Shown here one piece after another: positions 1 through 64,000 of a stretch of DNA of 64,000 bases. Position numbers and translations under genes: made by a program. The notes beneath the pieces are model-generated. The model was not told the DNA's origin and searched no databases. It saw only the letters and a program-made list of their open reading frames with translations. Each line of letters opens with the position of its first letter. The first letter of the stretch is position 1. The stretch covers positions 83,182-147,181 of the forward strand of contig NZ_LQBL01000033.1 of assembly GCF_001483745.1 (NCBI RefSeq), in the 5' to 3' direction. Source of the DNA: Serinicoccus chungangensis (GTDB taxonomy: Bacteria; Actinomycetota; Actinomycetes; Actinomycetales; Dermatophilaceae).

Positions 1-167
1 ATCGAGATGTCGGAGAAGACGACGTCGATGTCGCCGTCCTCGAGCGCGCGCAGCGCGTCGGTGCCCGAGGCCACCGGGTGCACGCTGCCCAACCGGCCGT
101 CCTGCTCCAGCAGGTAGGTCAGCTCGGACAGGGCCGGCGGTTCGTCGTCGACGACGAGGGCACGCAT
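1..167 (-). CDS. Response regulator, N-terminal end only (partial)
   Basis: About 55 residues are visible before the gene runs off the left edge. They show a receiver domain start: a hydrophobic strand followed by the acidic pair in VVDDE, and the likely phosphoacceptor Asp in VVFSDI near residue 53. The adjoining gene on the same strand is a LytS-type histidine kinase, so this is probably its partner, perhaps with a LytTR DNA-binding domain that lies outside the window. A TACCAT hexamer lies 6 bases before the ATG, the leaderless-promoter pattern seen across this window. The receiver assignment is firm; the output domain is inferred. Confidence 0.8.
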   Translation of the reverse strand, partial: MRALVVDDEPPALSELTYLLEQDGRLGSVHPVASGTDALRALEDGDIDVVFSDIS

Positions 168-188
168 GGGGTCATGGTAGGGCCGGGC

Positions 189-1406
189 TCAGCGGTCCGG
201 ATGCACGCCGGGCGCGTACTTCGGCACCCGGAAGGTCACCTTGGTGCCCAGGCCCGGCGCGGTCTCGACGACCAGGCCGTGCTCGTCGCCGTAGACCTGC
301 CGCAGCCGGGCGTCGACGTTGCCCAGCCCCACGCTGCCGCTGTCGCGGGCCACCGCCTCCCCGCTGCGGTCGCCGTCGAGGGCCCGCCGGACCAGCTCGG
401 GGTCGGAGCCGACGCCGTCGTCCTCGATGGCGATCTCCGCGAGGTCGCCCAGGTCGGTGCCGGTGATGGTGATGGTCCCGACGCCCTCCTTGTCGGCCAG
501 GCCGTGCCGCACGGCATTCTCCACCAGGGGCTGCACGGCGAGGTAGGGCACGGCGACCGGCAGCACCTCGGGGGCGATGAGCAGGTTGACCCGCAGCCGC
601 TCCCCGAAGCGCGCCTGCTCGAGCACGAGGTAGCGCTCGATGTTGCGCAGCTCGTCGGCCAGCGTCGTGTAGGCGCCGCCGCGCCGCAGCGCGTAGCGGG
701 TGAAGTCGGCGAACTCCAGCAGCAGCTCCCGGGCCCGGTCGGGGTCGGTGCGCACGAAGGAGGCGATGGCGCCGAGGGAGTTGTAGATGAAGTGCGGGCT
801 GATCTGCGCCCGCAGGCTGCGCAGCTCGGCCTCCATCGCGCGGGTGCGCTCGCGGTCCAGCTCGCCCAGCTCGAGCTGCCCGCTCACCCACGTCGCGACC
901 TGCTCGGTCGCCCGGGCGAGCCCGGCCGACGGACGCGGGGAGTATGCCGCGAGCGCCCCGATGACGCGGTCGTCCACCACGAGCGGGGCGACGACCCCGG
1001 CACGCACCGGGCACTCCGGAACCTCGCAGGGCAGGTCGGTCCGGGTGAGCACGACGACGTCACCGCCGCGCAGCACCCGGTGGGCGTGCTCGGACGCCTG
1101 CGCGCGGTGGTGCTCACCCAGGCCGCTCCACGCGAGGGTCTGCTGGCTGTCGCAGATCGCCAGGGCGGTGCCGCCGAGCATCATGCGCAGGTGCCGCGCG
1201 GCCGGCTCGGCGTGCTCCGGGGTCAGCCCGGCCCGCAGGTTGCGGCCGGCCTGGGCCCCCGAGCGCAGCGTCTCGTAGGTGATCCGGTCGGTCTCGGAGA
1301 GGAAGCCCCGGGCGGCCCGGCGTCGACGCCACCACGCCACCAGCCAGACCAGCAGGCACGCCGCCAGGACCAGGAGCGCGGTCGGCAGGTGCAGGACTCC
1401 GAGCAT
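189..1406 (-). CDS. LytS-type sensor histidine kinase
   Basis: A 405-residue membrane sensor kinase of the LytS/YehU class (His_kinase plus HATPase_c). One membrane segment lies at residues 8-26, followed by a GAF-like region to about 190. The phosphoacceptor His is in QISPHFIYNSL near residue 206. The ATP-binding fold follows, with the N-box VENAVRHGL, EDDGVG and a GLGN glycine motif. Unlike multi-pass LytS proteins it has a single N-terminal anchor and a cytosolic sensory domain. It lies 21 bases upstream of the response regulator on the same strand. TAGCCT at 1413-1418 sits 6 bases before the ATG, suggesting a leaderless transcript. The signal sensed is unknown. Confidence 0.88.
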   Translation of the reverse strand: MLGVLHLPTALLVLAACLLVWLVAWWRRRRAARGFLSETDRITYETLRSGAQAGRNLRAGLTPEHAEPAARHLRMMLGGTALAICDSQQTLAWSGLGEHHRAQASEHAHRVLRGGDVVVLTRTDLPCEVPECPVRAGVVAPLVVDDRVIGALAAYSPRPSAGLARATEQVATWVSGQLELGELDRERTRAMEAELRSLRAQISPHFIYNSLGAIASFVRTDPDRARELLLEFADFTRYALRRGGAYTTLADELRNIERYLVLEQARFGERLRVNLLIAPEVLPVAVPYLAVQPLVENAVRHGLADKEGVGTITITGTDLGDLAEIAIEDDGVGSDPELVRRALDGDRSGEAVARDSGSVGLGNVDARLRQVYGDEHGLVVETAPGLGTKVTFRVPKYAPGVHPDR

Positions 1407-1464
1407 GGCCGGAGGCTACTCCGTGCGGTGTGACGCGCCGCTCGGGCGCGTGCGAGGCTGAGCC

Positions 1465-2469
1465 ATGCCCGCGGCGTACCAGGACCTGGACGAGCCCTCC
1501 CAGGTCGAGCTCCTGCGCGGGGTGGCGGAGCAAGCGGCACCTCTGTTCGGCCTGACACCGACCGCGATCCGCCTCGTCCTGCACGGCTTCAACACCACCT
1601 TCCGCCTCGACACGCCGGGCGGGGCGGTGGCCATGCGGGTCAACACCAACTCCCTGGGCTCGGCGGGCAACGTGCAGGCGCAGCAGGCCTGGCAGCACGC
1701 CATCCGGCGCGACACCGACGTGCTCGTGCCGGACCCGCTGCCGGTCGGGGACGGGGGCTACCTCGCCGTGGTGGGGTCGGCCGAGCTCGGTCGGGAGGTC
1801 ATGGTGACGGCCAGCACCTGGCTCGAGGGGGAGGACCTGGGCACCGTCAGCACCCGCGAGCAGTGCCGGGCCCTGGGGGGGCTGATGGCGACGCTGCACC
1901 GGCACGCGGAGTCCTGGGAGCCCGAGGGGCACCACCGGTTCCCGCGACTGGCGGGGACCCTCTTCGGCGACCCGGACCTGCTGACGGCGGCCGTCGCCCA
2001 CGACCGGGGGCTCGCGGCCCTGGTGTCGGCGGCCGGGCAGCGGTGCGAGGCTGCCTTCGAGCGGCTGGCCCACGAACCCGTCTTCCCGCTGCACGCCGAC
2101 CTGCACGGCGGCAACCTCACGTGGCACGAGCACCGGCTCGCGGTCTTCGACTTCGACGACAGCGGGCTCGGCGTGCCGGCGCTGGACCTCGCGATCTGCG
2201 CGTTCTACCTGCGCGGCGGCGAGGACGAGCACGGTCCGGAGGCCCAGGTGCGGGAGGGGTATGCCGCCCGGCGCCCGCTCCCGGACCTGCCGACCGAGGA
2301 CTTCGAGGCGCTGGTGGCCGCCCGTCAGCTGCTGCTCGCCAACAGCATCCTCGCGAGCACGACCGCAGGCCAGCGCTCGGACGCGGCGGCCTACCTGCGG
2401 ATCACCGGCGAGCGGCTGCGGCACTGGCTGGACACCGGCCGGTTCACCCGCGCCGTGCCCGGCGGCTGA
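1465..2469 (+). CDS. APH/choline-kinase-fold phosphotransferase
   Basis: A 334-residue protein of the aminoglycoside phosphotransferase/homoserine kinase-like fold. The catalytic loop HADLHGGNLTWHEH (about residues 211-224) carries the Asp base and the Asn metal ligand, and VFDFDDSG supplies the DFD metal-binding Asp. The family phosphorylates hydroxyls on small molecules. The divergent N-terminal lobe and broad family mean drug resistance cannot be inferred. It is divergent from the histidine kinase, with 58 bases between starts. A GC-rich hairpin follows the stop. One of three APH-fold proteins in the window; substrate unknown. Confidence 0.8.
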   Translation: MPAAYQDLDEPSQVELLRGVAEQAAPLFGLTPTAIRLVLHGFNTTFRLDTPGGAVAMRVNTNSLGSAGNVQAQQAWQHAIRRDTDVLVPDPLPVGDGGYLAVVGSAELGREVMVTASTWLEGEDLGTVSTREQCRALGGLMATLHRHAESWEPEGHHRFPRLAGTLFGDPDLLTAAVAHDRGLAALVSAAGQRCEAAFERLAHEPVFPLHADLHGGNLTWHEHRLAVFDFDDSGLGVPALDLAICAFYLRGGEDEHGPEAQVREGYAARRPLPDLPTEDFEALVAARQLLLANSILASTTAGQRSDAAAYLRITGERLRHWLDTGRFTRAVPGG

Positions 2470-2484
2470 TCGGAGGGGCCGCCG

Positions 2485-2500
2485 GGCCCGGCACCGGGCC
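2485..2500. terminator. Hairpin between convergent genes
   Basis: GGCCCGG and CCGGGCC form a perfect 7-bp stem with a 2-base loop, exactly between the ends of the kinase-like gene (plus) and the exporter gene (minus). There is no clear T-run. A bidirectional terminator role is inferred. Confidence 0.4.
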
Positions 2501-2502
2501 GG

Positions 2503-4137
2503 TCAGCCCTGGTCGGCGGGCGCGTCCTCGAGGGTCTCCTTGAGCGGCACGTGCTTGATCATCGCCGTGGCGAGGAAGACCAGCGCCAGGATCGGCAGGC
2601 CCAGGAGGAAGGCACCGTGCAGCTGGTCGGCCAGCCCGGCGCGCAGCGCCTGCTCCACCACCGGCGGCACGTCGCCGAGCGAGCCGGGGTCGAGGACCGC
2701 CCCCACGTCCAGGCTGCCGGCCTGCGCGGCGGCCTGGTCGCGCATCTGCGCCGGCAGGTGCGAGGCGACGGCCGCGCCGAGCCCACCGGTCATGACCGAG
2801 CCGTAGACCGCGATCCCGACGGTGGAGCCGATGTTGCGGCTGAACTGCGTCGTCGCGGTGGCGACCCCGAGGTCGCGCCGGGCGACGACGTTCTGGACGA
2901 CGAGGGTGAACTGCTGCATCGCCATACCCAGGCCGACGCCCACGACCGCCATCGACCCGAAGAGCTCCCACGGGCTGGACGTCTCGGACAGCAGCGTGAG
3001 CAGCCACACCCCCGTGGCCATGATGGCCACCCCGGTGAGCATGAACGGCTTGTAGTGCCCCGTCCTCGTCACCAGCAGCCCGGTGAGGATGCCCATGACG
3101 ATGAGGCCCAGCATCATCGGCATGAGGATGAGCCCGGACTGCGTGGCGTCGACGCCGAGCACCCCCTGCGCGAAGACCGGGATGTAGATGATCGACCCGA
3201 ACATCACCATGGCCAGGCCGAGACCGGCGACGTTGGCCCAGCTGAAGACGCTGATGCGGAACAGGCGCAGCGGCAGCAGCGGCTCGCTCGCCCGCAGCTC
3301 CACGACGACGAAGGCGGCCGCGGTGACCAGCCCCAGGCCGTAGAGGCCGAGGACCTGCCAGGAGGCCCAGGGGTAGGTCGTCCCGCCCCAGCTGGTGGCG
3401 AGCAGGATGGACACCATCGCGACCGAGAGCGTGACGATCCCGGCGACGTCGATCCGCGCCTCGCGCCGCTGGTGCGGCAGGTGCATGTGCCGCAGGACGA
3501 ACCACAGGGTGAGCAGCCCGATCGGCAGGGTCGTGAAGAACAGCCAGCGCCACCCGAGGTGGTCGGTGATGAGGCCGCCGGCGAGCGGCCCGGCCACGGA
3601 GGTGACGCCGAACACGGCACCCATGAGGCCCTGGTACTTCCCGCGCTGACGGGCCGGGATGATGTCGCCGATGATGGTCTGGGACAGCGGCATGAGCGTG
3701 CCCATGCCGGCGCCCTGGATGGCGCGGCCGGCGACGAGCATCCAGAAGCTCCCGGCCAGGCCGGAGACGGTCGAGCCGACCATGAAGATGACGAGCCCGG
3801 CGAGGTAGAAGGTCTTGCGCCCGTAGAGGTCGGACAGCTTGCCGACGACCGGGACGACCACGGCCGAGACGAGCATGGCGGCGGTGGCGACCCAGGAGTA
3901 GTGGCTCATCCCCCCGAGGTCGGCGACGATCTGCGGCAGGGCCGGGCCGACGATGGTCTGGCTGATGGAGGCGACGAACATGCCCATCATCAGGCCGGCG
4001 AAGACGATCTTGTGCTCCCGGCTCAGGCGGAAGGCGGGGGCGGCCGAGGCCGTCGGGTCGACCGCGGTCGCCGTGGCCGAGGGGGTCTCGTCCCGGGTGT
4101 CGACGGGGCTGCGGCCCGTGCTGGTGCTGGCGGTCAT
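2503..4137 (-). CDS. MFS multidrug exporter, DHA2 (EmrB/QacA) family
   Basis: A 544-residue proton-coupled exporter with about 14 predicted membrane segments, the DHA2 layout. Motif A is visible in the first inner loop (GKLSDLYGRKTFYL), and motif C-like GAVFGVTSVAGPLAGG lies in the fifth segment. The first ~35 residues are a hydrophilic tail. AAGGA lies 4 bases before the ATG. The gene is 62 bases downstream of a marR gene on the same strand, the usual arrangement for a drug-inducible efflux operon in which MarR represses both genes. The substrates cannot be read from sequence. Confidence 0.9.
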   Translation of the reverse strand: MTASTSTGRSPVDTRDETPSATATAVDPTASAAPAFRLSREHKIVFAGLMMGMFVASISQTIVGPALPQIVADLGGMSHYSWVATAAMLVSAVVVPVVGKLSDLYGRKTFYLAGLVIFMVGSTVSGLAGSFWMLVAGRAIQGAGMGTLMPLSQTIIGDIIPARQRGKYQGLMGAVFGVTSVAGPLAGGLITDHLGWRWLFFTTLPIGLLTLWFVLRHMHLPHQRREARIDVAGIVTLSVAMVSILLATSWGGTTYPWASWQVLGLYGLGLVTAAAFVVVELRASEPLLPLRLFRISVFSWANVAGLGLAMVMFGSIIYIPVFAQGVLGVDATQSGLILMPMMLGLIVMGILTGLLVTRTGHYKPFMLTGVAIMATGVWLLTLLSETSSPWELFGSMAVVGVGLGMAMQQFTLVVQNVVARRDLGVATATTQFSRNIGSTVGIAVYGSVMTGGLGAAVASHLPAQMRDQAAAQAGSLDVGAVLDPGSLGDVPPVVEQALRAGLADQLHGAFLLGLPILALVFLATAMIKHVPLKETLEDAPADQG

Positions 4138-4199
4138 CAGATCCTTGCTGGGTGGTGCGGTCGGGAGGCCTGGTGGGTGGGCGTGGCCGCCCGGGTGCC

Positions 4200-4637
4200 T
4201 CAGGGCGACTGCCCGGAGGTATGCGTGCCGCGGGCCGACTCCAGCGAGTCGGCGAGGCGTCCGAGCAGGTCCGCGAGCTGCGCCTTCTCCGTCTCCGGCC
4301 AGTCGGCCAGGGTGTCGGTGACGAGCTCGACGCGGCGGGCGCGCTCCTGGGTCAGGGCCTCCAGCCCGGCCTCCGTGAGGCCGAGCACCTGGGCACGACG
4401 GTCGGCGGGGTCGGGGTGGCGCTCGACGAGGCCGCGCTCAGCCAGGGAGGCGAGGCGGCGGCTCATGGTCGAGGGGTCCAGGCCCTCGGCCTGGGCCAGG
4501 TCGCGGGAGCGGGTGCACTGCTGCCCGGCCAGCCGGACCAGGACCGCGACGTCGGTGGGCGCGAGATCACCCTCCCGCTCGCGCAGGAAGCGGCCCATCG
4601 CCGCGAAGGTCCGTGCCAGCTCCTCAGATAGTTGCAT
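4200..4637 (-). CDS. MarR-family transcriptional regulator
   Basis: 145 residues from the chosen ATG (MQLSEEL). A winged helix-turn-helix lies in the middle: the recognition region reads AEGLDPSTMSRRLASLAERGLVER, followed by the wing and DPADRRAQVLGLTE, a MarR hallmark. An upstream ATG at 4676 would add 13 residues but would place the -10 box inside the coding region, so the shorter start is preferred. TATGAT (4647-4652, minus strand) is the likely -10 and overlaps an inverted repeat at 4636-4651. It probably represses itself and the exporter just downstream. Confidence 0.87.
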   Translation of the reverse strand: MQLSEELARTFAAMGRFLREREGDLAPTDVAVLVRLAGQQCTRSRDLAQAEGLDPSTMSRRLASLAERGLVERHPDPADRRAQVLGLTEAGLEALTQERARRVELVTDTLADWPETEKAQLADLLGRLADSLESARGTHTSGQSP

Positions 4638-4651
4638 GATGCACACATCAT
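4636..4651. promoter_or_regulatory. Candidate MarR operator over the marR promoter
   Basis: ATGATG-CACA-CATCAT is a perfect 6+6 inverted repeat. It overlaps both the -10 hexamer TATGAT and the marR start codon on the minus strand, the expected position for autorepression by a MarR dimer. Binding by this particular regulator is inferred from position. Confidence 0.6.
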
Positions 4652-4737
4652 ACACCCGTGCGTCGTGACCACGCACGTCCGTCGGTGCGGGGTACTAGCG
4701 TTAGAGGGGTCAGGCCGCACGGGTCGAGGGAGTCCGG

Positions 4738-5754
4738 ATGTCCACCACGCTGAGCCCGCAGCAGGAGCGCGAGTTCGAGGAGCTGACCGCACCGCTGCGC
4801 GGTGAGCTCATCGCGCACTGCTACCGCATGCTGGGGTCCGCCGGGGAGGCGGAGGACCTCGTGCAGGAGACCTACCTGCGGGCCTGGCGGGCCTTCGACC
4901 GGTTCGAGGGGCGTTCCTCGGTGCGGACGTGGATGTACACCATCGCCACCAACTCCTGCCTCACCGCGCTCAAGGGCCAGTCCCGGCGCCCGCTGCCCAG
5001 CGGGCTCGGGCAGCCGCCCGGCGACCCCGGCGTCCCGGTCGTCGAGGACCGCTCGCGCGACTGGCTCGAGCCGCTGCCGGACCGCGTCGTGTGGGGGCGT
5101 GACGTCGTCCCCGTCGACCCGGCGCAGGCCGCCGTCGAGACCGAGGACACCCAGCTGGCGTTCGTCGCCGCGCTCCAGGACCTCCCCCCGCTCCAGCGGG
5201 CAGTGCTCGTGCTGCGCGACGTCCTCCAGCTCTCGGCGGCCGAGACCGCGCAGGCCCTGGAGACCACGGTGGCCGCGGTCAACTCCGCGCTCCAGCGCTC
5301 ACGGGCCACCATCGGCGACGGGCTGGAGCGGGCCGGACGCCGGGTCAGCGAGCTCAGCCACGCCGAGCGCGAGGTGTTCGCGGCCTTCTGCGACGCCTTC
5401 GAGCGCTACGACGTGCCGGCCGTCGTCGGGGTCATGACCGAGCAGGCCGTCTGGCAGATGCCGCCCTACGACCGCTACTACCTGGGCCCGGACGACATCG
5501 CCGCGCTCATCGGTGGCCAGTGCCCGGCGACCGGGCCGAGCGACCTGCGGATGGTGCCGACCGTCGCCAACGGCCAGCCCGCGGCGGGGATGTACCTCCG
5601 CGGGGAGGACGGCACCTACGAGGCCTTCCAGCTCTGCGTCGTCGACCTGCGGGACGGCCAGGTCAGCGGCGTCGTCGGCTTCTTCTCCGCCGACGCCTTC
5701 CGCCGGGCCGGGCTGCCCCTCGTGCTCGGCCAGGACACCACGAGGACGCACTAG
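4738..5754 (+). CDS. ECF sigma factor with C-terminal SnoaL-like domain (SigG/SigX5 type)
   Basis: A 338-residue sigma-70 family protein. Region 2 is at the N terminus (ELIAHCYRMLGSAGEAEDLVQETYLRAW, then RTWMYTIATN) and region 4 lies near residues 145-195 (LPPLQRAVLVLRDVLQLSAAETAQAL). After about residue 205 comes a SnoaL/NTF2-like extension (FCDAFERYDV...PPYDRYYLGPDDIAALI), as in the TIGR02960 group that includes mycobacterial SigG. In such ECF groups the extension is thought to replace a separate anti-sigma factor, and none is adjacent here. GAGGGA precedes the ATG by 6 bases. It is divergent from marR. TAGCGT near 4696 is a possible -10. Confidence 0.9.
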   Translation: MSTTLSPQQEREFEELTAPLRGELIAHCYRMLGSAGEAEDLVQETYLRAWRAFDRFEGRSSVRTWMYTIATNSCLTALKGQSRRPLPSGLGQPPGDPGVPVVEDRSRDWLEPLPDRVVWGRDVVPVDPAQAAVETEDTQLAFVAALQDLPPLQRAVLVLRDVLQLSAAETAQALETTVAAVNSALQRSRATIGDGLERAGRRVSELSHAEREVFAAFCDAFERYDVPAVVGVMTEQAVWQMPPYDRYYLGPDDIAALIGGQCPATGPSDLRMVPTVANGQPAAGMYLRGEDGTYEAFQLCVVDLRDGQVSGVVGFFSADAFRRAGLPLVLGQDTTRTH

Positions 5755-5782
5755 CACCACCCGCACCCCCTGCCGCACAGTC

Positions 5783-5801
5783 CCTTGACACCACGTCAAG
5801 G
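5783..5801. promoter_or_regulatory. Inverted repeat in the gap before the ScyD/E-like gene
   Basis: CCTTGAC-ACCAC-GTCAAGG is a perfect 7-bp inverted repeat within the 150-base gap between the sigma-factor gene and the secreted protein gene. It contains TTGACA, so it could be a -35 with an operator, or simply the hairpin terminating the sigma-factor transcript. Neither reading is proven. Confidence 0.35.
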
Positions 5802-5906
5802 CAGCAGGACCATGCGAGCAGCGGCGGCCGGGTGTGACGCAGGGGCCGTCGCGTCAGGACGAGCCCAACCGAGCCCGCCCTCCACTCGTGAACCGGAGGT
5901 CTCGAC

Positions 5907-7019
5907 ATGCGTCGTTCCACCCTTGCCGTGGCAGCCAGCGTGCTGGCGCTCACGGCGTCTCTTCTCACCGCACCGGCACAGGCCCGCACCAGCGAGCCTC
6001 GTGTCGTCGTCGACGGACTGGTCGGGCCGCTGAGCCTGGCCGTCGGGTCCGGACACGTCTACCTGACCCAGAACTTCAGCGGTCAGCTGTCCAAGGTCAA
6101 GCGGGGCACGGTCAGGACCGTGTACCAGGTGCCGGAGACCGGCGGCCTGGGCGGCGTGGCCACCAGCCGAGGCAGGACCTACCACCTGGAGAGCGACTTC
6201 TCCGGGGAGACGCCGACCAGCCACGTGGTGCGGACCTCCTGGGACGGCACCCGGACCGTCGTCAGCGACGACCTCTGGCAGCACGAGATCGAGAACAACC
6301 CGGACGCCGGGGTCAGCTACGGCTTCGTCGGGCTGAACCCCTCGTGCGCCGCGGAGCTCGGTGCCTGGGAGGAGGCCGCGGGCTCCCCGCCGCTGTCGGA
6401 GTACACCGGCATCGTGGAGTCCAACGCCTATCAGCTCGAGGTCAGCGGGCACCGTGCCTACGTGGCCGACGCGGCGGCCAACGCCATCCTCGAGGTCGAC
6501 CTGCGCACCGGCGACATCTCGACCGCGGCCGTGCTGCCGGTGTTCGACATCACCTTCACCGAGGAGCTCAAGGCGGGTCTCGAGGCGTCGCTGCCCCCGG
6601 AGGCGGCCCCGCTCCCGGACTGCCTGGTCGGGGAGGACTACGTCCCCGAGTCGGTGCCCACCGACGTGGCGGTCGACCACCGGGGTCGGCTCTACGTCAC
6701 CACGCTGGGCGGTGGCGCCGGCGAGATCGTCCCGCTGAGCCGGGTCTATCGCATCGACCGCCACGGGCACGCCACCACGGTCGCCCGCGGGCTGCACGGC
6801 GCGACGGGGCTGGACCGGGCGCGCGACGGCCACCTCGTCGTGGCGGAGCTGTTCGGTGGTGAGGTCTCGGTGGTGCGTCCGGGCAGCTGGAAGGCCCGCA
6901 CCCTCTTCACCGCCGACTCACCGGCGGACGTGGCGCTCTCCGGCAAGCGGGTCTACGCGACCACGGGTGCGTTCGGGAACGGCGCCCTGGTGACGTACGA
7001 CCTCGGTCGACGCCGCTGA
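5907..7019 (+). CDS. Secreted ScyD/ScyE-like beta-propeller protein
   Basis: A 370-residue exported protein. Residues 1-26 form a signal peptide with arginines at positions 2-3, a long hydrophobic stretch and an APAQA cleavage site. The rest shows repeating strands of an NHL/SMP-30-like propeller (VVDGLVGPLSLAVGSG, DVAVDHRGRLYVTTLGG, VADAAANAILEVDL) matching the ScyD/ScyE family of actinobacterial secreted proteins. That name derives from cyanobacterial scytonemin genes, but nothing here implies scytonemin synthesis. GGAGGT lies 6 bases before the ATG. The molecular role is unknown. Confidence 0.8.
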   Translation: MRRSTLAVAASVLALTASLLTAPAQARTSEPRVVVDGLVGPLSLAVGSGHVYLTQNFSGQLSKVKRGTVRTVYQVPETGGLGGVATSRGRTYHLESDFSGETPTSHVVRTSWDGTRTVVSDDLWQHEIENNPDAGVSYGFVGLNPSCAAELGAWEEAAGSPPLSEYTGIVESNAYQLEVSGHRAYVADAAANAILEVDLRTGDISTAAVLPVFDITFTEELKAGLEASLPPEAAPLPDCLVGEDYVPESVPTDVAVDHRGRLYVTTLGGGAGEIVPLSRVYRIDRHGHATTVARGLHGATGLDRARDGHLVVAELFGGEVSVVRPGSWKARTLFTADSPADVALSGKRVYATTGAFGNGALVTYDLGRRR

Positions 7020-7025
7020 CCCGGC

Positions 7026-7625
7026 TCAGGCGGTGCTGCGGCCGGCGACCGAGGCGATCCCCAGCCAGGTGTGCCGGTTGCCGGCCCAGCACCAGCCGAG
7101 CTTCGGCGCGTCCCGGCGGTCCCGGCCGTCACGGCCGGTGCCGTTGCTGATCCACAGCGCCGGGACCCGCGCATCGAGCCCCGGACCGCTCACGCGCGCA
7201 CGGCGCGACCCGGTGGTCATGAAGCAGTGGTTCCGCTCCAGCACCTCGGGCTGCTGGATCACCCACGCCACGCCCTCCGCGACGGTCATGAGGTCGCGCC
7301 CCCGGGCCCGGATCTGCGGGTCGACCTCGTCCGGGCTGCGGTCGGCGTGCTCGTCGCCGCGCTCGGGCGCGTGCACGGCATACAGGTCCGCGTCCGGGAC
7401 CTGCACCCCCGGAGCGGGGTCGAACTCGGCGAGGTCGGTCAGGTCCTCGACGACGAACCCGGGCCGGTCACCACGGCGCAGCAGCGGCACGAGATCGGCG
7501 ACCGGCACCCGTCGGTGGTGGACGACGAGCAGGTCACCGGTGAGCCCCGGGGGCAGGTCGGGGAGCCGCAGCCCCAGGTCGTTGAGTCGTCGGTGCTGGG
7601 CGGTCAGGTCGGGCAGCGGGCGCAC
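7026..7625 (-). CDS. DUF5701 family protein
   Basis: About 199 residues. The conserved C-terminal segment WISNGTGRDGRDRRDAPKLG, followed by WCWAGNRHTWLG, resembles the DUF5701 family of actinobacteria, which has no assigned function. A GTG start at 7625 is preferred because AGGAGG precedes it, although the gap is only 3 bases. Longer in-frame starts exist up to 7790 but would run across the start of the divergent reductase gene. It is convergent with the secreted propeller gene, with 6 bases between stops. No catalytic motif was recognised. Confidence 0.65.
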   Translation of the reverse strand: MRPLPDLTAQHRRLNDLGLRLPDLPPGLTGDLLVVHHRRVPVADLVPLLRRGDRPGFVVEDLTDLAEFDPAPGVQVPDADLYAVHAPERGDEHADRSPDEVDPQIRARGRDLMTVAEGVAWVIQQPEVLERNHCFMTTGSRRARVSGPGLDARVPALWISNGTGRDGRDRRDAPKLGWCWAGNRHTWLGIASVAGRSTA

Positions 7626-7740
7626 GGTCCTCCTGGGTGTCGGGGCCTCTCCAACGCTCGCGCGGCCGGTCTCATTCCCGCCGTGGCGCGGCCGGGGGTC
7701 GGGCAGGACGCGGCGGGGGACGCGGCATACCGTGGTCGGC

Positions 7741-8745
7741 ATGGAGTTCAGATACCTCGGAAACAGCGGCCTCAAGGTCAGCGAGATCACCTACGGCAAC
7801 TGGCTCACCCACGGGAGCCAGGTCGAGAACGAGGTCGCCCACCAGTGCGTGCGCGCGGCCCTCGACGCCGGCATCAGCACCTTCGACACGGCGGACGTCT
7901 ACGCCAACACCAAGGCGGAGTCGGTCCTCGGCGAGGCGCTCAAGGGCGAGCGCCGCGAGAGCCTGGAGATCTTCACCAAGGTCTACTGGCCGACCGGCCC
8001 GGGCGGCAAGAACGACACCGGCCTGTCCCGCAAGCACATCATGGAGTCGATCGACGGCAGCCTCTCCCGGCTGCAGACCGACTACGTCGACCTCTACCAG
8101 GCCCACCGCTACGACACGGAGACGCCGCTGGAGGAGACGATGCAGGCCTTCGCCGACGTGGTGCGGCAGGGCAAGGCGCTCTACATCGGCGTGAGCGAGT
8201 GGACCGCCGACCAGATCCGGGCGGGGCACGCGCTGGCCGAGGACCTGGGCATCCAGCTCATCTCCTCCCAGCCGCAGTACTCCATGCTGTGGCGGGTCAT
8301 CGAGCCCGAGGTCGTTCCGACCTGCGAGGAGCTCGGGATCTCCCAGATCGTCTGGAGCCCGATGGCGCAGGGCGTGCTCTCCGGCAAGTACCTCCCCGGC
8401 GAGCAGCCGACCGAGGGCCGTGCAGCGGACGAGTCGATGGGCAAGGGCATGCAGGGCTTCATGCGCGACGAGACGCTGCGCGCCGTGCAGGAGCTCAAGC
8501 CGCTAGCTGAGGAGGCCGGGCTCACCATGCCGCAGCTCGCCGTCGCCTGGGTGCTGCAGAACCCCAACGTCGCGGCCGCCCTGGTCGGCGCCTCGAAACC
8601 GTCTCAGGTGGAGGACAACGTCAAGGCCGCCGGCGTCACCCTGGACGCCGACCTCATGGCCAAGATCGACGACGCCATCGGCGGCGTCGCCGAGAAGGAC
8701 CCGGGCAAGACCGCGGAGAACGCCCCGCAGACGCGGGTCGCCTGA
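7741..8745 (+). CDS. Aldo/keto reductase, potassium-channel beta-subunit-like
   Basis: A 334-residue (beta/alpha)8 NADPH-dependent reductase. The catalytic tetrad is visible: Asp and Tyr in FDTADVYA, Lys in FTKVYW and His in YQAHRYD. The cofactor end carries WSPMAQGVLSGKY and LVGASKPSQVEDN. The subgroup resembles KCNAB/YghZ-type enzymes that reduce carbonyl compounds such as methylglyoxal; the substrate here is unknown. TACCGT at 7728-7733 lies 7 bases before the ATG and no ribosome binding site is present, so the message is probably leaderless. A strong hairpin follows the stop. Confidence 0.9.
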   Translation: MEFRYLGNSGLKVSEITYGNWLTHGSQVENEVAHQCVRAALDAGISTFDTADVYANTKAESVLGEALKGERRESLEIFTKVYWPTGPGGKNDTGLSRKHIMESIDGSLSRLQTDYVDLYQAHRYDTETPLEETMQAFADVVRQGKALYIGVSEWTADQIRAGHALAEDLGIQLISSQPQYSMLWRVIEPEVVPTCEELGISQIVWSPMAQGVLSGKYLPGEQPTEGRAADESMGKGMQGFMRDETLRAVQELKPLAEEAGLTMPQLAVAWVLQNPNVAAALVGASKPSQVEDNVKAAGVTLDADLMAKIDDAIGGVAEKDPGKTAENAPQTRVA

Positions 8746-8764
8746 CCGGCACCGCACCGCGTGA

Positions 8765-8805
8765 CCCCAGCGCCGTGTCCGGCACCGCCGGACGCGGCGC
8801 TGGGG
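8765..8805 (+). terminator. Strong hairpin terminator
   Basis: An 11-bp perfect outer stem (CCCCAGCGCCG / CGGCGCTGGGG) encloses a 6-bp inner stem (GTCCGG / CCGGAC), 20 bases after the reductase stop. There is no T-run, but the fold is stable and well placed. Confidence 0.7.
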
Positions 8806-8842
8806 CGTTGTGCGGCCCCGTCGGCGGTGGCACTCTTGGACC

Positions 8843-9466
8843 ATGAGACTGTCCGAGGTCTTCGCCCGCCACAGCGACGCCGGCTCTGACGCGCCGATGC
8901 TGGTCACCCCGGCCATCCGGCCGTCCGCCCGGGAGCAGCTCGCGACGCTGGAACGCCTGGGGCTCTCCCCCCAGGACGGCGTCACCGAGGCCGACCTGCT
9001 CGCCGACCGGGAGGTGGCCCAGGCGGTGCGCCAGCACCCCTACGTCGCCGTCATGCACTGCCTGGCACGCGACGCCGACGGTGGGCTGACCCACCACCCG
9101 CACGTCACGACGGTCGACCTGGAGCACGTCGTCGGGCCCGACTCCTACCCCGACCTCGTGCGCAAGCTGGCCGCCGCGGCCGGCTCGACCGGCGAGCTGG
9201 GGGAGGTGCGCGGCGGCGTCGACCGCGAGCGCAACCGGTGGGTTGTCCGTTTCCGGCTGGGGCGCATCACCCGCGAGATCCACCCCCGCCTGGACCACGA
9301 CTACGCCGACATGGACGTGCTGCCGTGGATCTTCGACGCGGTCTGCCTGCCCGGCCAGGCCAGCGCCTACGTGCGGCACGGCCAGCGGATCACCGTGGCC
9401 TACGTGCCCCGCTGGCACGTCGACGAGCTGCAGCGGGTGCTGGACCGCTGGGCGTTCGCCGCCTGA
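8843..9466 (+). CDS. Conserved-looking protein of unknown function
   Basis: 207 residues, soluble, with no signal peptide or membrane segment and no family recognised. Notable segments are HPYVAVMHCLARDA, RLGRITREIHPRLDHDYADMD and VPRWHVDELQRVLDRWAF at the C terminus; the spread of His, Asp and Glu would allow a metal site but none is demonstrated. The ATG at 8843 is chosen because CACTCT at 8831-8836 lies 6 bases before it, fitting the leaderless pattern. An upstream ATG at 8810 would fall within the promoter. G+C and codon use match neighbouring genes. Confidence 0.7.
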   Translation: MRLSEVFARHSDAGSDAPMLVTPAIRPSAREQLATLERLGLSPQDGVTEADLLADREVAQAVRQHPYVAVMHCLARDADGGLTHHPHVTTVDLEHVVGPDSYPDLVRKLAAAAGSTGELGEVRGGVDRERNRWVVRFRLGRITREIHPRLDHDYADMDVLPWIFDAVCLPGQASAYVRHGQRITVAYVPRWHVDELQRVLDRWAFAA

Positions 9467-9543
9467 GCGCGCGCCGAGATGGGCGCCTGCCGGCAGACCA
9501 CCACCGGTGCCGAGCGCGACCGGGGTAGGGCAGGCTGGGGGGC

Positions 9544-10599
9544 ATGACCACGCGTCCGAGGGCCACCGACGTCGCACGCCGGGCCGGGGTGTCCCAGACC
9601 GCGGTCTCCTTCGTCATGAACGGGTTGGCCGAGGGCAACGTGTCGCCAGCGACGCGCGACAAGATCCTGCGCGCCGCCGAGGACCTCGGCTACGAGCCCA
9701 ACGAGGTCGCGCGGAGCCTGCGCAGCAGCCGGACCCGCACCCTCGGCATGGTCACCGACGCCATCGCCTCCTCCCCCTTCGCCGGCCGCATCATGGGCGG
9801 CGCAGGGGAGCGGGCGGCGGCCGACGGGTACGCGGTCATGACCATCGACACCCACGGCCACGCCGAGCGGGAGGCCGGTGCCCTGGCCGAGCTGGTGCGC
9901 CGACGGGTCGACGGCCTCATCTACGCCTCGATGGGATTCCGCGTCCTCGACCGGGCACCCGCGGCCCGCATCCCGGTGGTGCTGGCCAACTGCACCGCCC
10001 GCTCCGAGGAGGAGCTGAGCGTCGTCCCGGACGACGCCGGCGGGGCGCGGGTCGCCGCGGAGCACCTGCTCGGGCTCGGTCACCGGGACCTCGCGATGCT
10101 CTCCGGTCACTACGAGCGGGGCGCGGACGGCACCGTCGCGGGCAACGTCTCCGGCCCCATCCGCGCCCGCGCCTTCGAGGAGGCGGTGCGCTCCACGGGA
10201 GCCGCGGTGAAGGTCGTGCCCGGGGGCTGGGAGATCCGGACGGGGTATGCCGCCGCGCTCGCGCTCCTGGACGGTGCTCCGCCCACCTCCGGGTCCGCCG
10301 GGGGGGGGCCCACGGCGATCTTCGCCACGACCGACCGGGCGGCGCTCGGTGTGCTCCTCGCGGCCGCGCACCTGGGTCTGCAGGTGCCGCAGGACCTGTC
10401 GGTGGTGGGCTTCGACGACCAGGACGGTCTGGCGGCCGACGTCGTGCCAGCGCTCACGACGGTGGCCCTGCCGCACGCCGCGATGGGCGAGGTCGCCGTC
10501 GACATGGCGCTGGAGGCGGTCGGCGGGCGGCTCACGCCTCGGCGCGAGGTGCTCCCGTGCCCGCTCGTGCAGCGCGACTCGACGTCAGCACCGCGCTGA
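9544..10599 (+). CDS. LacI-family repressor of the fructoside operon
   Basis: 351 residues. The N-terminal helix-turn-helix reads TDVARRAGVSQTAVSFVMNG, and the hinge helix region is DLGYEPNEVARSLRSSRTRTLG. A periplasmic-binding-protein-like sugar domain follows, ending with the family motif DLSVVGFDDQDGLAADVVPALTTV. CAGGCT at 9531-9536 lies 7 bases before the ATG (leaderless pattern). It is convergent with the GH32 gene, and the two coding regions overlap by 68 bases at their 3' ends. The probable target is the dyad at 14956-14969, upstream of the operon. Confidence 0.9.
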   Translation: MTTRPRATDVARRAGVSQTAVSFVMNGLAEGNVSPATRDKILRAAEDLGYEPNEVARSLRSSRTRTLGMVTDAIASSPFAGRIMGGAGERAAADGYAVMTIDTHGHAEREAGALAELVRRRVDGLIYASMGFRVLDRAPAARIPVVLANCTARSEEELSVVPDDAGGARVAAEHLLGLGHRDLAMLSGHYERGADGTVAGNVSGPIRARAFEEAVRSTGAAVKVVPGGWEIRTGYAAALALLDGAPPTSGSAGGGPTAIFATTDRAALGVLLAAAHLGLQVPQDLSVVGFDDQDGLAADVVPALTTVALPHAAMGEVAVDMALEAVGGRLTPRREVLPCPLVQRDSTSAPR

Positions 10600-11788
10600 C
10601 GTCGACGTCGCCCTCCACCTCCCAGGCCGCGGTGTGCCGCAGGGTCGCCGGAGGCCCGGCCGGGGGGTATACCTCCAGCACCTCGCCGTCGACGTAGGCC
10701 ACCGCCCCGGGCGCGAGCGGGCGGGACCCCAGCTCGGGGTGGCGCAGCGACCCGCCACCGGGACCCGCGACGAGACGGGCCCGGCGGAGGGACGTCCCCG
10801 CGGTCGCCTCCTCCACCTCCAGCGCGCCGGCCACCCTCGGGTCGAGCACCAACCGGGCGCCGTCGCCGTCGGGCACCAGGCGCCGGGGCAACGTCATACA
10901 CCCCGCGTGGTCCCGGACCGACGGGTCCCGGTCGAGCTCACGGATCCAGCCCATGAGCCACCAGCCATCGGCGTCGTCCGCCGCGAGCTGCGGCGCGTAG
11001 AAGTCGGTGCCCTCGTCGAGGACCTGCACCTGCTCGACCCGCAGCCGGGGGAGGCCGCCGTCGTCCACGAGCGCCCCGGTGCATCCCACGACCTCGCCGA
11101 GCACGCCCCGGTCGTGCAGGGACAGCACGAGCGTCGCCCGGTCGCCCCAGACCGCCAGCTGCGGGCACTCCCAGACGTCGGCGGGCAGCGCTCCCTCCAG
11201 CGGCAGCTCCGCGCCGGTGAGCCAGATCCCCAGGTAGTCCCAGTCCTCGATGTCGTCGCAGGAGTAGAGCAGGATCGCGGGCGTGCCGTCGCGCAGCCCG
11301 GCGCCGACCAGCGCGAACCGGCGACCTGCGTGCGTGAGCACGAAGGGGTCGCGCATGATGGCGACGTCGTCCGCGTCCGGCGTGGTCGCGACGACGAGGG
11401 GAGCGCCCCAGTCGTCCAGCTCCTCACCCTCACCCCAGCGCAGGCATACCGTGCTGGCGTGGTCGGGCCCGGTGACGCCCGAGTAGACGACGGCCGGCCG
11501 CTCCAGGCCGTCGACGAAGACACCGGACCAGCACCCGGCGGCGTCCGGACCACCGGGCGTGGGCTCGAAGGCGACCCGGTGGTCGCGCCAGCTCACCAGG
11601 TCCGCGCTGCTCGCGTGGCCCCAGGCGATCTGGTCGTGCCGGGGCGCGTCCGGGTTGTGCTGGAAGAAGACGTGCCAGCGACCGTCGCGGTGCACCATGC
11701 CGTTGGGGTCGTTGAGCCAGCCGCTGTCCGGTCTCAGGTGGTATGCCGTCACGGCGGACCCTGCGGCGGAGTCGGGGCGGTAGGTCAT
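10532..11788 (-). CDS. GH32 beta-fructosidase (sucrase/levanase type)
   Basis: A 418-residue glycoside hydrolase family 32 enzyme, intracellular because no signal peptide is present. The catalytic triad motifs are visible: WLNDPNG with the Asp nucleophile near residue 26, MRDPFV with the transition-state Asp, and WECPQL with the acid/base Glu. WSGVF and the five-blade propeller repeats follow, with a short C-terminal beta domain. It should release fructose from sucrose or short fructans imported by the adjacent ABC system. Its ATG overlaps the upstream permease stop (ATGA), with AGGGAG 6 bases before. Its 3' end overlaps the lacI gene by 68 bases. Confidence 0.92.
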   Translation of the reverse strand: MTYRPDSAAGSAVTAYHLRPDSGWLNDPNGMVHRDGRWHVFFQHNPDAPRHDQIAWGHASSADLVSWRDHRVAFEPTPGGPDAAGCWSGVFVDGLERPAVVYSGVTGPDHASTVCLRWGEGEELDDWGAPLVVATTPDADDVAIMRDPFVLTHAGRRFALVGAGLRDGTPAILLYSCDDIEDWDYLGIWLTGAELPLEGALPADVWECPQLAVWGDRATLVLSLHDRGVLGEVVGCTGALVDDGGLPRLRVEQVQVLDEGTDFYAPQLAADDADGWWLMGWIRELDRDPSVRDHAGCMTLPRRLVPDGDGARLVLDPRVAGALEVEEATAGTSLRRARLVAGPGGGSLRHPELGSRPLAPGAVAYVDGEVLEVYPPAGPPATLRHTAAWEVEGDVDVSAVLTSSRAARAGTGAPRAEA

Positions 11789-12591
11789 CGGTGGCTCCCT
11801 GCGGTCAGGCCCTCGCGCAACGTGCGCTGGCCGAAGATGAAGACGACGAAGGCGGGGATCATCGAGATCACCACACCGGCGAGGACGGTCGCGACCGACC
11901 CGGTCCCCATGTTGCCCTGCAACGACACGAGCCCCAGGGGCAGCGTGAAGTTCTCCTCGCTGATCGTCATGATGAGCGGCCGGAAGAACTCGTTCCAGTG
12001 GAAGTTGAAGGCGAGGATGCCGACGATCGCCATGCCGGGCACCGCGAGCGGAGCGTAGATCGAGAAGAACGTCCGCCACGGGCTCGCGCCGTCCACCGAC
12101 GCCGCCTCCCCGAGCTCGACCGGCAGGCCGAGGAAGTACTGCCGCATGAGGAAGGTGCCGAAGGCCGTCGGGATCGCCGGCAGGATGAGGGCCATGAGGG
12201 TGTCGGCCAGGCCCATCCCGCGCACCAGCATGAAGACTGGCACGATCGTCACCTGCATCGGCACCATCATCGTCGCGAGGATGGTCGCGAACATGAGTCC
12301 CTTGCCGGGGAACTCCATCCGCGCGAAGACGTAGCCGCCCATCGCCGCGGTGAGCATCTGGCCGAGCGCGATGGCCGCGGTGACGAGCACGCTGTTGAGG
12401 ATGAGCAGCCACATGTCCACCTGGGCGAAGACGTCCTGGTAGGCCACGAAGGTCAGGCTGGACGGGATGACGCTGCCCGATCCCAGGCTCTGGCTGGGCG
12501 GCTGCAGCGAGGTGAGGACGGTCCACACGACGGGACCGAGGGTGAGGGCGGTGGCCACGCCCAGGATGAGGTACTTCCACAGATGCTTCAT
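11785..12591 (-). CDS. Carbohydrate ABC transporter permease (MalG type)
   Basis: A 268-residue inner-membrane permease of the carbohydrate uptake CUT1 group with six predicted membrane segments. The conserved cytoplasmic EAA loop is visible as VELGEAASVDGASPWRTFF near residue 165. It pairs with the MalF-type permease 15 bases upstream, and its stop overlaps the GH32 start. No ATPase is encoded in this operon, so a shared MsiK-like ATPase encoded elsewhere is likely, as is common for actinobacterial sugar systems. Confidence 0.9.
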   Translation of the reverse strand: MKHLWKYLILGVATALTLGPVVWTVLTSLQPPSQSLGSGSVIPSSLTFVAYQDVFAQVDMWLLILNSVLVTAAIALGQMLTAAMGGYVFARMEFPGKGLMFATILATMMVPMQVTIVPVFMLVRGMGLADTLMALILPAIPTAFGTFLMRQYFLGLPVELGEAASVDGASPWRTFFSIYAPLAVPGMAIVGILAFNFHWNEFFRPLIMTISEENFTLPLGLVSLQGNMGTGSVATVLAGVVISMIPAFVVFIFGQRTLREGLTAGSHR

Positions 12592-12606
12592 CGCACGCGC
12601 TCCTTC

Positions 12607-13554
12607 TCAGCCGTAGAAGACGAATCGACGGGACAGGCGGAACTGCAGCGCGGTGACGAGCATGATGACGATCGTCAGCACGATGCCGATGGCCGAGGCG
12701 CGGCCGAACTCCAGCTGCTTGAAGGCGGTCTCGTAGATCACCATCACCGCGGTGCGGGTGGAGTCGCCCGGCCCGCCCCGGGTGAGGACGTAGGGCTGGT
12801 CGAAGATCTGCAGCGCGGCGATGATCGCCATGACCGAGGCCACCAGGGTCGTGGGGCTGACCAGCGGGAACGTGATGGTCCAGAACTGCCGCCAACCGGT
12901 GGCGCCGTCGACCGAGGCCGCCTCGTAGACCTCCTTGGGGATGGAGGACAGGCCGCCGAGGAAGAGCAGGAAGGAGAAGCCGAAGTTCTGCCACACGTAG
13001 ACCAGGACGACCATGATCATCGCGCCGGTCGGCGAGGTCAGCCATGGCACCGCGGGGACGCCGATCTGGCCGAGGAGGTGGTTGACGAGCCCGAAGTTCT
13101 CGTTGAAGAGGTAGCTCATGATGATCGAGACCGAGGCGGCCGAGAGCACGAGCGGGAAGAAGAGCACCGACCGGAAGAAGCCGCGCAGCCGCTCGGGCAT
13201 CGCCGACTGCACGAGCACCGCCAGCCCGAGGGCGACCGCGAGCTGCAGCACCACGGCGACGCCGACGAATAGCAGGGTGTTGCCGAAGGCCACCCGGATG
13301 GTGCGGTCGGTGACGATGTCGGCGAAGTTGCCCAGCCCCACGAACTCCGGGGCGGTGATGATGTCCCAGGAGAAGAAGGCCAGGACGAAGCTGGCGACGA
13401 TGGGCAGGAAGGTGAAGACGCCCAGGCCGATGATCGTCGGCAGCAGGAAGACGGCGATGAGGGCGCGTCGGCCGGTGTCCTGGCGACGCGTCGTCGGTGG
13501 CGTCGTCGGCGCCGCGGTCCCGGCGCCCCGACCCGGGGCGGTGGTCACAGTCAT
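12607..13554 (-). CDS. Carbohydrate ABC transporter permease (MalF type)
   Basis: 315 residues with six predicted membrane segments after a hydrophilic N-terminal tail of about 30 residues rich in Ala, Thr and Pro. The EAA loop reads VYEAASVDGATGWRQFWTI. The ATG at 13552-13554 shares one base with the stop of the binding-protein gene (TGATG), indicating translational coupling. Upstream in-frame codons up to 13863 lie inside the binding-protein gene and are rejected. It forms the membrane channel with the MalG-type partner. Confidence 0.9.
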   Translation of the reverse strand: MTVTTAPGRGAGTAAPTTPPTTRRQDTGRRALIAVFLLPTIIGLGVFTFLPIVASFVLAFFSWDIITAPEFVGLGNFADIVTDRTIRVAFGNTLLFVGVAVVLQLAVALGLAVLVQSAMPERLRGFFRSVLFFPLVLSAASVSIIMSYLFNENFGLVNHLLGQIGVPAVPWLTSPTGAMIMVVLVYVWQNFGFSFLLFLGGLSSIPKEVYEAASVDGATGWRQFWTITFPLVSPTTLVASVMAIIAALQIFDQPYVLTRGGPGDSTRTAVMVIYETAFKQLEFGRASAIGIVLTIVIMLVTALQFRLSRRFVFYG

Positions 13555-14939
13555 CAGGCCCTCCCGAGGGCGGAGTTGAGGTCGGCATCGAGGCGGCGCA
13601 ACGCCCGCCCCACGTTGGCCTCGGAGCCGGTGACGGCGCCGAGCACGTTCTTGATGAGCGCGGTCTCGACGGCGGCCTGCTCGGGCGGCGCCGGGATGGG
13701 TGCGGCCGGCAGCTCGTCGAGGGTGTCGTAGAAGACCTTCCAGTGCTCCGGCCCCTTGCCGGCATACAGCTCGGCATCGACCATGGAGCGACGTGTCGGG
13801 GTGGTGTTGGGCGTGGGGAAGGCGAGCTCCATCCCGGGGCGCGAGATGCAGAACTTCACCCACTCCCAGGCCTCGTCCTTGCGCTCAGAGGTCTTGAGGA
13901 TCGCATAGCCGGCGGCGCCGAACTGGTGCCGCTGGCTCTTCCACCGCGGGAAGAACTGCACGTCGTAGTCGTCCGGGCCCATGCCCGCCTCGGAGAGGCC
14001 CTCGACCCAGAAGCCTCCGGCGGGGGTCATCCCGATGACGCCGCCGGCGAACTGGCCGACGAGCTCGTTGCCCCCGCCCTGGGCCGGGCTGGTGCCGAGG
14101 TCGTCGGCGACGAGGCGCCGGACGAACTCGAAGGACTCCTCGACGGCGGGATCCAGCGCGTTGGACGCCTCCCAGAGGTAGCCGCCGGAGCGGCCGGTCT
14201 CGCCGGGGTAGAACTGGTCCCACAACCACTCCCCGCCCGGTGCCTTCTCCTCGGTGAGGAAGCTGGTGTCGTTGACGTAGAGCCACGGCACGATGCCGCC
14301 CCAGAGCCGGTTGGTCCAATAGTAGGGGACGAAGCGTCCGGAGGCGGCGTCCTGCATCTGCCGAGCGGTGGCGAGGAAGTCCTCGTGGGTCCAGTCGGCG
14401 GGCGGCAGCTCCAGCCCCGCCTGCCGGAGCGCACCGTTGTTGAAGTAGATGTTGGCGGCGTTGAAGTCGATCGGCAGCTGGAAGAGCTGGCCCCGATACA
14501 TGAAGGCCTCGACCAGGCTGGGGTGGACGTCGTCGAAGTAGTCCTGGACCTCGTCCTGGTCCCGCATCACGTAGTCGTCCAACGGCTCCGCCAGGCGGTC
14601 GGCGAAGAGCTGGGCACCCTCTGTCGCGACGACGCAGACGTCCGGCGGCGTGCCGGCTGCGACCATGGTGAGGATCTTGGCGAAGAAGTCGGCCCAGTCC
14701 GCGCCCTGGATCGCCTGGATCCGCACCGGGATGTCGGGGTGGATCTCGCGGAAGGCGTCCACCAGGCCCTGCCGGGCGGCGGCGTCCTGGTTGGTGCCCA
14801 GCATGGCGATGGTCAGGGTGTCGTCCCGCCGGCCGGGGATGTCTGCGGCGAAGAGCCGGTCCACGTTGAGACCGAAGAGGGCCGCCGCGCCCACCCCGGT
14901 GGCTCCGGTGAGCAGTGCTCGTCTGCTGATGTCAGGCAT
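13554..14939 (-). CDS. Carbohydrate-binding protein of the ABC system, Tat-type signal
   Basis: A 461-residue extracytoplasmic sugar-binding protein, first gene of the operon. The N terminus reads MPDISRRALLTGATG followed by a moderately hydrophobic stretch ending near LFAADIP. The twin arginine and absence of a lipobox Cys suggest Tat export rather than the lipoprotein anchoring usual in Gram-positive bacteria. The mature part begins with TLTIAMLGTNQD and has the class I solute-binding layout. GGGAGG lies 5 bases before the ATG. The operator-like dyad at 14956-14969 sits in its leader, so LacI control of the whole operon is likely. Confidence 0.88.
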   Translation of the reverse strand: MPDISRRALLTGATGVGAAALFGLNVDRLFAADIPGRRDDTLTIAMLGTNQDAAARQGLVDAFREIHPDIPVRIQAIQGADWADFFAKILTMVAAGTPPDVCVVATEGAQLFADRLAEPLDDYVMRDQDEVQDYFDDVHPSLVEAFMYRGQLFQLPIDFNAANIYFNNGALRQAGLELPPADWTHEDFLATARQMQDAASGRFVPYYWTNRLWGGIVPWLYVNDTSFLTEEKAPGGEWLWDQFYPGETGRSGGYLWEASNALDPAVEESFEFVRRLVADDLGTSPAQGGGNELVGQFAGGVIGMTPAGGFWVEGLSEAGMGPDDYDVQFFPRWKSQRHQFGAAGYAILKTSERKDEAWEWVKFCISRPGMELAFPTPNTTPTRRSMVDAELYAGKGPEHWKVFYDTLDELPAAPIPAPPEQAAVETALIKNVLGAVTGSEANVGRALRRLDADLNSALGRA

Positions 14940-14955
14940 CGATGCCTCCCGTGGA

Positions 14956-14969
14956 CTAAAACGAATTAG
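14956..14969. promoter_or_regulatory. LacI-family operator ahead of the fructoside operon
   Basis: CTAAAACGAATTAG: inverted CTAA/TTAG half-sites around a central CG, a pattern typical of LacI/GalR operators. The 14-bp dyad lies 17 bases upstream of the binding-protein ATG, in the 107-base region shared with the divergent aminotransferase gene. It is A+T-rich against a 73% G+C background, which adds weight. Binding by the LacI protein encoded at 9544 is inferred. Confidence 0.65.
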
Positions 14970-15046
14970 GTGCCAGCATGGCGCGCCTCGCAAGCCCTGT
15001 CAACCCCCTGCTGCGGCGACGGAGGGAGGTAGGGCAGGCTGTCGTC

Positions 15047-16198
15047 ATGACCTCGCCCTTCGACCTCACGCTCGAGGACATGCGCACCCACCGCAGCGCC
15101 AAGTGGAGCCGCGTGCCCGACGACGTCCTCCCCGCCTGGACCGCCGAGATGGACGTCCGGACGGCCCCCGCGATCGCGGCCGCGCTGCATACCGCGGTGG
15201 AGCGCAGCGACTTCGGGTATGCCGGTGAGCCGTCCGCCGTGATCGACGCCTTCGCCGGCTTCGCCAGCGACACCTGGGGCTGGGACCCGCAGAGCACGCC
15301 GGGCCGCACCAGGCTCTTCGCCGACGTCGGCCAGGGGGCCAAGGAGACGCTGCGCGCGCTCACCTCCCCGGGTGACCGGGTCGTCCTCAACCCCCCGGTC
15401 TACCTCTCCTTCTACCCCTGGCTGCGCGACCTGCGCCTGGAGCCGCTGGAGGTGCCGATGCTCGACGTCGCCTCCGGCGGCCGCCTCGACCTCGACGGCA
15501 TGCGCGCCGCGCTCGCCGACGGGGCGAAGGTGGTCCTGCTGTGCACCCCGCACAACCCGCTCGGCTACGTCTACTCGCGCGAGGAGCTGGCCGCGCTGGC
15601 CGAGATGGCCGCCGAGCACGACGCCGTGGTGATCTCGGACGAGATCCACGCCCCGCTCGTGCACCCCGGCAGCCCGCGGCCCTTCGTGCCCTTCCTCACC
15701 GTGAGCGAGGCCGCGCGCCAGGTCGGCATCGCCCTGCACTCGCCCTCCAAGGCGTGGAACACGGCCGGCCTGAAGCTGGCGCTCGGGGTGACCGCGGTGG
15801 AGGGGAGGTGGCCGGCGCTGCAGGCGGAGACCGACTGGGCGCCGAGCATTCTCGGGCAGTATGCCGCGATCGCCGCCTACACCAAGGGCCGCGAGTGGCT
15901 CGCCGGCACGGTGGCCGAGCTGCAGGCGCGCACCCAGGAGCTGCCCGCCCTGCTCCAGGAGCACCTGCCGCAGGTGCGCTTCCACCCGGGGCACGCCTCC
16001 TACCTCGCCTGGCTCGACTGCCGGGACCTCGGCCTCGGCGACGACCCGTCGCAGGCCTTCCTGGAGCGGGGCCGGGTGCTGCTGTCGCCGGGGCCGGCGT
16101 TCGGGGCCACCGGCGAGGGCTTCGCCCGACTCAACATCGGCACCAGCGAGGAGCTCGTCCACGAGGCCGTCCGCCGCATGGCCGCCGCCCTCGGCTGA
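15047..16198 (+). CDS. PLP-dependent aminotransferase/C-S lyase (MalY/PatB type)
   Basis: A 383-residue fold-type I PLP enzyme. N-terminal KWSRVPDDVLPAWTAEMD matches the MalY/PatB signature around the WxAxMD motif. CTPHNPLGYVYSREEL contains the substrate-binding Asn, ISDEIHAPLV the PLP-ring Asp, and HSPSKAWNTAGLK the Schiff-base Lys. Family members are cystathionine beta-lyases, so sulfur amino acid metabolism is likely; aminotransferase activity cannot be excluded. CAGGCT at 15035-15040 lies 6 bases before the ATG (leaderless pattern), which rules against the upstream in-frame ATG at 14978. Confidence 0.88.
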   Translation: MTSPFDLTLEDMRTHRSAKWSRVPDDVLPAWTAEMDVRTAPAIAAALHTAVERSDFGYAGEPSAVIDAFAGFASDTWGWDPQSTPGRTRLFADVGQGAKETLRALTSPGDRVVLNPPVYLSFYPWLRDLRLEPLEVPMLDVASGGRLDLDGMRAALADGAKVVLLCTPHNPLGYVYSREELAALAEMAAEHDAVVISDEIHAPLVHPGSPRPFVPFLTVSEAARQVGIALHSPSKAWNTAGLKLALGVTAVEGRWPALQAETDWAPSILGQYAAIAAYTKGREWLAGTVAELQARTQELPALLQEHLPQVRFHPGHASYLAWLDCRDLGLGDDPSQAFLERGRVLLSPGPAFGATGEGFARLNIGTSEELVHEAVRRMAAALG

Positions 16199-16204
16199 GC
16201 CACC

Positions 16205-16258
16205 CCGCACCGGACGCGCGCACAGACCGCACCGGACGCGCGCACGGACCGCACCGAC
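16205..16258. repeat. 22-bp tandem repeat, about 2.5 units
   Basis: Units beginning CCGCACCGGACGCGCGCAC recur at 16205, 16227 and 16249, a 22-base period, with the last unit degenerate. It fills the gap between the convergent aminotransferase and MFS genes. The same unit in inverse orientation forms a four-copy array at 42792-42879. Confidence 0.8.
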
Positions 16259-16275
16259 CGCAGGTATGCCGTTCC

Positions 16276-17541
16276 TCACGCCTCGCGCGGCGGCGTCACC
16301 TTGCTGCGCGCGTAGCGGAAGGGCTCGCGCGGGGGCCGGGTGAGCAGGTCGGCGGTGAAGCGGCTGCGGGCCAGCAGGACGAGCAGGCCGGCGACCGCGA
16401 AGCAGCCGGCGGCCACCGCCCAGGTCAGCGGGAAGCCCACCGCCTGCGAGAGACCGCCGAGCAGCGCCGGCCCCAGGGCGCCGCCCGCGAAGGCACCGGC
16501 CTGGACCGCTCCCGAGGCCTGCGCGGGGTTGTCCCGGCCGAGGCGCGCCACGGCATACAGGAGCAGGCCGGGCCAGGACCAGCCGATGCTGAAGGCCAGC
16601 AGCCCGAAGACCCACACGGCCCACGGCTGGGCCACCACGAGGCCGGCGCAGGCCAGGGCACCGACCCCCATCTGGGCGGCGACGACCGGCAGGTTGGCCC
16701 CGTGCCGGTGGTCCGCCCGCCAGCCGGAGAACACCCGGACCGCGATCGAGCCCCCCGAGCCGAGGGCCATGAGGACCCCGGTCTGGGACGGGGTCAGGCC
16801 CACCTCGAAGCCCCACGAGGCGGTGAAGGCGCCGACGAAGTTGGCGGCCGCGCTGGCGAAGGTGATCGCGAGCGCGGCGAGCAGGAGCGGCAGCGTGGGC
16901 GGCGACTCCATGAGCTCGGGCAACGAGACCGGTGCACCGGCTCCGCGTCGGCCCCGGCGACGCTCCCGGACGAGCACGGCCACGGCCCCGCCCACGACCA
17001 CCACCCCCAGGCAGGCGGTGATGACGAAGGTGGAGCGCCACCCCCACAGCGCGCCCGTCGTCGGGACCGCCAGGCCGCCGAGCATGATCGCCAACGGCAC
17101 CGCCGACTGCTTCACCCCGAAGCCCAGACCTCGCCGTCCGGGCGGCAGCGTGCGCGCCATGAGCAGGTTGGCCGTCGCCTGCGAGGCGGCGTTGCCCAGG
17201 CCGAGGACGACCATGACGAGCATCAGGGTCCACCAGCCGCGGGCCAGCGTCGTCATGGCCACGCCCCCACCGGACACGAGCAGGCCCGCCGCGAGCAGCA
17301 GCCGCCCGCGCCCCAGCCGGTCGACGACCCCGGAGGTCGACAGCGTGGCGACCGCCGCGGTGGCGAAGAAGACGCTGACGGCCACCCCGAACGCGCCCAG
17401 ACCCAGCCCCAGGTCCTCGCGGATCCGGACCGCCTGGGCGCCCAGGAGGAACGGAGGGATGGCGCCCAGCGTGGTGATCGCGGAGGCGAGCACCATCACC
17501 AGGGCGGAGCGACCGCGACGAGGGGCTGCTGGCCTGACCAC
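16276..17541 (-). CDS. MFS transporter, 12-segment
   Basis: A 421-residue major facilitator protein with about 12 membrane segments. Motif A-like residues appear after segment 2 (GVVDRLGRGRLLLAAG), and an internal loop near residue 200 is basic (RERRRGRRGAG). The overall pattern resembles the CynX/NarK-like or general MFS_1 group; substrate unknown. The GTG start at 17541 has no well-spaced ribosome binding site, and a later in-frame ATG near residue 16 is a possible alternative. It converges on the aminotransferase gene across the 22-bp repeat. Confidence 0.8.
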   Translation of the reverse strand: MVRPAAPRRGRSALVMVLASAITTLGAIPPFLLGAQAVRIREDLGLGLGAFGVAVSVFFATAAVATLSTSGVVDRLGRGRLLLAAGLLVSGGGVAMTTLARGWWTLMLVMVVLGLGNAASQATANLLMARTLPPGRRGLGFGVKQSAVPLAIMLGGLAVPTTGALWGWRSTFVITACLGVVVVGGAVAVLVRERRRGRRGAGAPVSLPELMESPPTLPLLLAALAITFASAAANFVGAFTASWGFEVGLTPSQTGVLMALGSGGSIAVRVFSGWRADHRHGANLPVVAAQMGVGALACAGLVVAQPWAVWVFGLLAFSIGWSWPGLLLYAVARLGRDNPAQASGAVQAGAFAGGALGPALLGGLSQAVGFPLTWAVAAGCFAVAGLLVLLARSRFTADLLTRPPREPFRYARSKVTPPREA

Positions 17542-17596
17542 GCGGGCGCGTCGCCCCCTCTCTGCCGTCGTGCGGGATGCCGCCCGCCGGCTCCCC

Positions 17597-19216
17597 CTAG
17601 AGCACCATGCCCAGGGCGAAGGGTCCGATCAGCACCGTGAAGAGGGTGATGAGGACCACGCCGACGACGTTGAGGACGATTCCACCACGCGCCATCTCCT
17701 GGATCTTCACCGCCCCCGTGCCGAAGACGATCGCGTTGGGCGGGGTGCCGACCGGGAGCATGAAGGCGCAGGTCGCGGCCAGCGCTGCCGGGATGAGCAG
17801 CGTCATCGGGTCGACACCGATGCCGACGGCGACACCGCCGAGCACCGGGATGAAGGTCGCGGCCGTGGCGGTGTTGCTGGTCACCTCGGTGAGGAAGAGC
17901 ACGATGGTCACGACGGCGGCGAGCAGCAGCACGATCGGCAGCGCCCCGAGGCCGGTCACCTGGGTGCCGAACCACTCGTCCAGGCCGGTGCCGGCCACCG
18001 CGGCGGCCAGGCTCAGGCCGCCGCCGAAGAGCAGCAGCACGCCCCAGGGCAGACCTTCCTCGGCGTCGTCCCACTCCAGCGTCATCCTGCCCTCGCGGTC
18101 GCCGGGGACGAGGAAGAGCACCAGCCCGGCGCCGATCGCGATGGCGGTGTCGTCGAGCTCGCCCAGCCAGGCCGCGTTCTCGGCGAGGACGGGGATGTTC
18201 GACAGCAGACCGGGGACGATCCACAGGAAGGCGGCGCCGCAGAAGACGGTGAGCACGACCTTCTCGCCCTGGCTCATCGGGCCCAGCTGGTCGATCTCGT
18301 GGTCGATGAGCTCGCGCCCGCCCGGGATCTCCTGCAGCTTGAAACGGAACATGAGGCGGGTGATGAGCATCCACGCCAGTCCGATGAAGACCACGACGAT
18401 GGGCACGCCCAGCAGCATCCAGGCGAGGAAGCCCACCTCCTGGTCGAGCTCGTCGGCCAGGTAGCCGGCGACGATGGCGTTGGGCGGGCTGCCGAGCAGC
18501 GTGCCCAGGCCCCCGATGGAGGCGGCCCAGGCGATCGAGAGGACGAGGGCGACACCGAAGAGGCGGACGTCCGGGTCGTTGACCACGTCGCTCACCGCCC
18601 GGCCCTGGCCCACCTCGTCGGCCACGTCCCCGTCGGCCACGGGCGCCGAGGCGGAGGCCGCCTGCCGGCTGTTCTCCACGACGAGCGCGAGCACCGAGAT
18701 GCCGATGGGCAGCATCATCAGGGTGGTCGCGGTGTTGGAGACCCACATCGACAGGAAGGCGGTGGAGATCATCATCCCGAGGATGATGCGCCGCGGGTGG
18801 GTGCCGACCCGGCGCAGCGTGAGCAGGGCGATCCGCCGGTGCAGGTTCCACTTCTGCATCGCGATGGCGATGAGGAAGCCGCCGAGGAAGAGGAAGACGA
18901 TGGAGTTGGCGTAGGGGGCCGTGGCATCCGCGACCCCGAGACCGGTGAGCGGCGGGATGAGGACGATGGGCAGCAGCGAGGTCGCCGCCAGCGGGATCGC
19001 CTCGGTCATCCACCAGACCGCCATGAGCACCGCGACCGCCGCGACGAAGCGCGCGTCGCCGGACATGTCCGCCCCGCCGAGCAGGAGGTACACCAGCACG
19101 GCGAGACCCACGCCCCCGAGCCGGAAGGCCCAGGTCCGGCCGGCCGGACGAGGTGGTTCGCGGTCGCTCGGCTCGTAGTCGTACTCGCCCTGCTCCCGCA
19201 CGATCTCGCTGCTCAT
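17597..19216 (-). CDS. DASS/SLC13-family anion:sodium symporter
   Basis: A 539-residue membrane protein of the divalent anion:Na+ symporter family, whose members import citrate, succinate or other dicarboxylates. The two SNT-type sodium-site motifs are visible: WVSNTATTLMMLP in the first half and TEVTSNTATAATFIP in the second. IGSPPNA-like GTLLGSPPNAIVAG and GTPPNAIVFGTG form the paired re-entrant hairpins. GAGGGG lies 8 bases before the ATG at 19214-19216. It stands alone with its own promoter region; the substrate is inferred only at class level. Confidence 0.9.
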   Translation of the reverse strand: MSSEIVREQGEYDYEPSDREPPRPAGRTWAFRLGGVGLAVLVYLLLGGADMSGDARFVAAVAVLMAVWWMTEAIPLAATSLLPIVLIPPLTGLGVADATAPYANSIVFLFLGGFLIAIAMQKWNLHRRIALLTLRRVGTHPRRIILGMMISTAFLSMWVSNTATTLMMLPIGISVLALVVENSRQAASASAPVADGDVADEVGQGRAVSDVVNDPDVRLFGVALVLSIAWAASIGGLGTLLGSPPNAIVAGYLADELDQEVGFLAWMLLGVPIVVVFIGLAWMLITRLMFRFKLQEIPGGRELIDHEIDQLGPMSQGEKVVLTVFCGAAFLWIVPGLLSNIPVLAENAAWLGELDDTAIAIGAGLVLFLVPGDREGRMTLEWDDAEEGLPWGVLLLFGGGLSLAAAVAGTGLDEWFGTQVTGLGALPIVLLLAAVVTIVLFLTEVTSNTATAATFIPVLGGVAVGIGVDPMTLLIPAALAATCAFMLPVGTPPNAIVFGTGAVKIQEMARGGIVLNVVGVVLITLFTVLIGPFALGMVL

Positions 19217-19326
19217 CCGTCCAACCCCTCTCACGCCGATGTGACCGGCTCAACCTAACGCACGGCCGGTCCCGGTGGCCGGACGTTGACGCAGGGAGAA
19301 GCCGGGAGTCGGCATACCCTGGAGGT

Positions 19327-20361
19327 ATGAGTCGTCCCCACCTGTGGATCCGCGCCGAGGCCCGCCCGGGCGAGCAGCGCGTGCCGATCGTCCCCGCCGA
19401 CGCCGCCCGGCTGGTGGCCGACGGGTATGTCGTGACGGTCGAGGAGTCGCCGAGCCGGGTCGTCGACCTCGAGGAGTACGTCGAGGCCGGGTGCTCGGTC
19501 GCGCCCTACGGATCGTGGATCGACGCGCCCGAGGGCGCGGTCGTCGTGGGGATCAAGGAGCTGCCGGAGGACCCGGCCGACCTGGCGCACACCCACGTCT
19601 TCTTCGCGCACGCCTACAAGGGGCAGGAGGGCGCCGACGTCACCCTCGACCGGTTCCGTCGCGGTGGCGGTGAGCTGCTGGACGTGGAGTACCTCACGCT
19701 TGACGGCCGACGGGTCGTCGCCTTCGGCTTCTGGGCCGGCTACGTCGGAGCGGCGCTCTCGGTGCTGCGGCACCGCGGCCTGCTGGACGGTGGCGTGGCC
19801 CCCATGGCCCGGGAGGACCTGGACGCGCAGCTGCGCGGCAGCGCCGAGGGACGCGAGCCCGAGCGGGCGCTGGTCATCGGCTCGCGCGGGCGCTCGGGCC
19901 GGGGTGCGGTCGAGGCGCTCGAGCTCGCCGGGTGCGCGGTGACCCGCTGGGACCGCGGCGACACCGTCACCCTGGACAAGGCGGCCCTGCTGGAGCACGA
20001 CATCCTCGTCAACTGCGTGGTGAGCAGCACCCCGCGCGAGCCGTTCGTCACCGCCGCCGACGTCCCGGTGCCGCGCCGGCTGCGCACCATCGGCGACGTG
20101 ACCTGCGACGTGACCTCGGACAACAACCTGCTACCGGTCAACACCGCCATCACCTCGTGGGCCGAGCCGGTGCGGGACGTGGGCACGACCGAGCACCCGC
20201 TCGACGTCATCGCGATCGACAACCTGCCCTCGCTGCTGCCGCTGGAGTCCTCGGTCAGCTTCTCCGCCGAGCTCACCCCGCTGCTGGAGGACCTCGCCGA
20301 GCGCCGCGGCCCCTGGGCCGCGAGCCTGGAGTGGTTCCGCCGGCACGTGCCCACGGGCTAG
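19327..20361 (+). CDS. Saccharopine-dehydrogenase-like oxidoreductase (Lys1/alanine dehydrogenase fold)
   Basis: A 344-residue two-domain NAD-dependent dehydrogenase. RAEARPGEQRVPIVPADAARL matches the N-terminal domain of the alanine dehydrogenase/transhydrogenase and Lys1 saccharopine dehydrogenase superfamily. KELPEDPADLAHTHVFFAHA, GFWAGYVGAA and IGDVTCDVTSDN match Lys1 (lysine-forming) enzymes. A lysine or alpha-aminoadipate role is plausible, but bacteria with this gene often lack a full saccharopine route, so the substrate is open. TACCCT at 19315-19320 lies 6 bases before the ATG (leaderless pattern). A 32-bp repeat array starts right after its stop. Confidence 0.82.
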   Translation: MSRPHLWIRAEARPGEQRVPIVPADAARLVADGYVVTVEESPSRVVDLEEYVEAGCSVAPYGSWIDAPEGAVVVGIKELPEDPADLAHTHVFFAHAYKGQEGADVTLDRFRRGGGELLDVEYLTLDGRRVVAFGFWAGYVGAALSVLRHRGLLDGGVAPMAREDLDAQLRGSAEGREPERALVIGSRGRSGRGAVEALELAGCAVTRWDRGDTVTLDKAALLEHDILVNCVVSSTPREPFVTAADVPVPRRLRTIGDVTCDVTSDNNLLPVNTAITSWAEPVRDVGTTEHPLDVIAIDNLPSLLPLESSVSFSAELTPLLEDLAERRGPWAASLEWFRRHVPTG

Positions 20362-20366
20362 GGACC

Positions 20367-20524
20367 ACACCCCACCGGGCGCCGCGAGTGGTTGCCCGAC
20401 ACCCCACCGGGCGCCGCGAGTGGTTGCCCGACACCCCACCGGGCGCCGCGACTGGTTGCCTCACACCCCACCGAGCGCCGCGAATGGTTGCCGGACACCC
20501 CACCGAGCGCCGCGAAGGGTGGTC
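20367..20524. repeat. 32-bp tandem repeat array, five units
   Basis: CCCACCG[G/A]GCGCCGCGA recurs at 20371, 20403, 20435, 20467 and 20499, exactly 32 bases apart, with GTGGTTGCC-type tails. Units 4 and 5 carry an A for G change and the fifth decays. There is no unique spacer, so this is not a CRISPR. It lies between convergent genes. The same unit occurs at 37632-37751 and once inside cobQ (47886-47913). Confidence 0.85.
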
Positions 20525-20531
20525 GCTGCGG

Positions 20532-21107
20532 TCAGCGCTTCTGCGTCCAGCGCCAGCCCCGCGGCGGCTTGGACCCGTCGTCCGGCAGCATCGTGCGGAC
20601 CCGCACGTCGCCGAGCAGGCTGGTGGCGTTGACCCGGACGCACGCCCCGGTCTCGGGCACCCCCTGAGCAGCCGGGTCGACGTCGTGGCGCAGGTCTCCC
20701 ATGAGGGTGAAGCCCTGCAGCTCCACCCGGGTCCCGGCCGGCACGACGATCTTGACGTCACCCATCCCGGTGTAGGTCGAGATGTCCACAGTCTCCCCGG
20801 GACGGAGCACCTCGCGAAGGTCCAGCTTGACGTCGCCGAGGAACATCACGAGCGTCGTGCGCTCGGCGACCTGCCAGGAACCGGTGCGGGTGATGTCGCC
20901 CAGGAGCGTGCCCATGGTCTGGCTCGGCTGGCGGCCCCGGACCTGGGAGCCGGACGACGTCGCCGGGGCGTACCGGTCGCCCACCTCCTCGCGCGGCACG
21001 GGCCGCTCCCCCGGCTGGGGGATCGCCGGCCGCCACTCGGGCGGGACCTCGGAGGGGCCGTCGTACCGGCCCTCGGGCGACGGACCGGGAGTGGTGGGGT
21101 TCGCCAT
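20532..21107 (-). CDS. LiaF-like protein (LiaF transmembrane-less C-terminal domain)
   Basis: 191 residues: a Pro/Gly-rich N-terminal half without membrane segments, then a LiaF C-terminal (DUF2154-like) beta-helix region near residues 75-175 with repeating GD-V motifs (MFLGDVKLDL, GMGDVKIVVPAG, LMGDLRHD, LLGDVRVRTM). In Bacillus LiaF silences the cell-wall stress system LiaRS; actinobacterial soluble versions are uncharacterised. TAGGGT at 21115-21120 lies 7 bases before the ATG chosen at 21107, so the upstream in-frame ATG at 21116 is rejected. No liaRS-like genes adjoin it. Confidence 0.75.
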   Translation of the reverse strand: MANPTTPGPSPEGRYDGPSEVPPEWRPAIPQPGERPVPREEVGDRYAPATSSGSQVRGRQPSQTMGTLLGDITRTGSWQVAERTTLVMFLGDVKLDLREVLRPGETVDISTYTGMGDVKIVVPAGTRVELQGFTLMGDLRHDVDPAAQGVPETGACVRVNATSLLGDVRVRTMLPDDGSKPPRGWRWTQKR

Positions 21108-21210
21108 ACCGCCCACCCTAGCCGTGCTCCCGGCCGGTGAACGGTGACAGCCGTCAGCCCGTAGCGGCCCCGCCCGACGCGACGCGGGGTCGTCTGCCGC
21201 GCGCCGTGGG

Positions 21211-22446
21211 TCAGCGGAAGGCGCTGGTGCCCGTCACCGCCCGACCGACCAGGAGGGACTGGACGGTCCGGCTGCCCTCGTAGGTGTAGGTCGCCTCGAG
21301 GTCGGCGAAGTGCCGCGCGACGTGGTGGTCGAGCAGGATGCCGTTGCCGCCCAGCATGTCGCGGGCGGTCGCCACGACCTCGCGGGCCGCCGTCGTCGTG
21401 TGCAGCTTGGCCATGGCGGCGTGCTCGATGGTGCAGCGCCCCTGGTCCTGCAGCTGGCTCATCCGCGTGCACATGAGCTGCATCGAGGTGATGAGGGTGA
21501 CCATCCGGGCGAGGTCGTCCTGGACGAGCTGGTTCTTGGCCAGCGGGCGACCGAACTGCTCCCGGCGCAGGGCGTAGGTGAGCGCGCCCTCGTAGGCCGC
21601 GATCGCGTGGCCGATCGCCTCCCACGCCACCGCCTGACGGGACCGGGCCAGCACCCGGTTGGTGTCGGCGAAGGTGCGCGCCTCCGCGAGCCGGTGGTCG
21701 GCCGGCACCCGCACCCCGTCGAGGCGGATGTGGGCCTGCCACACGCCGCGGTTGCTGATCTTGCCGTCGATGACCTGCGCGTCCCACCCGTCCAGCTCCT
21801 GCGGCGCCTCGACGACGAAGCCGCCCACGTCCCCGTCGTCGTCGCGCGCCCAGACCACCACCAGGTCGGCGACGGAGCCGTTGCCGATCCACCGCTTGGC
21901 GCCGTCCAGCACCCAGTGGTCGCCGTCCCGCCGCGCCCGCGTCTCCATGCTCACCACGTCCGAGCCGTGCGTGGGCTCGGTGAGGGCGACGGCACCGACC
22001 GTCTCGACCCGCGCCATCCCCGGCAGCCAGCGCTGCCGCTGCTCCTCGCTGCCCAGCAGGTGCACCGAGGTCATCGCCAACCCGGAGTGGACCGCGTTGA
22101 AGGTCGCGATGGAGCCGTCGCCCCGGGCCAGCTCGGCGCACATCACGCCGTCGGCGAGCGCCGACACCCCCGCGCAGCCGTAACCCTCGATCGAGGCCCC
22201 CGCGACCCGGGTGGCGGCATAGCCCGGCAGCATCTCGGCGGGGTACCGCGCGGCCTCCCACCACTCCTGCGCGGCCGGCACGACCGCCTCGTCGCACCAG
22301 CGCCGCACCCCGTCGCGCAGCTCCCGCTCCTGCGGGGTGAGCAGCTCGTCGAGGTGCAGGAAGTCGGTCCCGCGGGCCAGCCCCAGGTCGGCACCCTCCG
22401 GCATCCCTCGGTCGGACTCGGGCATCGGCTCCGGCGCGTCGCTCAT
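21211..22446 (-). CDS. Acyl-CoA dehydrogenase, glutaryl-CoA dehydrogenase-like
   Basis: A 411-residue FAD-dependent acyl-CoA dehydrogenase. ALTEPTHGSD is the FAD/acyl binding motif, WIGNGSVADLVVVWA the middle beta domain, and ATYTYEGSRTVQSLLVGRAVTG (shown in part) the C-terminal active site with the catalytic Glu in the TYEG context typical of glutaryl-CoA dehydrogenases. Decarboxylation of glutaryl-CoA from lysine or tryptophan breakdown is plausible, and the nearby saccharopine-type dehydrogenase fits loosely. TACCCT at 22453-22458 lies 6 bases before the ATG (leaderless pattern). Confidence 0.88.
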   Translation of the reverse strand: MSDAPEPMPESDRGMPEGADLGLARGTDFLHLDELLTPQERELRDGVRRWCDEAVVPAAQEWWEAARYPAEMLPGYAATRVAGASIEGYGCAGVSALADGVMCAELARGDGSIATFNAVHSGLAMTSVHLLGSEEQRQRWLPGMARVETVGAVALTEPTHGSDVVSMETRARRDGDHWVLDGAKRWIGNGSVADLVVVWARDDDGDVGGFVVEAPQELDGWDAQVIDGKISNRGVWQAHIRLDGVRVPADHRLAEARTFADTNRVLARSRQAVAWEAIGHAIAAYEGALTYALRREQFGRPLAKNQLVQDDLARMVTLITSMQLMCTRMSQLQDQGRCTIEHAAMAKLHTTTAAREVVATARDMLGGNGILLDHHVARHFADLEATYTYEGSRTVQSLLVGRAVTGTSAFR

Positions 22447-22477
22447 GCCTTGAGGGTATGCCGCAGGTCCGACACGC

Positions 22478-23275
22478 TCAGCCGAGGGGATGGGCGTGGG
22501 TCAGGCCCGGCGCACGGCCGGGCTCGATGAACCACTCGTCGCCGAACATCGCGGCGAACTGCTCCGAGGGCATACCGAGCATCCACCCGACGTCCTCCTG
22601 GCTGGCGTGCGCGGAGAGCGCGGCCCGCTTGGTGGCGATGACCTCGCGCACGTCGACGTGCCAGTGGATCTCCGCCTCCGGGGTGCCCATGGGGTTGCCG
22701 TCGTCGGCCGGCCCGTCGGGGTCGAAGTCCTCGTCCTCCCCGATCGTGCCGGCCTGCCGCGCCGCCTCGACCATCCGGCGCACGTGGTCGCGGTTCATGG
22801 TGTTCTCCAGCAGCCGCGGTCGACGGGAGGCGAGCTCGGCCGCCCGGTGCGCGACGGCGTGCACCTTGACGTGGTCGGGGTGGCCGTAGCCGCCGTGCCA
22901 GTCGTAGCCGACGAGGACGTCGGCGTCCTCCTCGTCGAGGACCGCGGCCAGCCGGCGGGCCGCCTCCTCGGTGTCGGCGGAGTGGAAGGACTGCTCGTGG
23001 GCGTTCTGCTCCCACCCGGTCATGCCCGAGTCGGCGTAGCCCAGCCAGGCGATCCGGTCCGTCCCCAGCACCTGGCCGGCGGCCTGCGCCTCGGCGCGTC
23101 GCCGGTCGACCACGGTCTCGCCCTCGCGCAGGTCGGGCGGCAGGGTGCCGTGGTCGCCGTGGGTGGCGAAGACGATGACCACGCGGTGGCCGGCGTCGAC
23201 GGCCAGCCGCGTCGTGCCGGCCGTGCCGCTGGCCTCGTCGTCGGGATGGGCGTGCAGGAGGACGATCGTGCTCAC
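22478..23275 (-). CDS. PIG-L family zinc deacetylase
   Basis: A 265-residue LmbE/PIG-L deacetylase. The zinc motif AHPDDE lies at residues 9-14 and the third ligand in HPDHVKVH. The family includes MshB and Mca of mycothiol metabolism. This member's C-terminal region (MGTPEAEIHWHVDV, then GWMLGMPSEQFAAMFGDEWF) resembles the uncharacterised actinobacterial PIG-L group more than MshB. A GTG start is chosen because TATCGT at 23282-23287 lies 6 bases upstream (leaderless pattern). It is 31 bases upstream of the acyl-CoA dehydrogenase gene. Confidence 0.85.
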   Translation of the reverse strand: MSTIVLLHAHPDDEASGTAGTTRLAVDAGHRVVIVFATHGDHGTLPPDLREGETVVDRRRAEAQAAGQVLGTDRIAWLGYADSGMTGWEQNAHEQSFHSADTEEAARRLAAVLDEEDADVLVGYDWHGGYGHPDHVKVHAVAHRAAELASRRPRLLENTMNRDHVRRMVEAARQAGTIGEDEDFDPDGPADDGNPMGTPEAEIHWHVDVREVIATKRAALSAHASQEDVGWMLGMPSEQFAAMFGDEWFIEPGRAPGLTHAHPLG

Positions 23276-23363
23276 GGGCTCACGATAGGTCGCCCTGCCG
23301 ACAGACCCACCATCCGCGCCCGGTGCCCCCGCCGCCCGGCACCACCCGTCGTCCGTGGGGTCC

Positions 23364-25151
23364 TCAGCCCCGCAGGTCGGGGAAGTCGGTGTCCCTCCAC
23401 TCGGTCGGCGCGTCGCCCGCCCCCGCGCCCGACGCGGCCCCGGCCGCGGTGCCGACGGCGCCGCCGGCCCCCGAACCCGCGGCCAGCTGCTCCTCGCGCG
23501 CCCGCAGCTCGACCCGGCGGATCTTGCCGCTGATGGTCTTCGGCAGCTCGGAGAACTCCAGCCGGCGGACCCGCTGCCAGGGCTGCAGGTGCTCGCGGGC
23601 GTGGGCCAGGATCGAGCGCGCGGTCTCGGCGGTCGGCTCGTGCCCGGCGACCAGGGTGACGTAGGCCTTGGGCACCGACAGGCGCACCTCGTCGGGTGCG
23701 GGCACCACGGCCGCCTCGGCGACCGCCGGGTGCTCGATGAGCACCGACTCCAGCTCGAACGGGCTGATCTTGTAGTCGCTCGCCTTGAAGACGTCGTCGG
23801 TGCGCCCGACGTAGGTGATCATGCCGGTCGCGTCCCGCTCGGCGACGTCGCCGGTGTGGTAGTAACCGCCGGTCATCGCCTCGGCGTTGCGCTCGTCGTC
23901 CCCCTGGTAGCCGGTCATGAGCGCCACCGGCGACGCGGACAGGTCGAGACAGATCTCGCCCTCCCCCGGGCCCTCGACCACCCGCCCCGTCTGCGGGTCG
24001 ACGAGCACGGAGGGGATGCCGGGCAGCGGCATACTCATCGACCCGGGCTTGACCCGGTCCCCCGGGCAGTTCCCGATCTGCGCGGTGGTCTCGGTCTGGC
24101 CGTAGCCGTCGCGCAGGGTCAGGCCCCACTGCCGCTGCACCTGGGTGATGACCTCGGGGTTGAGCGGCTCGCCCGCGCCGATCACCTCGCGCAGGGCGCC
24201 GGGGCCGCCGGAGAGGTCGGCGTTGATGAGCATGCGCCAGACCGTCGGCGGGGCGCACAGGCTGGTGACCCGGTGCCGGCGCACCACCTGGAGGAGGGCG
24301 TCGGGGTCGAACCGCCGGTAGGCGTGCACCAGGATCGTCGCCTCGGCGATCCAGGGCGCGAAGAAGCAGCTCCAGGCGTGCTTGGCCCAGCCGGGGCTGG
24401 AGATGTTGAGGTGGACGTCGCCGGGGCGCAGCCCGAGCCAGTACGTCGTCGAGAGGTGGCCCACCGGGTAGCTCACCTGGGTGTGCTCGACGAGCTTGGG
24501 CCGGTTGGTGGTGCCGGAGGTGAAGTAGAGCAGGAGCCGGTCGTCGGGGCCGGTGCCCGGGTGCTCGGCGCGGCTCACGTGCTCGGTGTATGCCGTCCGC
24601 AGGTCGGTCCAGCCCGCGGCCTCTCCCACGGACAGGCGCGCGTAGTCGCCCGGTACCTCCTCGAACCGGTCCGTGTCGGCGGCGTCCACGACCACGGCCC
24701 GGGCGCCGCCACGCTCCAGCCGGTCGCGCAGGTCGGAGGGACCGGCCGCGGTGGTGGTCGGCATGAGGACGGCCCCCAGCTTCATCACCCCGAGCATGGT
24801 GTCCCACAGCTCGACCTGGTTGCCCAGCATGACCATGACGCTGTCGCCGCGGCCGATGCCCTGGTGGGCCAGCAGGGCCGCGACCTGGTCGGAGCGGGTG
24901 GCCACCTCGTCGAAGGTCAGCGTCTCGTCCGAGCCGTCCTCCTGGACGACGACCAGCGCGGGTGCGTCGTTGCCGCGGGCGATCGCGTCGAACCAGTCCA
25001 CCGCCCAGTTGAAGCGCTCGCCCACGACCGGGTAGCGGAACTCCTCCCGTGCCCGTCCCGGGTCGCCGTAGAGCTCGAGGAGCTGGTCACGGGCGGCGCG
25101 GTAGGCCGGGTGCGGCGAGCGGACGGGGTGGTCGGTCGACATCGGCGTCAT
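23364..25151 (-). CDS. Acyl-CoA synthetase (AMP-forming)
   Basis: A 595-residue ANL-superfamily enzyme that activates a carboxylic acid through an acyl-adenylate to the CoA thioester. Visible motifs: YFTSGTTNRPKLVEH (P-loop), DGYGQTET (A5), YHTGDVAERD (A7), KASDYKISPFELE (hinge) and KTISGKIRRVEL with the catalytic Lys. Length and hinge resemble acetyl/medium-chain acyl-CoA synthetases. About 40 residues after the catalytic Lys form a Gly/Ala-rich low-complexity tail. TAGGGA lies 7 bases before ATG 25151, a near fit to the leaderless pattern; ATG 25142 with GGAGG upstream is an alternative. Confidence 0.88.
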   Translation of the reverse strand: MTPMSTDHPVRSPHPAYRAARDQLLELYGDPGRAREEFRYPVVGERFNWAVDWFDAIARGNDAPALVVVQEDGSDETLTFDEVATRSDQVAALLAHQGIGRGDSVMVMLGNQVELWDTMLGVMKLGAVLMPTTTAAGPSDLRDRLERGGARAVVVDAADTDRFEEVPGDYARLSVGEAAGWTDLRTAYTEHVSRAEHPGTGPDDRLLLYFTSGTTNRPKLVEHTQVSYPVGHLSTTYWLGLRPGDVHLNISSPGWAKHAWSCFFAPWIAEATILVHAYRRFDPDALLQVVRRHRVTSLCAPPTVWRMLINADLSGGPGALREVIGAGEPLNPEVITQVQRQWGLTLRDGYGQTETTAQIGNCPGDRVKPGSMSMPLPGIPSVLVDPQTGRVVEGPGEGEICLDLSASPVALMTGYQGDDERNAEAMTGGYYHTGDVAERDATGMITYVGRTDDVFKASDYKISPFELESVLIEHPAVAEAAVVPAPDEVRLSVPKAYVTLVAGHEPTAETARSILAHAREHLQPWQRVRRLEFSELPKTISGKIRRVELRAREEQLAAGSGAGGAVGTAAGAASGAGAGDAPTEWRDTDFPDLRG

Positions 25152-25238
25152 ACCTCCATCCCTACACCGGGGCGGGTATGCCTGTCAGCAGGAGGCTTGG
25201 GCGCGCCACTGTCGGACCCCCGCCCTAGAGTCGGTCCC

Positions 25239-25541
25239 ATGACGAACCCCATGGACGACCAGACCCAGACCGGCGGCCCCGACGCGGGCGCCGGCGCAGC
25301 CGAGGACGCCGACATGCTGGGTGCCCCCAGCCCGCAGTCCCCGGACGACCAGCTCGAGCGCGACCCGGAGAACTGGACCACCGGGGACGACCCGGCCACC
25401 GAGGCCCAGAAGTCCTACCTCGACCGGCTGGCCAGTGCCGCCGGCGAGCAGATCCCGGCCGAGGGGCTCACCCAGGCCAAGGCCTCCGAGCACATCGACC
25501 GCCTCCAGTCCGCGACCGGCATGGAGCCGCGCGAGTCCTGA
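25239..25541 (+). CDS. DUF3072 family small protein
   Basis: 100 residues. An acidic, disordered first half is followed by DPATEAQKSYLDRLASAAGE and LTQAKASEHIDRLQ, the DUF3072 signature, a short helical module found in actinobacteria with no known biochemical role. TAGAGT at 25226-25231 lies 7 bases before the ATG and no ribosome binding site is present (leaderless pattern). It is divergent from the acyl-CoA synthetase gene. Confidence 0.8.
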   Translation: MTNPMDDQTQTGGPDAGAGAAEDADMLGAPSPQSPDDQLERDPENWTTGDDPATEAQKSYLDRLASAAGEQIPAEGLTQAKASEHIDRLQSATGMEPRES

Positions 25542-25613
25542 GTCCCACCGGCAGGGGACCGACCGGCGACCCCGGCCGGGTGACGTGGCCGCCGGCGGAG
25601 GACGGCAGACCCG

Positions 25614-26528
25614 TCAGGCGGTGGCGGTGTTCGCACCCCACACCCGACGGACCTCGGCCGCCACCGAGGCGACCGCGGGGCGTCGCTCGCTGGAGTCGCG
25701 GTGCACGAGCATCACGCGCCGGGTGGGGGGGTCCTTCACCGGCAGGGCGACGACGGCGTCGGGCAGCTCGGGGCGGCCCAGCCGCGGCATGAGACCGATG
25801 CCGAAGCCGGCCTCCACGAGGGCGATCTTGCTGGGGTGGGTGTCGGCGGTCGCGGCGATCCGGTAGTCCAGGTGGCGCTCGCGCAGCGCGGTGAGCAACC
25901 AGTCGCTGAAGACCCCCGGCGAGTCGTCCACCCAGTCCCGTCCCCCGCAGTCCCGCAGGTCGACGATGCCGTGACGACCGATGCGCAGGTCGTGGTCGTG
26001 CCGGGCGATGAGGTCGACGACGTCGTTGCCCAGCACGGTGGACACCAGCCCCTCCGGCAGGGCCTTGTGGTAGTCGGTCCAGTCGTGCACCACGGCGAGG
26101 TCGACCTCGCCGCGGCGCAGCGCCCGCAGCGATCCCTCCGGGGTGAGCTCGCGCACGGTCAGGCGCAGCAGCGGGTAGAGCTCACGCAGGGTGGGCACGG
26201 TCGGCGCGAGCAGGCCGACGATGCCGGTGGGGAACGACGACAGCACCAGCGGACCCGAGACGTCGCTGGTCAGGTGCTCCAGCTCGGCTCGAGCGGCCTC
26301 GTCCAGCTGCTCCACCTGCGCGGCCAGCCGCACCAGCACCTCGGCGGCGTCGGTGGGGACGACGTTGCGGCCACGGCGGACGAGGACGGGCTGTCCCACC
26401 TCCTTCTGGAGGCGGGTCAGCTGCTGGCTGACGGCGGAGGCCGTGAGGCCGAGACGGTCGGCCGCGGCCAGCACCGTGCCCTCTTCGACGACGGCCTTCA
26501 GACTGACCAGGTGCTCGGGCGAGAACAT
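25614..26528 (-). CDS. LysR-type regulator facing the microprotein genes
   Basis: 304 residues. The winged helix-turn-helix is at the N terminus (LAAADRLGLTASAVSQQLTR), followed by the linker helix and a periplasmic-binding-like effector domain (GPLVLSSFPTGIVGLLAP, then GEVDLAVVHDW). The ATG at 26526-26528 is chosen over 26537 because TAAGAT at 26536-26541 lies 7 bases upstream. That -10 overlaps the dyad at 26538-26555, the layout of an autoregulated LysR gene. It is divergent from the first microprotein gene, whose promoter shares the dyad. The coinducer is unknown. Confidence 0.9.
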   Translation of the reverse strand: MFSPEHLVSLKAVVEEGTVLAAADRLGLTASAVSQQLTRLQKEVGQPVLVRRGRNVVPTDAAEVLVRLAAQVEQLDEAARAELEHLTSDVSGPLVLSSFPTGIVGLLAPTVPTLRELYPLLRLTVRELTPEGSLRALRRGEVDLAVVHDWTDYHKALPEGLVSTVLGNDVVDLIARHDHDLRIGRHGIVDLRDCGGRDWVDDSPGVFSDWLLTALRERHLDYRIAATADTHPSKIALVEAGFGIGLMPRLGRPELPDAVVALPVKDPPTRRVMLVHRDSSERRPAVASVAAEVRRVWGANTATA

Positions 26529-26537
26529 GCAGCGCAT

Positions 26538-26555
26538 CTTACACGTACCGATAAG
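26538..26555. promoter_or_regulatory. LysR dyad, copy 1 (shared by lysR and microprotein gene 1)
   Basis: CTTACACGTACCGATAAG: an outer CTTA/TAAG inverted repeat of LysR type. It overlaps the lysR -10 box and is centred about 54 bases upstream of the predicted start of transcription of the microprotein gene, the normal activation site for LysR proteins. Copy 2 at 26882-26899 keeps the arms but changes inner bases, which is evidence that the arms are under selection. Confidence 0.7.
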
Positions 26556-26565
26556 AAATGTCCGT

Positions 26566-26594
26566 TTGTGCTAAAGCAATAATGCTGTCAGAGT
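26566..26594 (+). promoter_or_regulatory. Promoter of microprotein gene 1
   Basis: TTGTGC (26566-26571), 17 bases, then CAGAGT (26589-26594). The CANNNT -10 form matches -10 hexamers seen before other genes in this window. Copy 2 has the same -35, the same 17-base spacing and CAGACT. The 5' untranslated leader would be about 33 bases. Confidence 0.6.
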
Positions 26595-26633
26595 ATTCAT
26601 TGTCAGATCCCGACGCGAAGAAAGGTGGCCACC

Positions 26634-26726
26634 ATGACCGCTCTGTCCCAGGTTTTCCGCAGCAGCACCCACGTGATCCTCGAGATCGGTCGCGCGTGGC
26701 GCCCGATCGAGCACATCCGCGGCTGA
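26634..26726 (+). CDS. 30-residue microprotein, copy 1
   Basis: ATG to TGA, 30 codons, with AAAGG 8 bases before the ATG. The peptide begins MTALSQVFRSSTHVILEIGR and ends AWRPIEHIRG: basic, one Trp, no Cys, no signal peptide, and a possible amphipathic helix in the middle. A perfect terminator hairpin follows 15 bases after the stop, so it is monocistronic. A second copy with 28 of 30 residues identical lies 344 bases downstream with its own signals. The dyad, promoter, ribosome binding site and terminator together make a real gene very likely. Function unknown; no known family recognised. Confidence 0.8.
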   Translation: MTALSQVFRSSTHVILEIGRAWRPIEHIRG

Positions 26727-26741
26727 CCCCACACCTCGTGG

Positions 26742-26778
26742 AAGCCGCCCCCGGGGACCCTCCCCGGGGGCGGCTTTT
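26742..26778 (+). terminator. Rho-independent terminator of microprotein gene 1
   Basis: A 16-bp perfect stem (AAGCCGCCCCCGGGGA paired with its complement at 26761-26776) with a CCC loop, ending in TTTT. Confidence 0.9.
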
Positions 26779-26881
26779 CCCATCCCTCCGCGGATCCGTG
26801 CCGATGTCCGCCGGGCACCTCGCGAGGACGTGGACCCGACGGTAGGCCCTGCTCGGCGCCCCCAGAGACCATCAAGAAAAA

Positions 26882-26938
26882 CTTACTGGTATCCGTAAGC
26901 AACGTCCGTTTGTGCTAAAGCAAGAATGGTGTCAGACT
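26882..26938 (+). promoter_or_regulatory. LysR dyad copy 2 and promoter of microprotein gene 2
   Basis: CTTACTGGTATCCGTAAG at 26882-26899 (CTTAC/GTAAG arms), then TTGTGC at 26910-26915, 17 bases, and CAGACT at 26933-26938. The distance from dyad to ATG (79 bases) equals that in copy 1. Here no gene lies on the other side, so the dyad serves only the microprotein gene. Confidence 0.65.
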
Positions 26939-26977
26939 AGAACCTGTCAGACCCCGACACGAAGAAAGGTGGCCACC

Positions 26978-27070
26978 ATGACCGCTCTGTCCAAGGCTTT
27001 CCGCAGCAGCACCCACGTGATCCTCGAGATCGGTCGCGCGTGGCGCCCGATCGAGCACATCCGCGGCTGA
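26978..27070 (+). CDS. 30-residue microprotein, copy 2
   Basis: ATG to TGA, 30 codons, with AAAGG 8 bases upstream. The sequence is identical to copy 1 except Lys for Gln at residue 6 and Ala for Val at residue 7; codons 8-30 are identical at the DNA level. Flanking intergenic DNA has diverged more than the coding part, which suggests selection on the peptide or recent conversion. A terminator follows at 27084. It probably shares LysR control with copy 1. Function unknown. Confidence 0.8.
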   Translation: MTALSKAFRSSTHVILEIGRAWRPIEHIRG

Positions 27071-27083
27071 CCCGACGCCCTCC

Positions 27084-27120
27084 GAAGCCGCCCCCGGGAC
27101 CTCGTCCCGGGGGCGGCTTC
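27084..27120 (+). terminator. Terminator of microprotein gene 2
   Basis: A 17-bp perfect stem with a CTC loop (GAAGCCGCCCCCGGGAC and its complement). The lower stem GAAGCCGCCCCCGGG is shared with copy 1, while the loop and upper bases differ. The T-run is only two bases. Confidence 0.85.
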
Positions 27121-27181
27121 TGCGTGCGTGGCCTGCTCTCTCGCCCGCACCCTCGACCCCGCCCCGGTCTAGGCTGACCCG

Positions 27182-28003
27182 ATGCCCTTGACGACCGCCC
27201 AGCAGGGCCTGCTCGACGCCTGGCTGCCCGGGCACACGGTCCTCGACGACCACTCGTGGGGCCTGGTCAGCAGGACCGTGCTCCGGGTGCGGCACCGCGG
27301 GAGGGACCTGACCGTCAAGGCCAGCTCCCCCGACGACCACCACCTCGCGAGAGAGGTGGCCGCCCACCGCGAGCTCACCGCCCCCCTCCTGCCGGACCGC
27401 GCGCCGAGGCTGGTCGAGGCCGATCTCCACGCGCACCTCCTGGTGACGACGTGGCTGCCGGGGGAGCTCGTGCAGGGGACGGCCGCCGAGCAGGACCCGG
27501 AGAGCTACCGCCAGGCCGGGCTGCTCCTGCGCCGCCTGCACGGACAGTCCTCCCGCCGCGACGACGACTGGCTGGAGGAGCAGCGGGCCCGCACGCGTCG
27601 CTGGCTCACCCGGCCCCACCGCATCCCCCGGGCCCGCGTCGACCGCGTCGAACGACGCCTCACCCGCTGGCCGGTCGGCCCGGTGAGGCTCACCCCGACC
27701 CACGGGGACTTCCACCCCCGCAACTGGGTCGTGGACCGCGGCACGGTGTCGGTCATCGACTTCGGCCGGGCGCAGTGGCGACCCGCCGCCACGGACCTGG
27801 CCCGGATGGAGCCCCGGCAGTGGCGCGACGACCCCCGCCTCGAGGCCGCGTTCCTCGACGGCTACGGCGCGGACCCCCGCCCGGCGTGGTGGCGTGACCT
27901 CCTGCTCGCCGAGGCGGTGGGCACCGCGGTGTGGGCCTACCAGGTCGGGGACGAGGCCTTCGAGCAGGAAGGACTGCAGCAGCTCGCCGAGCTCACGGCC
28001 TGA
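27182..28003 (+). CDS. APH-fold phosphotransferase
   Basis: 273 residues of the aminoglycoside phosphotransferase/choline kinase fold. The catalytic loop is HGDFHPRNWVV near residue 178 and the metal-binding Asp is in VSVIDFGRA. TVKASS supplies the ATP-binding Lys region. The substrate is unknown. TAGGCT at 27170-27175 lies 6 bases before the ATG (leaderless pattern), so it is transcribed separately from the microprotein genes despite lying 62 bases after the second terminator. Confidence 0.8.
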   Translation: MPLTTAQQGLLDAWLPGHTVLDDHSWGLVSRTVLRVRHRGRDLTVKASSPDDHHLAREVAAHRELTAPLLPDRAPRLVEADLHAHLLVTTWLPGELVQGTAAEQDPESYRQAGLLLRRLHGQSSRRDDDWLEEQRARTRRWLTRPHRIPRARVDRVERRLTRWPVGPVRLTPTHGDFHPRNWVVDRGTVSVIDFGRAQWRPAATDLARMEPRQWRDDPRLEAAFLDGYGADPRPAWWRDLLLAEAVGTAVWAYQVGDEAFEQEGLQQLAELTA

Positions 28004-28016
28004 CGAGGCGCGTGGT

Positions 28017-28727
28017 TCAGCCGCAGGCGGCCTCCTCCAGCGCGGCCAGGCCGGCCAGGTCGGCGTCGGTGAACTCGTCCTGCCCCGAGTTCTCGGCGGC
28101 CATGAGCGCATCCGCGTCGTCGGAGTGACCGAGCCCGAGGACGTGCACGAGCTCGTGGACCAGGACGGTCTCCTCGTCCAGCCCGCCCAGCCAGCCGCCC
28201 GGCATGTCGGTGTCGAGCACGACCATGCCGCCGACCGAGCGGGCGTCGCCACCCGGGCCCACGACGTAGGACGCCCCTCCCAGGCCGGCTGTCGGGCCGG
28301 CGAGCTCGGACACCTCCTCCTCGTCCGCCCACCCGATGAGCACCGGACCGCGCTGGCGGCCCTGGAACTCGCGGTCGTCGGTCTCGCCGGTCACCACGAA
28401 GGTGAAGCCGCTGGCCTCGTTGACCCGCTGGACGGCGGTGGCGACGAGGTCGGCATACCCCTCCGGCGCCCCCTGCGGGTTGACCTCGACCTCGATGCGG
28501 GCGGCGCACCCCCAGGTCACCGGCCGGCCGCCATCGCTGACCTGCATGAAGGTGTAGCCCTCACCTCCCGAACCGGCGACCCCGGCGGAGCGCTCGGAGT
28601 AGACCGTCCGTCGGACGTTGCCGAGGTCGAGGCCGGGCGAGAGGTAGACCACCATGCTGATGACCAGACCCAGGACGAGCAACAGGCTGAGGATGCTCGT
28701 GCACCCTCCGCCACGTCGCTCGTCCAT
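28017..28727 (-). CDS. Membrane-anchored metzincin-type metalloprotease
   Basis: A 236-residue protein with one N-terminal membrane segment (residues 11-28) and an extracellular catalytic domain. The zinc motif HELVHVLGLGHSDD (HExxHxxGxxH) lies near residue 190, and ALMAAEN shortly after is the probable Met-turn, placing it among matrixin-like (M10-type) peptidases. There is no propeptide cysteine switch. CAGACT at 28734-28739 lies 6 bases before the ATG (leaderless pattern). The substrate is unknown; a cell-surface role is inferred from the anchor. Confidence 0.82.
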   Translation of the reverse strand: MDERRGGGCTSILSLLLVLGLVISMVVYLSPGLDLGNVRRTVYSERSAGVAGSGGEGYTFMQVSDGGRPVTWGCAARIEVEVNPQGAPEGYADLVATAVQRVNEASGFTFVVTGETDDREFQGRQRGPVLIGWADEEEVSELAGPTAGLGGASYVVGPGGDARSVGGMVVLDTDMPGGWLGGLDEETVLVHELVHVLGLGHSDDADALMAAENSGQDEFTDADLAGLAALEEAACG

Positions 28728-28757
28728 GCGTCCAGTCTGCTCCGCGTGGCTGGGCGA

Positions 28758-29405
28758 CTACTGACCCAGTCCGGCGAGCAGGTCCTCGAAGTCCGTGACG
28801 TCCTGCCCGACCCGCGCCCCGGAGCGACCGGACGCGGGGTCAGACCCCAGCCCGCCGACGCCCGCGGCGACGACCGCCGTCGCCAGCTCCCCGGCGGCGC
28901 GGGAGATCCGCTCCCCCAGCTCGCCGGACCCGGCACCGCCGAAGTCGTCGGTCGCGGCGAAGACCCCGGTCGGCACCACCGCGGCGCGCAGGTAGGCGAA
29001 CAGCGGGCGCAGCGCGTGGTCGAGCACGAGCTGGTGGCGGGCCGTGCCGGCCGTCGCGGCGACCAGCACCGGGGTGCCCGCGACCGCGTCCGGGTCGAGC
29101 ACGTCGACGAACATCTTGAACAGCCCGGAGTAGCTCGCGGCGAAGACGGGGCTGACCGCCACGATGGCGTCCGCGCCGGACACGAGCTCGCGCGCCGCCT
29201 CCACGGCCGGCGTCGGCACGCCGCCCGTGGTCATGGTGGTGGCCAGGTCGTGGGCCAGCTCGCGCAGCTCGACCACCTCGACGGTCGCGGCCTCGCCGCG
29301 CGCGCTCACCTGGGTGACGACGGCGTCGGCGAGCCGGTCGGCCAGGAGCCGGGTCGAGCTGGGCTGCGAGAGCCCTGCGGTGAGGACGACGATGCGGCGG
29401 GTCAT
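28758..29405 (-). CDS. NADPH-dependent FMN reductase (CE1759 type)
   Basis: 215 residues, flavodoxin-like fold. Visible features are VVLTAGLSQPSSTRLLADRL (phosphate-binding loop), VSPVFAASYSGLFKMFVD and LVAATAGTARHQ, matching the CE1759 reductase family. It would supply reduced FMN to the luciferase-like monooxygenase encoded 32 bases upstream. These two families are normally found as an adjacent pair in actinobacteria. AGGGAG lies 6 bases before the ATG. Confidence 0.88.
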   Translation of the reverse strand: MTRRIVVLTAGLSQPSSTRLLADRLADAVVTQVSARGEAATVEVVELRELAHDLATTMTTGGVPTPAVEAARELVSGADAIVAVSPVFAASYSGLFKMFVDVLDPDAVAGTPVLVAATAGTARHQLVLDHALRPLFAYLRAAVVPTGVFAATDDFGGAGSGELGERISRAAGELATAVVAAGVGGLGSDPASGRSGARVGQDVTDFEDLLAGLGQ

Positions 29406-29437
29406 GGCGTGCTCCCTTCGGTATGCCGTGCGGCGGG

Positions 29438-30571
29438 TCAGGCGGAGGCGCCGACCGCGGCGCCCCGGGCCGGGGCCACGAGGTGGTGCCGGGCGTCCGG
29501 GCCCTGCGCCACCAGCGAGGCGTGGGTGGGCGGGTCGCTCGGCACGTGGGCCGGCCGACGCGCCTCGAACTCGCGGCGCAGCACCGGCACGACCTCGCGG
29601 CCCAGGATCTCGATCTGCTCCAGGACGACGTCCTGGGGCAGCCCGGCGTGGTCGATGAGGAAGAGCTGGCGCTGGTAGTCACCCACCGCGTCGGCGAAGC
29701 CGAGCGTGCGCTCGATGACCATCTCGGGGGTCCCGACCGTCAGCGGCGTCATCCGGCTGAACTCCTCCAGGCTCGGGCCGTGGCCGTAGACCGGGGCCAC
29801 GTCGAAGTAGGGCCGGAAGGTCCGCTTGGCCTCGGCCTCGCTGCCGGCGATGAAGGCCTGGCCGCCGAGGCCGACGACGGCCTGGTCGGCCGACCCGTGG
29901 CCGTAGTGCTCGAAGCGGCGACGGTAGAGGCCGACCATCTGGGCGGTGTGCTCGATGTTCCAGAAGATGTTGTTGTGGAAGAAGCCGTCGCCGTAGTAGG
30001 CGGCCTGCTCGGCGATCTCGGTCGACCGGATCGAGCCGTGCCAGACGAACGGCGGCGTGCCCTCCAGCGGGCGCGGCGTGGCGGTGAACCCCTGCAGCGG
30101 GGTGCGGAACTTCCCCTGCCAGTCCACGACCTCCTCGCGCCAGAGGCGGCGCAGCAGGTGGTAGTTCTCGATCGCCAGCGGCACGCCCTGGCGGATGTCC
30201 TTGCCGAACCACGGGTAGACCGGGCCGGTGTTGCCGCGGCCCATCATGAGGTCGACGCGCCCCCCGGAGAGGTGCTGCAGGAAGGCGTAGTCCTCCGCGA
30301 TCCGCACCGGGTCGGTCGTGGTGATGAGGGTCGTCGCCGTGGACAGCTGCAGCCGCTCCGTCTGGGCGGCGATGTAGGCGAGATGGGTCGTCGGCGCCGA
30401 GGAGATGAACGGCGGGTTGTGGTGCTGCCCGCTGGCGAAGACGTCCAGCCCGACCTCCTCCGACTTGAGGGCGTACGACGTCATCGCGGCGATGCGCTCG
30501 CCGTCCGTCGGCACGCGACCGGTCGTGGGGTCCGGCGTGATGTCGCCGACGCTGAAGATCCCGAACTGCAC
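29438..30571 (-). CDS. Luciferase-like flavin monooxygenase (CE1758 type)
   Basis: 377 residues from the preferred GTG (MQFGIFSVGDITPDP). TIM-barrel features include GQHHNPPF, TTLITTTDPVRIAED, GRGNTGPVYPWFG and YGDGFF. It belongs to the CE1758 family, the oxygenase half of a two-component system with the reductase downstream; the substrate is unknown. The GTG at 30580 abuts AGGAGG directly, so the GTG at 30571, 9 bases after it, is the better start. An inverted repeat over its promoter (30593-30606) suggests regulated expression. Confidence 0.88.
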   Translation of the reverse strand: MQFGIFSVGDITPDPTTGRVPTDGERIAAMTSYALKSEEVGLDVFASGQHHNPPFISSAPTTHLAYIAAQTERLQLSTATTLITTTDPVRIAEDYAFLQHLSGGRVDLMMGRGNTGPVYPWFGKDIRQGVPLAIENYHLLRRLWREEVVDWQGKFRTPLQGFTATPRPLEGTPPFVWHGSIRSTEIAEQAAYYGDGFFHNNIFWNIEHTAQMVGLYRRRFEHYGHGSADQAVVGLGGQAFIAGSEAEAKRTFRPYFDVAPVYGHGPSLEEFSRMTPLTVGTPEMVIERTLGFADAVGDYQRQLFLIDHAGLPQDVVLEQIEILGREVVPVLRREFEARRPAHVPSDPPTHASLVAQGPDARHHLVAPARGAAVGASA

Positions 30572-30592
30572 CTGACTCACCCTCCTGGGGTC

Positions 30593-30606
30593 GTTGATGT
30601 ATCAAC
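30593..30606. promoter_or_regulatory. Operator-like palindrome at the monooxygenase promoter
   Basis: GTTGATGTATCAAC: perfect 6+6 inverted repeat around GT, A+T-rich. It touches TATAGT (30605-30610, minus strand), the likely -10 of the monooxygenase gene, so a dimeric repressor bound here would block transcription. No regulator gene adjoins it; a MarR- or TetR-class factor encoded elsewhere is possible. Confidence 0.6.
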
Positions 30607-30725
30607 TATACCAACGCGCCCCGGGCCGAGATATTCCCCGCCCCCCGACGGGGGTGGTCACCCGGACCCCCACGGCATACCCTGGCCGGGACGCGACGAC
30701 GACGTGGCGTCAGGAGGAGGGGTTC

Positions 30726-32057
30726 ATGGCGACGGTCCAGTCCGAGACCGACCGGCGGGAGGCTCCCCTGGTGGCCCGCCACCTCCGGGTGCCGTTCGTG
30801 CTGCTCATCCTGTGCTTCGCCGCCTGGGGCATGGCGGCGAACCTCACCGACATCCTCGTCGGCGTCTTCCGCGGCATCTTCGACATGTCGAACTTCCAGT
30901 CCTCGCTGGTGCAGTTCGCCTACTACGGGGCCTACTTCCTGCTCGCCATCCCGGCGGCCGTCATCAACTCCCGCTTCGGGTTCAAGACCGGCGTCCTCGT
31001 CGGGCTCGGCCTGGCAGCGGTCGGAGGCTTCCTCTTCATCCCCGCCAGCCAGATGCTCGCCTACGGCATGTTCCTGCTGGCGCTCTTCGTGCTGGCGGCC
31101 GGCCTGTCGATCCTGGAGACCTCGGCCAACCCCTTCGTCATCGCGATGGGCGACGAGGCGAGCGCGACCCAGCGGCTCAACCTGGCCCAGTCCTTCAACC
31201 CGGTCGGGGCCAACCTGGGCGTGCTCATGGGCGCGGTGCTCATCCTGCCCAACCTCACGCCCGAGGAGAGCAAGACCATCATGAGCGAGGGCGAGCTCCT
31301 CGCCGCCCAGGAGGCCGACCTCTTCCAGGTCCTGCGCCCCTACGTCTTCATCGCGAGCGTCCTCGTCCTCATCTGGCTGCTCATCGCGTTCCGCAAGATG
31401 CACCTGCCGACCGAGCCGGAGGCGGTGGATCTCACCGAGGGCGGTGGCGGCACCTTCGCCCGGCTGTGGGCCAACCGGTACTACCGCTTCGGGGTGGTGG
31501 CGCAGTTCTTCAACGTCGCGGCGCAGACCTGCACGTGGACCTTCACCATCCTCTACGCCCAGGACGTCGTCGGGCTGAGCCAGGAGGCGGCCGGGTGGTG
31601 GCTGCAGGCGAGCCTCGTCATCTTCCTCGTCTCGCGCTTCGTCATGACGTGGCTGCTCGGGATCTTCCGCCCGGCCAAGCTGCTGCTCGTCATGGCGCTC
31701 TTCGGCGCAGCCTGCTGCCTGACCTCGATGTTCGTCCTCAACATCGTCGGGCTGGTCGCCGTCGTCATGATCTCGGCGGGGCTCTCCCTCATGTTCCCCA
31801 CCATCTACGGCATGGCCCTGCAGGGTCTGGGTCCGGACGCGAAGTTCGGCTCGGCGGGACTGGTCATGGCCATCCTCGGCGGGGCGCTCATCCCGATGGT
31901 GCACGCGGCCGTCATGGACGTCTCGAGCTCCGCGCTCGGGTATGCCGTCCCCGGTGTCTGCCTGCTCGTCGTGGCCGCCTACGCGATGTTCGACCTGCGG
32001 ACGGACCGACCCGGTCCGGGGGCCCCGGCCGCCCACGAGGCGGAGGCGCGGTCATGA
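30726..32057 (+). CDS. FucP-type sugar:H+ symporter (MFS)
   Basis: 443 residues with 12 predicted membrane segments. FAAWGMAANLTDILVGVFRGIF, ETSANPFVIAMG and RLNLAQSFNPVGANLG are signatures of the L-fucose permease (FHS) family, including the ETSANP motif (the first is shown in part). Probable substrates are fucose or related sugars. AGGAGGAGGGG lies 3 bases before the ATG. TACCCT near 30681 is a likely -10. It overlaps the downstream binding lipoprotein by 4 bases (ATGA). Confidence 0.88.
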   Translation: MATVQSETDRREAPLVARHLRVPFVLLILCFAAWGMAANLTDILVGVFRGIFDMSNFQSSLVQFAYYGAYFLLAIPAAVINSRFGFKTGVLVGLGLAAVGGFLFIPASQMLAYGMFLLALFVLAAGLSILETSANPFVIAMGDEASATQRLNLAQSFNPVGANLGVLMGAVLILPNLTPEESKTIMSEGELLAAQEADLFQVLRPYVFIASVLVLIWLLIAFRKMHLPTEPEAVDLTEGGGGTFARLWANRYYRFGVVAQFFNVAAQTCTWTFTILYAQDVVGLSQEAAGWWLQASLVIFLVSRFVMTWLLGIFRPAKLLLVMALFGAACCLTSMFVLNIVGLVAVVMISAGLSLMFPTIYGMALQGLGPDAKFGSAGLVMAILGGALIPMVHAAVMDVSSSALGYAVPGVCLLVVAAYAMFDLRTDRPGPGAPAAHEAEARS

Positions 32058-33064
32058 GGGCGCGGCGGGGCGCACACCCCTGGGTCACCGGCGTCGCCGG
32101 CACCCTGCTGGTCGCCGTCGTCGCCGGGTGCTCCCCCGGTGGGCAGGAGGAGGCCGTGACGGTCGGCCTCATCACCAAGCAGGAGGAGAACCCCTACTGG
32201 GTCGAGATGCGCGAGGTCGCGCAGGAGACCGCCGACGACCTCGACGTCGAGCTGCTCACCGCGACCGGCACCAGCGACACGGACGTCGCCTCGCAGGAGG
32301 CGGCCCTGGACGACATGGTCGAGCAGGGCGTCGACGGGATCCTCCTCGCCCCCACCGATGCCGCAGCGCTGGAGGGAGCCATCGCCCGGGCGCAGGAGGC
32401 GGGGGTGCGGGTCATCGCGGTCGACACGCCGACCGATCCCCCGGAGCTGGTGCAGGCGACCTTCGCCACCGACAACGAGCGCGCCGGCGAGCTGATCGGG
32501 CGTTATGCCGCGGCGAAGGTCGAGGAGCTGGGGCTCGAGCCGCAGGTGGCGACGCTCGATCTCACACCCGGGGTCAGCACCGGCGAGCAGCGCCGTGCCG
32601 GGTTCCTCAGCGGCTTCGGGGCCGAGGAGGGTGACGAGGCGGTCGTCGCCTCGGTGGACACCGAGGGTGACCGGGACAACGCGGCCGTCGCGATGACGCA
32701 GGTCCTCACCGACCACCCGGACGTCAACGTGGTCTACACGGTGAACGAGCCGGCGGCGCTGGGTGCGCTCGCCGCGCTGCAGGACGCGGGCGCCGACCTC
32801 GACGAGATCGTGCTGGTGTCGGTGGACGGCGGGTGCGCCGCCATGCGCGAGGGCGTGCGGCCGGGACTCATCGACGCGACGGCGATGCAGTACCCGCAGA
32901 ACATGGCGCGGGAGGGCGTGCGGGCGATCGCCCGGGCGGTGCGGGAGGGGCAGGAGCCGACCGGCTACCTCGACACCGGGACGCTGCTGGTGAGCGACGC
33001 CCCGGTGGAGGGGGTCGAGTCCCGCCGGGTGGAGTTCGGGGTGCGGACCTGCTGGGGGTCCTGA
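32054..33064 (+). CDS. Ribose-type sugar-binding lipoprotein without an ABC transporter
   Basis: 336 residues. An N-terminal signal with lipobox VVAGC (Cys near 26) anchors it outside the membrane. The rest is a periplasmic binding protein type I (RbsB-like) domain: VGLITKQEENPYWVEM, VDGILLAPTDAAALEGAI, ATFATDNERAGELIG. Its start overlaps the fucP-type stop, so the two are co-translated. No ABC permease or ATPase is present nearby, which is odd: either it hands sugar to an ABC system encoded elsewhere or it acts with the symporter as a scavenger or sensor. Confidence 0.85.
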   Translation: MRARRGAHPWVTGVAGTLLVAVVAGCSPGGQEEAVTVGLITKQEENPYWVEMREVAQETADDLDVELLTATGTSDTDVASQEAALDDMVEQGVDGILLAPTDAAALEGAIARAQEAGVRVIAVDTPTDPPELVQATFATDNERAGELIGRYAAAKVEELGLEPQVATLDLTPGVSTGEQRRAGFLSGFGAEEGDEAVVASVDTEGDRDNAAVAMTQVLTDHPDVNVVYTVNEPAALGALAALQDAGADLDEIVLVSVDGGCAAMREGVRPGLIDATAMQYPQNMAREGVRAIARAVREGQEPTGYLDTGTLLVSDAPVEGVESRRVEFGVRTCWGS

Positions 33065-33213
33065 GGGATCAGCGGGTGGCGCGGTGGGTGGCCGTGGGCC
33101 ACGCCACGACGGCGGCGCTGCGCGTCGCGGGGAGGGAGCGGATGTCGTGCTGGGCACGACCGATCATGAGAGAGAGCAAGAACTTGGCCATGCAGCCTAC
33201 GATCCTCCGCGCC

Positions 33214-33225
33214 GACGTATACGTC
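33214..33225. promoter_or_regulatory. Palindrome upstream of the LysR gene
   Basis: GACGTATACGTC is a perfect 12-bp palindrome, 31 bases upstream of the TAGCGT -10 of the lysR gene at 33269. It could be the autoregulatory site. Part of a 204-base gap after the binding lipoprotein that otherwise holds only this promoter. Confidence 0.45.
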
Positions 33226-33268
33226 CAATGTCTGTCAAGAGGTCGATCCATGCGCTAGCGTCATGGAT

Positions 33269-34201
33269 GTGGAGATCGACACCCTGCGCTGGTTCCAGCT
33301 GGTCGCCGACGGGGTGACCGTCACCGAGGTCAGCGACCTCGAGCAGGTCTCCCAACCGGCCGTCTCCCGGGCCCTGGCCCGGCTGGAGCGGGAGATCGGC
33401 ACGCCGCTGCTGCGCCGGGAGGGCCGCGTGCTGCGGATGACCCATGCGGGCACCGTCTTCAAGCGGCACGTGGACGCCGTGCTGCACGAGCTGGACGACG
33501 GCGTCGCCGCCGTGCAGCAGCTCCTGGACCCGGAGACGGGCACGGTGAGCGTGGCCTTCCAGCCCTCGCTGGGCACCTGGCTGGTCCCTGACCTCGTCAC
33601 CAGCTTCCGCAGCCGTCACCCCGAGGTCCGGCTCGACCTGCGCACCAAGGAGGACGAGACGGTGCCCGCGGTCGGGCCGCGCAGCGGGGTCGACCTCGAG
33701 CTGTCCACGCTGCGCCCGCACCAGGGTGAGGACCAGCCGCGGTGGCGCGCGCTGGTCGCCGAGCCGATGCGGCTGCTCGTCGGTCCGGGGCACCGGCTGG
33801 TCGGCCGGTCCCGGACCGCGCTCGCGGAGGTCGCCGAGGACCCGTTCGTCGTCATGACCCCCACGTCGGTCCTGCGCCGGCACACGACGCAGCTGTGCGC
33901 GGAGGCCGGCTTCACGCCCGAGGTGTCCTTCGTGGCCGCCGACCTCCCCACGCTGCGGGGGTATGTCGCCGCCGACCTCGGGGTGGCCGTCGCGCCGACC
34001 CTGTGGGGAGGGTCGGTGGCCACGCCCGTGCGCGGGCTGCACGTCCTGGCGCTCACCGACGTCGGCGCCACCCGCGACGTCGGCCTGTCCTGGGCTCCGG
34101 GGCGCCGGCTGCTGCCGGCCGCCGAGCTCTTCCGCGACCACGTCCTGGAGCGCGCCCGCTCCGGGCTTCTGCCCACCCCGGTGCCGCCGACGGAGGTGTG
34201 A
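33269..34201 (+). CDS. LysR-type regulator
   Basis: 310 residues. N-terminal HTH: VTEVSDLEQVSQPAVSRALA with the recognition helix SQPAVSRALARLE; effector domain from GTVSVAFQPSLGTWLVPDL. A GTG start at 33269 (MEIDTLRWF) is preferred to ATG 33263 because TAGCGT at 33256-33261 lies exactly 7 bases before it, while ATG 33263 is 1 base after the hexamer. TGTCAA 17 bases before TAGCGT is a plausible -35. It follows the sugar operon but may regulate something else; the target is unknown. Confidence 0.88.
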   Translation: MEIDTLRWFQLVADGVTVTEVSDLEQVSQPAVSRALARLEREIGTPLLRREGRVLRMTHAGTVFKRHVDAVLHELDDGVAAVQQLLDPETGTVSVAFQPSLGTWLVPDLVTSFRSRHPEVRLDLRTKEDETVPAVGPRSGVDLELSTLRPHQGEDQPRWRALVAEPMRLLVGPGHRLVGRSRTALAEVAEDPFVVMTPTSVLRRHTTQLCAEAGFTPEVSFVAADLPTLRGYVAADLGVAVAPTLWGGSVATPVRGLHVLALTDVGATRDVGLSWAPGRRLLPAAELFRDHVLERARSGLLPTPVPPTEV

Positions 34202-34225
34202 GCCCGCCGAACCACCGGCCGGCGC

Positions 34226-34250
34226 ACCCCGGCCGGCCGACGGCCGGGGT
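34226..34250. terminator. Bidirectional terminator hairpin
   Basis: A 10-bp perfect stem (ACCCCGGCCG / CGGCCGGGGT) with a 5-base loop in the 54-base gap between the convergent lysR and SDR genes. Confidence 0.6.
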
Positions 34251-34255
34251 CGTGC

Positions 34256-35191
34256 TCAGCCGAGCCGGACGCCGACCAGCTCCTGCGAGAGCGCCCACAG
34301 ACGCTCGGCGTCCTCGGTCCGCAGCGGCCGCCACAGCGGGGTCCTGCCGGGTGGCCCGCCGGCGTCCCCCCAGCACTGGGGGCCGTAGAACTCCCCGCCG
34401 CGGGCCCCCGGGGCGGTCGCGGCCATGAGCGCCGGCAGGGCGGCGCTCTGCGGCGACCCGACGAGGACGCCCCGGTCGGAGAGCCACTGGATGACCCGGC
34501 GGCCGGAGGTCGCCCGCGAGCGGCCCATCTCGGGCCTGGCCGCGAGCAGGCTGGTCGGCGCCACGCCCGGGTGGGAGAGGACGCTGGTGATGCCCCATCC
34601 GGCGTCGGCGCTGCGCCGGTCGAGCTCGAGCGCGAAGAGGGCGACCGCGATCTTGGACTGCCGGTAGGCGGCCATCGCGTCGTAGCTGCGCTCCCACTGC
34701 AGGTCCTCCCAGTGCATCTGGCCGCTGCGCGCCGCGATGCTGGTCTGGGAGACTACCCGGGCCCGGCCGTCCCTGAGCAACGGCAGCAGGTGGGCGGTGA
34801 GCGCGTGGTGGCCGAGGTGGTTGATCCCCAGCTGCAGCTCGAACCCGTCCTCGGTGACCTGCCGGTCGGGCGAGGTCATCACCCCCGCGTTGTTGACGAG
34901 GAGGTTGATCGGGGCTCCCTCGGCGCCGAGCCGCTCGCCGAGGGCCGCGACCGAGGACAGCGAGGACAGGTCGAGGGACTCCAGGCGGAGCCGGGCCGCC
35001 GGGTGGCGGTCGCTGATGCGGTCGACCGCCGCCTCGCCCTTGTCCGGGTTGCGGACGGGCATGACCACCTCCGCCCCGGCAGCGGCGAGACGGGCGGCGA
35101 TCCCCAGCCCGATGCCGTCGCTGGCCCCGGTGACGAGGGCGCGTCGGCCGGTGAGGTCGGGGAGGGTGAGGTCCGGTGCACTACGGGGCAT
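34256..35191 (-). CDS. Short-chain dehydrogenase/reductase
   Basis: 311 residues of the SDR family, retinol-dehydrogenase/WWOX-like group. TGASDGIG is the NADP-binding glycine motif, NNAGVM follows the fourth strand, and YRQSKIA holds the catalytic Tyr and Lys. The catalytic Ser is in [10 protein letters not shown]. The longer in-frame N terminus up to 35512 is rejected: AGGAG precedes the ATG at 35191. It is divergent from an XRE-type regulator, with a symmetrical operator-like element between them, so regulation by that protein is likely. The substrate is unknown. Confidence 0.9.
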
Positions 35192-35256
35192 GTCGCTCCT
35201 GTCGGTGGGCGGCGCGGGGGTGCGCCGGAGTCCAGCGTGGGCGGGTCCGCGGACCG

Positions 35257-35298
35257 GATCCAGGGCTCCCTCATCCGCGGATCGCCGGTCCCTGGATC
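35257..35298. promoter_or_regulatory. Nested dyad operator between SDR and XRE genes
   Basis: GATCCAGGG, 7 bases, the palindrome ATCCGCGGAT (35273-35282), 7 bases, then CCCTGGATC: a 42-bp element symmetrical about one centre. It lies in the 128-base divergent gap, so both promoters are within reach. The neighbouring helix-turn-helix regulator is the likely ligand. Confidence 0.65.
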
Positions 35299-35319
35299 GA
35301 GGCGTCACGAGGGGCGAGG

Positions 35320-36174
35320 ATGAGACCCATGATGGATCGCGCCGGTCTCGCCGACTTCCTGCGGCACCGTCGGCAGTCGCTGCAGCCGGAGGACGTGGGT
35401 ATGCCGCGCGGCCCGCGGCGACGCACCGCCGGGCTGCGCAGGGAGGAGGTCGCGGCGCTGTGCCACATGTCCACCGACTACTGGTCCCGGCTCGAGCAGG
35501 AGCGCGGACCACGGCCGTCGGCGCAGATGGTGGGCTCGATCGCGCAGGGGCTGCACCTCACCGTCGCCGAGCGTGACCACCTCTTCCGGCTGGCCGGGCA
35601 CCCGCCCCCACCGGCCGCGTCGGCCGGGATGCACCTCAGCCCCGGCGTCCTGAGGATCCTGGACCGGTTGGCCGACACCCCGGCCGAGGTCGTCACCGAG
35701 CTCGGCGAGACCGTCCGCCAGACCCCGGTGGGTGTCGCCCTGCTCGGCGACCTCACCCGGTTCACGGGCGACCTGCGCAGCATCGGCTACCGCTGGTTCG
35801 CGCTGCCGGGCGCCCGCGACATCTACCCGGAGGAGGACCACGCGTACTACTCCCGGCTCTACGCCTCCGGGCTGCGCGGCGTGGTGGGGCTGCGCGGGCC
35901 GGACTCCCGCGCGGCCGAGCTCGCGACCTCGCTGCTGGGGTCCAGCGCAGAGTTCCGGGAGGTGTGGCAGCGGCAGGAGGTGGGCCTGCAGCCGCCGGAC
36001 GTCAAGCGCTACCGCCTGCCCTCCGTCGGCGACATCGAGCTGAACTGCCAGGTCATGCTCGCGCCCGCGCAGGCCCAGACGCTGCTGGTCTACACCGCCG
36101 CACCGGGCAGCGAGAGCCACGAGAAGCTCGAGCTGCTCTCGGTCCTGGGCGCGGAGGGTGTGCGGTCGCCGTAG
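35320..36174 (+). CDS. XRE-family regulator with MmyB-like ligand domain
   Basis: 284 residues from ATG 35320 (GAGGGG 5 bases upstream); ATGs at 35329 and 35332 are alternatives. The N-terminal helix-turn-helix carries [27 protein letters not shown] (shown by its key part GLRREEVA), and from about residue 100 the MmyB-like ligand-binding domain (MLTR_LBD) follows with [21 protein letters not shown] (in part) and a C-terminal [12 protein letters not shown]. Such regulators commonly sit divergently from an SDR gene, as here, and are thought to bind hydrophobic ligands. Confidence 0.9.
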
Positions 36175-36198
36175 GTCGACCGGACGGCCGGGGCCCTC

Positions 36199-36600
36199 TC
36201 AGGCCTCGCCGGCGAGCAGCTCCTCGCGGCCGAACATCGCCGCCGTCTCGCGGGCGGTGGGCTGCCCGGCGTCCGGGCCGGCGCCGTGCCGCAGCAGCAC
36301 GGCCACCACCTCCGCCTCCCCCTTGAAGACCGCGCCGGCCAGCGGCGACTGGCCACGGTCGTTGAGCCGGTCGACGTCGGCGCCGCGGCGGGCCAGCTCG
36401 TCGACGGCCGCCGGGTGCCCGTGGTAGGCCGCCAGCATGAGCAGGGTGTTGCCCGCCGGGTCGGTGAGGTCCACCGGGGCGCCGGCGTCGACGTAGGCCG
36501 CGAGGCGGTCGGCGTCCCCGGCCCGCGCCAGGTCGAAGAGGGCGTGCGCGAGGTCGACGACCTCGGGTGCCGGGGTGTCGGATCCGAGCGGGTCGTTCAT
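36199..36600 (-). CDS. Ankyrin-repeat protein
   Basis: 133 residues, nearly all ankyrin repeats: ARAGDADRLAAYVDAGAPVD, GNTLLMLAAYHGHPAAVDEL, GQSPLAGAVFKGEAEVVAVL. This short free-standing form is common in actinobacteria, often near catalase or in isolation, with a presumed protein-binding role. No partner is evident here. TAGGCT at 36608-36613 lies 7 bases before the ATG (leaderless pattern). Confidence 0.9.
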   Translation of the reverse strand: MNDPLGSDTPAPEVVDLAHALFDLARAGDADRLAAYVDAGAPVDLTDPAGNTLLMLAAYHGHPAAVDELARRGADVDRLNDRGQSPLAGAVFKGEAEVVAVLLRHGAGPDAGQPTARETAAMFGREELLAGEA

Positions 36601-36624
36601 GCCCGCGAGCCTACGTGCCGGCGT

Positions 36625-37620
36625 TCACGGGTGGTGGGCCTGCTCGTGGCCCCCGTGCTGGCGCGGCTCCAGCTGGAACGTGGAGTGCTCCACGCTGACG
36701 TCGAAGTGCCCCGCCACGCAGGACTGCAGCGCGTCCAGCAGCTGGGGCGCGTGGCCGTCGCGGAAGCACCCGTCCTCGACGACCACGTGGGCGCTGAGGA
36801 CCGGCGTCCCGGTGCCGATGCGCGAGACGTGCAGGTCGTGCACGTCGAGGACGTGGTCCACCCCGAGCAGGTGCTCGCGCAGCTCCGGCAGCGACAGCCC
36901 CGGGGGCACCGACTCCAGCAGGACGCTGCCGGCCTCCCGGAGGATCGTCACCGCCCGGGGGAGGATGAGCAGCGCGATGAGCACCCCGGCGACGGCGTCC
37001 GCCCGCGTCCACCCCAGGGTCTGGATGAGCACCGCCGAGACGATGACCGCGACCGAGCCGAGCGCGTCGGCCACGACCTCGAGGAAGGCGGCGCGCAGGT
37101 TGAGGTTGGCGTCCCGACCGCCGGCCAGGACGAGGAGCGCGACGACGTTGCCCAGCAGACCCACCACGCCGAAGACGAGCAGCAGACCACCGGCCACCTC
37201 GGCCGGCTCGTCTGCCAGCAGCCGGCGCACCCCCTCGACGAGGGCATACCCACCGACCCCGAGCAGGACCGTCGCCTGGGCGCCGGCACCGAGGACCTCG
37301 GCGCGGGCATACCCCCAGGTCCGACGCTCGGACGGGGGCCGCGTCATGAGTCGGGCGGCGGTCAGGGCGATGAGCAGCCCGCCGGCGTCGGTCAGCATGT
37401 GGCCGGCGTCGACGAGCAGCGCGAGGCTGCCCGTGACGAACGCCCCGACGACCTCCGCGACGAGGATCGTGGCGGTGACCGCGAAGGCGACCAGCAGCCG
37501 CGTCGTGCTCGCGTCCGCCCAGTGGCCGGCTCCATGGCCGTGACCGGCTCCCTGGCCGTGACCGGCTCCCTGGCCGTGGCCGTGGCCGTGGGCGGAGGCC
37601 TCTCCCTGCCCTGCGCTCAT
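36625..37620 (-). CDS. Cation diffusion facilitator (CzcD/ZitB-type metal exporter)
   Basis: 331 residues with six predicted membrane segments. A His-rich N terminus (GHGHGQGAGHGQGAGH, period six residues) precedes LLVDAGHMLTDAGG, the paired His/Asp zinc site of segment 2; the second site is VVADALGSVAVIVS in segment 5. A cytosolic C-terminal domain carries HDLHVSRIGTG and DGHAPQLL. Export of Zn2+, Cd2+ or Co2+ in exchange for protons is expected. A 32-bp repeat array begins 12 bases upstream of its ATG, and no clear ribosome binding site is seen. Confidence 0.9.
   Translation of the reverse strand: MSAGQGEASAHGHGHGQGAGHGQGAGHGHGAGHWADASTTRLLVAFAVTATILVAEVVGAFVTGSLALLVDAGHMLTDAGGLLIALTAARLMTRPPSERRTWGYARAEVLGAGAQATVLLGVGGYALVEGVRRLLADEPAEVAGGLLLVFGVVGLLGNVVALLVLAGGRDANLNLRAAFLEVVADALGSVAVIVSAVLIQTLGWTRADAVAGVLIALLILPRAVTILREAGSVLLESVPPGLSLPELREHLLGVDHVLDVHDLHVSRIGTGTPVLSAHVVVEDGCFRDGHAPQLLDALQSCVAGHFDVSVEHSTFQLEPRQHGGHEQAHHP
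37528..37581. repeat. 18-bp tandem repeat encoding the His-rich tail
   Basis: Three 18-base units starting GGCTCC[A/C]TGGCCGTG at 37528, 37546 and 37564 encode the six-residue His-Gly period of the cation exporter's N terminus. Copy number probably varies by slippage. Confidence 0.7.
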
Positions 37621-37631
37621 GCCCCGATCGT

Positions 37632-37751
37632 CCCACCGGGCGCCGCTCGTGGTTGCCCCCACCCCCACCGGGCGCCGCTCGTGGTTGCCCCCACCCACAC
37701 CGGGCGCCGCTCGTGGTTGCCCCCACCCCCACCGGGCGCCGCTCGTGGTTG
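37632..37751. repeat. 32-bp tandem repeat array, four units
   Basis: CCACCGGGCGCCGCTCGTGG recurs with a 32-base period (reference A at 37635, 37667, 37699, 37731). It matches the array at 20367 apart from CTC for CGA in the middle of the unit. It occupies the divergent gap between the cation exporter and the HEAT-repeat gene. Confidence 0.85.
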
Positions 37752-37757
37752 CTGGAC

Positions 37758-37774
37758 CCTCACGCAGGGTGAGG
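37758..37774. promoter_or_regulatory. Hairpin or operator before the HEAT-repeat gene
   Basis: CCTCAC-GCAGG-GTGAGG, a perfect 6-bp inverted repeat, lies between the 32-bp array and the HEAT-repeat gene start. Its role is unknown. Confidence 0.3.
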
Positions 37775-37825
37775 AATGACCCTGGTCCTGCAGACGTTGC
37801 CCGACCCGGACCCGAGGAGAGAGCT

Positions 37826-38605
37826 GTGAGCACGCTGGAGCAAGCGCGTCGCGCCGTGTACGACGTCGACCCCACCGTCCGCCAGAGGGCGGCGGTGTAT
37901 CTCGGCACCCACGGGGACGAGTCGCTGACGCCGGAGCTGGTGGCCCTGCTCGTCGCCGAGCCGGACTTCTTCGTCCGGGAGACCCTGACCTGGGCGGTCG
38001 TGCGCCGCCCCACGGCCGCCCTGCCGCACCTGGTCGAGGCGCTCGACGGGGCCCCGAAGGCGAGGGTGCAGGTGCTGCACGCGCTCAGCAAGATCCAGGC
38101 CCCGGAGGCGGTGCCGCACATCCTGCCGTTCGCCGACGACGCGGACCCGCGGGTGGCGATGAAGGCCTGGTGGGCCCTGGGTCGCACGGGGACCCCCGAG
38201 GCGGCCCCCGCCCTCCTGCCGCACCTGGGGCGGGGCGACGAGGAGCAGCAGCGCGAGCTCGCGCGGGCCCTCGAGCAGCTCGGGGAGCCCGGTGTGCCGG
38301 GGCTGGCCGAGGCGGTGACCGACGGTGACGGGGCCGTCCGCCGGCACGCGGCCCAGACCCTCGTCCTCGTCGGCGACCCCGCCGCGCGCCCCGCTGCCCC
38401 CGCCCTGGCCGCCATGGCCGAGACCGACGCGAAGGACAACGCCCTGGTGGCGCTGGAGGCCCTGGCCGCCCTGGACGAGCCGTGCGTCGGACCGGCCCTG
38501 GAGCGGCTGCGCGACGGGAAGGACCGGTTCCGGTCCATGACCGCGCAGTGGCTCCTCGCCGACCGTGCCGAGCGCGGTCTGGACGCGGCCTCGCGGGGCG
38601 ACTGA
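37826..38605 (+). CDS. HEAT-repeat protein
   Basis: 259 residues of alpha-helical HEAT/PBS-lyase-like repeats: DPTVRQRAAVYLGTHGDES, VLHALSKIQAPEAVPHILPF, AMKAWWALGRTGTPEAAPAL, AVRRHAAQTLVLVGDPAARP. A scaffold role is expected from the fold. GTG start with GAGGAGA 6 bases upstream. The Trp- and Glu-rich final part (TAQWLLADRAERGLDAASRG) ends the solenoid. It stands alone; no partner is evident. Confidence 0.85.
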   Translation: MSTLEQARRAVYDVDPTVRQRAAVYLGTHGDESLTPELVALLVAEPDFFVRETLTWAVVRRPTAALPHLVEALDGAPKARVQVLHALSKIQAPEAVPHILPFADDADPRVAMKAWWALGRTGTPEAAPALLPHLGRGDEEQQRELARALEQLGEPGVPGLAEAVTDGDGAVRRHAAQTLVLVGDPAARPAAPALAAMAETDAKDNALVALEALAALDEPCVGPALERLRDGKDRFRSMTAQWLLADRAERGLDAASRGD

Positions 38606-38695
38606 CGGCATACCCCTCCGTCCGGGTGCGCCGAGGCTCACCGGCGCGTTCCGTGCCCGGCGGGTGTGTCGGCCACCCTGCCTAGAGTGGCGCGC

Positions 38696-39919
38696 ATGTA
38701 CGCGACGGTCGCGGTCCACGGCTACCGCTCGCTGCGGGACGTGGTGCTGCCGCTGGGGCGGCTGACCGTCGTCACCGGGGCGAACGGGTCCGGCAAGAGC
38801 AGCCTCTACCGGGCGCTGCGCCTGCTCGGGGCGTGCGGCCGGGGTGAGGCGGTGCGGGCCCTCGCGCAGGAAGGGGGCCTGGGGTCGGCCCTCTGGGCGG
38901 GCCCCGAGTCGCTCGCGCAGGCGCGGCGCGGCCACGAGGTGCAGGGCACCGTGCGCTCCGGCCCGGTGAGCGTCCGCCTCGGGGTCGGCGGCGCCGGGCC
39001 CGACCTGTCCTACCTCGTCGACCTCGGCATCCCGGTGCAGGGAGGCTCGGCCTTCGACCGCGACCCGGAGCTGAAGCGCGAGGCGATGTGGCGCGGGCCG
39101 GTCATGCGCCCGGCGACCCTGGCCGCCCGACGCAAGCACCACGCCGTCGAGCTGCGCGACGAGGACGGCCGGTGGGAGAAGGCGCCGGTGTCGGTGCCGC
39201 CGTGGTCCAGCATGCTCACCGACGTGGTCGACCCCGTCGAGGCGCCCGAGCTGTGGGCGGTCCGCGAGGAGCTGCGCACGTGGCGGTTCTACGACGGCTT
39301 CCGGGTCGACGCCGCCGCCCCCTCCCGGCGCCCCCAGGTCGGCACGCGGACGTGGGCCCTGGCGGAGGACGGCGGCGACCTGGCGGCGGCCCTGCAGACG
39401 ATCCGCGAGGACTCCGGGGCCGAGCTGGCCGCGGCCGTCGAGGACGCCTTCGACGGCGCGACGCTGGACGTCGTGGTGACCGACGGCCTCTTCGACGTGG
39501 CGCTGCACCAGCCCGGCATGCTGCGAGCCCTGCGGTCCGCCGAGCTGTCCGACGGGACGCTGCGCTACCTGCTCTGGCTCGCGGCGCTGCTCACGCCGGT
39601 GCCCCCGCGGCTGCTGGCGCTCAACGAGCCCGAGACGAGCCTGCACCCGAGCCTGGTCGCCCCGCTGGCCCGGGCGGTCGTGCGCGCGTCCCGACGTGCC
39701 CAGGTCGTGCTCGTCACCCACTCCGAGCTCATGGTCGAGGCGCTCGCCGCCGCGGTGCGCGACACCGACGCCCTCGACGTGGATCCCCGCGAGCTGGAGC
39801 CCGACCCGGGCGAGGTGGCGGCGATGCGCCTGCACGAGCTCGCCAAGGACCTCGGGGAGACCCGGGTGCTCGGTCAGGGGATGCTCTCGACGCCCAGCTG
39901 GGAGTGGGGGCGCCGCTGA
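38696..39919 (+). CDS. RecF/OLD-like AAA ATPase
   Basis: 408 residues of the AAA_21/SMC-like ATPase group. Walker A is VVTGANGSGKSSLYRAL near residue 26, the signature-like ELSDGTLRYLLWLAAL near 300, Walker B LLALNEPETSLHP, and VLVTHSELMVEAL the H-loop. There is no coiled coil or C-terminal nuclease domain, unlike OLD proteins. Members act with unknown partners, sometimes in phage defence, but no nuclease or toxin gene adjoins it. TAGAGT at 38683-38688 lies 7 bases before the ATG (leaderless pattern). Confidence 0.85.
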   Translation: MYATVAVHGYRSLRDVVLPLGRLTVVTGANGSGKSSLYRALRLLGACGRGEAVRALAQEGGLGSALWAGPESLAQARRGHEVQGTVRSGPVSVRLGVGGAGPDLSYLVDLGIPVQGGSAFDRDPELKREAMWRGPVMRPATLAARRKHHAVELRDEDGRWEKAPVSVPPWSSMLTDVVDPVEAPELWAVREELRTWRFYDGFRVDAAAPSRRPQVGTRTWALAEDGGDLAAALQTIREDSGAELAAAVEDAFDGATLDVVVTDGLFDVALHQPGMLRALRSAELSDGTLRYLLWLAALLTPVPPRLLALNEPETSLHPSLVAPLARAVVRASRRAQVVLVTHSELMVEALAAAVRDTDALDVDPRELEPDPGEVAAMRLHELAKDLGETRVLGQGMLSTPSWEWGRR

Positions 39920-39933
39920 GCGCCCAGACCGAC

Positions 39934-40758
39934 TCAGGGGGAGGGGGGCGCGACCGGGCCGAGCTGGGGACGCTTGGGGACCCGGTCGTCGCCCGAGCTC
40001 TCCCGCCGGATGCGGCGGCGGATCCAGGGCCGCAGGTGGGTCGCCACCCACTCGCGGTCGGCCTGCAACGACTCGATCCGCCCCAGCGGCGGCGCCGGGT
40101 CCAGCGGCGTGACCCAGTCGTCGTCCTGCTCCAGCCCCAGGGTCCACAGCGCCTGGGCGGCGATCCGGGTATGCCCCTCGCTGCTGAAGTGGATGCGGTC
40201 CGGCCCCCACATGCGGGCGTCGTGCAGGGCCCGCAGGGTGTAGATGTCGACGACAAAGGCGCCGGTGCGCTGCCCGACGGCCCACAGGTTGGCGGTGTAC
40301 TCGACCATCCGCGGGTGCACCCGGTTGACCAGCGGCGCCCACGACACGTCGGGCGCGGTGACGAGCAGCACGTCGGCGCCGGTCTCCCGGATCTGCACCA
40401 CCGCCCCCTCCAGGCGTTCCATGACGGCGCGCAAGGAGACGCGCGGGCGCAGCACGTCGTTGCCCCCCGCGGACAGGCTGACGAGGTCGGGGTGGAGGGC
40501 GAGCGCCGCGGGTAGCTGCTCGCTGATCACGGCGTCGACGAGGCGCCCGCGGATGGCCAGGTTGGCGTACCCGAAGGGCGCCCCCAGCGCCGCGTTGCGG
40601 GCGGCCAGCGCGGCGGCCACCCGGTCGGCCCAGCCGACGTAGCGGTCCTCGGCCGAGGCGGACGTGTCGGGATCGACCAGGCCCTCGGTGAACGAGTCCC
40701 CCAGGGCCACGAACCTCTCCCAGACGCGCGGGTGCGGTGCGTCAGGACGGACGGGCAT
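39934..40758 (-). CDS. SGNH/GDSL hydrolase
   Basis: 274 residues, no signal peptide. The four SGNH blocks are visible: ALGDSFTEGL (catalytic Ser), NLAIRGRL (Gly), SAGGNDVLRP (Asn) and DRIHFSSEGH (Asp/His). Esterase or deacetylase activity on an intracellular ester is expected; the substrate is unknown. The C-terminal ~60 residues are basic (RPWIRRRIRRESSGDDR). TATCCT at 40765-40770 lies 6 bases before the ATG (leaderless pattern). Confidence 0.88.
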   Translation of the reverse strand: MPVRPDAPHPRVWERFVALGDSFTEGLVDPDTSASAEDRYVGWADRVAAALAARNAALGAPFGYANLAIRGRLVDAVISEQLPAALALHPDLVSLSAGGNDVLRPRVSLRAVMERLEGAVVQIRETGADVLLVTAPDVSWAPLVNRVHPRMVEYTANLWAVGQRTGAFVVDIYTLRALHDARMWGPDRIHFSSEGHTRIAAQALWTLGLEQDDDWVTPLDPAPPLGRIESLQADREWVATHLRPWIRRRIRRESSGDDRVPKRPQLGPVAPPSP

Positions 40759-40861
40759 ACCTGCAGGATAGAGACACCGGCCCTCCGGCGGGGGGACCAG
40801 ACCCGCCAGGTCGCCACCCGTGGCCGCATCGGCCCCACCAGGACGGACCCGGACACACCGA

Positions 40862-40892
40862 CGCCCGGCCGGCCACGAGGGCCGACCGGGCG
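40862..40892 (-). terminator. Terminator of the HU gene
   Basis: A stem of 12 paired bases with one mismatch (CGCCCGGCCGGCC against GGCCGACCGGGCG) and a 5-base loop, 20 bases after the HU stop on the minus strand. Confidence 0.65.
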
Positions 40893-40912
40893 CGAGAAGC
40901 GGGAGCCTCAGC

Positions 40913-41185
40913 TCAGGAGACGCGCTCCTTGAGCTTGGAACCGGCCTTGAACGCGGGAGCCTTGCTCGCGGCGATCTGGATCTCCTCGCCGGTCTGCGGG
41001 TTGCGGCCGGTGCGGGCCGAGCGCTCACGGACCTCGAAGGTGCCGAAGCCGGGGAGGGAGACCTTCTCGCCCTTGGCGAGCTCGGCGGAGATGGCCTCGA
41101 GGACGGAGTTGACGACCTTGTCGGCGGCGGCCTGGGTCATGCCCGCCTCGCGCGCGACGGCCTCGACGATAACCTTCTTGCTCAT
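40913..41185 (-). CDS. hup: HU-family nucleoid protein
   Basis: 90 residues, standard HU length. MSKKVIVEAVAREAGMTQ, the dimer-core helix VNSVLEAISAELAKGEKVSL, GFGTFEVRERSARTGRNPQT (the DNA-gripping arm) and KAPAFKAGSKLKE are all diagnostic. It bends and compacts DNA. Unlike mycobacterial HupB it lacks a Lys/Ala-rich C-terminal tail. GAAAGG lies 8 bases before the ATG at 41183-41185. Confidence 0.97.
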   Translation of the reverse strand: MSKKVIVEAVAREAGMTQAAADKVVNSVLEAISAELAKGEKVSLPGFGTFEVRERSARTGRNPQTGEEIQIAASKAPAFKAGSKLKERVS

Positions 41186-41360
41186 AGTGACAGCCTTTCG
41201 TAGAGCCAATGGATCGGCCACACCGTAGGCAGACCGTCGCGCGTTTTGCCAACTACGAAGCCCGGCGCGTCGCGGAATTCCGCGCCTCGACGGGGTGTCG
41301 GAGGGTGCCGTGGGGCCGACCTCCGCCCCTGCACGCCCACCCGCGCCTAAGGTCGTGGTC

Positions 41361-41891
41361 GTGATCCACCCCTACCGCATCGGCAGCATCATCGGCCTCG
41401 TCGGCGCCACCGTCTTCGTCCTCGTCAACCGGGGCGCCCTCCCCGGACCGTGGCCGGTGGTGGCGCTCGTCGGCTACGTCGCCGCCCTCGCCCTCTACGT
41501 CTGGGCGGTGTGGGTGCGCCCGACGTCGAGCCTCCCGGCCGGTCAGCCGCCGCGCCGTCACGCCGGCCTGGTCTACCTGGGGTCCGTGGCCGGCATGCTG
41601 CTCGTCTTCGCGCTCGGGCGTCTGGTGCTGGCCCAGGCCGACCGGGAGGAGCTCATGCCCGCCCTCGTGGCCGCGGGTGTCGGCCTGCACCTCGTCCCCT
41701 TCGCCGCCGCCTTCCGCGCGCCCGTCTTCCGCACGCTGGGGTGGCTGCTCGCCGCGATCGGGGTCGTCGGTCTGGTCGTCGGCTGGCTCGGGGCGGGCGC
41801 CGTCGCGGCGGCCGCGGCCGCGGTCGTCGCGGGTGTCGTGATGCTGCTGGTCATGGGCCTCGGGGCCCTGTCGGGCGGGCGCGTGGCGTGA
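41361..41891 (+). CDS. Small integral membrane protein
   Basis: 176 residues with about six hydrophobic segments in pairs; no family recognised. The GTG start at 41361 is chosen because TAAGGT at 41348-41353 lies 7 bases upstream (leaderless pattern), which excludes the in-frame ATG at 41295. Its stop overlaps the cobC-like start (GTGA), so the two are co-translated. A link to cobalamin is possible only by position. Confidence 0.7.
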   Translation: MIHPYRIGSIIGLVGATVFVLVNRGALPGPWPVVALVGYVAALALYVWAVWVRPTSSLPAGQPPRRHAGLVYLGSVAGMLLVFALGRLVLAQADREELMPALVAAGVGLHLVPFAAAFRAPVFRTLGWLLAAIGVVGLVVGWLGAGAVAAAAAAVVAGVVMLLVMGLGALSGGRVA

Positions 41892-42796
41892 CGGCGGGGA
41901 GCCCGCACGTCCCGCCCGCGGGGTCGCACGGCGGGGACGGGCCGGCGGTGGCCCGGGCGCTGGGAGTGGACCCGACCGATCTCCTCGACCTCAGCCAGAC
42001 GATGAACCCGCTCGCGCCGCCCGTCGGGCCGATGCTGCAGCGGCACCTGGACACGCTGGGCCGATACCCCGACCCGGGCGCCGCGGGCGCCGAGCTCGCG
42101 ACAGCCCTCGGCGTGGAGCCCGACCGCCTCCTGCTGACCAACGGCGGCAGCGAGGCCATCCACCTGGTCGCGGCCGAGCTGGGCGGCGGCGTGCGCAGCG
42201 AGCCGGACTTCGGCCTGCACCCGCGCTCCCCCGACGGCCCCCGCTGGCGCAGCGACCCGCACAGCCCCAGCGGCCGCCTCGCCGGGCCCCACGAGCGGGC
42301 CGACGTGTGGGACGAGGCGTTCTACGCGCTCGCCACCGGCCGGTGGACCGCGGGCCGCGAGGACTGCCGGGCCGCGGTGGGCTCGCTCACCAAGACCTTC
42401 GCCTGCCCCGGACTGCGCCTGGGGTATGCCGTCGCCGATCCCGACCTCCTCGCCCGGCTCCGTGAGCGGCAGCCGCACTGGTCGGTGGGCAGCCTCGCCC
42501 TCGCCGTGCTGCCCGACCTGCTCGCCGCCGCCGACCTGCGGGGGTGGGCGGACGGCATACGCTCGCTGCGGGGGGAGCTCACCGACCTGCTCGTCGCGCA
42601 CGGGATGCAGGTGGACGCGGCCGACGCGCCCTGGGTCCTGGTGCACCGGGCCGGGCTGCGCGAGGAGCTGGCGCCGCACGGTGTCCTGGTGCGCGACTGC
42701 ACGAGCTTCGGTATGCCCGGTGTCGCCCGGGTCGCCGTCCCCGGCGCTGAGGGGTTGAGCCGCCTCGAGCAGGCGCTGGGTGCCGCCGTCGCCTGA
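41888..42796 (+). CDS. cobC: CobC-like PLP enzyme (Rv2231c type, threonine-phosphate decarboxylase family)
   Basis: 302 residues of the histidinol-phosphate aminotransferase-like fold. DLSQTMNPLAPPVGPML opens the domain, TNGGSEAIHLVA is the PLP phosphate loop, DEAFYALATG the ring-binding Asp, and SLTKTFACPGLRLGYA holds the Schiff-base Lys. The group is annotated as Rv2231c-family CobC, thought to make the aminopropanol linker of cobalamin, and the neighbouring cobalamin genes agree. It lies upstream of the riboswitch and so escapes it. GTG start overlaps the membrane-protein stop. Confidence 0.82.
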   Translation: MTAGSPHVPPAGSHGGDGPAVARALGVDPTDLLDLSQTMNPLAPPVGPMLQRHLDTLGRYPDPGAAGAELATALGVEPDRLLLTNGGSEAIHLVAAELGGGVRSEPDFGLHPRSPDGPRWRSDPHSPSGRLAGPHERADVWDEAFYALATGRWTAGREDCRAAVGSLTKTFACPGLRLGYAVADPDLLARLRERQPHWSVGSLALAVLPDLLAAADLRGWADGIRSLRGELTDLLVAHGMQVDAADAPWVLVHRAGLREELAPHGVLVRDCTSFGMPGVARVAVPGAEGLSRLEQALGAAVA

Positions 42797-42879
42797 GCGC
42801 GCGTCCGGTGCGGCCTGAGCGCGCGTCCGGTGCGGCCTGAGCGCGCGTCCGGTGCGGCCTGAGCGCGCGTCCGGTGCGG
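42792..42879. repeat. 22-bp tandem repeat, four units
   Basis: CCTGAGCGCGCGTCCGGTGC recurs at 42792, 42814, 42836 and 42858, exactly 22 bases apart and virtually identical. The cobC stop codon falls within the first unit. The inverse-orientation relative is at 16205-16258. Confidence 0.88.
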
Positions 42880-42897
42880 GGTGGGGGGTGGGTGGCG

Positions 42898-43045
42898 TAG
42901 GCTGACGCGCGTCGTGCAGACGAAGTCCGGTGAGAACCCGGCACTGTCCCGCAACGGTGGAGTCGTCCGGGCCTTCCCTCGAGGAGGCGCGTGGCGGCCG
43001 AGTCCGGTCGAACTGCCCGACGATCCGACACCACATGCCCTCGAG
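42898..43045 (+). ncRNA. Cobalamin riboswitch
   Basis: Conserved core at 42922-42957: AGTCCGGTGAGAACCCGGC then ACTGTCCCGCAACGGTG, the P3-P6 region of adenosylcobalamin riboswitches. GAGTCCGGTCGAACTGCC at 43000 resembles the B12-box strand. It lies 80-220 bases upstream of the btuF-like start, so import and assembly genes downstream are expected to be shut off when the cofactor is plentiful. Outer boundaries are approximate. Whether control is by termination or by hiding the ribosome binding site cannot be told by eye. Confidence 0.9.
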
Positions 43046-43122
43046 GACCTAGGGCCGGTTCGGACGGCGGACGCCCGTCCCGTCGCTCGAGCGGAACCTC
43101 CCTCGACCGACAGGAGACCGCC

Positions 43123-44151
43123 ATGAGCATTCGTCACCCCTTCCGTCTGGCCTGCGCCCTCGCGCTCGGCCTGACCCTCGCCGCGTGCGGCGGCGGGACC
43201 ACCGACGACGCGTCCGAGGACACCGCAGCCGAGCAGACCGACGACGGCTCGGCGGCCGGCGAGGAGGACTCCGGCGACGACGCCGCCTCCTCCGAGGACA
43301 TGGGCGAGATGGCCGACCCGGGCAGCTTCCCGGTCACCGTGGACACCGTCGCCGGTGAGGTGACGATCGAGGAGCAGCCGCAGCGGATCGTCTCGCTGTC
43401 CCCCTCGGCCACCGAGATCCTCTTCGCCATCGGCGCCGGCGACCAGGTCGTCGCCGCCGACGCCTTCTCCACCTACCCCGAGGAGGCGCCGACCACCGAC
43501 CTGTCCGGCTACGAGCCCAACGTCGAGGCCATCGCCGGCTACGAGCCGGACCTCGTGGTCATCTCCGGCGACACCGCCGACCTCACCGCCTCGCTCGAGG
43601 CGCTGGACATCCCGGTCATCGACAACCCCGCCCCCACGACGATCGAGGAGGGCTGGGACGGCATGGCCATGCTCGGGATCGCGACCGGCCACCCCGACGA
43701 GACGGCCGACACGGTCGCCGACCTGCGCCAGCAGGTGGAGGAGGCCTTCGCCGACGCCCCCGAGGGCGTGGAGGGTTTGCGGGTCTACCACGAGCTGGAC
43801 GAGACCTTCTTCTCCGCGAGCAGCACCAGCTTCATCGGCGACGTCTACGACCAGTTCGGCGCGGTCAACATCGCCGACGAGGCCGACGCGGACGGCACCG
43901 GCTACCCGCAGCTGACCGAGGAGGCCATCATCGAGGCCGACCCGCAGCTCATCGTCATCACCGACCAGGTGTCCTACACCGCCGAGGACGTGGCGAACCG
44001 TCCCGGCTGGTCCGAGGTCGCCGCCGTCCAGGACGGCAACATCGTCACCGTCTCGGCCGACATCTCCTCCCGCTGGGGCCCGCGCCTGCCGCAGCTGGTG
44101 AGCACCCTCGCCGACGCCATGTCGCAGGTGGACGAGCCGGCGAACGGCTGA
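43123..44151 (+). CDS. btuF: BtuF-type corrinoid-binding lipoprotein
   Basis: 342 residues. Signal peptide with lipobox LAAC (Cys 22), an acidic linker of about 40 residues, then a helical-backbone metal/corrinoid binding domain: PQRIVSLSPSATEILFAIGA, ADAFSTYPEEA and YEPDLVVISG match BtuF. It captures corrinoids for the permease and ATPase that follow. AGGAG lies 6 bases before the ATG. First gene after the riboswitch; siderophore binding is the alternative but less likely given the riboswitch. Confidence 0.88.
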   Translation: MSIRHPFRLACALALGLTLAACGGGTTDDASEDTAAEQTDDGSAAGEEDSGDDAASSEDMGEMADPGSFPVTVDTVAGEVTIEEQPQRIVSLSPSATEILFAIGAGDQVVAADAFSTYPEEAPTTDLSGYEPNVEAIAGYEPDLVVISGDTADLTASLEALDIPVIDNPAPTTIEEGWDGMAMLGIATGHPDETADTVADLRQQVEEAFADAPEGVEGLRVYHELDETFFSASSTSFIGDVYDQFGAVNIADEADADGTGYPQLTEEAIIEADPQLIVITDQVSYTAEDVANRPGWSEVAAVQDGNIVTVSADISSRWGPRLPQLVSTLADAMSQVDEPANG

Positions 44152-44164
44152 CACGGCATACCCC

Positions 44165-45244
44165 ATGACGACCCGCACCCACGCGCCCACCGACGCGCTC
44201 GACGAGGCCGCCGACCGCGCCTTCCGGTTGTCGGTGCCCGCGCTGCTGGGGTGCACGGCCCTGCTGCTCCTCGCGATCCTGGCCTCGGCCACGCAGGGGG
44301 CGGCAGGGCTGCCGGTCGAGGGGGTGGTCCGCGCGCTCGTCGGGGCGCTGCCCGGCGTCGAGCTGACGCAGACGCTCAGCACCGCGCAGGAGGCGGTGCT
44401 GTGGCAGATCCGGCTGCCGCGCACCATCCTCGCCGCGCTCGTCGGCGCCAGCCTGGCCATGGCCGGCGCGGGCTACCAGGGCGTGTTCCGCAACCCGCTG
44501 GCCGACCCCTACCTGCTCGGTGTCTCCGCCGGGGCGGGGCTCGGGGCGGTCCTCGCGCTCGGCTTCGGGCTGGACCTGGCGTGGGGCCCGATCGCCGCGC
44601 TGCCGATGGCCGCCTTCGTCGGGGCCGTCCTCGCGGTCGCCGGCTCGGTCCTGGTGGCGCGCGGGTCGTTCCGTGACCCGGCGACCCTGCTGCTGGCGGG
44701 GGTCGCCATGGCGGCGCTCTTCTCCGCCACCCAGACGTATGCCCTCACCCGGCTCGACGAGACCCGCGCCCGTGAGGTCCTCTCCTGGCTCTTCGGCCGG
44801 CTCGCGACGCACGGCTGGGGGCCGGTGACGCTGCTGCTGCCCTACGTGCTGCTCGCCGGGGCGGTGCTGTGGCTGCACGCGCGCCACCTCGACGTCCTGC
44901 GCCTCGGGGACGACGAGGCCCGCTCGCTCGGCCTCTCCCCCGCCCGGTCGCGTCTCGTCGTGGTCGCCGCCGCGACGCTCATCACCGCCGCCGCGGTGTC
45001 GGTCAGCGGGCTCATCGCCTTCGTCGGCCTCGTCACGCCGCACCTGGTGCGGCTGCTCGTGGGCCACTCCTACCGGTTGATCGTGCCGCTCTCGGCGATC
45101 CTCGGCGGAGCCTTCCTCGCGACCGTCGACATCGGCGCCCGCACCCTCGTCGCCCCGGCCGAGCTGCCGGTCGGCGTCATCACCGCCTTCGTCGGCGCCC
45201 CCTTCTTCTGCGTTGTCCTGTGGCGCCGGAAGGCCGACTCGTGA
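44165..45244 (+). CDS. btuC: BtuC/FecCD-type permease
   Basis: 359 residues, about ten membrane segments of the FecCD family. IRLPRTILAALVGASLAMAG and YQGVFRNPLADPYLLGVSAGAG (in part) are hallmark sequences, as are VSGLIAFVGLVTPHLVRLLVG and PAELPVGVITAFVGAPFFC near the end. It forms the membrane channel with BtuF and the ATPase. It starts 13 bases after btuF, and its stop overlaps the ATPase start (GTGA). Confidence 0.92.
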   Translation: MTTRTHAPTDALDEAADRAFRLSVPALLGCTALLLLAILASATQGAAGLPVEGVVRALVGALPGVELTQTLSTAQEAVLWQIRLPRTILAALVGASLAMAGAGYQGVFRNPLADPYLLGVSAGAGLGAVLALGFGLDLAWGPIAALPMAAFVGAVLAVAGSVLVARGSFRDPATLLLAGVAMAALFSATQTYALTRLDETRAREVLSWLFGRLATHGWGPVTLLLPYVLLAGAVLWLHARHLDVLRLGDDEARSLGLSPARSRLVVVAAATLITAAAVSVSGLIAFVGLVTPHLVRLLVGHSYRLIVPLSAILGGAFLATVDIGARTLVAPAELPVGVITAFVGAPFFCVVLWRRKADS

Positions 45245-46158
45245 CCACCCACCGGCTGCACCCCGCCCACGCCCTGCGCGCCCGCGACGTGCGGGTCGCC
45301 TTCGCCGGCACCGAGGTCGTCGCCGGCGTCGACCTGGACCTGCGGGCCGGGGAGTGGCTCGGGCTCATCGGACCCAACGGCTCGGGCAAGTCGACCTTGC
45401 TGCGCTCCCTCGTCCGGCTCGTGCCGCGCACCGGCACCGTCGAGCGCGGCGACGGCACCCCGCCCGGCCCCACCGACCTCTCGATCATGCCCCAGTCGCC
45501 CGAGCTGCCACCAGGCATGCCCGTGGTCGAGTACGTCCTGCTCGGCCGCACCGCCCACCTCAGCTGGCTGTCCATGGAGTCGCGCGCCGACCGGCGCATC
45601 GCCACCGACGTGCTGCGCCGCCTCGGGCTCGCGTCCTTCGCCGGCCGCCCGGTCCGCAGCCTCTCCGGCGGGGAGGCCCAGCGGGTCGTCATCGCCCGCG
45701 CCCTGGTGCAGCAGAGCCCGGTCCTGCTGCTGGACGAGCCGACCAGCGCGCTCGACGTCGGGCATCAGGTCGAGGTGCTGGAGCTGGTCGACGAGCTGCG
45801 CCGCGAGGACGGCCTGACGGTGGTGGCGGCCATGCACGACCTCGGGATGGCGGCGCGCTACGCCGACCGCCTCCTCCTCCTGGAGCGCGGTGCCCCGGTG
45901 GCGCTCGGCACCCCGGACGACGTCCTCGAGGACACCCTGCTCAGCCGGGTCTACCACCACCCGGTGCGGGTGCACCGGCTCGACGGCCACCTCGTCGTGC
46001 TCCCGCAGGCGCGGGCACCGCATACCCCTGTCTCGGCGCCGGTCCCCCTCGCCCCACCACCCCACCCCCGTTCTGGACATAGAGATCTGGGGGACGGGTC
46101 CCAGAAACCTATGTCCAGAAAGCTGGGTCCGGCAGGTCCCCACGAGGAGGTCTCATGA
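45241..46158 (+). CDS. btuD: BtuD-type ABC ATPase with an extended C terminus
   Basis: 305 residues. Walker A GPNGSGKST, signature LSGGEAQRVVIARAL, Walker B VLLLDEPTSALD and the switch His in AAMHDLGMAARYA are all intact. It drives corrinoid uptake with btuF and btuC. Residues after about 255 (APHTPVSAPVPLAPPPHPR...) have no family counterpart and are encoded in part by a 50-base palindromic element at 46071-46120; the ORF stays open through it and ends by overlapping cobO (ATGA). Confidence 0.88.
   Translation: MTTHRLHPAHALRARDVRVAFAGTEVVAGVDLDLRAGEWLGLIGPNGSGKSTLLRSLVRLVPRTGTVERGDGTPPGPTDLSIMPQSPELPPGMPVVEYVLLGRTAHLSWLSMESRADRRIATDVLRRLGLASFAGRPVRSLSGGEAQRVVIARALVQQSPVLLLDEPTSALDVGHQVEVLELVDELRREDGLTVVAAMHDLGMAARYADRLLLLERGAPVALGTPDDVLEDTLLSRVYHHPVRVHRLDGHLVVLPQARAPHTPVSAPVPLAPPPHPRSGHRDLGDGSQKPMSRKLGPAGPHEEVS
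46071..46120. repeat. Palindromic element within the btuD 3' end
   Basis: TTCTGGACATAG at 46071-46082 and its exact complement at 46109-46120 enclose an inner stem TCTGGG/CCCAGA. At about 60% G+C it is poorer than the flanks. It looks like an inserted repetitive palindrome (REP or MITE-like) or a terminator-like hairpin, here translated as part of BtuD. Confidence 0.65.
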
Positions 46159-46805
46159 GCGAGAGCGGCAGCGGCGAGCACGACGCGCAGACGGGCACGA
46201 GCGACGAGCACGACGCGCAGGCGGGCACGAGCGGCGAGCACGACGAGCCGAGGACGAAGCGGCCCTACGACCGAGGCAAGCTGCGCTCGGCGCCGTCGTT
46301 GGTGCTGGTCAACACCGGGCACGGCAAGGGCAAGTCCACCGCGGCCTTCGGAACGCTGCTGCGCAGCCGGGGGCGCGACTGGCCGACGGCGTGCGTGCAG
46401 TTCCTCAAGTCGGGGAAGTGGCGGACCGGCGAGGAGGCGATGCTGCGCCAGCTGGGGGTGGAGTGGTTCAGCGCCGGCGACGGCTTCTCCTGGGACAGCA
46501 CCGACCTGGACGAGAGCCGGGCCAAGGCGGTCGCGGCGTGGGACTTCAGCGCCGGACTCATCGCCGCGGGCGAGCACCGGATGGTCATGCTGGACGAGAT
46601 CTCCTACCCGATGAACTGGGGCTGGATCGAGGTGGACGCGGTCGTCGAGGCGCTGCGCGGGCGACCGGAGGACGTCAGCGTCTTCCTCACCGGACGGGAG
46701 ATGCCGCAGCCGGTCATCGACGTCGCCGACACGGTGACCGAGATGGTGGCGGTCAAGCACGCCTTCCAGCAGGGCATCCGGGCGCGGCGAGGGATCGACT
46801 ACTAG
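46155..46805 (+). CDS. cobO: Corrinoid adenosyltransferase (CobO/BtuR type)
   Basis: 216 residues. Transfers the 5'-deoxyadenosyl group from ATP to the cob(I)alamin-type corrinoid. The P-loop NTGHGKGKSTAAFG starts near residue 53; VQFLKSGKW, MLDEISYPMNWGW and FLTGREMPQPVID complete the family pattern. The first 38 residues are acidic and repetitive (EHDAQTGTSD, EHDAQAGTSG), encoded by a 30-bp DNA repeat. GAGGAGG lies 4 bases before the ATG, which overlaps the btuD stop. Confidence 0.94.
   Translation: MSESGSGEHDAQTGTSDEHDAQAGTSGEHDEPRTKRPYDRGKLRSAPSLVLVNTGHGKGKSTAAFGTLLRSRGRDWPTACVQFLKSGKWRTGEEAMLRQLGVEWFSAGDGFSWDSTDLDESRAKAVAAWDFSAGLIAAGEHRMVMLDEISYPMNWGWIEVDAVVEALRGRPEDVSVFLTGREMPQPVIDVADTVTEMVAVKHAFQQGIRARRGIDY
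46171..46245. repeat. 30-bp direct repeat at the cobO 5' end
   Basis: Units at 46171, 46201 and (half) 46231 with core GAGCACGACGCGCAG encode the ten-residue acidic repeat at the CobO N terminus. Confidence 0.75.
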
Positions 46806-48371
46806 GTGGGTGCGCTGCTCGTCGCCGGTGCCACGAGCGGCGCCGGCAAGTCCACGGTCACCGCGGCGCTCTGCCGCGCCCTGGCCCGACGCGGCACGGA
46901 CGTCGCGCCGTTCAAGGCGCAGAACATGTCCAACCACAGCGCCGTCACCCCCGACGGCGGCGAGATCGGCCGGGCGCAGGCCATGCAGGCGCTGGCCGCG
47001 CGGGTCGAGACCGACCGCCGCATGGGGCCGGTCCTGCTCAAGCCCGTCGGGATGCGCTCGCACGTCGTCGTCCTCGGGGAGGAGGTCGCCGTCGACGACG
47101 CCGTGGGGTATGGCGCCCGCGCCCGCTCCCTGCGACCGACCGTCCTCGACGCGCTCACCTCGCTGCGGCGCGAGCACGCGGTCGTCGTCGCCGAGGGCGC
47201 CGGCGGCGCGGCCGAGACCAACCTGCTCGACCGGGACGTCGTCAACCTGCCGCTGGCGGCGGCCGCCGGTATGCCGGCGGTGCTCGTCGTGGACATCGAC
47301 CGGGGCGGCGCCTTCGCCGCGGCCTACGGCACCTGGGCGCTGCTGCCGCCGCGGCTGCGCTCCCGCCTGCGCGGGGTCGTGCTCAACGGGATGCGCGGCG
47401 ACGTCTCCCTGCTCGAACCGGCGGTGCGCGACCTCGAGGCGCGCACCGGCATCCCCGTCCTCGGCGTGCTCCCCCACCTGGGCGAGCACCTCATGCTCGG
47501 CGTCGAGGACTCCCTGGACCTGCGCGCAGCGGGTCGGCCCTCGCCCGCGGAGGGGTCGGGCGAGGGCCGCCCGCTGCGCGTGGGGGTGATCGCGCTGCCG
47601 CACCTGGCCAACCCCTCGGACCTGGACCCGCTCGTCCTCGAGCCCTCGGTGGAGCTGCGGTGGGCCACGCGGCCGGGCGACCTGCTGGACGTCGACCTGG
47701 TCCTCCTGCCCGGCACGCGGGCCACGCTCGCCGACCTCGCCTGGCTGCGCGAGCGCGGCCTGGCCGAGACGATCGTGCGCCTGGCCCGGGAGGAGGGCGG
47801 GCCGCACGTGCTCGGGATCTGCGGGGGCTACCAGATGCTGGGGACGCAGATCGAGGACGACGGGATCGAGGCCGCCTCCCCCCAGCCCCACCGAGCGCCG
47901 CGGATGGTTGGCCCGGCGGCCGGCGTCGTGCCGGGGCTGGGCCTGCTGCCCGTGTCGACGCGCTTCTCCCGGCCCAAGGTGGTGCGCCGGGTGGCGGGCC
48001 GCGTGGCGGGTGGCTCGTCGACCGTCTCGGGCTACCAGATCCACCTCGGCCGCGTGACCCCCCAGGAGGGCGCCGTGCCGTGGCTGAGCCTCGACGGCAT
48101 CGGCGACGAGGGATGCCTCAGCCCCGACCACCGGGTGCGCGGCACCACCGTGCACGGCGTGCTCGACGCGGACGACCTCCGGCACGCGCTGCTCGGAGCG
48201 GTCGCCGCGGTCCGGGGCCGTGACGTCCACCCCTCATCCGTCCCGTACGCCGCCGCACTGGACGCCCACCTGGAGCACCTCGCCGACTGGGTGGAGGCCC
48301 ACCTCGACCTCGACGCCGTGCTGGCGCTGGCCGCGGAGGCCGCGCCGGTCGGCCAGGAGCCGGGATGGTGA
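46806..48371 (+). CDS. cobQ: Cobyric acid synthase
   Basis: 521 residues; amidates four carboxylates of adenosylcobyrinic acid diamide using glutamine. The N-terminal BioD-like ATPase domain has AGATSGAGKSTVTAAL and FKAQNMSNHS; the C-terminal glutamine amidotransferase domain has the Cys nucleophile in LGICGGYQMLG and the His in GTTVHGVLD. Between the nucleophile and GVVPGLGLLPV the usual short loop is lengthened by PQPHRAPRMVG, encoded by a 32-bp dispersed-repeat unit. GTG start directly after cobO. Confidence 0.94.
   Translation: MGALLVAGATSGAGKSTVTAALCRALARRGTDVAPFKAQNMSNHSAVTPDGGEIGRAQAMQALAARVETDRRMGPVLLKPVGMRSHVVVLGEEVAVDDAVGYGARARSLRPTVLDALTSLRREHAVVVAEGAGGAAETNLLDRDVVNLPLAAAAGMPAVLVVDIDRGGAFAAAYGTWALLPPRLRSRLRGVVLNGMRGDVSLLEPAVRDLEARTGIPVLGVLPHLGEHLMLGVEDSLDLRAAGRPSPAEGSGEGRPLRVGVIALPHLANPSDLDPLVLEPSVELRWATRPGDLLDVDLVLLPGTRATLADLAWLRERGLAETIVRLAREEGGPHVLGICGGYQMLGTQIEDDGIEAASPQPHRAPRMVGPAAGVVPGLGLLPVSTRFSRPKVVRRVAGRVAGGSSTVSGYQIHLGRVTPQEGAVPWLSLDGIGDEGCLSPDHRVRGTTVHGVLDADDLRHALLGAVAAVRGRDVHPSSVPYAAALDAHLEHLADWVEAHLDLDAVLALAAEAAPVGQEPGW
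47886..47913. repeat. Single 32-bp-family repeat unit inside cobQ
   Basis: CCCACCGAGCGCCGCGGATG followed by GTTGG matches the units at 20367-20524 almost base for base, here in frame within cobQ. It encodes an insertion in a loop of the amidotransferase domain. Confidence 0.8.
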
Positions 48372-49192
48372 GCGCCGATGGGGTGAGCGTCTCCCAGGAG
48401 GGCGTCGACGGGCCGGGATACCGCGTCGAGGACGCCGCGCGGGCCCTGGTGTGGGACGTCCCCGAGGGCTGGGTGGCGCTGGGCTCGGCCTCCGTCGGCG
48501 GCGGGCTCGTGCGGCCGCGGTGGGTGACCAACCTCATGGTCGAGGACGGCTTCGACCGGACGGACCTGGCCGCGTATGCCGACGAGCGGGCGGGCGAGCT
48601 CGGGCTCACCGGCCCGGGCACGACCCTGCTGACGGCGGCGGACGTGCGGCAGGTGGAGAGTGCCGAGGTGGGAGGGGTGGCGTGCTGGGCCACGGTCGGC
48701 GTGACCAAGCCGACCTGGGCGGTGGCGCCCGCGCGGGGGGCGGACGCACCGCGCGAGGACCGAGCACCGCGACCTGACCAACCTCGTCAGGGCCGGCGCC
48801 CCGCCCCCGGCAGGCCGCGCGGAGAGCAGGTCGGCGAGGCGCCCCCACCTCCGGGGACCATCAACATCGTCGTCGCGCTGCCGGTGGCGCTGAGCACGTC
48901 GGCGCTGGTGCAGGCCGTCGGGACGGTCACCGAGGCCAAGGCCCAGGTCCTCGTGCAGGCCGGAGTACCGGGCACCGGCACCGCCAGCGACGCCGTCGTG
49001 GTCCTGTGCCCGGAGGCTGCGGAGGAGGGCGGGCCCGTCGAGGCGTTCGCCGGCGTGCGCTCGGTGTGGGGGCAACGGGTCGCGCGGGCCGTGCACGCCG
49101 CGGTGGCGGCCGGGCTCGCGGCGCACCCGTGGCGCCCGCCCGCCGGGGCCGTTGAGGTCGGTGGTGCCGGCGGGGCCGGTGTGGTGTGGTGA
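48365..49192 (+). CDS. cbiZ: Adenosylcobinamide amidohydrolase (CbiZ)
   Basis: 275 residues. WVTNLMVEDGF and TINIVVALPVALSTSALVQA, followed by TVTEAKAQVLVQAGVPGTGT and ASDAVVVLCPE, are the CbiZ pattern. The enzyme removes the lower-ligand arm from scavenged corrinoids so they can be rebuilt. A Pro/Arg-rich stretch near residues 122-163 (DRAPRPDQPRQGRRPAPGRP) interrupts the domain and looks like an insertion. The ATG overlaps the cobQ end; GTG 48368 is an equally good start. Confidence 0.85.
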   Translation: MVSADGVSVSQEGVDGPGYRVEDAARALVWDVPEGWVALGSASVGGGLVRPRWVTNLMVEDGFDRTDLAAYADERAGELGLTGPGTTLLTAADVRQVESAEVGGVACWATVGVTKPTWAVAPARGADAPREDRAPRPDQPRQGRRPAPGRPRGEQVGEAPPPPGTINIVVALPVALSTSALVQAVGTVTEAKAQVLVQAGVPGTGTASDAVVVLCPEAAEEGGPVEAFAGVRSVWGQRVARAVHAAVAAGLAAHPWRPPAGAVEVGGAGGAGVVW

Positions 49193-50280
49193 GCGTGCCT
49201 CCCGGCCACCGTGCGGCCACCCCCATGCAGGAGGTGCTCCTCTGCGGTGATGCATCACGACACAGGAAGCTCTTCAACGGAGGAGTCGCGGCGGGTGGCG
49301 CGACGACGGCGCGCCGGGGCCTGGGGGTCGCGGCCGGGTTGCTCCTCGACCGGGCGTTCGGTGAGCCGCCGGACGCCTGGCACCCGGTCGCGTGGTTCGG
49401 GAGCGCCATGGCTCGCGTCGAGCGCCGCACCTACGCCGACCGTCGCACCGCCGGTGCCCGGTATGCCGTCGCCGGAGCCGGCCTGGGCGCTCTCGCCGGC
49501 GCGGCGCTGGGCCGGCTCGGGTCGACCGGCCTGGCCACCGCGGTCGGGGTGGCGAGCGCCGGTCGGATGCTGCGGCATACCTCCGGGCAGGTCGAGGCGA
49601 GGCTCGTCGCCGGGGACCTGGCGGGTGCCCGTGAGCTCCTGCCCTGGCTCGTCGGGCGCGACCCGCGCGGCCTCGACGAGGCCGGGGTCAGCGCGGCCGT
49701 CGTGGAGTCGCTCGCTGAGAACACCGTCGACGCCGTCGTCGCGCCGGCGCTCTGGGGCCTGGTCGCCGGGGCGCCGGGCGTCCTGGTGCACCGGGCGGTC
49801 AACACGATGGACGCGATGGTCGGGCACCGCAGCCCCAGGTATGCCCGCTTCGGCACCGTCGCGGCGCGCGCGGACGACGTCCTGGCCTGGGTGCCGGCAC
49901 GCCTCTTCGCCGGGATCGTGGCGCTGGACACCGGGCTCGGCACCCTCCCCGCGAGCCTCCGCGGCCGGCCCTCTGCAGGGTCCTCGGCCCGCACGGTCCT
50001 GGCGACCGTGCGGCGGGACGCGCCGGCCCACCCCTCCCCCAACGCCGGGGTCGCCGAGAGCGCGGTCGCCGGGGCGCTCGGCGTCGAGCTCGGCGGCCCG
50101 CTGGTGTATGCCGGTCGCCGCGAGGACCGACCGACGCTCGGCTCCGGCCCGCGGCCCGGTCCGGCGGACATCGGGCGGGCGCGCCGGCTCGTCGACCGGG
50201 TGGAGCGCGCGGTCGTGCTCCTCGGCGTGGCACTGTGGGCGGCGGACCGTGGCCGAGCCTGGAGGAGGAGACCCCGATGA
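49189..50280 (+). CDS. cbiB: Adenosylcobinamide-phosphate synthase (CbiB/CobD)
   Basis: 363 residues from the GTG that overlaps the cbiZ stop; ATG 49225 is a shorter alternative. A membrane enzyme that joins aminopropanol (or its phosphate) to adenosylcobyric acid. LLLDRAFGEPPDAWHPVAWF, ESLAENTVDAVVAPALWG, NTMDAMVGHRSPRYARFG and HPSPNAGVAESAVAGALGV (each within the family's conserved blocks) are clear. The first ~45 residues have no family counterpart and may be untranslated. The stop overlaps cobU (ATGA). Confidence 0.92.
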   Translation: MSVPPGHRAATPMQEVLLCGDASRHRKLFNGGVAAGGATTARRGLGVAAGLLLDRAFGEPPDAWHPVAWFGSAMARVERRTYADRRTAGARYAVAGAGLGALAGAALGRLGSTGLATAVGVASAGRMLRHTSGQVEARLVAGDLAGARELLPWLVGRDPRGLDEAGVSAAVVESLAENTVDAVVAPALWGLVAGAPGVLVHRAVNTMDAMVGHRSPRYARFGTVAARADDVLAWVPARLFAGIVALDTGLGTLPASLRGRPSAGSSARTVLATVRRDAPAHPSPNAGVAESAVAGALGVELGGPLVYAGRREDRPTLGSGPRPGPADIGRARRLVDRVERAVVLLGVALWAADRGRAWRRRPR

Positions 50281-50801
50281 CGCTGACCTTCCTCACCGGC
50301 GGGGCGCGCAGCGGCAAGTCGGCCCTCGCCGTCCGACGCGCGCAGCGCAGCGGCCGGCCCGTCGTCTTCGTCGCCACCGGGCAGGCCGGGGACGAGGAGA
50401 TGGCCGACCGGATCTCCCGCCACCAGGCCGAGCGCCCCGAGGGGTGGCGCACCGTCGAGGCACCGGTCGACCTGGTCGACGCCTGCGCGGCGCTCAAGCC
50501 GGGGGCCTGCGTCGTCGTCGACTGCCTCAGCCTGTGGGTGTCCAACCTCATGGAGCACGGCGACGACGAGCCGACCACCCTCGACCGGGCGCGCGCGCTG
50601 GCGGGGTGGGCGACGGCATACCGGGGCGACGTCGTCGTCGTGACCAACGAGGTCGGGCTCGGGATCGTCCCCATGCACCCGGTGTCGAGGAGATACCGTG
50701 ACCGTCTGGGCCGGGTCAACGCCGTCCTGGCCCGGGACGCCGGTCTGGCCCAGCTCGTCGTGGCCGGACGCACCCTGACCCTCGACCCGCAGGAGGACTG
50801 A
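50277..50801 (+). CDS. cobU: Bifunctional cobinamide kinase/guanylyltransferase
   Basis: 174 residues; phosphorylates cobinamide and adds GMP. P-loop FLTGGARSGKSALAVRRA at the N terminus, the guanylylation region SRHQAERPEGWRTVEAP with the active His, VVVDCLSLWVSNLM, and VTNEVGLGIVP with PVSRRYRDRLGRVN are all family signatures. GGAGGAGG lies 8 bases before the ATG. Confidence 0.95.
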   Translation: MTLTFLTGGARSGKSALAVRRAQRSGRPVVFVATGQAGDEEMADRISRHQAERPEGWRTVEAPVDLVDACAALKPGACVVVDCLSLWVSNLMEHGDDEPTTLDRARALAGWATAYRGDVVVVTNEVGLGIVPMHPVSRRYRDRLGRVNAVLARDAGLAQLVVAGRTLTLDPQED

Positions 50802-50805
50802 CCCC

Positions 50806-51981
50806 ATGGCCGACACCGACCAGAGCGCCGACCGCGCCCTGATCGAGCGCACGATCGCCGCGATCGAGGGCCCGGACCACGAGAGCTCGGCGGCGGTCGC
50901 CCGCGCCTTCGACGGCAAGGTCAAGCCGGTGCGCAGCCTGGGGCAGCTCGAGGCCCTCGCCGCACGGGTCGCGGGCATCCAGCGCACCACCACCCCGCGG
51001 GTCGACTCCCCCGTCGTCCTCGTGTGCGCCGCCGACCACGGGATCGCCCGGACCGGGGTCAGCGCCTACCCGCAGGAGGTCACCGCGCAGATGCTCGCCG
51101 CCTTCGCCGGCGGCCGCGCAGCCGTGTCGATCCTCGCGCACCAGGCCGACGCGCAGCTCGTCGTCGCCGACCTCGGGGTGGTGGAGCCGCCGCAGCTGCA
51201 CCCGACCCACGCGTATGCCCCCGTGCTGGACCGGCGGGTCCGCGCCGGGACGGACAACAGCGCGGAGGGGCCGGCGATGACCCGCGCCGAGGCCGAGCAG
51301 GCGGTGGCGACGGGGATCCGCCTGGCCGAGGAGCTCGTCGAGGGCGGGGCCGACCTCATCGCGCTCGGCGAGATGGGCATCGGCAGCACGACGACCGCCA
51401 GCGTCCTCACCTCCGCCATCCTCGACCGGGACCCCGCCCGGGTCGTCGGCGCCGGCACCGGCGTCGAGGGGGAGGCGCTCGCGCACAAGGTCGAGATGGT
51501 CGACGCCGTGCTCGCCCGGCACGAGGACGTCGAGGAGCCCTGGGACGTGCTGGCCGCGATGGGCGGGCTCGAGATCGCCGCCCTGGCCGGGGTGGCGCTG
51601 GGCTGTGCCGCCCACCGGGTGCCGGCCCTGCTCGACGGCTTCATCAGCACCGCGGGGGCGCTGGTGGCCTGGCGCCTGGCGCCGGCCGCCGCGGACGCGA
51701 TGATCGCCGCGCACCGCTCCACCGAGCCGGGCCACAGCATGCAGCTGCAGGAGCTGGGGCTGACCCCGCTGCTCGACCTGCAGATGCGCCTCGGCGAGGC
51801 CAGCGGCGCGGCCCTGGCCATCCCGCTCGTCCGCTCCAGCCTGGCGCTGCTGCAGGACATGGGCGAGCTCGCTGACCTCGGACGGGACGACGCTGCGCCC
51901 GACGACACGGCGCCCGACGACGTCGCGCCGGACGCCGCCTCCCCGGCCGCGCCCGACGGCGCGCCACCGCACGGCGGCTGA
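50806..51981 (+). CDS. cobT: Nicotinate-nucleotide:dimethylbenzimidazole phosphoribosyltransferase
   Basis: 391 residues; makes alpha-ribazole phosphate, the lower ligand. CAADHGIARTGVSAYPQEVT, ALGEMGIGSTTTAS (nucleotide-binding and general base region), GAGTGVEGEALAHKVEMV and LDGFISTAGALVA match CobT. The final ~30 residues are an Asp/Ala/Pro-rich repeat tail (DDTAPDDVAPDAASPAAPD) with no family counterpart. It begins 4 bases after cobU. Confidence 0.94.
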   Translation: MADTDQSADRALIERTIAAIEGPDHESSAAVARAFDGKVKPVRSLGQLEALAARVAGIQRTTTPRVDSPVVLVCAADHGIARTGVSAYPQEVTAQMLAAFAGGRAAVSILAHQADAQLVVADLGVVEPPQLHPTHAYAPVLDRRVRAGTDNSAEGPAMTRAEAEQAVATGIRLAEELVEGGADLIALGEMGIGSTTTASVLTSAILDRDPARVVGAGTGVEGEALAHKVEMVDAVLARHEDVEEPWDVLAAMGGLEIAALAGVALGCAAHRVPALLDGFISTAGALVAWRLAPAAADAMIAAHRSTEPGHSMQLQELGLTPLLDLQMRLGEASGAALAIPLVRSSLALLQDMGELADLGRDDAAPDDTAPDDVAPDAASPAAPDGAPPHGG

Positions 51982-51987
51982 CCACCG

Positions 51988-52737
51988 ATGATCAGCGGGC
52001 TCCGGGACGCGACGAGCTTCCTCACCCGGGTGCCGGTGCCGGCGCGCCAGGGCTTCGACCTGGCGGGCGCCGCGTGGGCCTTCCCGGTCGTGGGGGCCGG
52101 GGTCGGGGCGTTGGTCGGGGCCGTCGCGTGGTCGGGCCACCTGCTGCTGCCGACCCTCGTGGCGGCGACCCTCGCCGTGCTCGCCGAGGTCGTGCTCACC
52201 GGGGCGCTGCACCTGGACGGCCTGGCCGACTGCGCGGACGGGTGCGGCGGGCACGACCGGGCCACCCGGCTGCGCATCATGAAGGACCACGCGGTCGGGG
52301 TCTACGGCGCCGCGGCGGTGGTGCTGGCCCTGCTCCTGCAGGTCGCGGCGATCGACGCGCTGCTCGGGACGCTGGACGGGTGGGGCGTCGTCGCCGTCCT
52401 CGCCTCGGTCGGCGCCCTCTCGCGCTCGGCCATGCTCACCGTGGCGCTGCGGCTGCCCTCGGCCCGGCCGGAGGGGACTGCAGGACCGCTGGTGCGTGGG
52501 CTGCTGCCGGCGCAGGTGCTGGTGGCCGTCGGCCTGGGCACGGTGTCGACGCTCCTGATCTGGCCGGTGGGGGTGTGGGTCGCCGTCGGCGTCCTGCTCG
52601 CCGCGTTCGCCACCCCGTGGCTCGTCGAGATGTGGGCGGACCGGATGCTGGGCGGGGCCACCGGGGACGTCCTCGGCGCCACGGCGGTGCTCACCCAGGT
52701 GACCGGGCTGCTCGCCGCGCTGGCCGTGCTGGGCTGA
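51988..52737 (+). CDS. cobS: Cobalamin synthase (adenosylcobinamide-GDP ribazoletransferase)
   Basis: 249 residues, integral membrane protein that joins the lower and upper halves of the cofactor. FLTRVPVPARQGFDLAGAAW, the metal-binding LHLDGLADCADGCGGHDRA and RLRIMKDHAVGVYGAAAVVL (part) are diagnostic. ATG 6 bases after cobT. Last gene of the cobalamin run. Confidence 0.94.
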   Translation: MISGLRDATSFLTRVPVPARQGFDLAGAAWAFPVVGAGVGALVGAVAWSGHLLLPTLVAATLAVLAEVVLTGALHLDGLADCADGCGGHDRATRLRIMKDHAVGVYGAAAVVLALLLQVAAIDALLGTLDGWGVVAVLASVGALSRSAMLTVALRLPSARPEGTAGPLVRGLLPAQVLVAVGLGTVSTLLIWPVGVWVAVGVLLAAFATPWLVEMWADRMLGGATGDVLGATAVLTQVTGLLAALAVLG

Positions 52738-52766
52738 GCCGGGACGGCACGGCATACATTGGCGAC

Positions 52767-53690
52767 GTGAGCACTCCCCAGTTCGGCCAGCACCCGGCCC
52801 CGCTGCGCACGATCGCGCACGTCAGCGACACCCACCTGCTCGCCGACGGCGCCCGCCAGTTCGGCGCCATCGACACCACCGCCCACGCCCGGGAGGCCCT
52901 GGAGCGGCTCACCCGGCTGGACCCCGCGCCGGACGCCATCGTCGTCACCGGCGACCTCGCCGACCGGGGCGAGCCGGCGGCATACCGTGAGCTGCGGGCG
53001 ATGGTGGAGCCGCTCGCGACCGACCTCGGCGCCCAGGTCGTGTGGGTCATGGGCAACCACGACGAGCGCCCGGCCTACGCCGCCGAGCTCTTCGACCGCG
53101 AGGCCGGGGTCGAGGAGGCGCAGGACGCGGTCTACGACGTCGGCGGCCTGCGCGTGGTCTCGCTGGACACGACGGTGCCCGGCTACCACCACGGCGACCT
53201 GCGCGAGGAGCAGCTGGCCTGGCTGACCGAGGTGCTCGCGACCCCGGCCGAGCACGGCACCGTCCTGGCGCTGCACCACCCGCCCATCCCGGTGCCGATG
53301 GTCCCGGCCGCCGCCATCATCGAGCTGCTCGACCAGGACCGGCTGGCCGCCGTGCTGGAGGGCACCGACGTCGTGAGCATCCTCGGCGGGCACTTCCACT
53401 TCTCCTCGCACTCGACCTTCGCCGGGATCCCGGTGAGCGTGGCCGCGGCGACCTGCTACCTCGAGGACCCGGCCCCGCTCGGGCGCTTCACCTCGGCGCT
53501 CGACGCGCACCAGTCGGTCAACGTCGTCCACGTGTATGCCGACCGCGTCGTCCACACGGTCGTCCCCGTCGCGGCGGCGCCGGAGGTCGCCGGTCACCCG
53601 GCCGAGGTGGTCGAGCAGCTGGCCGCGCTGACCCCCGAGCAGCGGCGCGAGATGATCTCGCGCAAGGGGGCGCGGGGCGCGCAGGAGTGA
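52767..53690 (+). CDS. Metallophosphoesterase, CpdA-like
   Basis: 307 residues of the calcineurin-like fold: HVSDTHLL, VVTGDLADRGE, VMGNHDERP, ALHHPPIP and GGHFHFSSHS supply the two-metal site. The pattern matches class III cyclic nucleotide phosphodiesterases (CpdA/Rv0805). cAMP hydrolysis is the best guess. The GTG start is chosen because TACATT at 52755-52760 lies 6 bases before it (leaderless pattern). The stop overlaps the next gene (GTGA). Confidence 0.87.
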   Translation: MSTPQFGQHPAPLRTIAHVSDTHLLADGARQFGAIDTTAHAREALERLTRLDPAPDAIVVTGDLADRGEPAAYRELRAMVEPLATDLGAQVVWVMGNHDERPAYAAELFDREAGVEEAQDAVYDVGGLRVVSLDTTVPGYHHGDLREEQLAWLTEVLATPAEHGTVLALHHPPIPVPMVPAAAIIELLDQDRLAAVLEGTDVVSILGGHFHFSSHSTFAGIPVSVAAATCYLEDPAPLGRFTSALDAHQSVNVVHVYADRVVHTVVPVAAAPEVAGHPAEVVEQLAALTPEQRREMISRKGARGAQE

Positions 53691-54676
53691 GCGGGGCGAC
53701 CCGGGACAGACCGGGGGCCGGCCTCGTCCCCGCCGCCTTCGCCGACCTCGTCCGCGACCGGCCCGCCGACGAGGTGCTGGGGGCGCTGCCGGACCGGGCC
53801 GGGCTGCCCCGTGCCGTCGACGGCGCCACCTGGCTCGACGACCTGCCCGGCCTGGTCGACCGGCTGCTCGCAGACTGGCGGCTGACGGTCGCCGGGACCA
53901 GCCGGCACGGCGAGTGCGCGCTGGTGGTGCCGGTGCGACGGCAGAGCGGGGAGGCGGCGGCGCTCAAGGTGACCTGGCCGCACGCCGAGTCCCGCCACGA
54001 GCACCTGGCCCTGCGGGCCTGGGACGGCCGCGGCGCCGTGCGGCTGCTCACCGCCGACCCGGTCTCCTCGGCCCTGCTGCTCGAGGGCCTGGACGCCGAC
54101 CGGTGCCTGCGCGAGCGACCTCTCCTCGAGGCGTGCGAGGTCGTCGGGCTGCTCATGCGCGAGCTGGACCGCCCGGCCCTGCCACGGGTCGACACGGTCG
54201 CGGCCAAGGCGCGGCGGTGGGCCGAGCAGCTCACCCGCCCCACCCCGAGCGTGCCCCGCCGGCTCACCGAGCAGGCCGCCGCGACCCTGCCGGACCTGCT
54301 GGCCGACCCCGGCCCGCCGTCGCTCGTGCACGAGGACCTGCACGACCTCAACGTGCTCGCCCCCCTCCCCGGCTCCGCGGATCGGGGCGACTGGCGGGCG
54401 ATCGACCCCAAGCCGGTCGCCGGGGAGTGGGCGTATGCCGTGGCCCCCGTCGTCTGGAACCGCGCCGGGGAGGCGGCCCGGGCGAGCAACCTGCGCACCC
54501 ACGCCCGGCTGCTGGCGGACGTCGTGGCCGACGCGGCCGGGCTGGACGAGGACCGGGTGCGCGCCTGGACCTTCGTCCGGCTGGTGCTCAACGCGGTGTG
54601 GGCGGCGCCCTTCGCGCCGGCGTCGGACGACTTCCGGGCGCGGATGATCGCCCTGGCCAAGGCGTTCACGGACTGA
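53687..54676 (+). CDS. Streptomycin-6-kinase-like phosphotransferase
   Basis: 329 residues resembling the APH_6_hur group (streptomycin 6-kinase and hydroxyurea phosphotransferase). The catalytic loop reads LVHEDLHDLNVLA, with the metal Asp in WRAIDPKPVAGEWAYA, typical of this group. Resistance is possible but many chromosomal members have unknown substrates. Co-translated with the phosphoesterase through a GTGA overlap. Confidence 0.82.
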   Translation: MSGATRDRPGAGLVPAAFADLVRDRPADEVLGALPDRAGLPRAVDGATWLDDLPGLVDRLLADWRLTVAGTSRHGECALVVPVRRQSGEAAALKVTWPHAESRHEHLALRAWDGRGAVRLLTADPVSSALLLEGLDADRCLRERPLLEACEVVGLLMRELDRPALPRVDTVAAKARRWAEQLTRPTPSVPRRLTEQAAATLPDLLADPGPPSLVHEDLHDLNVLAPLPGSADRGDWRAIDPKPVAGEWAYAVAPVVWNRAGEAARASNLRTHARLLADVVADAAGLDEDRVRAWTFVRLVLNAVWAAPFAPASDDFRARMIALAKAFTD

Positions 54677-54763
54677 GGCGGCCCGCGCCCGAGGGTGGAC
54701 GACCCGGGCGCCGGGACGGTGACTGACCGGGCGCCGGCGGGACCACCGGCATACGCTCGAGGG

Positions 54764-55642
54764 ATGCACACACGGACTATCGGCAACCCCACCGTCGGCG
54801 AGCACCAGGTCGGTGCGATCGGCCTGGGGCTCATGACCTTCGACCAGAGCGGGGAGCAGCCCCGCGAGCAGCTCCTCGACACCGTGCGCGCGGCGCTCGA
54901 CGCCGGGGTGACGCTGTTCGACACCGCGGACGCCTACGGGCCCGGCGAGAAGGGCGCCGGTGCGCAGGGGGAGAACGAGCGCCTCGTCGCCTCGCTGCTC
55001 GACGAGCTCGGCGTGCGCGACCAGGTCCTGCTGGCGACCAAGGGTGGGCACGTGCGCACCGACGGCGGCGCCTGGGAGACCGACAGCAGCCGCAGCCACC
55101 TCACCTCGGCGGTGGACGCCAGCCTCGAGCGGCTCGGGGTCGAGCAGATCGCCCTGTGGCAGCACCACCGGCCCGACCCGGACACCCCGGACGACGAGGT
55201 CTTCGCGACGCTCAAGGAGATCGCCGACTCCGGCAAGGTGGCGATGATCGGGCTGTCCAACGCCGACCCCGCCCAGATCCGGGCCGCCCACGAGGTGCTC
55301 GGGGACGCGCTGGTCAGCGTGCAGAACCAGTTCAGCCCCAAGTTCCGCAGCAGCTACCCCGAGATCGAGGTCTGCGCCGAGCTGGGCCTCGCGTTCCTGC
55401 CCTGGTCGCCGCTGGGTGGCCTCAACGACGCCAAGCAGCTGGCCGAGCACCACCCGGCCTTCGCCGAGGTCGCACGGGAGCGCGGCGTCAGCCCGCAGCA
55501 GGTCGCGCTGGCCTGGGAGCTGGCGCAGTCGCCGGTCGTCATCCCCATCCCCGGGGCCAAGCGTCCCCAGTCGGTCACGGACTCGGCGGCCGCCGCCGAC
55601 CTGCAGCTCAGCGACGAGGAGCTGGCCCGCCTGGACGGCTGA
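54764..55642 (+). CDS. Aldo/keto reductase
   Basis: 292 residues. Catalytic Asp and Tyr in LFDTADAYGPGE, Lys in LATKGGH, His in WQHHRPDP; cofactor end VIPIPGAKRPQSVTDS. Resembles the YajO/pyridoxal-reductase-like AKR group; the substrate is unknown. TACGCT at 54752-54757 lies 6 bases before the ATG (leaderless pattern), excluding the upstream in-frame ATG at 54695. Confidence 0.9.
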   Translation: MHTRTIGNPTVGEHQVGAIGLGLMTFDQSGEQPREQLLDTVRAALDAGVTLFDTADAYGPGEKGAGAQGENERLVASLLDELGVRDQVLLATKGGHVRTDGGAWETDSSRSHLTSAVDASLERLGVEQIALWQHHRPDPDTPDDEVFATLKEIADSGKVAMIGLSNADPAQIRAAHEVLGDALVSVQNQFSPKFRSSYPEIEVCAELGLAFLPWSPLGGLNDAKQLAEHHPAFAEVARERGVSPQQVALAWELAQSPVVIPIPGAKRPQSVTDSAAAADLQLSDEELARLDG

Positions 55643-55681
55643 CCCTCCCGCGCGAGCCGGGTTGTCGCTAGGCTGCGGCGG

Positions 55682-58018
55682 GTGAGCGCACCGGCGGGCG
55701 TGGCCGTGGACGTCGACTGGGCGCGGGTGGCGACCGAGTTCCACCGCGACCGGGACGTCATCGCGACGCGCACCGCGATCAACGCCTCGCGGGTCGACCT
55801 CGCGGAGTTCACCGGAGCCGTCGAGGGCCTGGTGAGCGGGCCGGACCGGGACCCCGCCGCGGTCACCGCGGCCGTCCGAGGTCTCTGGTCCCAGGCCGCC
55901 CGGCAGCCGGGGGCGTCCTTCCTGCTGGGGTTCTCCCTGTATGCCGAGGTGCAGCACGGGTGGGAGCTCAGCGCCGACACCGACAACATGGCCGTGCTCA
56001 TCGAGTCGGTCCGGGAGACCTGGCTGACCGCCCGGACGGCGGTCGACGACGGCCAGGAGCGCGCGCTGGTGGACCTGCTGGTGCGCCACCTCGGTGACCT
56101 GCTGGCCGCCTTCGAGATGGAGAACGGGCTCAACTGCTCGTGCGCCCTCGAGACCATCCAGGCCGCCGGGCAGGTCGCCGACGGGACGGCCGCGGTGCTC
56201 GCCGACCTGGACGCCCTCACCGGAGACGCGCCCACCACCCACGGGGTGGCGGGCGCCGGCGCGGCGCCCGTGACCCCCGCCGGCCTGCTCCGGCGCGTCC
56301 TCGAGGCCCACCACCTCTACTTCGACGGGGTCCGGCTCTCGGCCCAGACCATCCTCGAGCACGTGCTCGGGGAGGTCGAGGTCGAGGAGGTCGAGGCCCG
56401 CGCCGCCGCGCTGCAGCAGGCCCTCATGGACGAGCGGCTGGCGGTCGACGTCTACCAGAGCGAGCTGCGCGCGCACGTCATGGCGCTCACCGCCCTGGCC
56501 GCGCGGTTGCGGTCCACGGCGCTCTCGGGACTGACCTTCCCGGGCCTCAAGGTGACGTATGTCGTCCCCTTCACCGCCCGGGGCGCCACCGACAACCTGG
56601 CGCGGGACAACGAGCGGCTGGTCGCCGCCGTGCGCCGCCACGGCCACCGGCTCATCGGCACCGGCCCGCTCGCCCCGCTCCAGGTGCGCGACCTCGAGCT
56701 GAGCGACATCTGGAGCCACGGCCGGGACGAGGTGTTCAGCGAGGCCACGGAGTCCGAGCTGGAGCCGACGGCATACCAGGTCGTCACCGCGGTCCTGCCG
56801 GACCTGTGGATCCAGCCACGCGCACCGGGTCTGCCCCGGCTCGGGCCGTACCGGGTCGAGATCCGCTTCTCCTCCTTCGGCAACCACCACGTGCGCGTCA
56901 GCGGCCCGGTGCAGCCGGCCGACGACGACCGCCCGCCCGGCTACCACGACCTCAACCAGGCGCTGCGCCGCGGGTCCGGCTTCATGGGCGCCGAGGACGT
57001 CGTGCTCGACTCCGGGGGCCAGGTCCACGGCTCGGTGGGGCAGCTCGCCGCGGCCGTGGTCGAGATGGTGTCGGGGTGGGACGACCTGCTCGAGGTCCGC
57101 AAGCTGCGCTGCCACGTCGACCCGGCCATCGACACGCACGCCCTCATCACCGTGCCCGAGGCGTTCGTGCGCACCCCGACGGAGCCCGGCGCCCCGCCCG
57201 TCTCCGTCGAGGCCACCGGGGAGCAGATCCTCGACGCGGTCGGCCCGCTGCTGCTCATCCCGGCCGAGCGCACCGCCGCCGGGTTGGAGGAGTGGCTCCG
57301 GTATGCCGACCCCGGCCTCGACGCCGACATCCCCAACTTCCTCGGCCAGCTCGCGCCGCTGGACTCCCTCGCCGTCCAGACCGCCCGCAGCACGTGCCTC
57401 TACACCCCCGGCCTGCCGGACTGGTCCCTGCTCGGCACCAGCGAGCTCGTCGAGTTCGTCGTGTCGTCACGGGCGCTCATCCGGCAGTGGAACAACCACC
57501 TGCAGGAGGCGGTGGACGTGGCGACGACCATGCTGCGACGGCGTCTGGCCGGGGAGTCGCTCAAGACCGACGAGGTGCGCCTGCTGCGGCTGCGGCTGGC
57601 CGACCACGGCGCCCTCATCCGCCAGCAGCGGGCCCTGCTGCACTCCGAGGAGCTGGCCCGCTCCCCCGGGCACCGGCACATCCTCGACAACCTGCTGCAC
57701 ACGAGCGGGGCCTCCCGGCTGGAGGCCGAGCTCGCGACGAGCATCGGTGAGCTGGACGAGCTCTACACCCAGCTCGGCGACGACGCCGCCGCGGTCGAGG
57801 AGGCCCGGACCGCGGCCTACCAGAACCTCGTCGGGCTCATCCTCTTCGTCCTCGCGCTCTTCTCGCTCGCCGACCTCTTCGGCTTCGTCAACGACTCGGT
57901 CTTCCCCGCCCGCACGCCGACGGCCGTCGTGGCCGCGGAGCTGGTCACCTATGCTCTGGCCATCGTCGGTCTGGCGGTGTGGGGAGTCATCGGATACCGC
58001 AGGAGCACGCGTGGTTGA
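55682..58018 (+). CDS. Large membrane-anchored protein of unknown function
   Basis: 778 residues, no family recognised. About 700 residues of mostly helical soluble sequence contain likely coiled coils (EVEVEEVEARAAALQQAL; EAELATSIGELDELYTQLGD), then two membrane segments near 715-735 and 748-770 and a short basic tail (YRRSTRG). There is no signal peptide, so the large part is probably cytosolic. A long helical domain followed by two terminal segments recalls CorA-like transporters, but no GMN motif is present. TAGGCT at 55669-55674 lies 7 bases before the GTG. It overlaps the GNAT gene by 8 bases. Confidence 0.75.
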   Translation: MSAPAGVAVDVDWARVATEFHRDRDVIATRTAINASRVDLAEFTGAVEGLVSGPDRDPAAVTAAVRGLWSQAARQPGASFLLGFSLYAEVQHGWELSADTDNMAVLIESVRETWLTARTAVDDGQERALVDLLVRHLGDLLAAFEMENGLNCSCALETIQAAGQVADGTAAVLADLDALTGDAPTTHGVAGAGAAPVTPAGLLRRVLEAHHLYFDGVRLSAQTILEHVLGEVEVEEVEARAAALQQALMDERLAVDVYQSELRAHVMALTALAARLRSTALSGLTFPGLKVTYVVPFTARGATDNLARDNERLVAAVRRHGHRLIGTGPLAPLQVRDLELSDIWSHGRDEVFSEATESELEPTAYQVVTAVLPDLWIQPRAPGLPRLGPYRVEIRFSSFGNHHVRVSGPVQPADDDRPPGYHDLNQALRRGSGFMGAEDVVLDSGGQVHGSVGQLAAAVVEMVSGWDDLLEVRKLRCHVDPAIDTHALITVPEAFVRTPTEPGAPPVSVEATGEQILDAVGPLLLIPAERTAAGLEEWLRYADPGLDADIPNFLGQLAPLDSLAVQTARSTCLYTPGLPDWSLLGTSELVEFVVSSRALIRQWNNHLQEAVDVATTMLRRRLAGESLKTDEVRLLRLRLADHGALIRQQRALLHSEELARSPGHRHILDNLLHTSGASRLEAELATSIGELDELYTQLGDDAAAVEEARTAAYQNLVGLILFVLALFSLADLFGFVNDSVFPARTPTAVVAAELVTYALAIVGLAVWGVIGYRRSTRG

Positions 58019-58673
58019 GCTGGTCGAGAGCGGTATGACGTCCGAGCAGGTGTGGCGGGACTGCTACGCCCAGGTGCTCGCCCCGTCGTTCCCGGCCGAC
58101 GAGCTGGTCGGCGAGGACGACTTCGTCGCCGCGTGCCGGCGACCCACCAGCCAGGTGGTCGTCGCGCTCGACGGCACGGAGCCGGTGGGGGTGTCGGTCG
58201 TCGACGCCGTCGCTCCGGACGCCCCGGTGGCGCTGCTGTCCTACCTCGCCAGCCATCCCGTCCGCCGCGCCGGTGGCGTCGGGTCCCGGCTCATGGAGCG
58301 CCTGCGCGCCCGTGGGCCGATGCTGCTCGTCGAGATCGAGGACCCCCGGGCGCACGACGACCGCGGCTTCGGCGACCCCCGGCGGCGCATCGAGTTCTAC
58401 CGCAGGCACGGCGTGCGGGCGCTGGACGTGCCGTTCTTCCAACCACCTGTCGCGCCCGGTCGACCACGGGTCGAGGGGATGCTGCTCGGCGTCCTCACCC
58501 CGGGCCCCGTCCCCGAGCGGATCGACGCCGGGCCGGTCCGGGCCTACCTCACCGACTACCTGCGCGGCTCCGGCGAGGACCTCGACGCGGCGCCGGCGAG
58601 CACCCTGCTGGAGGCCCTGGCCGGGGAGACGGTGCCGGTCATCGACCTGCCGACCACCGAGGAGACGACATGA
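58011..58673 (+). CDS. GNAT-family acetyltransferase
   Basis: 220 residues. A GNAT fold is indicated by the acyl-CoA loop region YLASHPVRRAGGVGSRLMERL (key part RRAGGVGSRL), the following strand LLVEIEDP and the RIEFYRRHGVRAL motif. The GTG at 58011 is chosen because AGGAG lies 5 bases upstream. It overlaps the preceding 778-residue gene and the next gene (ATGA), so all three are co-translated. The substrate is unknown. Confidence 0.78.
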   Translation: MVELVESGMTSEQVWRDCYAQVLAPSFPADELVGEDDFVAACRRPTSQVVVALDGTEPVGVSVVDAVAPDAPVALLSYLASHPVRRAGGVGSRLMERLRARGPMLLVEIEDPRAHDDRGFGDPRRRIEFYRRHGVRALDVPFFQPPVAPGRPRVEGMLLGVLTPGPVPERIDAGPVRAYLTDYLRGSGEDLDAAPASTLLEALAGETVPVIDLPTTEETT

Positions 58674-59746
58674 GCGCCACCCCCACCATCCCCGCCGAGA
58701 TGACCGCCAGCGTGCTGACGGGCGTCGGGTCCATCGTGCTGGAGCAGCGAGCCGTGCCGCAGCCCGCCCCCGACGAGGTGCTCATCCGGGTCGCCAGCGT
58801 CGGGGTGTGCGGCTCGGACGTCCACTACTACGAGCACGGGCGTATCGGTGAGTACGTCGTCGAGGAGCCGCTGATCCTCGGCCACGAGCTGAGCGGCACG
58901 GTCGTGGCGGTGGGCAGCGACGTCGACCCGGGCCGGGTCGGCGAGCGGGTCGCCGTCGAGCCGCAGCGCCCGTGCCGGGTGTGCGACTTCTGCAAGGCCG
59001 GTGACTACAACCTCTGCCCGTCGATGGAGTTCTACGCCACCCCGCCGGTCGACGGGGCGTTCTGCGAGTACGTCGTCATCCAGGCCGACTTCGCGTTCGC
59101 CCTGCCCGACTCGATCAGCGACCACGCGGGCGCCCTGCTGGAGCCGCTCTCGGTCGGCATCGCGGCCGCGCAGAAGGGCGGCATCAAGGTCGGGGACCGC
59201 GTGCTCGTCGCGGGAGGTGGCCCCATCGGCATCATCACTGCCCAGGTGGCCCGGGCCTACGGCGCCGCGGAGGTCGTGCTCACCGACATCAACCCCGCCC
59301 GCCGCGAGCTGGCCTCGCGCTACGGCGTGACCCGCGTGGTCGACCCGGGTCAGGAGTCGCTCGAGGGTCTGGACGCGCACGTCTTCGTCGACGCCACCGG
59401 CGCCGTCCCCGCGATCAGCTCGGGCATCCGCGCGACCCGTCCCGGCGGCACGGTGGTGCTCGTCGGCAGCGCCGACGAGATCCCGCTCTCGGTGCCCGAC
59501 GTGGCCATGCGCGAGCTCAACGTCACCGGCATCTTCCGCTACACCGGCACCTGGCCCATCGCCCGCGAGCTGGTCCGCAGCGGCCAGGTCGAGGTCGACT
59601 CCCTCGTCACCCACGTCTTCGGCCTGGAGCAGGTGGAGGAGGCGCTCTCCGGCGACGGCGCCCAGGACAGCCTCAAGCGCATCGTCCTGCCGGGGGTCAG
59701 GCGCGTGGAGGACCCGGTCGCTACTGCCCGGGGCGGGCGGCCTTGA
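58670..59746 (+). CDS. Zinc alcohol dehydrogenase, polyol (sorbitol/xylitol) type
   Basis: 358 residues, medium-chain dehydrogenase. Catalytic zinc ligands are in VGVCGSDVHYYEHG and ILGHELSG; the structural zinc site is PQRPCRVCDFCKAGDYNLC (four Cys); the NAD site is VLVAGGGPIGIITAQVAR. HYYEHGRIG and EPLSVG mark the sorbitol/xylitol dehydrogenase group. Its start overlaps the GNAT stop. It ends at a strong hairpin shared with the photolyase gene. Confidence 0.9.
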   Translation: MSATPTIPAEMTASVLTGVGSIVLEQRAVPQPAPDEVLIRVASVGVCGSDVHYYEHGRIGEYVVEEPLILGHELSGTVVAVGSDVDPGRVGERVAVEPQRPCRVCDFCKAGDYNLCPSMEFYATPPVDGAFCEYVVIQADFAFALPDSISDHAGALLEPLSVGIAAAQKGGIKVGDRVLVAGGGPIGIITAQVARAYGAAEVVLTDINPARRELASRYGVTRVVDPGQESLEGLDAHVFVDATGAVPAISSGIRATRPGGTVVLVGSADEIPLSVPDVAMRELNVTGIFRYTGTWPIARELVRSGQVEVDSLVTHVFGLEQVEEALSGDGAQDSLKRIVLPGVRRVEDPVATARGGRP

Positions 59747-59793
59747 GCACGGGCGCTGACGACCGCAGCGCACCCACCCGCGGCCGACCCTCC

Positions 59794-59829
59794 TGAGCGC
59801 CACCCCGCCGACCGGCGCGGTGGCGCTCA
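59794..59829. terminator. Bidirectional terminator between dehydrogenase and photolyase
   Basis: An 11-bp perfect stem (TGAGCGCCACC / GGTGGCGCTCA) whose right arm contains the photolyase stop codon. Confidence 0.65.
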
Positions 59830-61194
59830 GCGGCGTGCGGCGTCATACCTGCTCAGCGCCTCCTTGCGCTCCTCGGCGTGGTCGACGATGGGCTGGGGGT
59901 AGTCGTGGTCGTAGCCGTCGTCGGCCTTCCACGGCTGGTGCGCGGACTTGCCGGAGAGGTGGCGCAGCTCGGGCACCCAGCGCCGCACGTAGTCGCCGCT
60001 CGGGTCGAACTTCTCCCCCTGGGTGACCGGGTTGAAGACGCGGAAGTACGGCGAGGCGTCGGTGCCCGTCCCGGCGACCCACTGCCAGCCGTGGTTGTTG
60101 CTCGCGATGTCGCCGTCGACGAGCCGGTCGAGGAACCAGCGCGCCCCGGTCGGCCACCAGACGTGCAGGTCCTTGGTGAGGAAGCTCGCGGTGATCATCC
60201 GCACCCGGTTGTGCATCCAGCCGACCTCGCGCAGCTGCCGCATCCCCGCGTCGACGATCGGGTAGCCGGTCCGTCCGTCCTTCCACGCCTGGATCGCGTC
60301 CTGCGGCTCGTCGTAGCGCATGCCGGGCAGCGCGTCGCGCAGGTCGTGCCACGCGCTGCGAGGGTTCTCGGCGAGGACGTCGCCGTAGAACTCGCGCCAG
60401 GCGATCTCCTGCTCGAAGGTCTGCGCGCCCTGCGAGCGCTTGTCGGCGAGGTCGGCCAGGATCGTCCGCGGGTGGATCGCGCCGATCTTGAGGTAGGCCG
60501 ACAGCCGGCTGGTGCCGTCGACGGCCGGCTTGTCGCGGTCGCCGTCGTAGTCGTCGAGCGCCTCGTCGCGGAAGTCGCGCCACCGGGCCAGCGCGGCCTT
60601 CTCCCCCGCCTCGGGCATCTGCGGCAGGTCGTCCTCGCGCAGCGCCGTGTCCAGCATGTCGAGCGCCTTCTGGTGGCTGTCGACGTCGACGAGGTCCAGG
60701 GAGCGGGGGTATGCCGCGGGCTCGGGCCACCCGTGCTCGCGCCAGGCGCGGTGGAAGGGGGTGTAGACCTTGTAGGGGTCCCCCGAGCCGTTGCGCACCA
60801 GACCCGGGCCGACGGCGTACGGGGTGCCGGTCTCGACCCACTCGACGTCCTTGTCGGCCAGCGCGTCCTGCACCTTCTGGTCACGGCGCCTCCCGGAGGG
60901 GGTGACCTCGCGGGTCACGTGGACCGAGCCGGCCTCCACCTCCTTGGCGACGGCGGGCACGACCTTGGCGGGGTCGCCGTGCCGGACGACGAGGCGCCCG
61001 TCGAAGTCCTCCTGGGCGGCCTGCAGGCTCGCAGCCAGCCAGGCGCGACGCACCGGGCCGCCGCGCTCCCAGAGGTAGGGGTCGACGACGAAGAGCACGC
61101 AGACCGTGCCGTCGTCCGCGGCGTCCCGCGCGGCGAGCAGGGCGGGATGGTCACCGCGGCGCAGGTCGCGGCGCAGCCAGAGCAGGGCGGTCAT
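59827..61194 (-). CDS. phr: Deoxyribodipyrimidine photolyase
   Basis: 455 residues; repairs UV cyclobutane dimers with FADH- and light. N-terminal Rossmann antenna domain (LLWLRRDLRRGDHPAL, VLFVVDPYLW); C-terminal FAD domain with SRLSAYLKIGAIHPRTI, WREFYGDVL, GMRQLREVGWMHNRVRM and GDIASNNHGWQWVAGTGTD (class I CPD signature). No good ribosome binding site is present; an 8-codon ORF ends on its start codon (ATGA), suggesting translational coupling. Confidence 0.94.
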   Translation of the reverse strand: MTALLWLRRDLRRGDHPALLAARDAADDGTVCVLFVVDPYLWERGGPVRRAWLAASLQAAQEDFDGRLVVRHGDPAKVVPAVAKEVEAGSVHVTREVTPSGRRRDQKVQDALADKDVEWVETGTPYAVGPGLVRNGSGDPYKVYTPFHRAWREHGWPEPAAYPRSLDLVDVDSHQKALDMLDTALREDDLPQMPEAGEKAALARWRDFRDEALDDYDGDRDKPAVDGTSRLSAYLKIGAIHPRTILADLADKRSQGAQTFEQEIAWREFYGDVLAENPRSAWHDLRDALPGMRYDEPQDAIQAWKDGRTGYPIVDAGMRQLREVGWMHNRVRMITASFLTKDLHVWWPTGARWFLDRLVDGDIASNNHGWQWVAGTGTDASPYFRVFNPVTQGEKFDPSGDYVRRWVPELRHLSGKSAHQPWKADDGYDHDYPQPIVDHAEERKEALSRYDAARR

Positions 61195-61217
61195 GTCGTC
61201 ACCGGTGCCGAGGTCAT
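61191..61217 (-). CDS. Leaderless 8-codon upstream ORF coupled to photolyase
   Basis: ATG at 61215-61217 lies 6 bases after TAGGGT (61224-61229), the leaderless-promoter pattern. The peptide would be MTSAPVTT, and its TGA overlaps the photolyase ATG. It may deliver ribosomes to a start that lacks its own binding site. A peptide function is not implied. Confidence 0.5.
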   Translation of the reverse strand: MTSAPVTT

Positions 61218-61304
61218 ACCTCGACCCTAGATCGAGCCACCGACAGTGGCGACCACGCGCGTGGGAAGGATGCGGGGGCCCTGCGGGGACGGCATAGTGG
61301 CCCC

Positions 61305-62420
61305 ATGAAGATCGCCGTGCCGACCGAGGTCAAGAACAACGAGTTCCGGGTGGCCATCACCCCGGTGGGGGTGCACGAGCTGGTGCGCCGCGGGCACGAG
61401 GTCTTCGTGCAGCAGGGGGCCGGGCTCGGGTCCTCGATCAGCGACGAGGAGTACGTCGCGCAGGGCGCCACCATCGTCGACGGACCGGACGCGACGTGGG
61501 CGGCCGGCGAGATGGTGCTCAAGGTGAAGGAGCCGATCGAGAGCGAGTACGCCTACCTACGTGACGACCTGCTGCTCTTCACCTACCTGCACCTGGCGGC
61601 GGACGAGCCGCTGACCCGCCGGCTGGTCGAGGCGGGCACGACGGCCGTGGCCTACGAGACGGTGCAGCTGGACAGCGGGATGCTGCCGCTGCTCTACCCC
61701 ATGTCCGAGGTCGCCGGGTGCCTCGCGCCGCAGGTCGGGGCGCACACGATGATGAAGGCGCAGGGCGGCCGCGGCGTGCTCATGGGCGGCATCGGGGGCG
61801 TCGCCAACGCCAAGGTGCTCGTCCTCGGCGGCGGCGTCGCGGGGCAGAACGCCGCCAACATCGCGCTCGGCATGGGCGCCGACGTCACCATCCTCGACAC
61901 CGACCTCGACAAGCTGCGCACGCTCTTCTGGCGCTTCGACAACCAGGTGAAGCAGCTGGCGTCCAACAACCTGACGATCACCGAGCTGGTGGCGGACGCC
62001 GACATGGTGATCGGCACGGTCCTCATCCCCGGCGCCAAGGCCCCCAAGCTCGTCACCGACGACATGGTCGCGACGATGAAGCCGGGCTCGGTGCTCGTCG
62101 ACGTCGCCATCGACCAGGGCGGCTGCTTCGAGGGCTCGCGCCCGACCACGCACGCCGAGCCGACCTTCCCGGTGCACAACTCGCTCTACTACTGCGTCGC
62201 CAACATGCCCGGCGCCGTCCCCCACACCTCCACCTGGGCGCTCACCAACGCGACCCTGCCGTATGCCGTGCAGCTCGCCGACAAGGGCTGGGAGCAGGCC
62301 CTGCGCGACAACGTGGCCCTGGCGAAGGGGCTCAACACGCACGCGGGCAAGCTCACCTACGGCGCTGTGGGAGAGGCGTTCGGTATGGAGTCGGTCACCG
62401 TGGAGGACGTGCTCGGCTGA
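61305..62420 (+). CDS. ald: Alanine dehydrogenase
   Basis: 371 residues, NAD-dependent deamination of L-alanine to pyruvate (reversible). IAVPTEVKNNEFRVAITPVG, the active-site His in FTYLHLAAD, LVLGGGVAGQNAANIALGMG (NAD site) and the Asp in DVAIDQGGCFEGS are all diagnostic. Full family length. CATAGT at 61293-61298 lies 6 bases before the ATG (leaderless pattern). It is the last gene with typical high-G+C composition in the window. Confidence 0.96.
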   Translation: MKIAVPTEVKNNEFRVAITPVGVHELVRRGHEVFVQQGAGLGSSISDEEYVAQGATIVDGPDATWAAGEMVLKVKEPIESEYAYLRDDLLLFTYLHLAADEPLTRRLVEAGTTAVAYETVQLDSGMLPLLYPMSEVAGCLAPQVGAHTMMKAQGGRGVLMGGIGGVANAKVLVLGGGVAGQNAANIALGMGADVTILDTDLDKLRTLFWRFDNQVKQLASNNLTITELVADADMVIGTVLIPGAKAPKLVTDDMVATMKPGSVLVDVAIDQGGCFEGSRPTTHAEPTFPVHNSLYYCVANMPGAVPHTSTWALTNATLPYAVQLADKGWEQALRDNVALAKGLNTHAGKLTYGAVGEAFGMESVTVEDVLG

Positions 62421-63168
62421 CAGCTGTCTCGGCGCATCTGCGCATCCCCGGACGGCACCATGTCTCTCCAGCACTCCCTCATGAACGAATGAACAGGGGT
62501 ATCGCTGCGGCCTCACGCTGTTCGGAGGTCGTCGCGCTCGGTCGGCGAGTCCGGTGGGCGTGACATACCGGATCTGCCGAGTACAGGAGGGCCGGACCGG
62601 CCGATGCGGCGTGAGCCTGACCCACCTGATTCCCAGGCGAGCAAGAAGTGACGTGCCATGACGACCTCGGCCAAGGCACTGGCCCGGTCCCGCCGCCAAG
62701 ACGCTGACGGCAGGAGCAGCAGGGCGAGATCGGTCACCCAGTGGAGCAACGAGCTCCCCCGTTCGGGCGAAGCGAGCCCCAGACCTTCAGTCCCTAACCG
62801 CAGCGCCGTGGCAGCGCGCGTTGGTTTGAAAAGCTCGACGTCCTGTGGGTAGGTCCTTTCCCATGAGCCACCTCCAGCCTCTCTTCGAAAGTCTGATCTG
62901 CGACGACTTCCGAGCCGCCAGGATTTCGAGTCAAACTATCGAGCCGCCGACACTCCGGCCACAACTTGACTCGACGCGGCCCACCGGACGTGACTCGAAA
63001 ACGGTCGTCAACGAACCAGCCCTGCTGGCGCGCTCTCAGGTCCGAAACACAAGGTTATGAAGGGCGGTGAGGGGGCAGAATTGCAGTCATCCCTATTGGC
63101 GAGACCTCACCGCCTCGCGGGAGTAATGTTCGTTCCGTGTGCCCACAGTCCCTGAAGGATAGCCTTCG
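62421..63168. other. 748-base stretch without a convincing gene, lower G+C
   Basis: Several short open frames on both strands (60-78 codons) lack ribosome binding sites, recognisable motifs or normal codon bias. No tRNA, rRNA or clear hairpin terminator was found. Base composition is visibly poorer in G+C than the region to the left, and it leads into a region with insertion-sequence debris, so it may be the edge of acquired or decaying DNA. Confidence 0.5.
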
Positions 63169-63573
63169 ATGCACCTGAGCACTCGTCGCAACATCGCGGC
63201 AGCGATCATGTTGCTGCTGATGCTGGCTCCGTTCACGATGCTGACCGCCCCTAGCTCAGACGTCGGCCACAAAGCCCTACTGACAAGTCTCGGCCTGTTC
63301 GTTGTCGGACTATGGCGCCTATGCGTTGCCCTCTGGGGACCCGTCGTCGCTCTGCTGACGTGGGGGGCCGCGTGGCCCATGTACTTCCTGATCTCGTGGC
63401 TGCTCGTCGCCGGCCTGTGGCCAGCACCCGAGAACTCCTGGGGACACTTCGCGTTCGTCTTCCCCGCCTGGGTAGCTATCGTGCTGCTCGGCAGTGGCAT
63501 GCTCGTGCATCTGCTCGAGGTCGAGCAGCGTCGGACCTCGTCGACACACTCCCTGAGAACCTCGAACGCATAG
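63169..63573 (+). CDS. Small membrane protein, unknown
   Basis: 134 residues with three or four hydrophobic segments (IAAAIMLLLMLAPFTMLTA; ALLTSLGLFVVGLWRLCVAL; MYFLISWLLVAGL; FVFPAWVAIVLLGSGMLV). AAGGA lies 9 bases before the ATG. G+C is lower and codon choice less biased than in the main part of the window, so recent acquisition is possible. No family recognised. Confidence 0.6.
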   Translation: MHLSTRRNIAAAIMLLLMLAPFTMLTAPSSDVGHKALLTSLGLFVVGLWRLCVALWGPVVALLTWGAAWPMYFLISWLLVAGLWPAPENSWGHFAFVFPAWVAIVLLGSGMLVHLLEVEQRRTSSTHSLRTSNA

Positions 63574-63760
63574 AATCTGTTGTTCGGACGAGTCGAAAAC
63601 TCCCGGGCGCCGAGGCGCGCCAAACGGACCTGGCCGACCTGTCGGTAAGGCCTTCACTCGGGTTGCTCGCGTCACAGCGGGCGAGAAGGGCAGGAAGTAG
63701 ACCCCGGTGAGGCGCCAGGGCTCGACCCGTCTGTCGCGATGTCCGGCCCGACGCGCCGAA

Positions 63761-63857
63761 CCTAGAGCGGTGGGACCTGGTACGTATCGACCTTCCAGTC
63801 CCAGGTGGTCATGTCGTGCGGGTCCAGGTTCAGCAGTGAGGTGATCACCATGGCCAT
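63761..63857 (-). pseudogene. Possible 3' remnant of a gene cut by an insertion sequence
   Basis: An open frame ends LNLDPHDMTTWDWKVDTYQV then PPL and stop. It reads like a real C terminus (rich in Trp, Asp and Tyr) but has no proper start or ribosome binding site, and its 5' side meets the insertion-sequence end near 63863. Likely the tail of a disrupted gene; identity unknown. Confidence 0.35.
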
Positions 63858-63862
63858 GAGGA

Positions 63863-64000
63863 CTGAAGCGCCCCAGCTTTGCGGCCGCTCCTATACGGGT
63901 TCCGGCTCTCGATTGAGGGCGGTGTAGTAGGTCTGCTCGAATTCCGCGGGGCTTTGGTGGCTCTTCGAGTTTGAGCGTGGTCCCGGGTGTTCACGCCGCG
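63863..64000 (-). mobile_element. End of an IS3-family-like element with the transposase C terminus
   Basis: On the minus strand a frame entering at the right edge ends SPAEFEQTYYTALNREPEPV and stop at 63891-63893, a C terminus common among actinobacterial IS3-type transposases. The residues just before it (RREHPGPRSNSKSHQ) do not match the usual DDE-domain end, suggesting damage. TGAAGCGCCCCAG at 63863 may be the terminal inverted repeat. Continues beyond the window. Confidence 0.6.

Follow-up and report, generated by a model that had tools for sequence, protein, structure and literature searches.

We found that a LysR-type regulator gene of Serinicoccus chungangensis lies divergent from two tandem genes for a 30-residue peptide, that this pairing recurs in related genomes, and that the peptide can be matched to the tails of small membrane proteins encoded at the same position beside orthologous LysRs. 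This suggests that the peptide is a remnant of such a protein, namely its tail. All coordinates below are those of the window, i.e., the whole 64-kb stretch of DNA that was analysed.

The two peptide ORFs lie on the + strand at 26634-26726 (copy 1) and 26978-27070 (copy 2). Each is 93 bases long, encoding the 30 residues plus the stop, with a spacing of 344 bases, and both sit inside a 249-base direct repeat with 82% identity. The encoded peptides are identical at 28 of 30 residues, the differences being Q6 V7 in copy 1 and K6 A7 in copy 2, and not a single DNA difference is found in codons 8-30. Each copy is preceded by an 18-base dyad, the hexamer pair TTGTGC-17-CAGA[G/C]T and GAAAGGTGG ahead of the ATG, and is followed by a strong hairpin. 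The dyads located by a pattern scan, CTTACACGTACCGATAAG at 26538-26555 and CTTACTGGTATCCGTAAG at 26882-26899, are the putative LysR operators of copy 1 and copy 2, respectively, and direct reading placed the predicted + strand promoters at 26566-26594 (TTGTGC-17-CAGAGT, aligned without gaps in relatives) and 26910-26938 (TTGTGC-17-CAGACT). The dyad is centered ~54 bases before the predicted transcription start, close to the −55 of the original prediction, whose description of two tandem 93-base genes with dyad, promoter, ribosome-binding site and hairpin, divergent from LysR, also proved correct by direct reading. The hairpin after copy 1 (26742-26776, + strand) has a 16-bp perfect stem, and that after copy 2 (27075-27129, + strand) is a 26-base inverted repeat with 88% complementarity; both are putative terminators. 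An automatic consensus scan reported no promoter or terminator for either peptide gene, these hairpins included, because the hexamers deviate from the consensus of E. coli and the hairpins are followed by a short T-tract or by none. If each short transcript ends at its hairpin ahead of the next gene, as predicted, it would probably not be a leader.

Two other observations were made in this region. A TGTCAGA word is repeated ~15 bases apart across the predicted −10 element and the 5′ UTR of each copy (26592-26610 and 26936-26954), and the second word is largely retained in two other genera. Downstream of the peptide genes and a phosphotransferase, the gene at 28017-28727 (− strand) encodes a protein with an N-terminal hydrophobic stretch and a match to matrixin-type zinc proteases (PF00413, 30.9 bits).

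The regulator gene occupies 25614-26537 on the − strand. Its product matches PF00126 (HTH_1) in the N-terminal part with 59.1 bits (cut-off 26.6) and PF03466 (LysR_substrate) in the C-terminal part with 110.6 bits (cut-off 28), and the gene has the LysR-type arrangement of a divergent target with a dyad in between, here the predicted operator at 26538-26555. The ORF codes for 307 aa; the inner ATG at 26528, which gives 304 aa, is the more likely start than 26537 because a putative −10 element of the LysR gene (TAAGAT, 26541-26536, minus strand), read directly from the sequence and overlapping dyad 1, also overlaps the outer ATG. Judging from this spacing, the LysR mRNA would be leaderless if translation starts at 26528. 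The NCBIfam cut-offs of the LysG/ArgP subfamily were missed (69.3 vs 197 bits and 62.7 vs 273.55 bits). A structure model of LysR was poor (pLDDT 34.7) and was set aside. The window contains a second LysR gene (33263-34201, + strand), which looks unrelated.

The predicted operator is almost confined to the peptide genes in the genomes scanned. Within the 64 kb, CTTACNNNTANNNNTAAG matches the two dyads only, the second on both strands, compared with 0.00 expected matches (mean of 100 shuffles). When the extended operator was searched with up to 3 mismatches in the 11 genomes carrying the peptide in its short form, we obtained 17 matches, of which 16 lie at the 16 peptide gene copies, with their first base 94-98 bases ahead of the ATG, and the remaining one is found elsewhere with 3 mismatches; the reversed pattern, used as a control, gave 6 matches in the same genomes. 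Because this whole-genome scan used one pattern, weaker or different operator sites may exist elsewhere in the genomes. The claim that the dyad arms are kept holds for the window, where the upstream arm of copy 2 is intact, and breaks down in other genomes. In four of the five two-copy genomes the upstream arm of copy 2 is changed (CTGAT, CTTAT, CTTGG, CTTCC) while the promoter-side arm stays, and in the single-copy genome G053 it is the promoter-side (downstream) arm that is altered. Since the arms have decayed in copy 2 and in G053, overlap with the LysR promoter may be part of the reason why copy 1 retains its left arm.

A tblastn search of 186 genomes of the family with the peptide matched 12 genomes in 3 of 53 genera. 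Eleven of these carry the short form (30 residues; 29 in G091) in a total of 16 copies, with two copies in five genomes; nine are from the window's genus and one each from two other genera. The twelfth genome (G118) has a longer form. A LysR orthologue with 59-100% identity adjoins the match at all 17 loci of this search, in keeping with the predicted finding of homologues beside a LysR. In 396 genomes of the order, a profile search returned the window genome, one other of its genus and, from other families, three partial matches that were weak (E 9.2e-4 to 7.6e-3), and a scan of genome contigs returned four Serinicoccus records. No match was found among plasmids by tblastn with the peptide, and the three phage matches were all weak (E 0.3-0.6).

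We compared the neighborhoods of the window and 15 further loci, and only LysR recurs throughout. Any other shared neighbor is found in six loci at most and at varying positions, or is confined to the window's genus, except that L105 and L106 both have an amidotransferase at a distance of 5-8 kb; the gene caller used for this synteny comparison was a simple GC3 method that missed LysR in 2 of the 16 loci. Because no other neighbor recurs throughout, LysR and the small gene are the unit. In the open-licence literature, most subscription papers aside, we found no report that describes the peptide or a comparable LysR pair from this group.

The origin of the peptide became visible from the LysR side. 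A LysR search of 184 family genomes matched 41 of them at E 1e-40, and the best 30 places were taken as loci. Among these best 30, 17 belong to the clade of the window LysR, 11 of them beside the short form and 6 beside a membrane form. The latter six (L036-L041; LysR identity 46-59%) contain, at the position of the peptide gene, a divergent ORF of 52-74 residues, with start codons picked by eye, that encodes one N-terminal hydrophobic helix and a basic tail. Four of the six tails end LRPVDHLR, WRPVEHLPR, YRPVEHIRG or WRPVEHLRG, compared with WRPIEHIRG in the window, while L040 and L041 have diverged tails. The short-form profile matched the membrane forms over 27 columns with a probability of 95.5 and a pairwise E value of 1.4e-8, and this protein-level match ends at the same stop. 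The window peptide lacks the N-terminal membrane helix: its top 17-residue Kyte-Doolittle mean is 0.67, while the same measure gives 2.15-2.91 in 13 membrane forms.

The tail is also tied to LysR when it is used as the query. With a tail profile, 15 of the 184 family genomes gave strong matches at E 2e-9 or better, at 20 places in all, and LysR was present at 15 of 15 loci when one was checked per genome. The next 15 loci (E 2.9e-4 to 0.049) had no LysR within ~1.5 kb (0 of 15) and were discarded as noise; weak matches of this profile mostly fall within longer frames. The end motif W/Y-R-P-[VI]-E-H, which was picked post hoc after the family was seen, stands at the stop in 17 of the 6517 frames of the window and 19 longer loci, and all 17 adjoin LysR. 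The window peptide combines this tail with divergence from an orthologous LysR. The original prediction had noted that the peptide fits no known family, and indeed no model in Pfam, NCBIfam, PADLOC or PHROGs and no solved structure matches it; the match to the tail of a LysR-linked small membrane protein, however, gives it relatives, and the picture of an isolated invention has to be given up.

In a tree of 57 LysR proteins, the short-form loci form one clade (11 rows, 94/86), which lies within a larger clade of 17 rows that also includes the six membrane forms (93/91). Because of this nesting, the simplest reading is that the membrane helix was probably lost on one branch. A second LysR group (L042, L044-L047, L049, L051, L053; 38-43% identity) also faces small one-helix proteins, with two such ORFs in a row upstream of LysR in L044-L046; the ORF pair of L044 matches no Pfam or NCBIfam family above cut-off. 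Another member of this group, L043, faces an MFS transporter. The membrane proteins of the first and second groups show no detectable homology (probability 15), and the second group is therefore related via LysR only. Across all 26 loci of the small-gene group, the intergenic stretch from the LysR start to a TTGTGCT block aligns without gaps. The block reads TTGTCCT in L033, L037 and L039 and TGGTGCT in L040 and L044-L046; it is changed in L049 and L051 and absent from L043.

The more distant LysR relatives are in most cases paired with an EamA exporter or with DapA, labels that Pfam confirmed for EamA in one case and for DapA (DHDPS) in L048 and L062 and that otherwise come from short motifs. 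In a second tree, from which L069 (branch 2.24) was omitted, 25 small-gene LysRs fall on one side of a branch (100/99), apart from 17 EamA and 13 DapA rows; in this count L061, whose divergent gene was unrecognised, is taken as EamA according to its position in the first tree, the label of L048 was changed to DapA, and L065 (215-residue match) is in neither tree. This branch would allow a single origin of the small-gene LysRs, depending on where the root lies. A second search across the order, with a second-group LysR as query, matched 62 of 396 genomes at E 1e-40. We read 30 loci, 17 of which repeat genes of an earlier search, and found an EamA or DapA motif in 26, an EamA-like gene by eye in 2 and neither in L177 and L191. 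Small-protein partners occur only in the window's family in the samples read, where extra small genes beside exporters were sought in part of the loci. As a separate observation, LysR is divergent from a DapA-type gene at 13 loci (L048, L056, L057, L060, L062-L064, L067, L068, L070, L072, L073, L075), and the operator region of these pairs resembles that of the EamA pairs.

On the question of whether the product acts as protein or as RNA, the ratio of silent to replacement changes suggested in the original prediction lacks the usual protein signature. The pN/pS of the peptide gene is 0.75-0.96 between genera and scatters around 1 within the genus, compared with 0.5-0.66 for lysR between genera. 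This indicates constraint on the DNA letters, which could come from high expression or from an RNA role. In an RNA role, LysR would drive a duplicated trans-acting sRNA terminating in the hairpin, as a regulatory RNA or as a dual-function RNA together with the peptide. In addition to the pN/pS near 1, the almost frozen silent sites point in this direction, with differences of only 0-0.09 in copy 1 over 13 pairs within the genus and 0.18-0.42 in lysR; so do the conserved 5′ UTR and the 93 bases that three genomes share in full despite their differing LysRs. However, ribosomal genes are equally constrained at silent sites in the same comparison (rpsL 0.05-0.17, rpsB 0.06-0.17), and the copy 1 transcript without its hairpin folds worse than shuffled sequences (z +1.34; a fold as good or better is reached by 188 of 200 shuffles), the value with the hairpin being −2.49. 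Rfam contains no family that reaches its cut-off; the best hit, sodF_sRNA (23.8 vs 46 bits), covers the hairpin and was rejected. Across genera, gaps occur in the UTR and after the stop and never in the frame. Since the frame is free of gaps, all 16 copies keep the AGAAAGGTGG block and the ATG unchanged, and the protein-level match to the membrane forms ends at the same stop, the peptide ORFs are likely translated, and we regard a regulatory or dual-function RNA as rather unlikely.

The near identity of the two copies in the window suggests, in a small sample, that they are homogenised by gene conversion. Within codons 8-30 they share a GCG codon that both copies lack in the other four genomes with two copies. 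The copies of G133 are also identical over these codons, and 2 bases separate the copies in each of the remaining three genomes. Comparison between genomes gives 1-5 base differences for copy 1 and 0-3 for copy 2.

The peptide is predicted to fold into one helix spanning residues 3-28 (pLDDT 75). Five short forms are amphipathic when compared with shuffled sequences (p 0.002-0.039), and the tails of the membrane forms are weakly so, with two of six under p 0.05. In the 13 membrane proteins the part before the helix has no net positive charge and the tail is positive. According to the positive-inside rule, the positively charged end of a membrane protein lies in the cytoplasm, and the tail of the membrane form is therefore predicted to be cytoplasmic.

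From these features we propose the following mechanism. LysR would bind the dyad overlapping its own promoter and, with a ligand, activate the divergent peptide promoter; in the window, the second operator and promoter would drive the duplicate gene, and the regulon seems to equal one protein. The product would be a highly expressed, basic, amphipathic helix of 30 residues, descended from a small membrane protein by loss of the membrane helix and retention of the tail ending W-R-P-I-E-H-I-R-G. It would most likely reside at the inner face of the membrane, where it may bind a transporter or a sensor and change its activity. LysR probably responds to an amino acid or some related metabolite because the distant LysR relatives face EamA exporters or DapA; this need not be serine, the ligand of SerR, since residues in the ligand-domain stretches, compared by eye, differ between the LysR clades. 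While the LysR-peptide pairing, the operator, the tail match and the tree nesting can be read from the sequences, the chain from a metabolite-responsive LysR through an abundant amphipathic microprotein derived from a membrane-protein tail to a membrane partner is largely inferred, including translation, activation by LysR, membrane association, partner and ligand, and we hold it to be just short of probable. Against it stand the pN/pS near 1, the changed upstream arm of dyad 2 in other genomes, the weak amphipathicity of the membrane-form tails and the finding that in the window and the 15 further loci no conserved neighbor hints at a partner. Seen as a whole, the original prediction is partly supported: the LysR link and the near restriction of the operator to the peptide genes hold up, while arm conservation beyond the window, the proposed ratio of changes and the isolation of the peptide do not.

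LysR and peptide are tightly linked one to one across unrelated neighborhoods, and the operator is almost restricted to the peptide genes, which would also fit a feedback role in which the peptide binds LysR and keeps its activity limited. We consider this unlikely: an ancestral membrane helix would be odd for the partner of a soluble DNA-binding protein, and high expression fits an effector with other targets. Release of the peptide as a signal or an antimicrobial is suggested by its short, basic and amphipathic nature, but no leader peptide could be read within the 30 residues, no exporter or processing gene is conserved nearby, and the charge distribution places the tail of the membrane form inside the cell, which makes release very unlikely. 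A toxin-like, membrane-active peptide is extremely unlikely, for although small one-helix proteins include the toxic DinQ (PMC3567139), no antitoxin gene was seen adjoining, and LysR control and ribosomal-like silent constraint suit high, tolerated expression.

If the proposed mechanism is true, the window encodes a transcription factor with a single microprotein as its entire output. What is new is that the peptide is no orphan and belongs to a family that matches no model in the four libraries searched. The system offers a testable unit of one regulator, one operator type and one product, with natural variants that have or lack the membrane helix, and it raises the questions of which part of the small membrane protein carries the function and how the LysR lineage shifted between control of an exporter or enzyme and control of a microprotein. 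A more far-reaching and more doubtful scenario is that, within a single actinobacterial family, a LysR of the amino-acid-exporter kind swapped its exporter or enzyme for a tiny membrane protein, which in the Serinicoccus line was pared down to a duplicated, amphipathic 30-residue tail that is expressed like a ribosomal protein and would control metabolite transport post-translationally.

Several known systems resemble parts of this arrangement. SerR, a LysR-type regulator of C. glutamicum, activates the divergent EamA exporter SerE in the presence of serine (PMC7260847, PMC11743413). Compared by description only, the two systems are alike in the divergent target and, if the proposed signal is right, in the amino acid response, and distant relatives of the window LysR face EamA genes; the window LysR itself, in contrast, faces a two-copy gene for a 30-residue peptide and no exporter. 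VtlR/LsrB, a LysR of Rhizobiales, directly activates small-protein genes (Atu1667, BAB1_0914), providing a precedent for LysR control of small proteins without sequence relation, as no Pfam match links them to the window peptide; VtlR also activates sRNAs and other genes, and its target is not reported there as a divergent partner (PMC7486931). DUF1127 proteins, which are small and basic and contact a sensor kinase protein-to-protein (PMC12501420), are a precedent of the same kind for the product, again without sequence relation: DUF1127 (YjiS-like) is an arginine-rich Pfam family, whereas the window peptides have no Pfam match at E 1 or better. MgrB-type proteins are small membrane proteins under regulator control that inhibit a membrane kinase (PMC8404706). 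By description, MgrB differs in that it acts in a two-component system, while the window peptide faces a LysR-type regulator and has no membrane helix.
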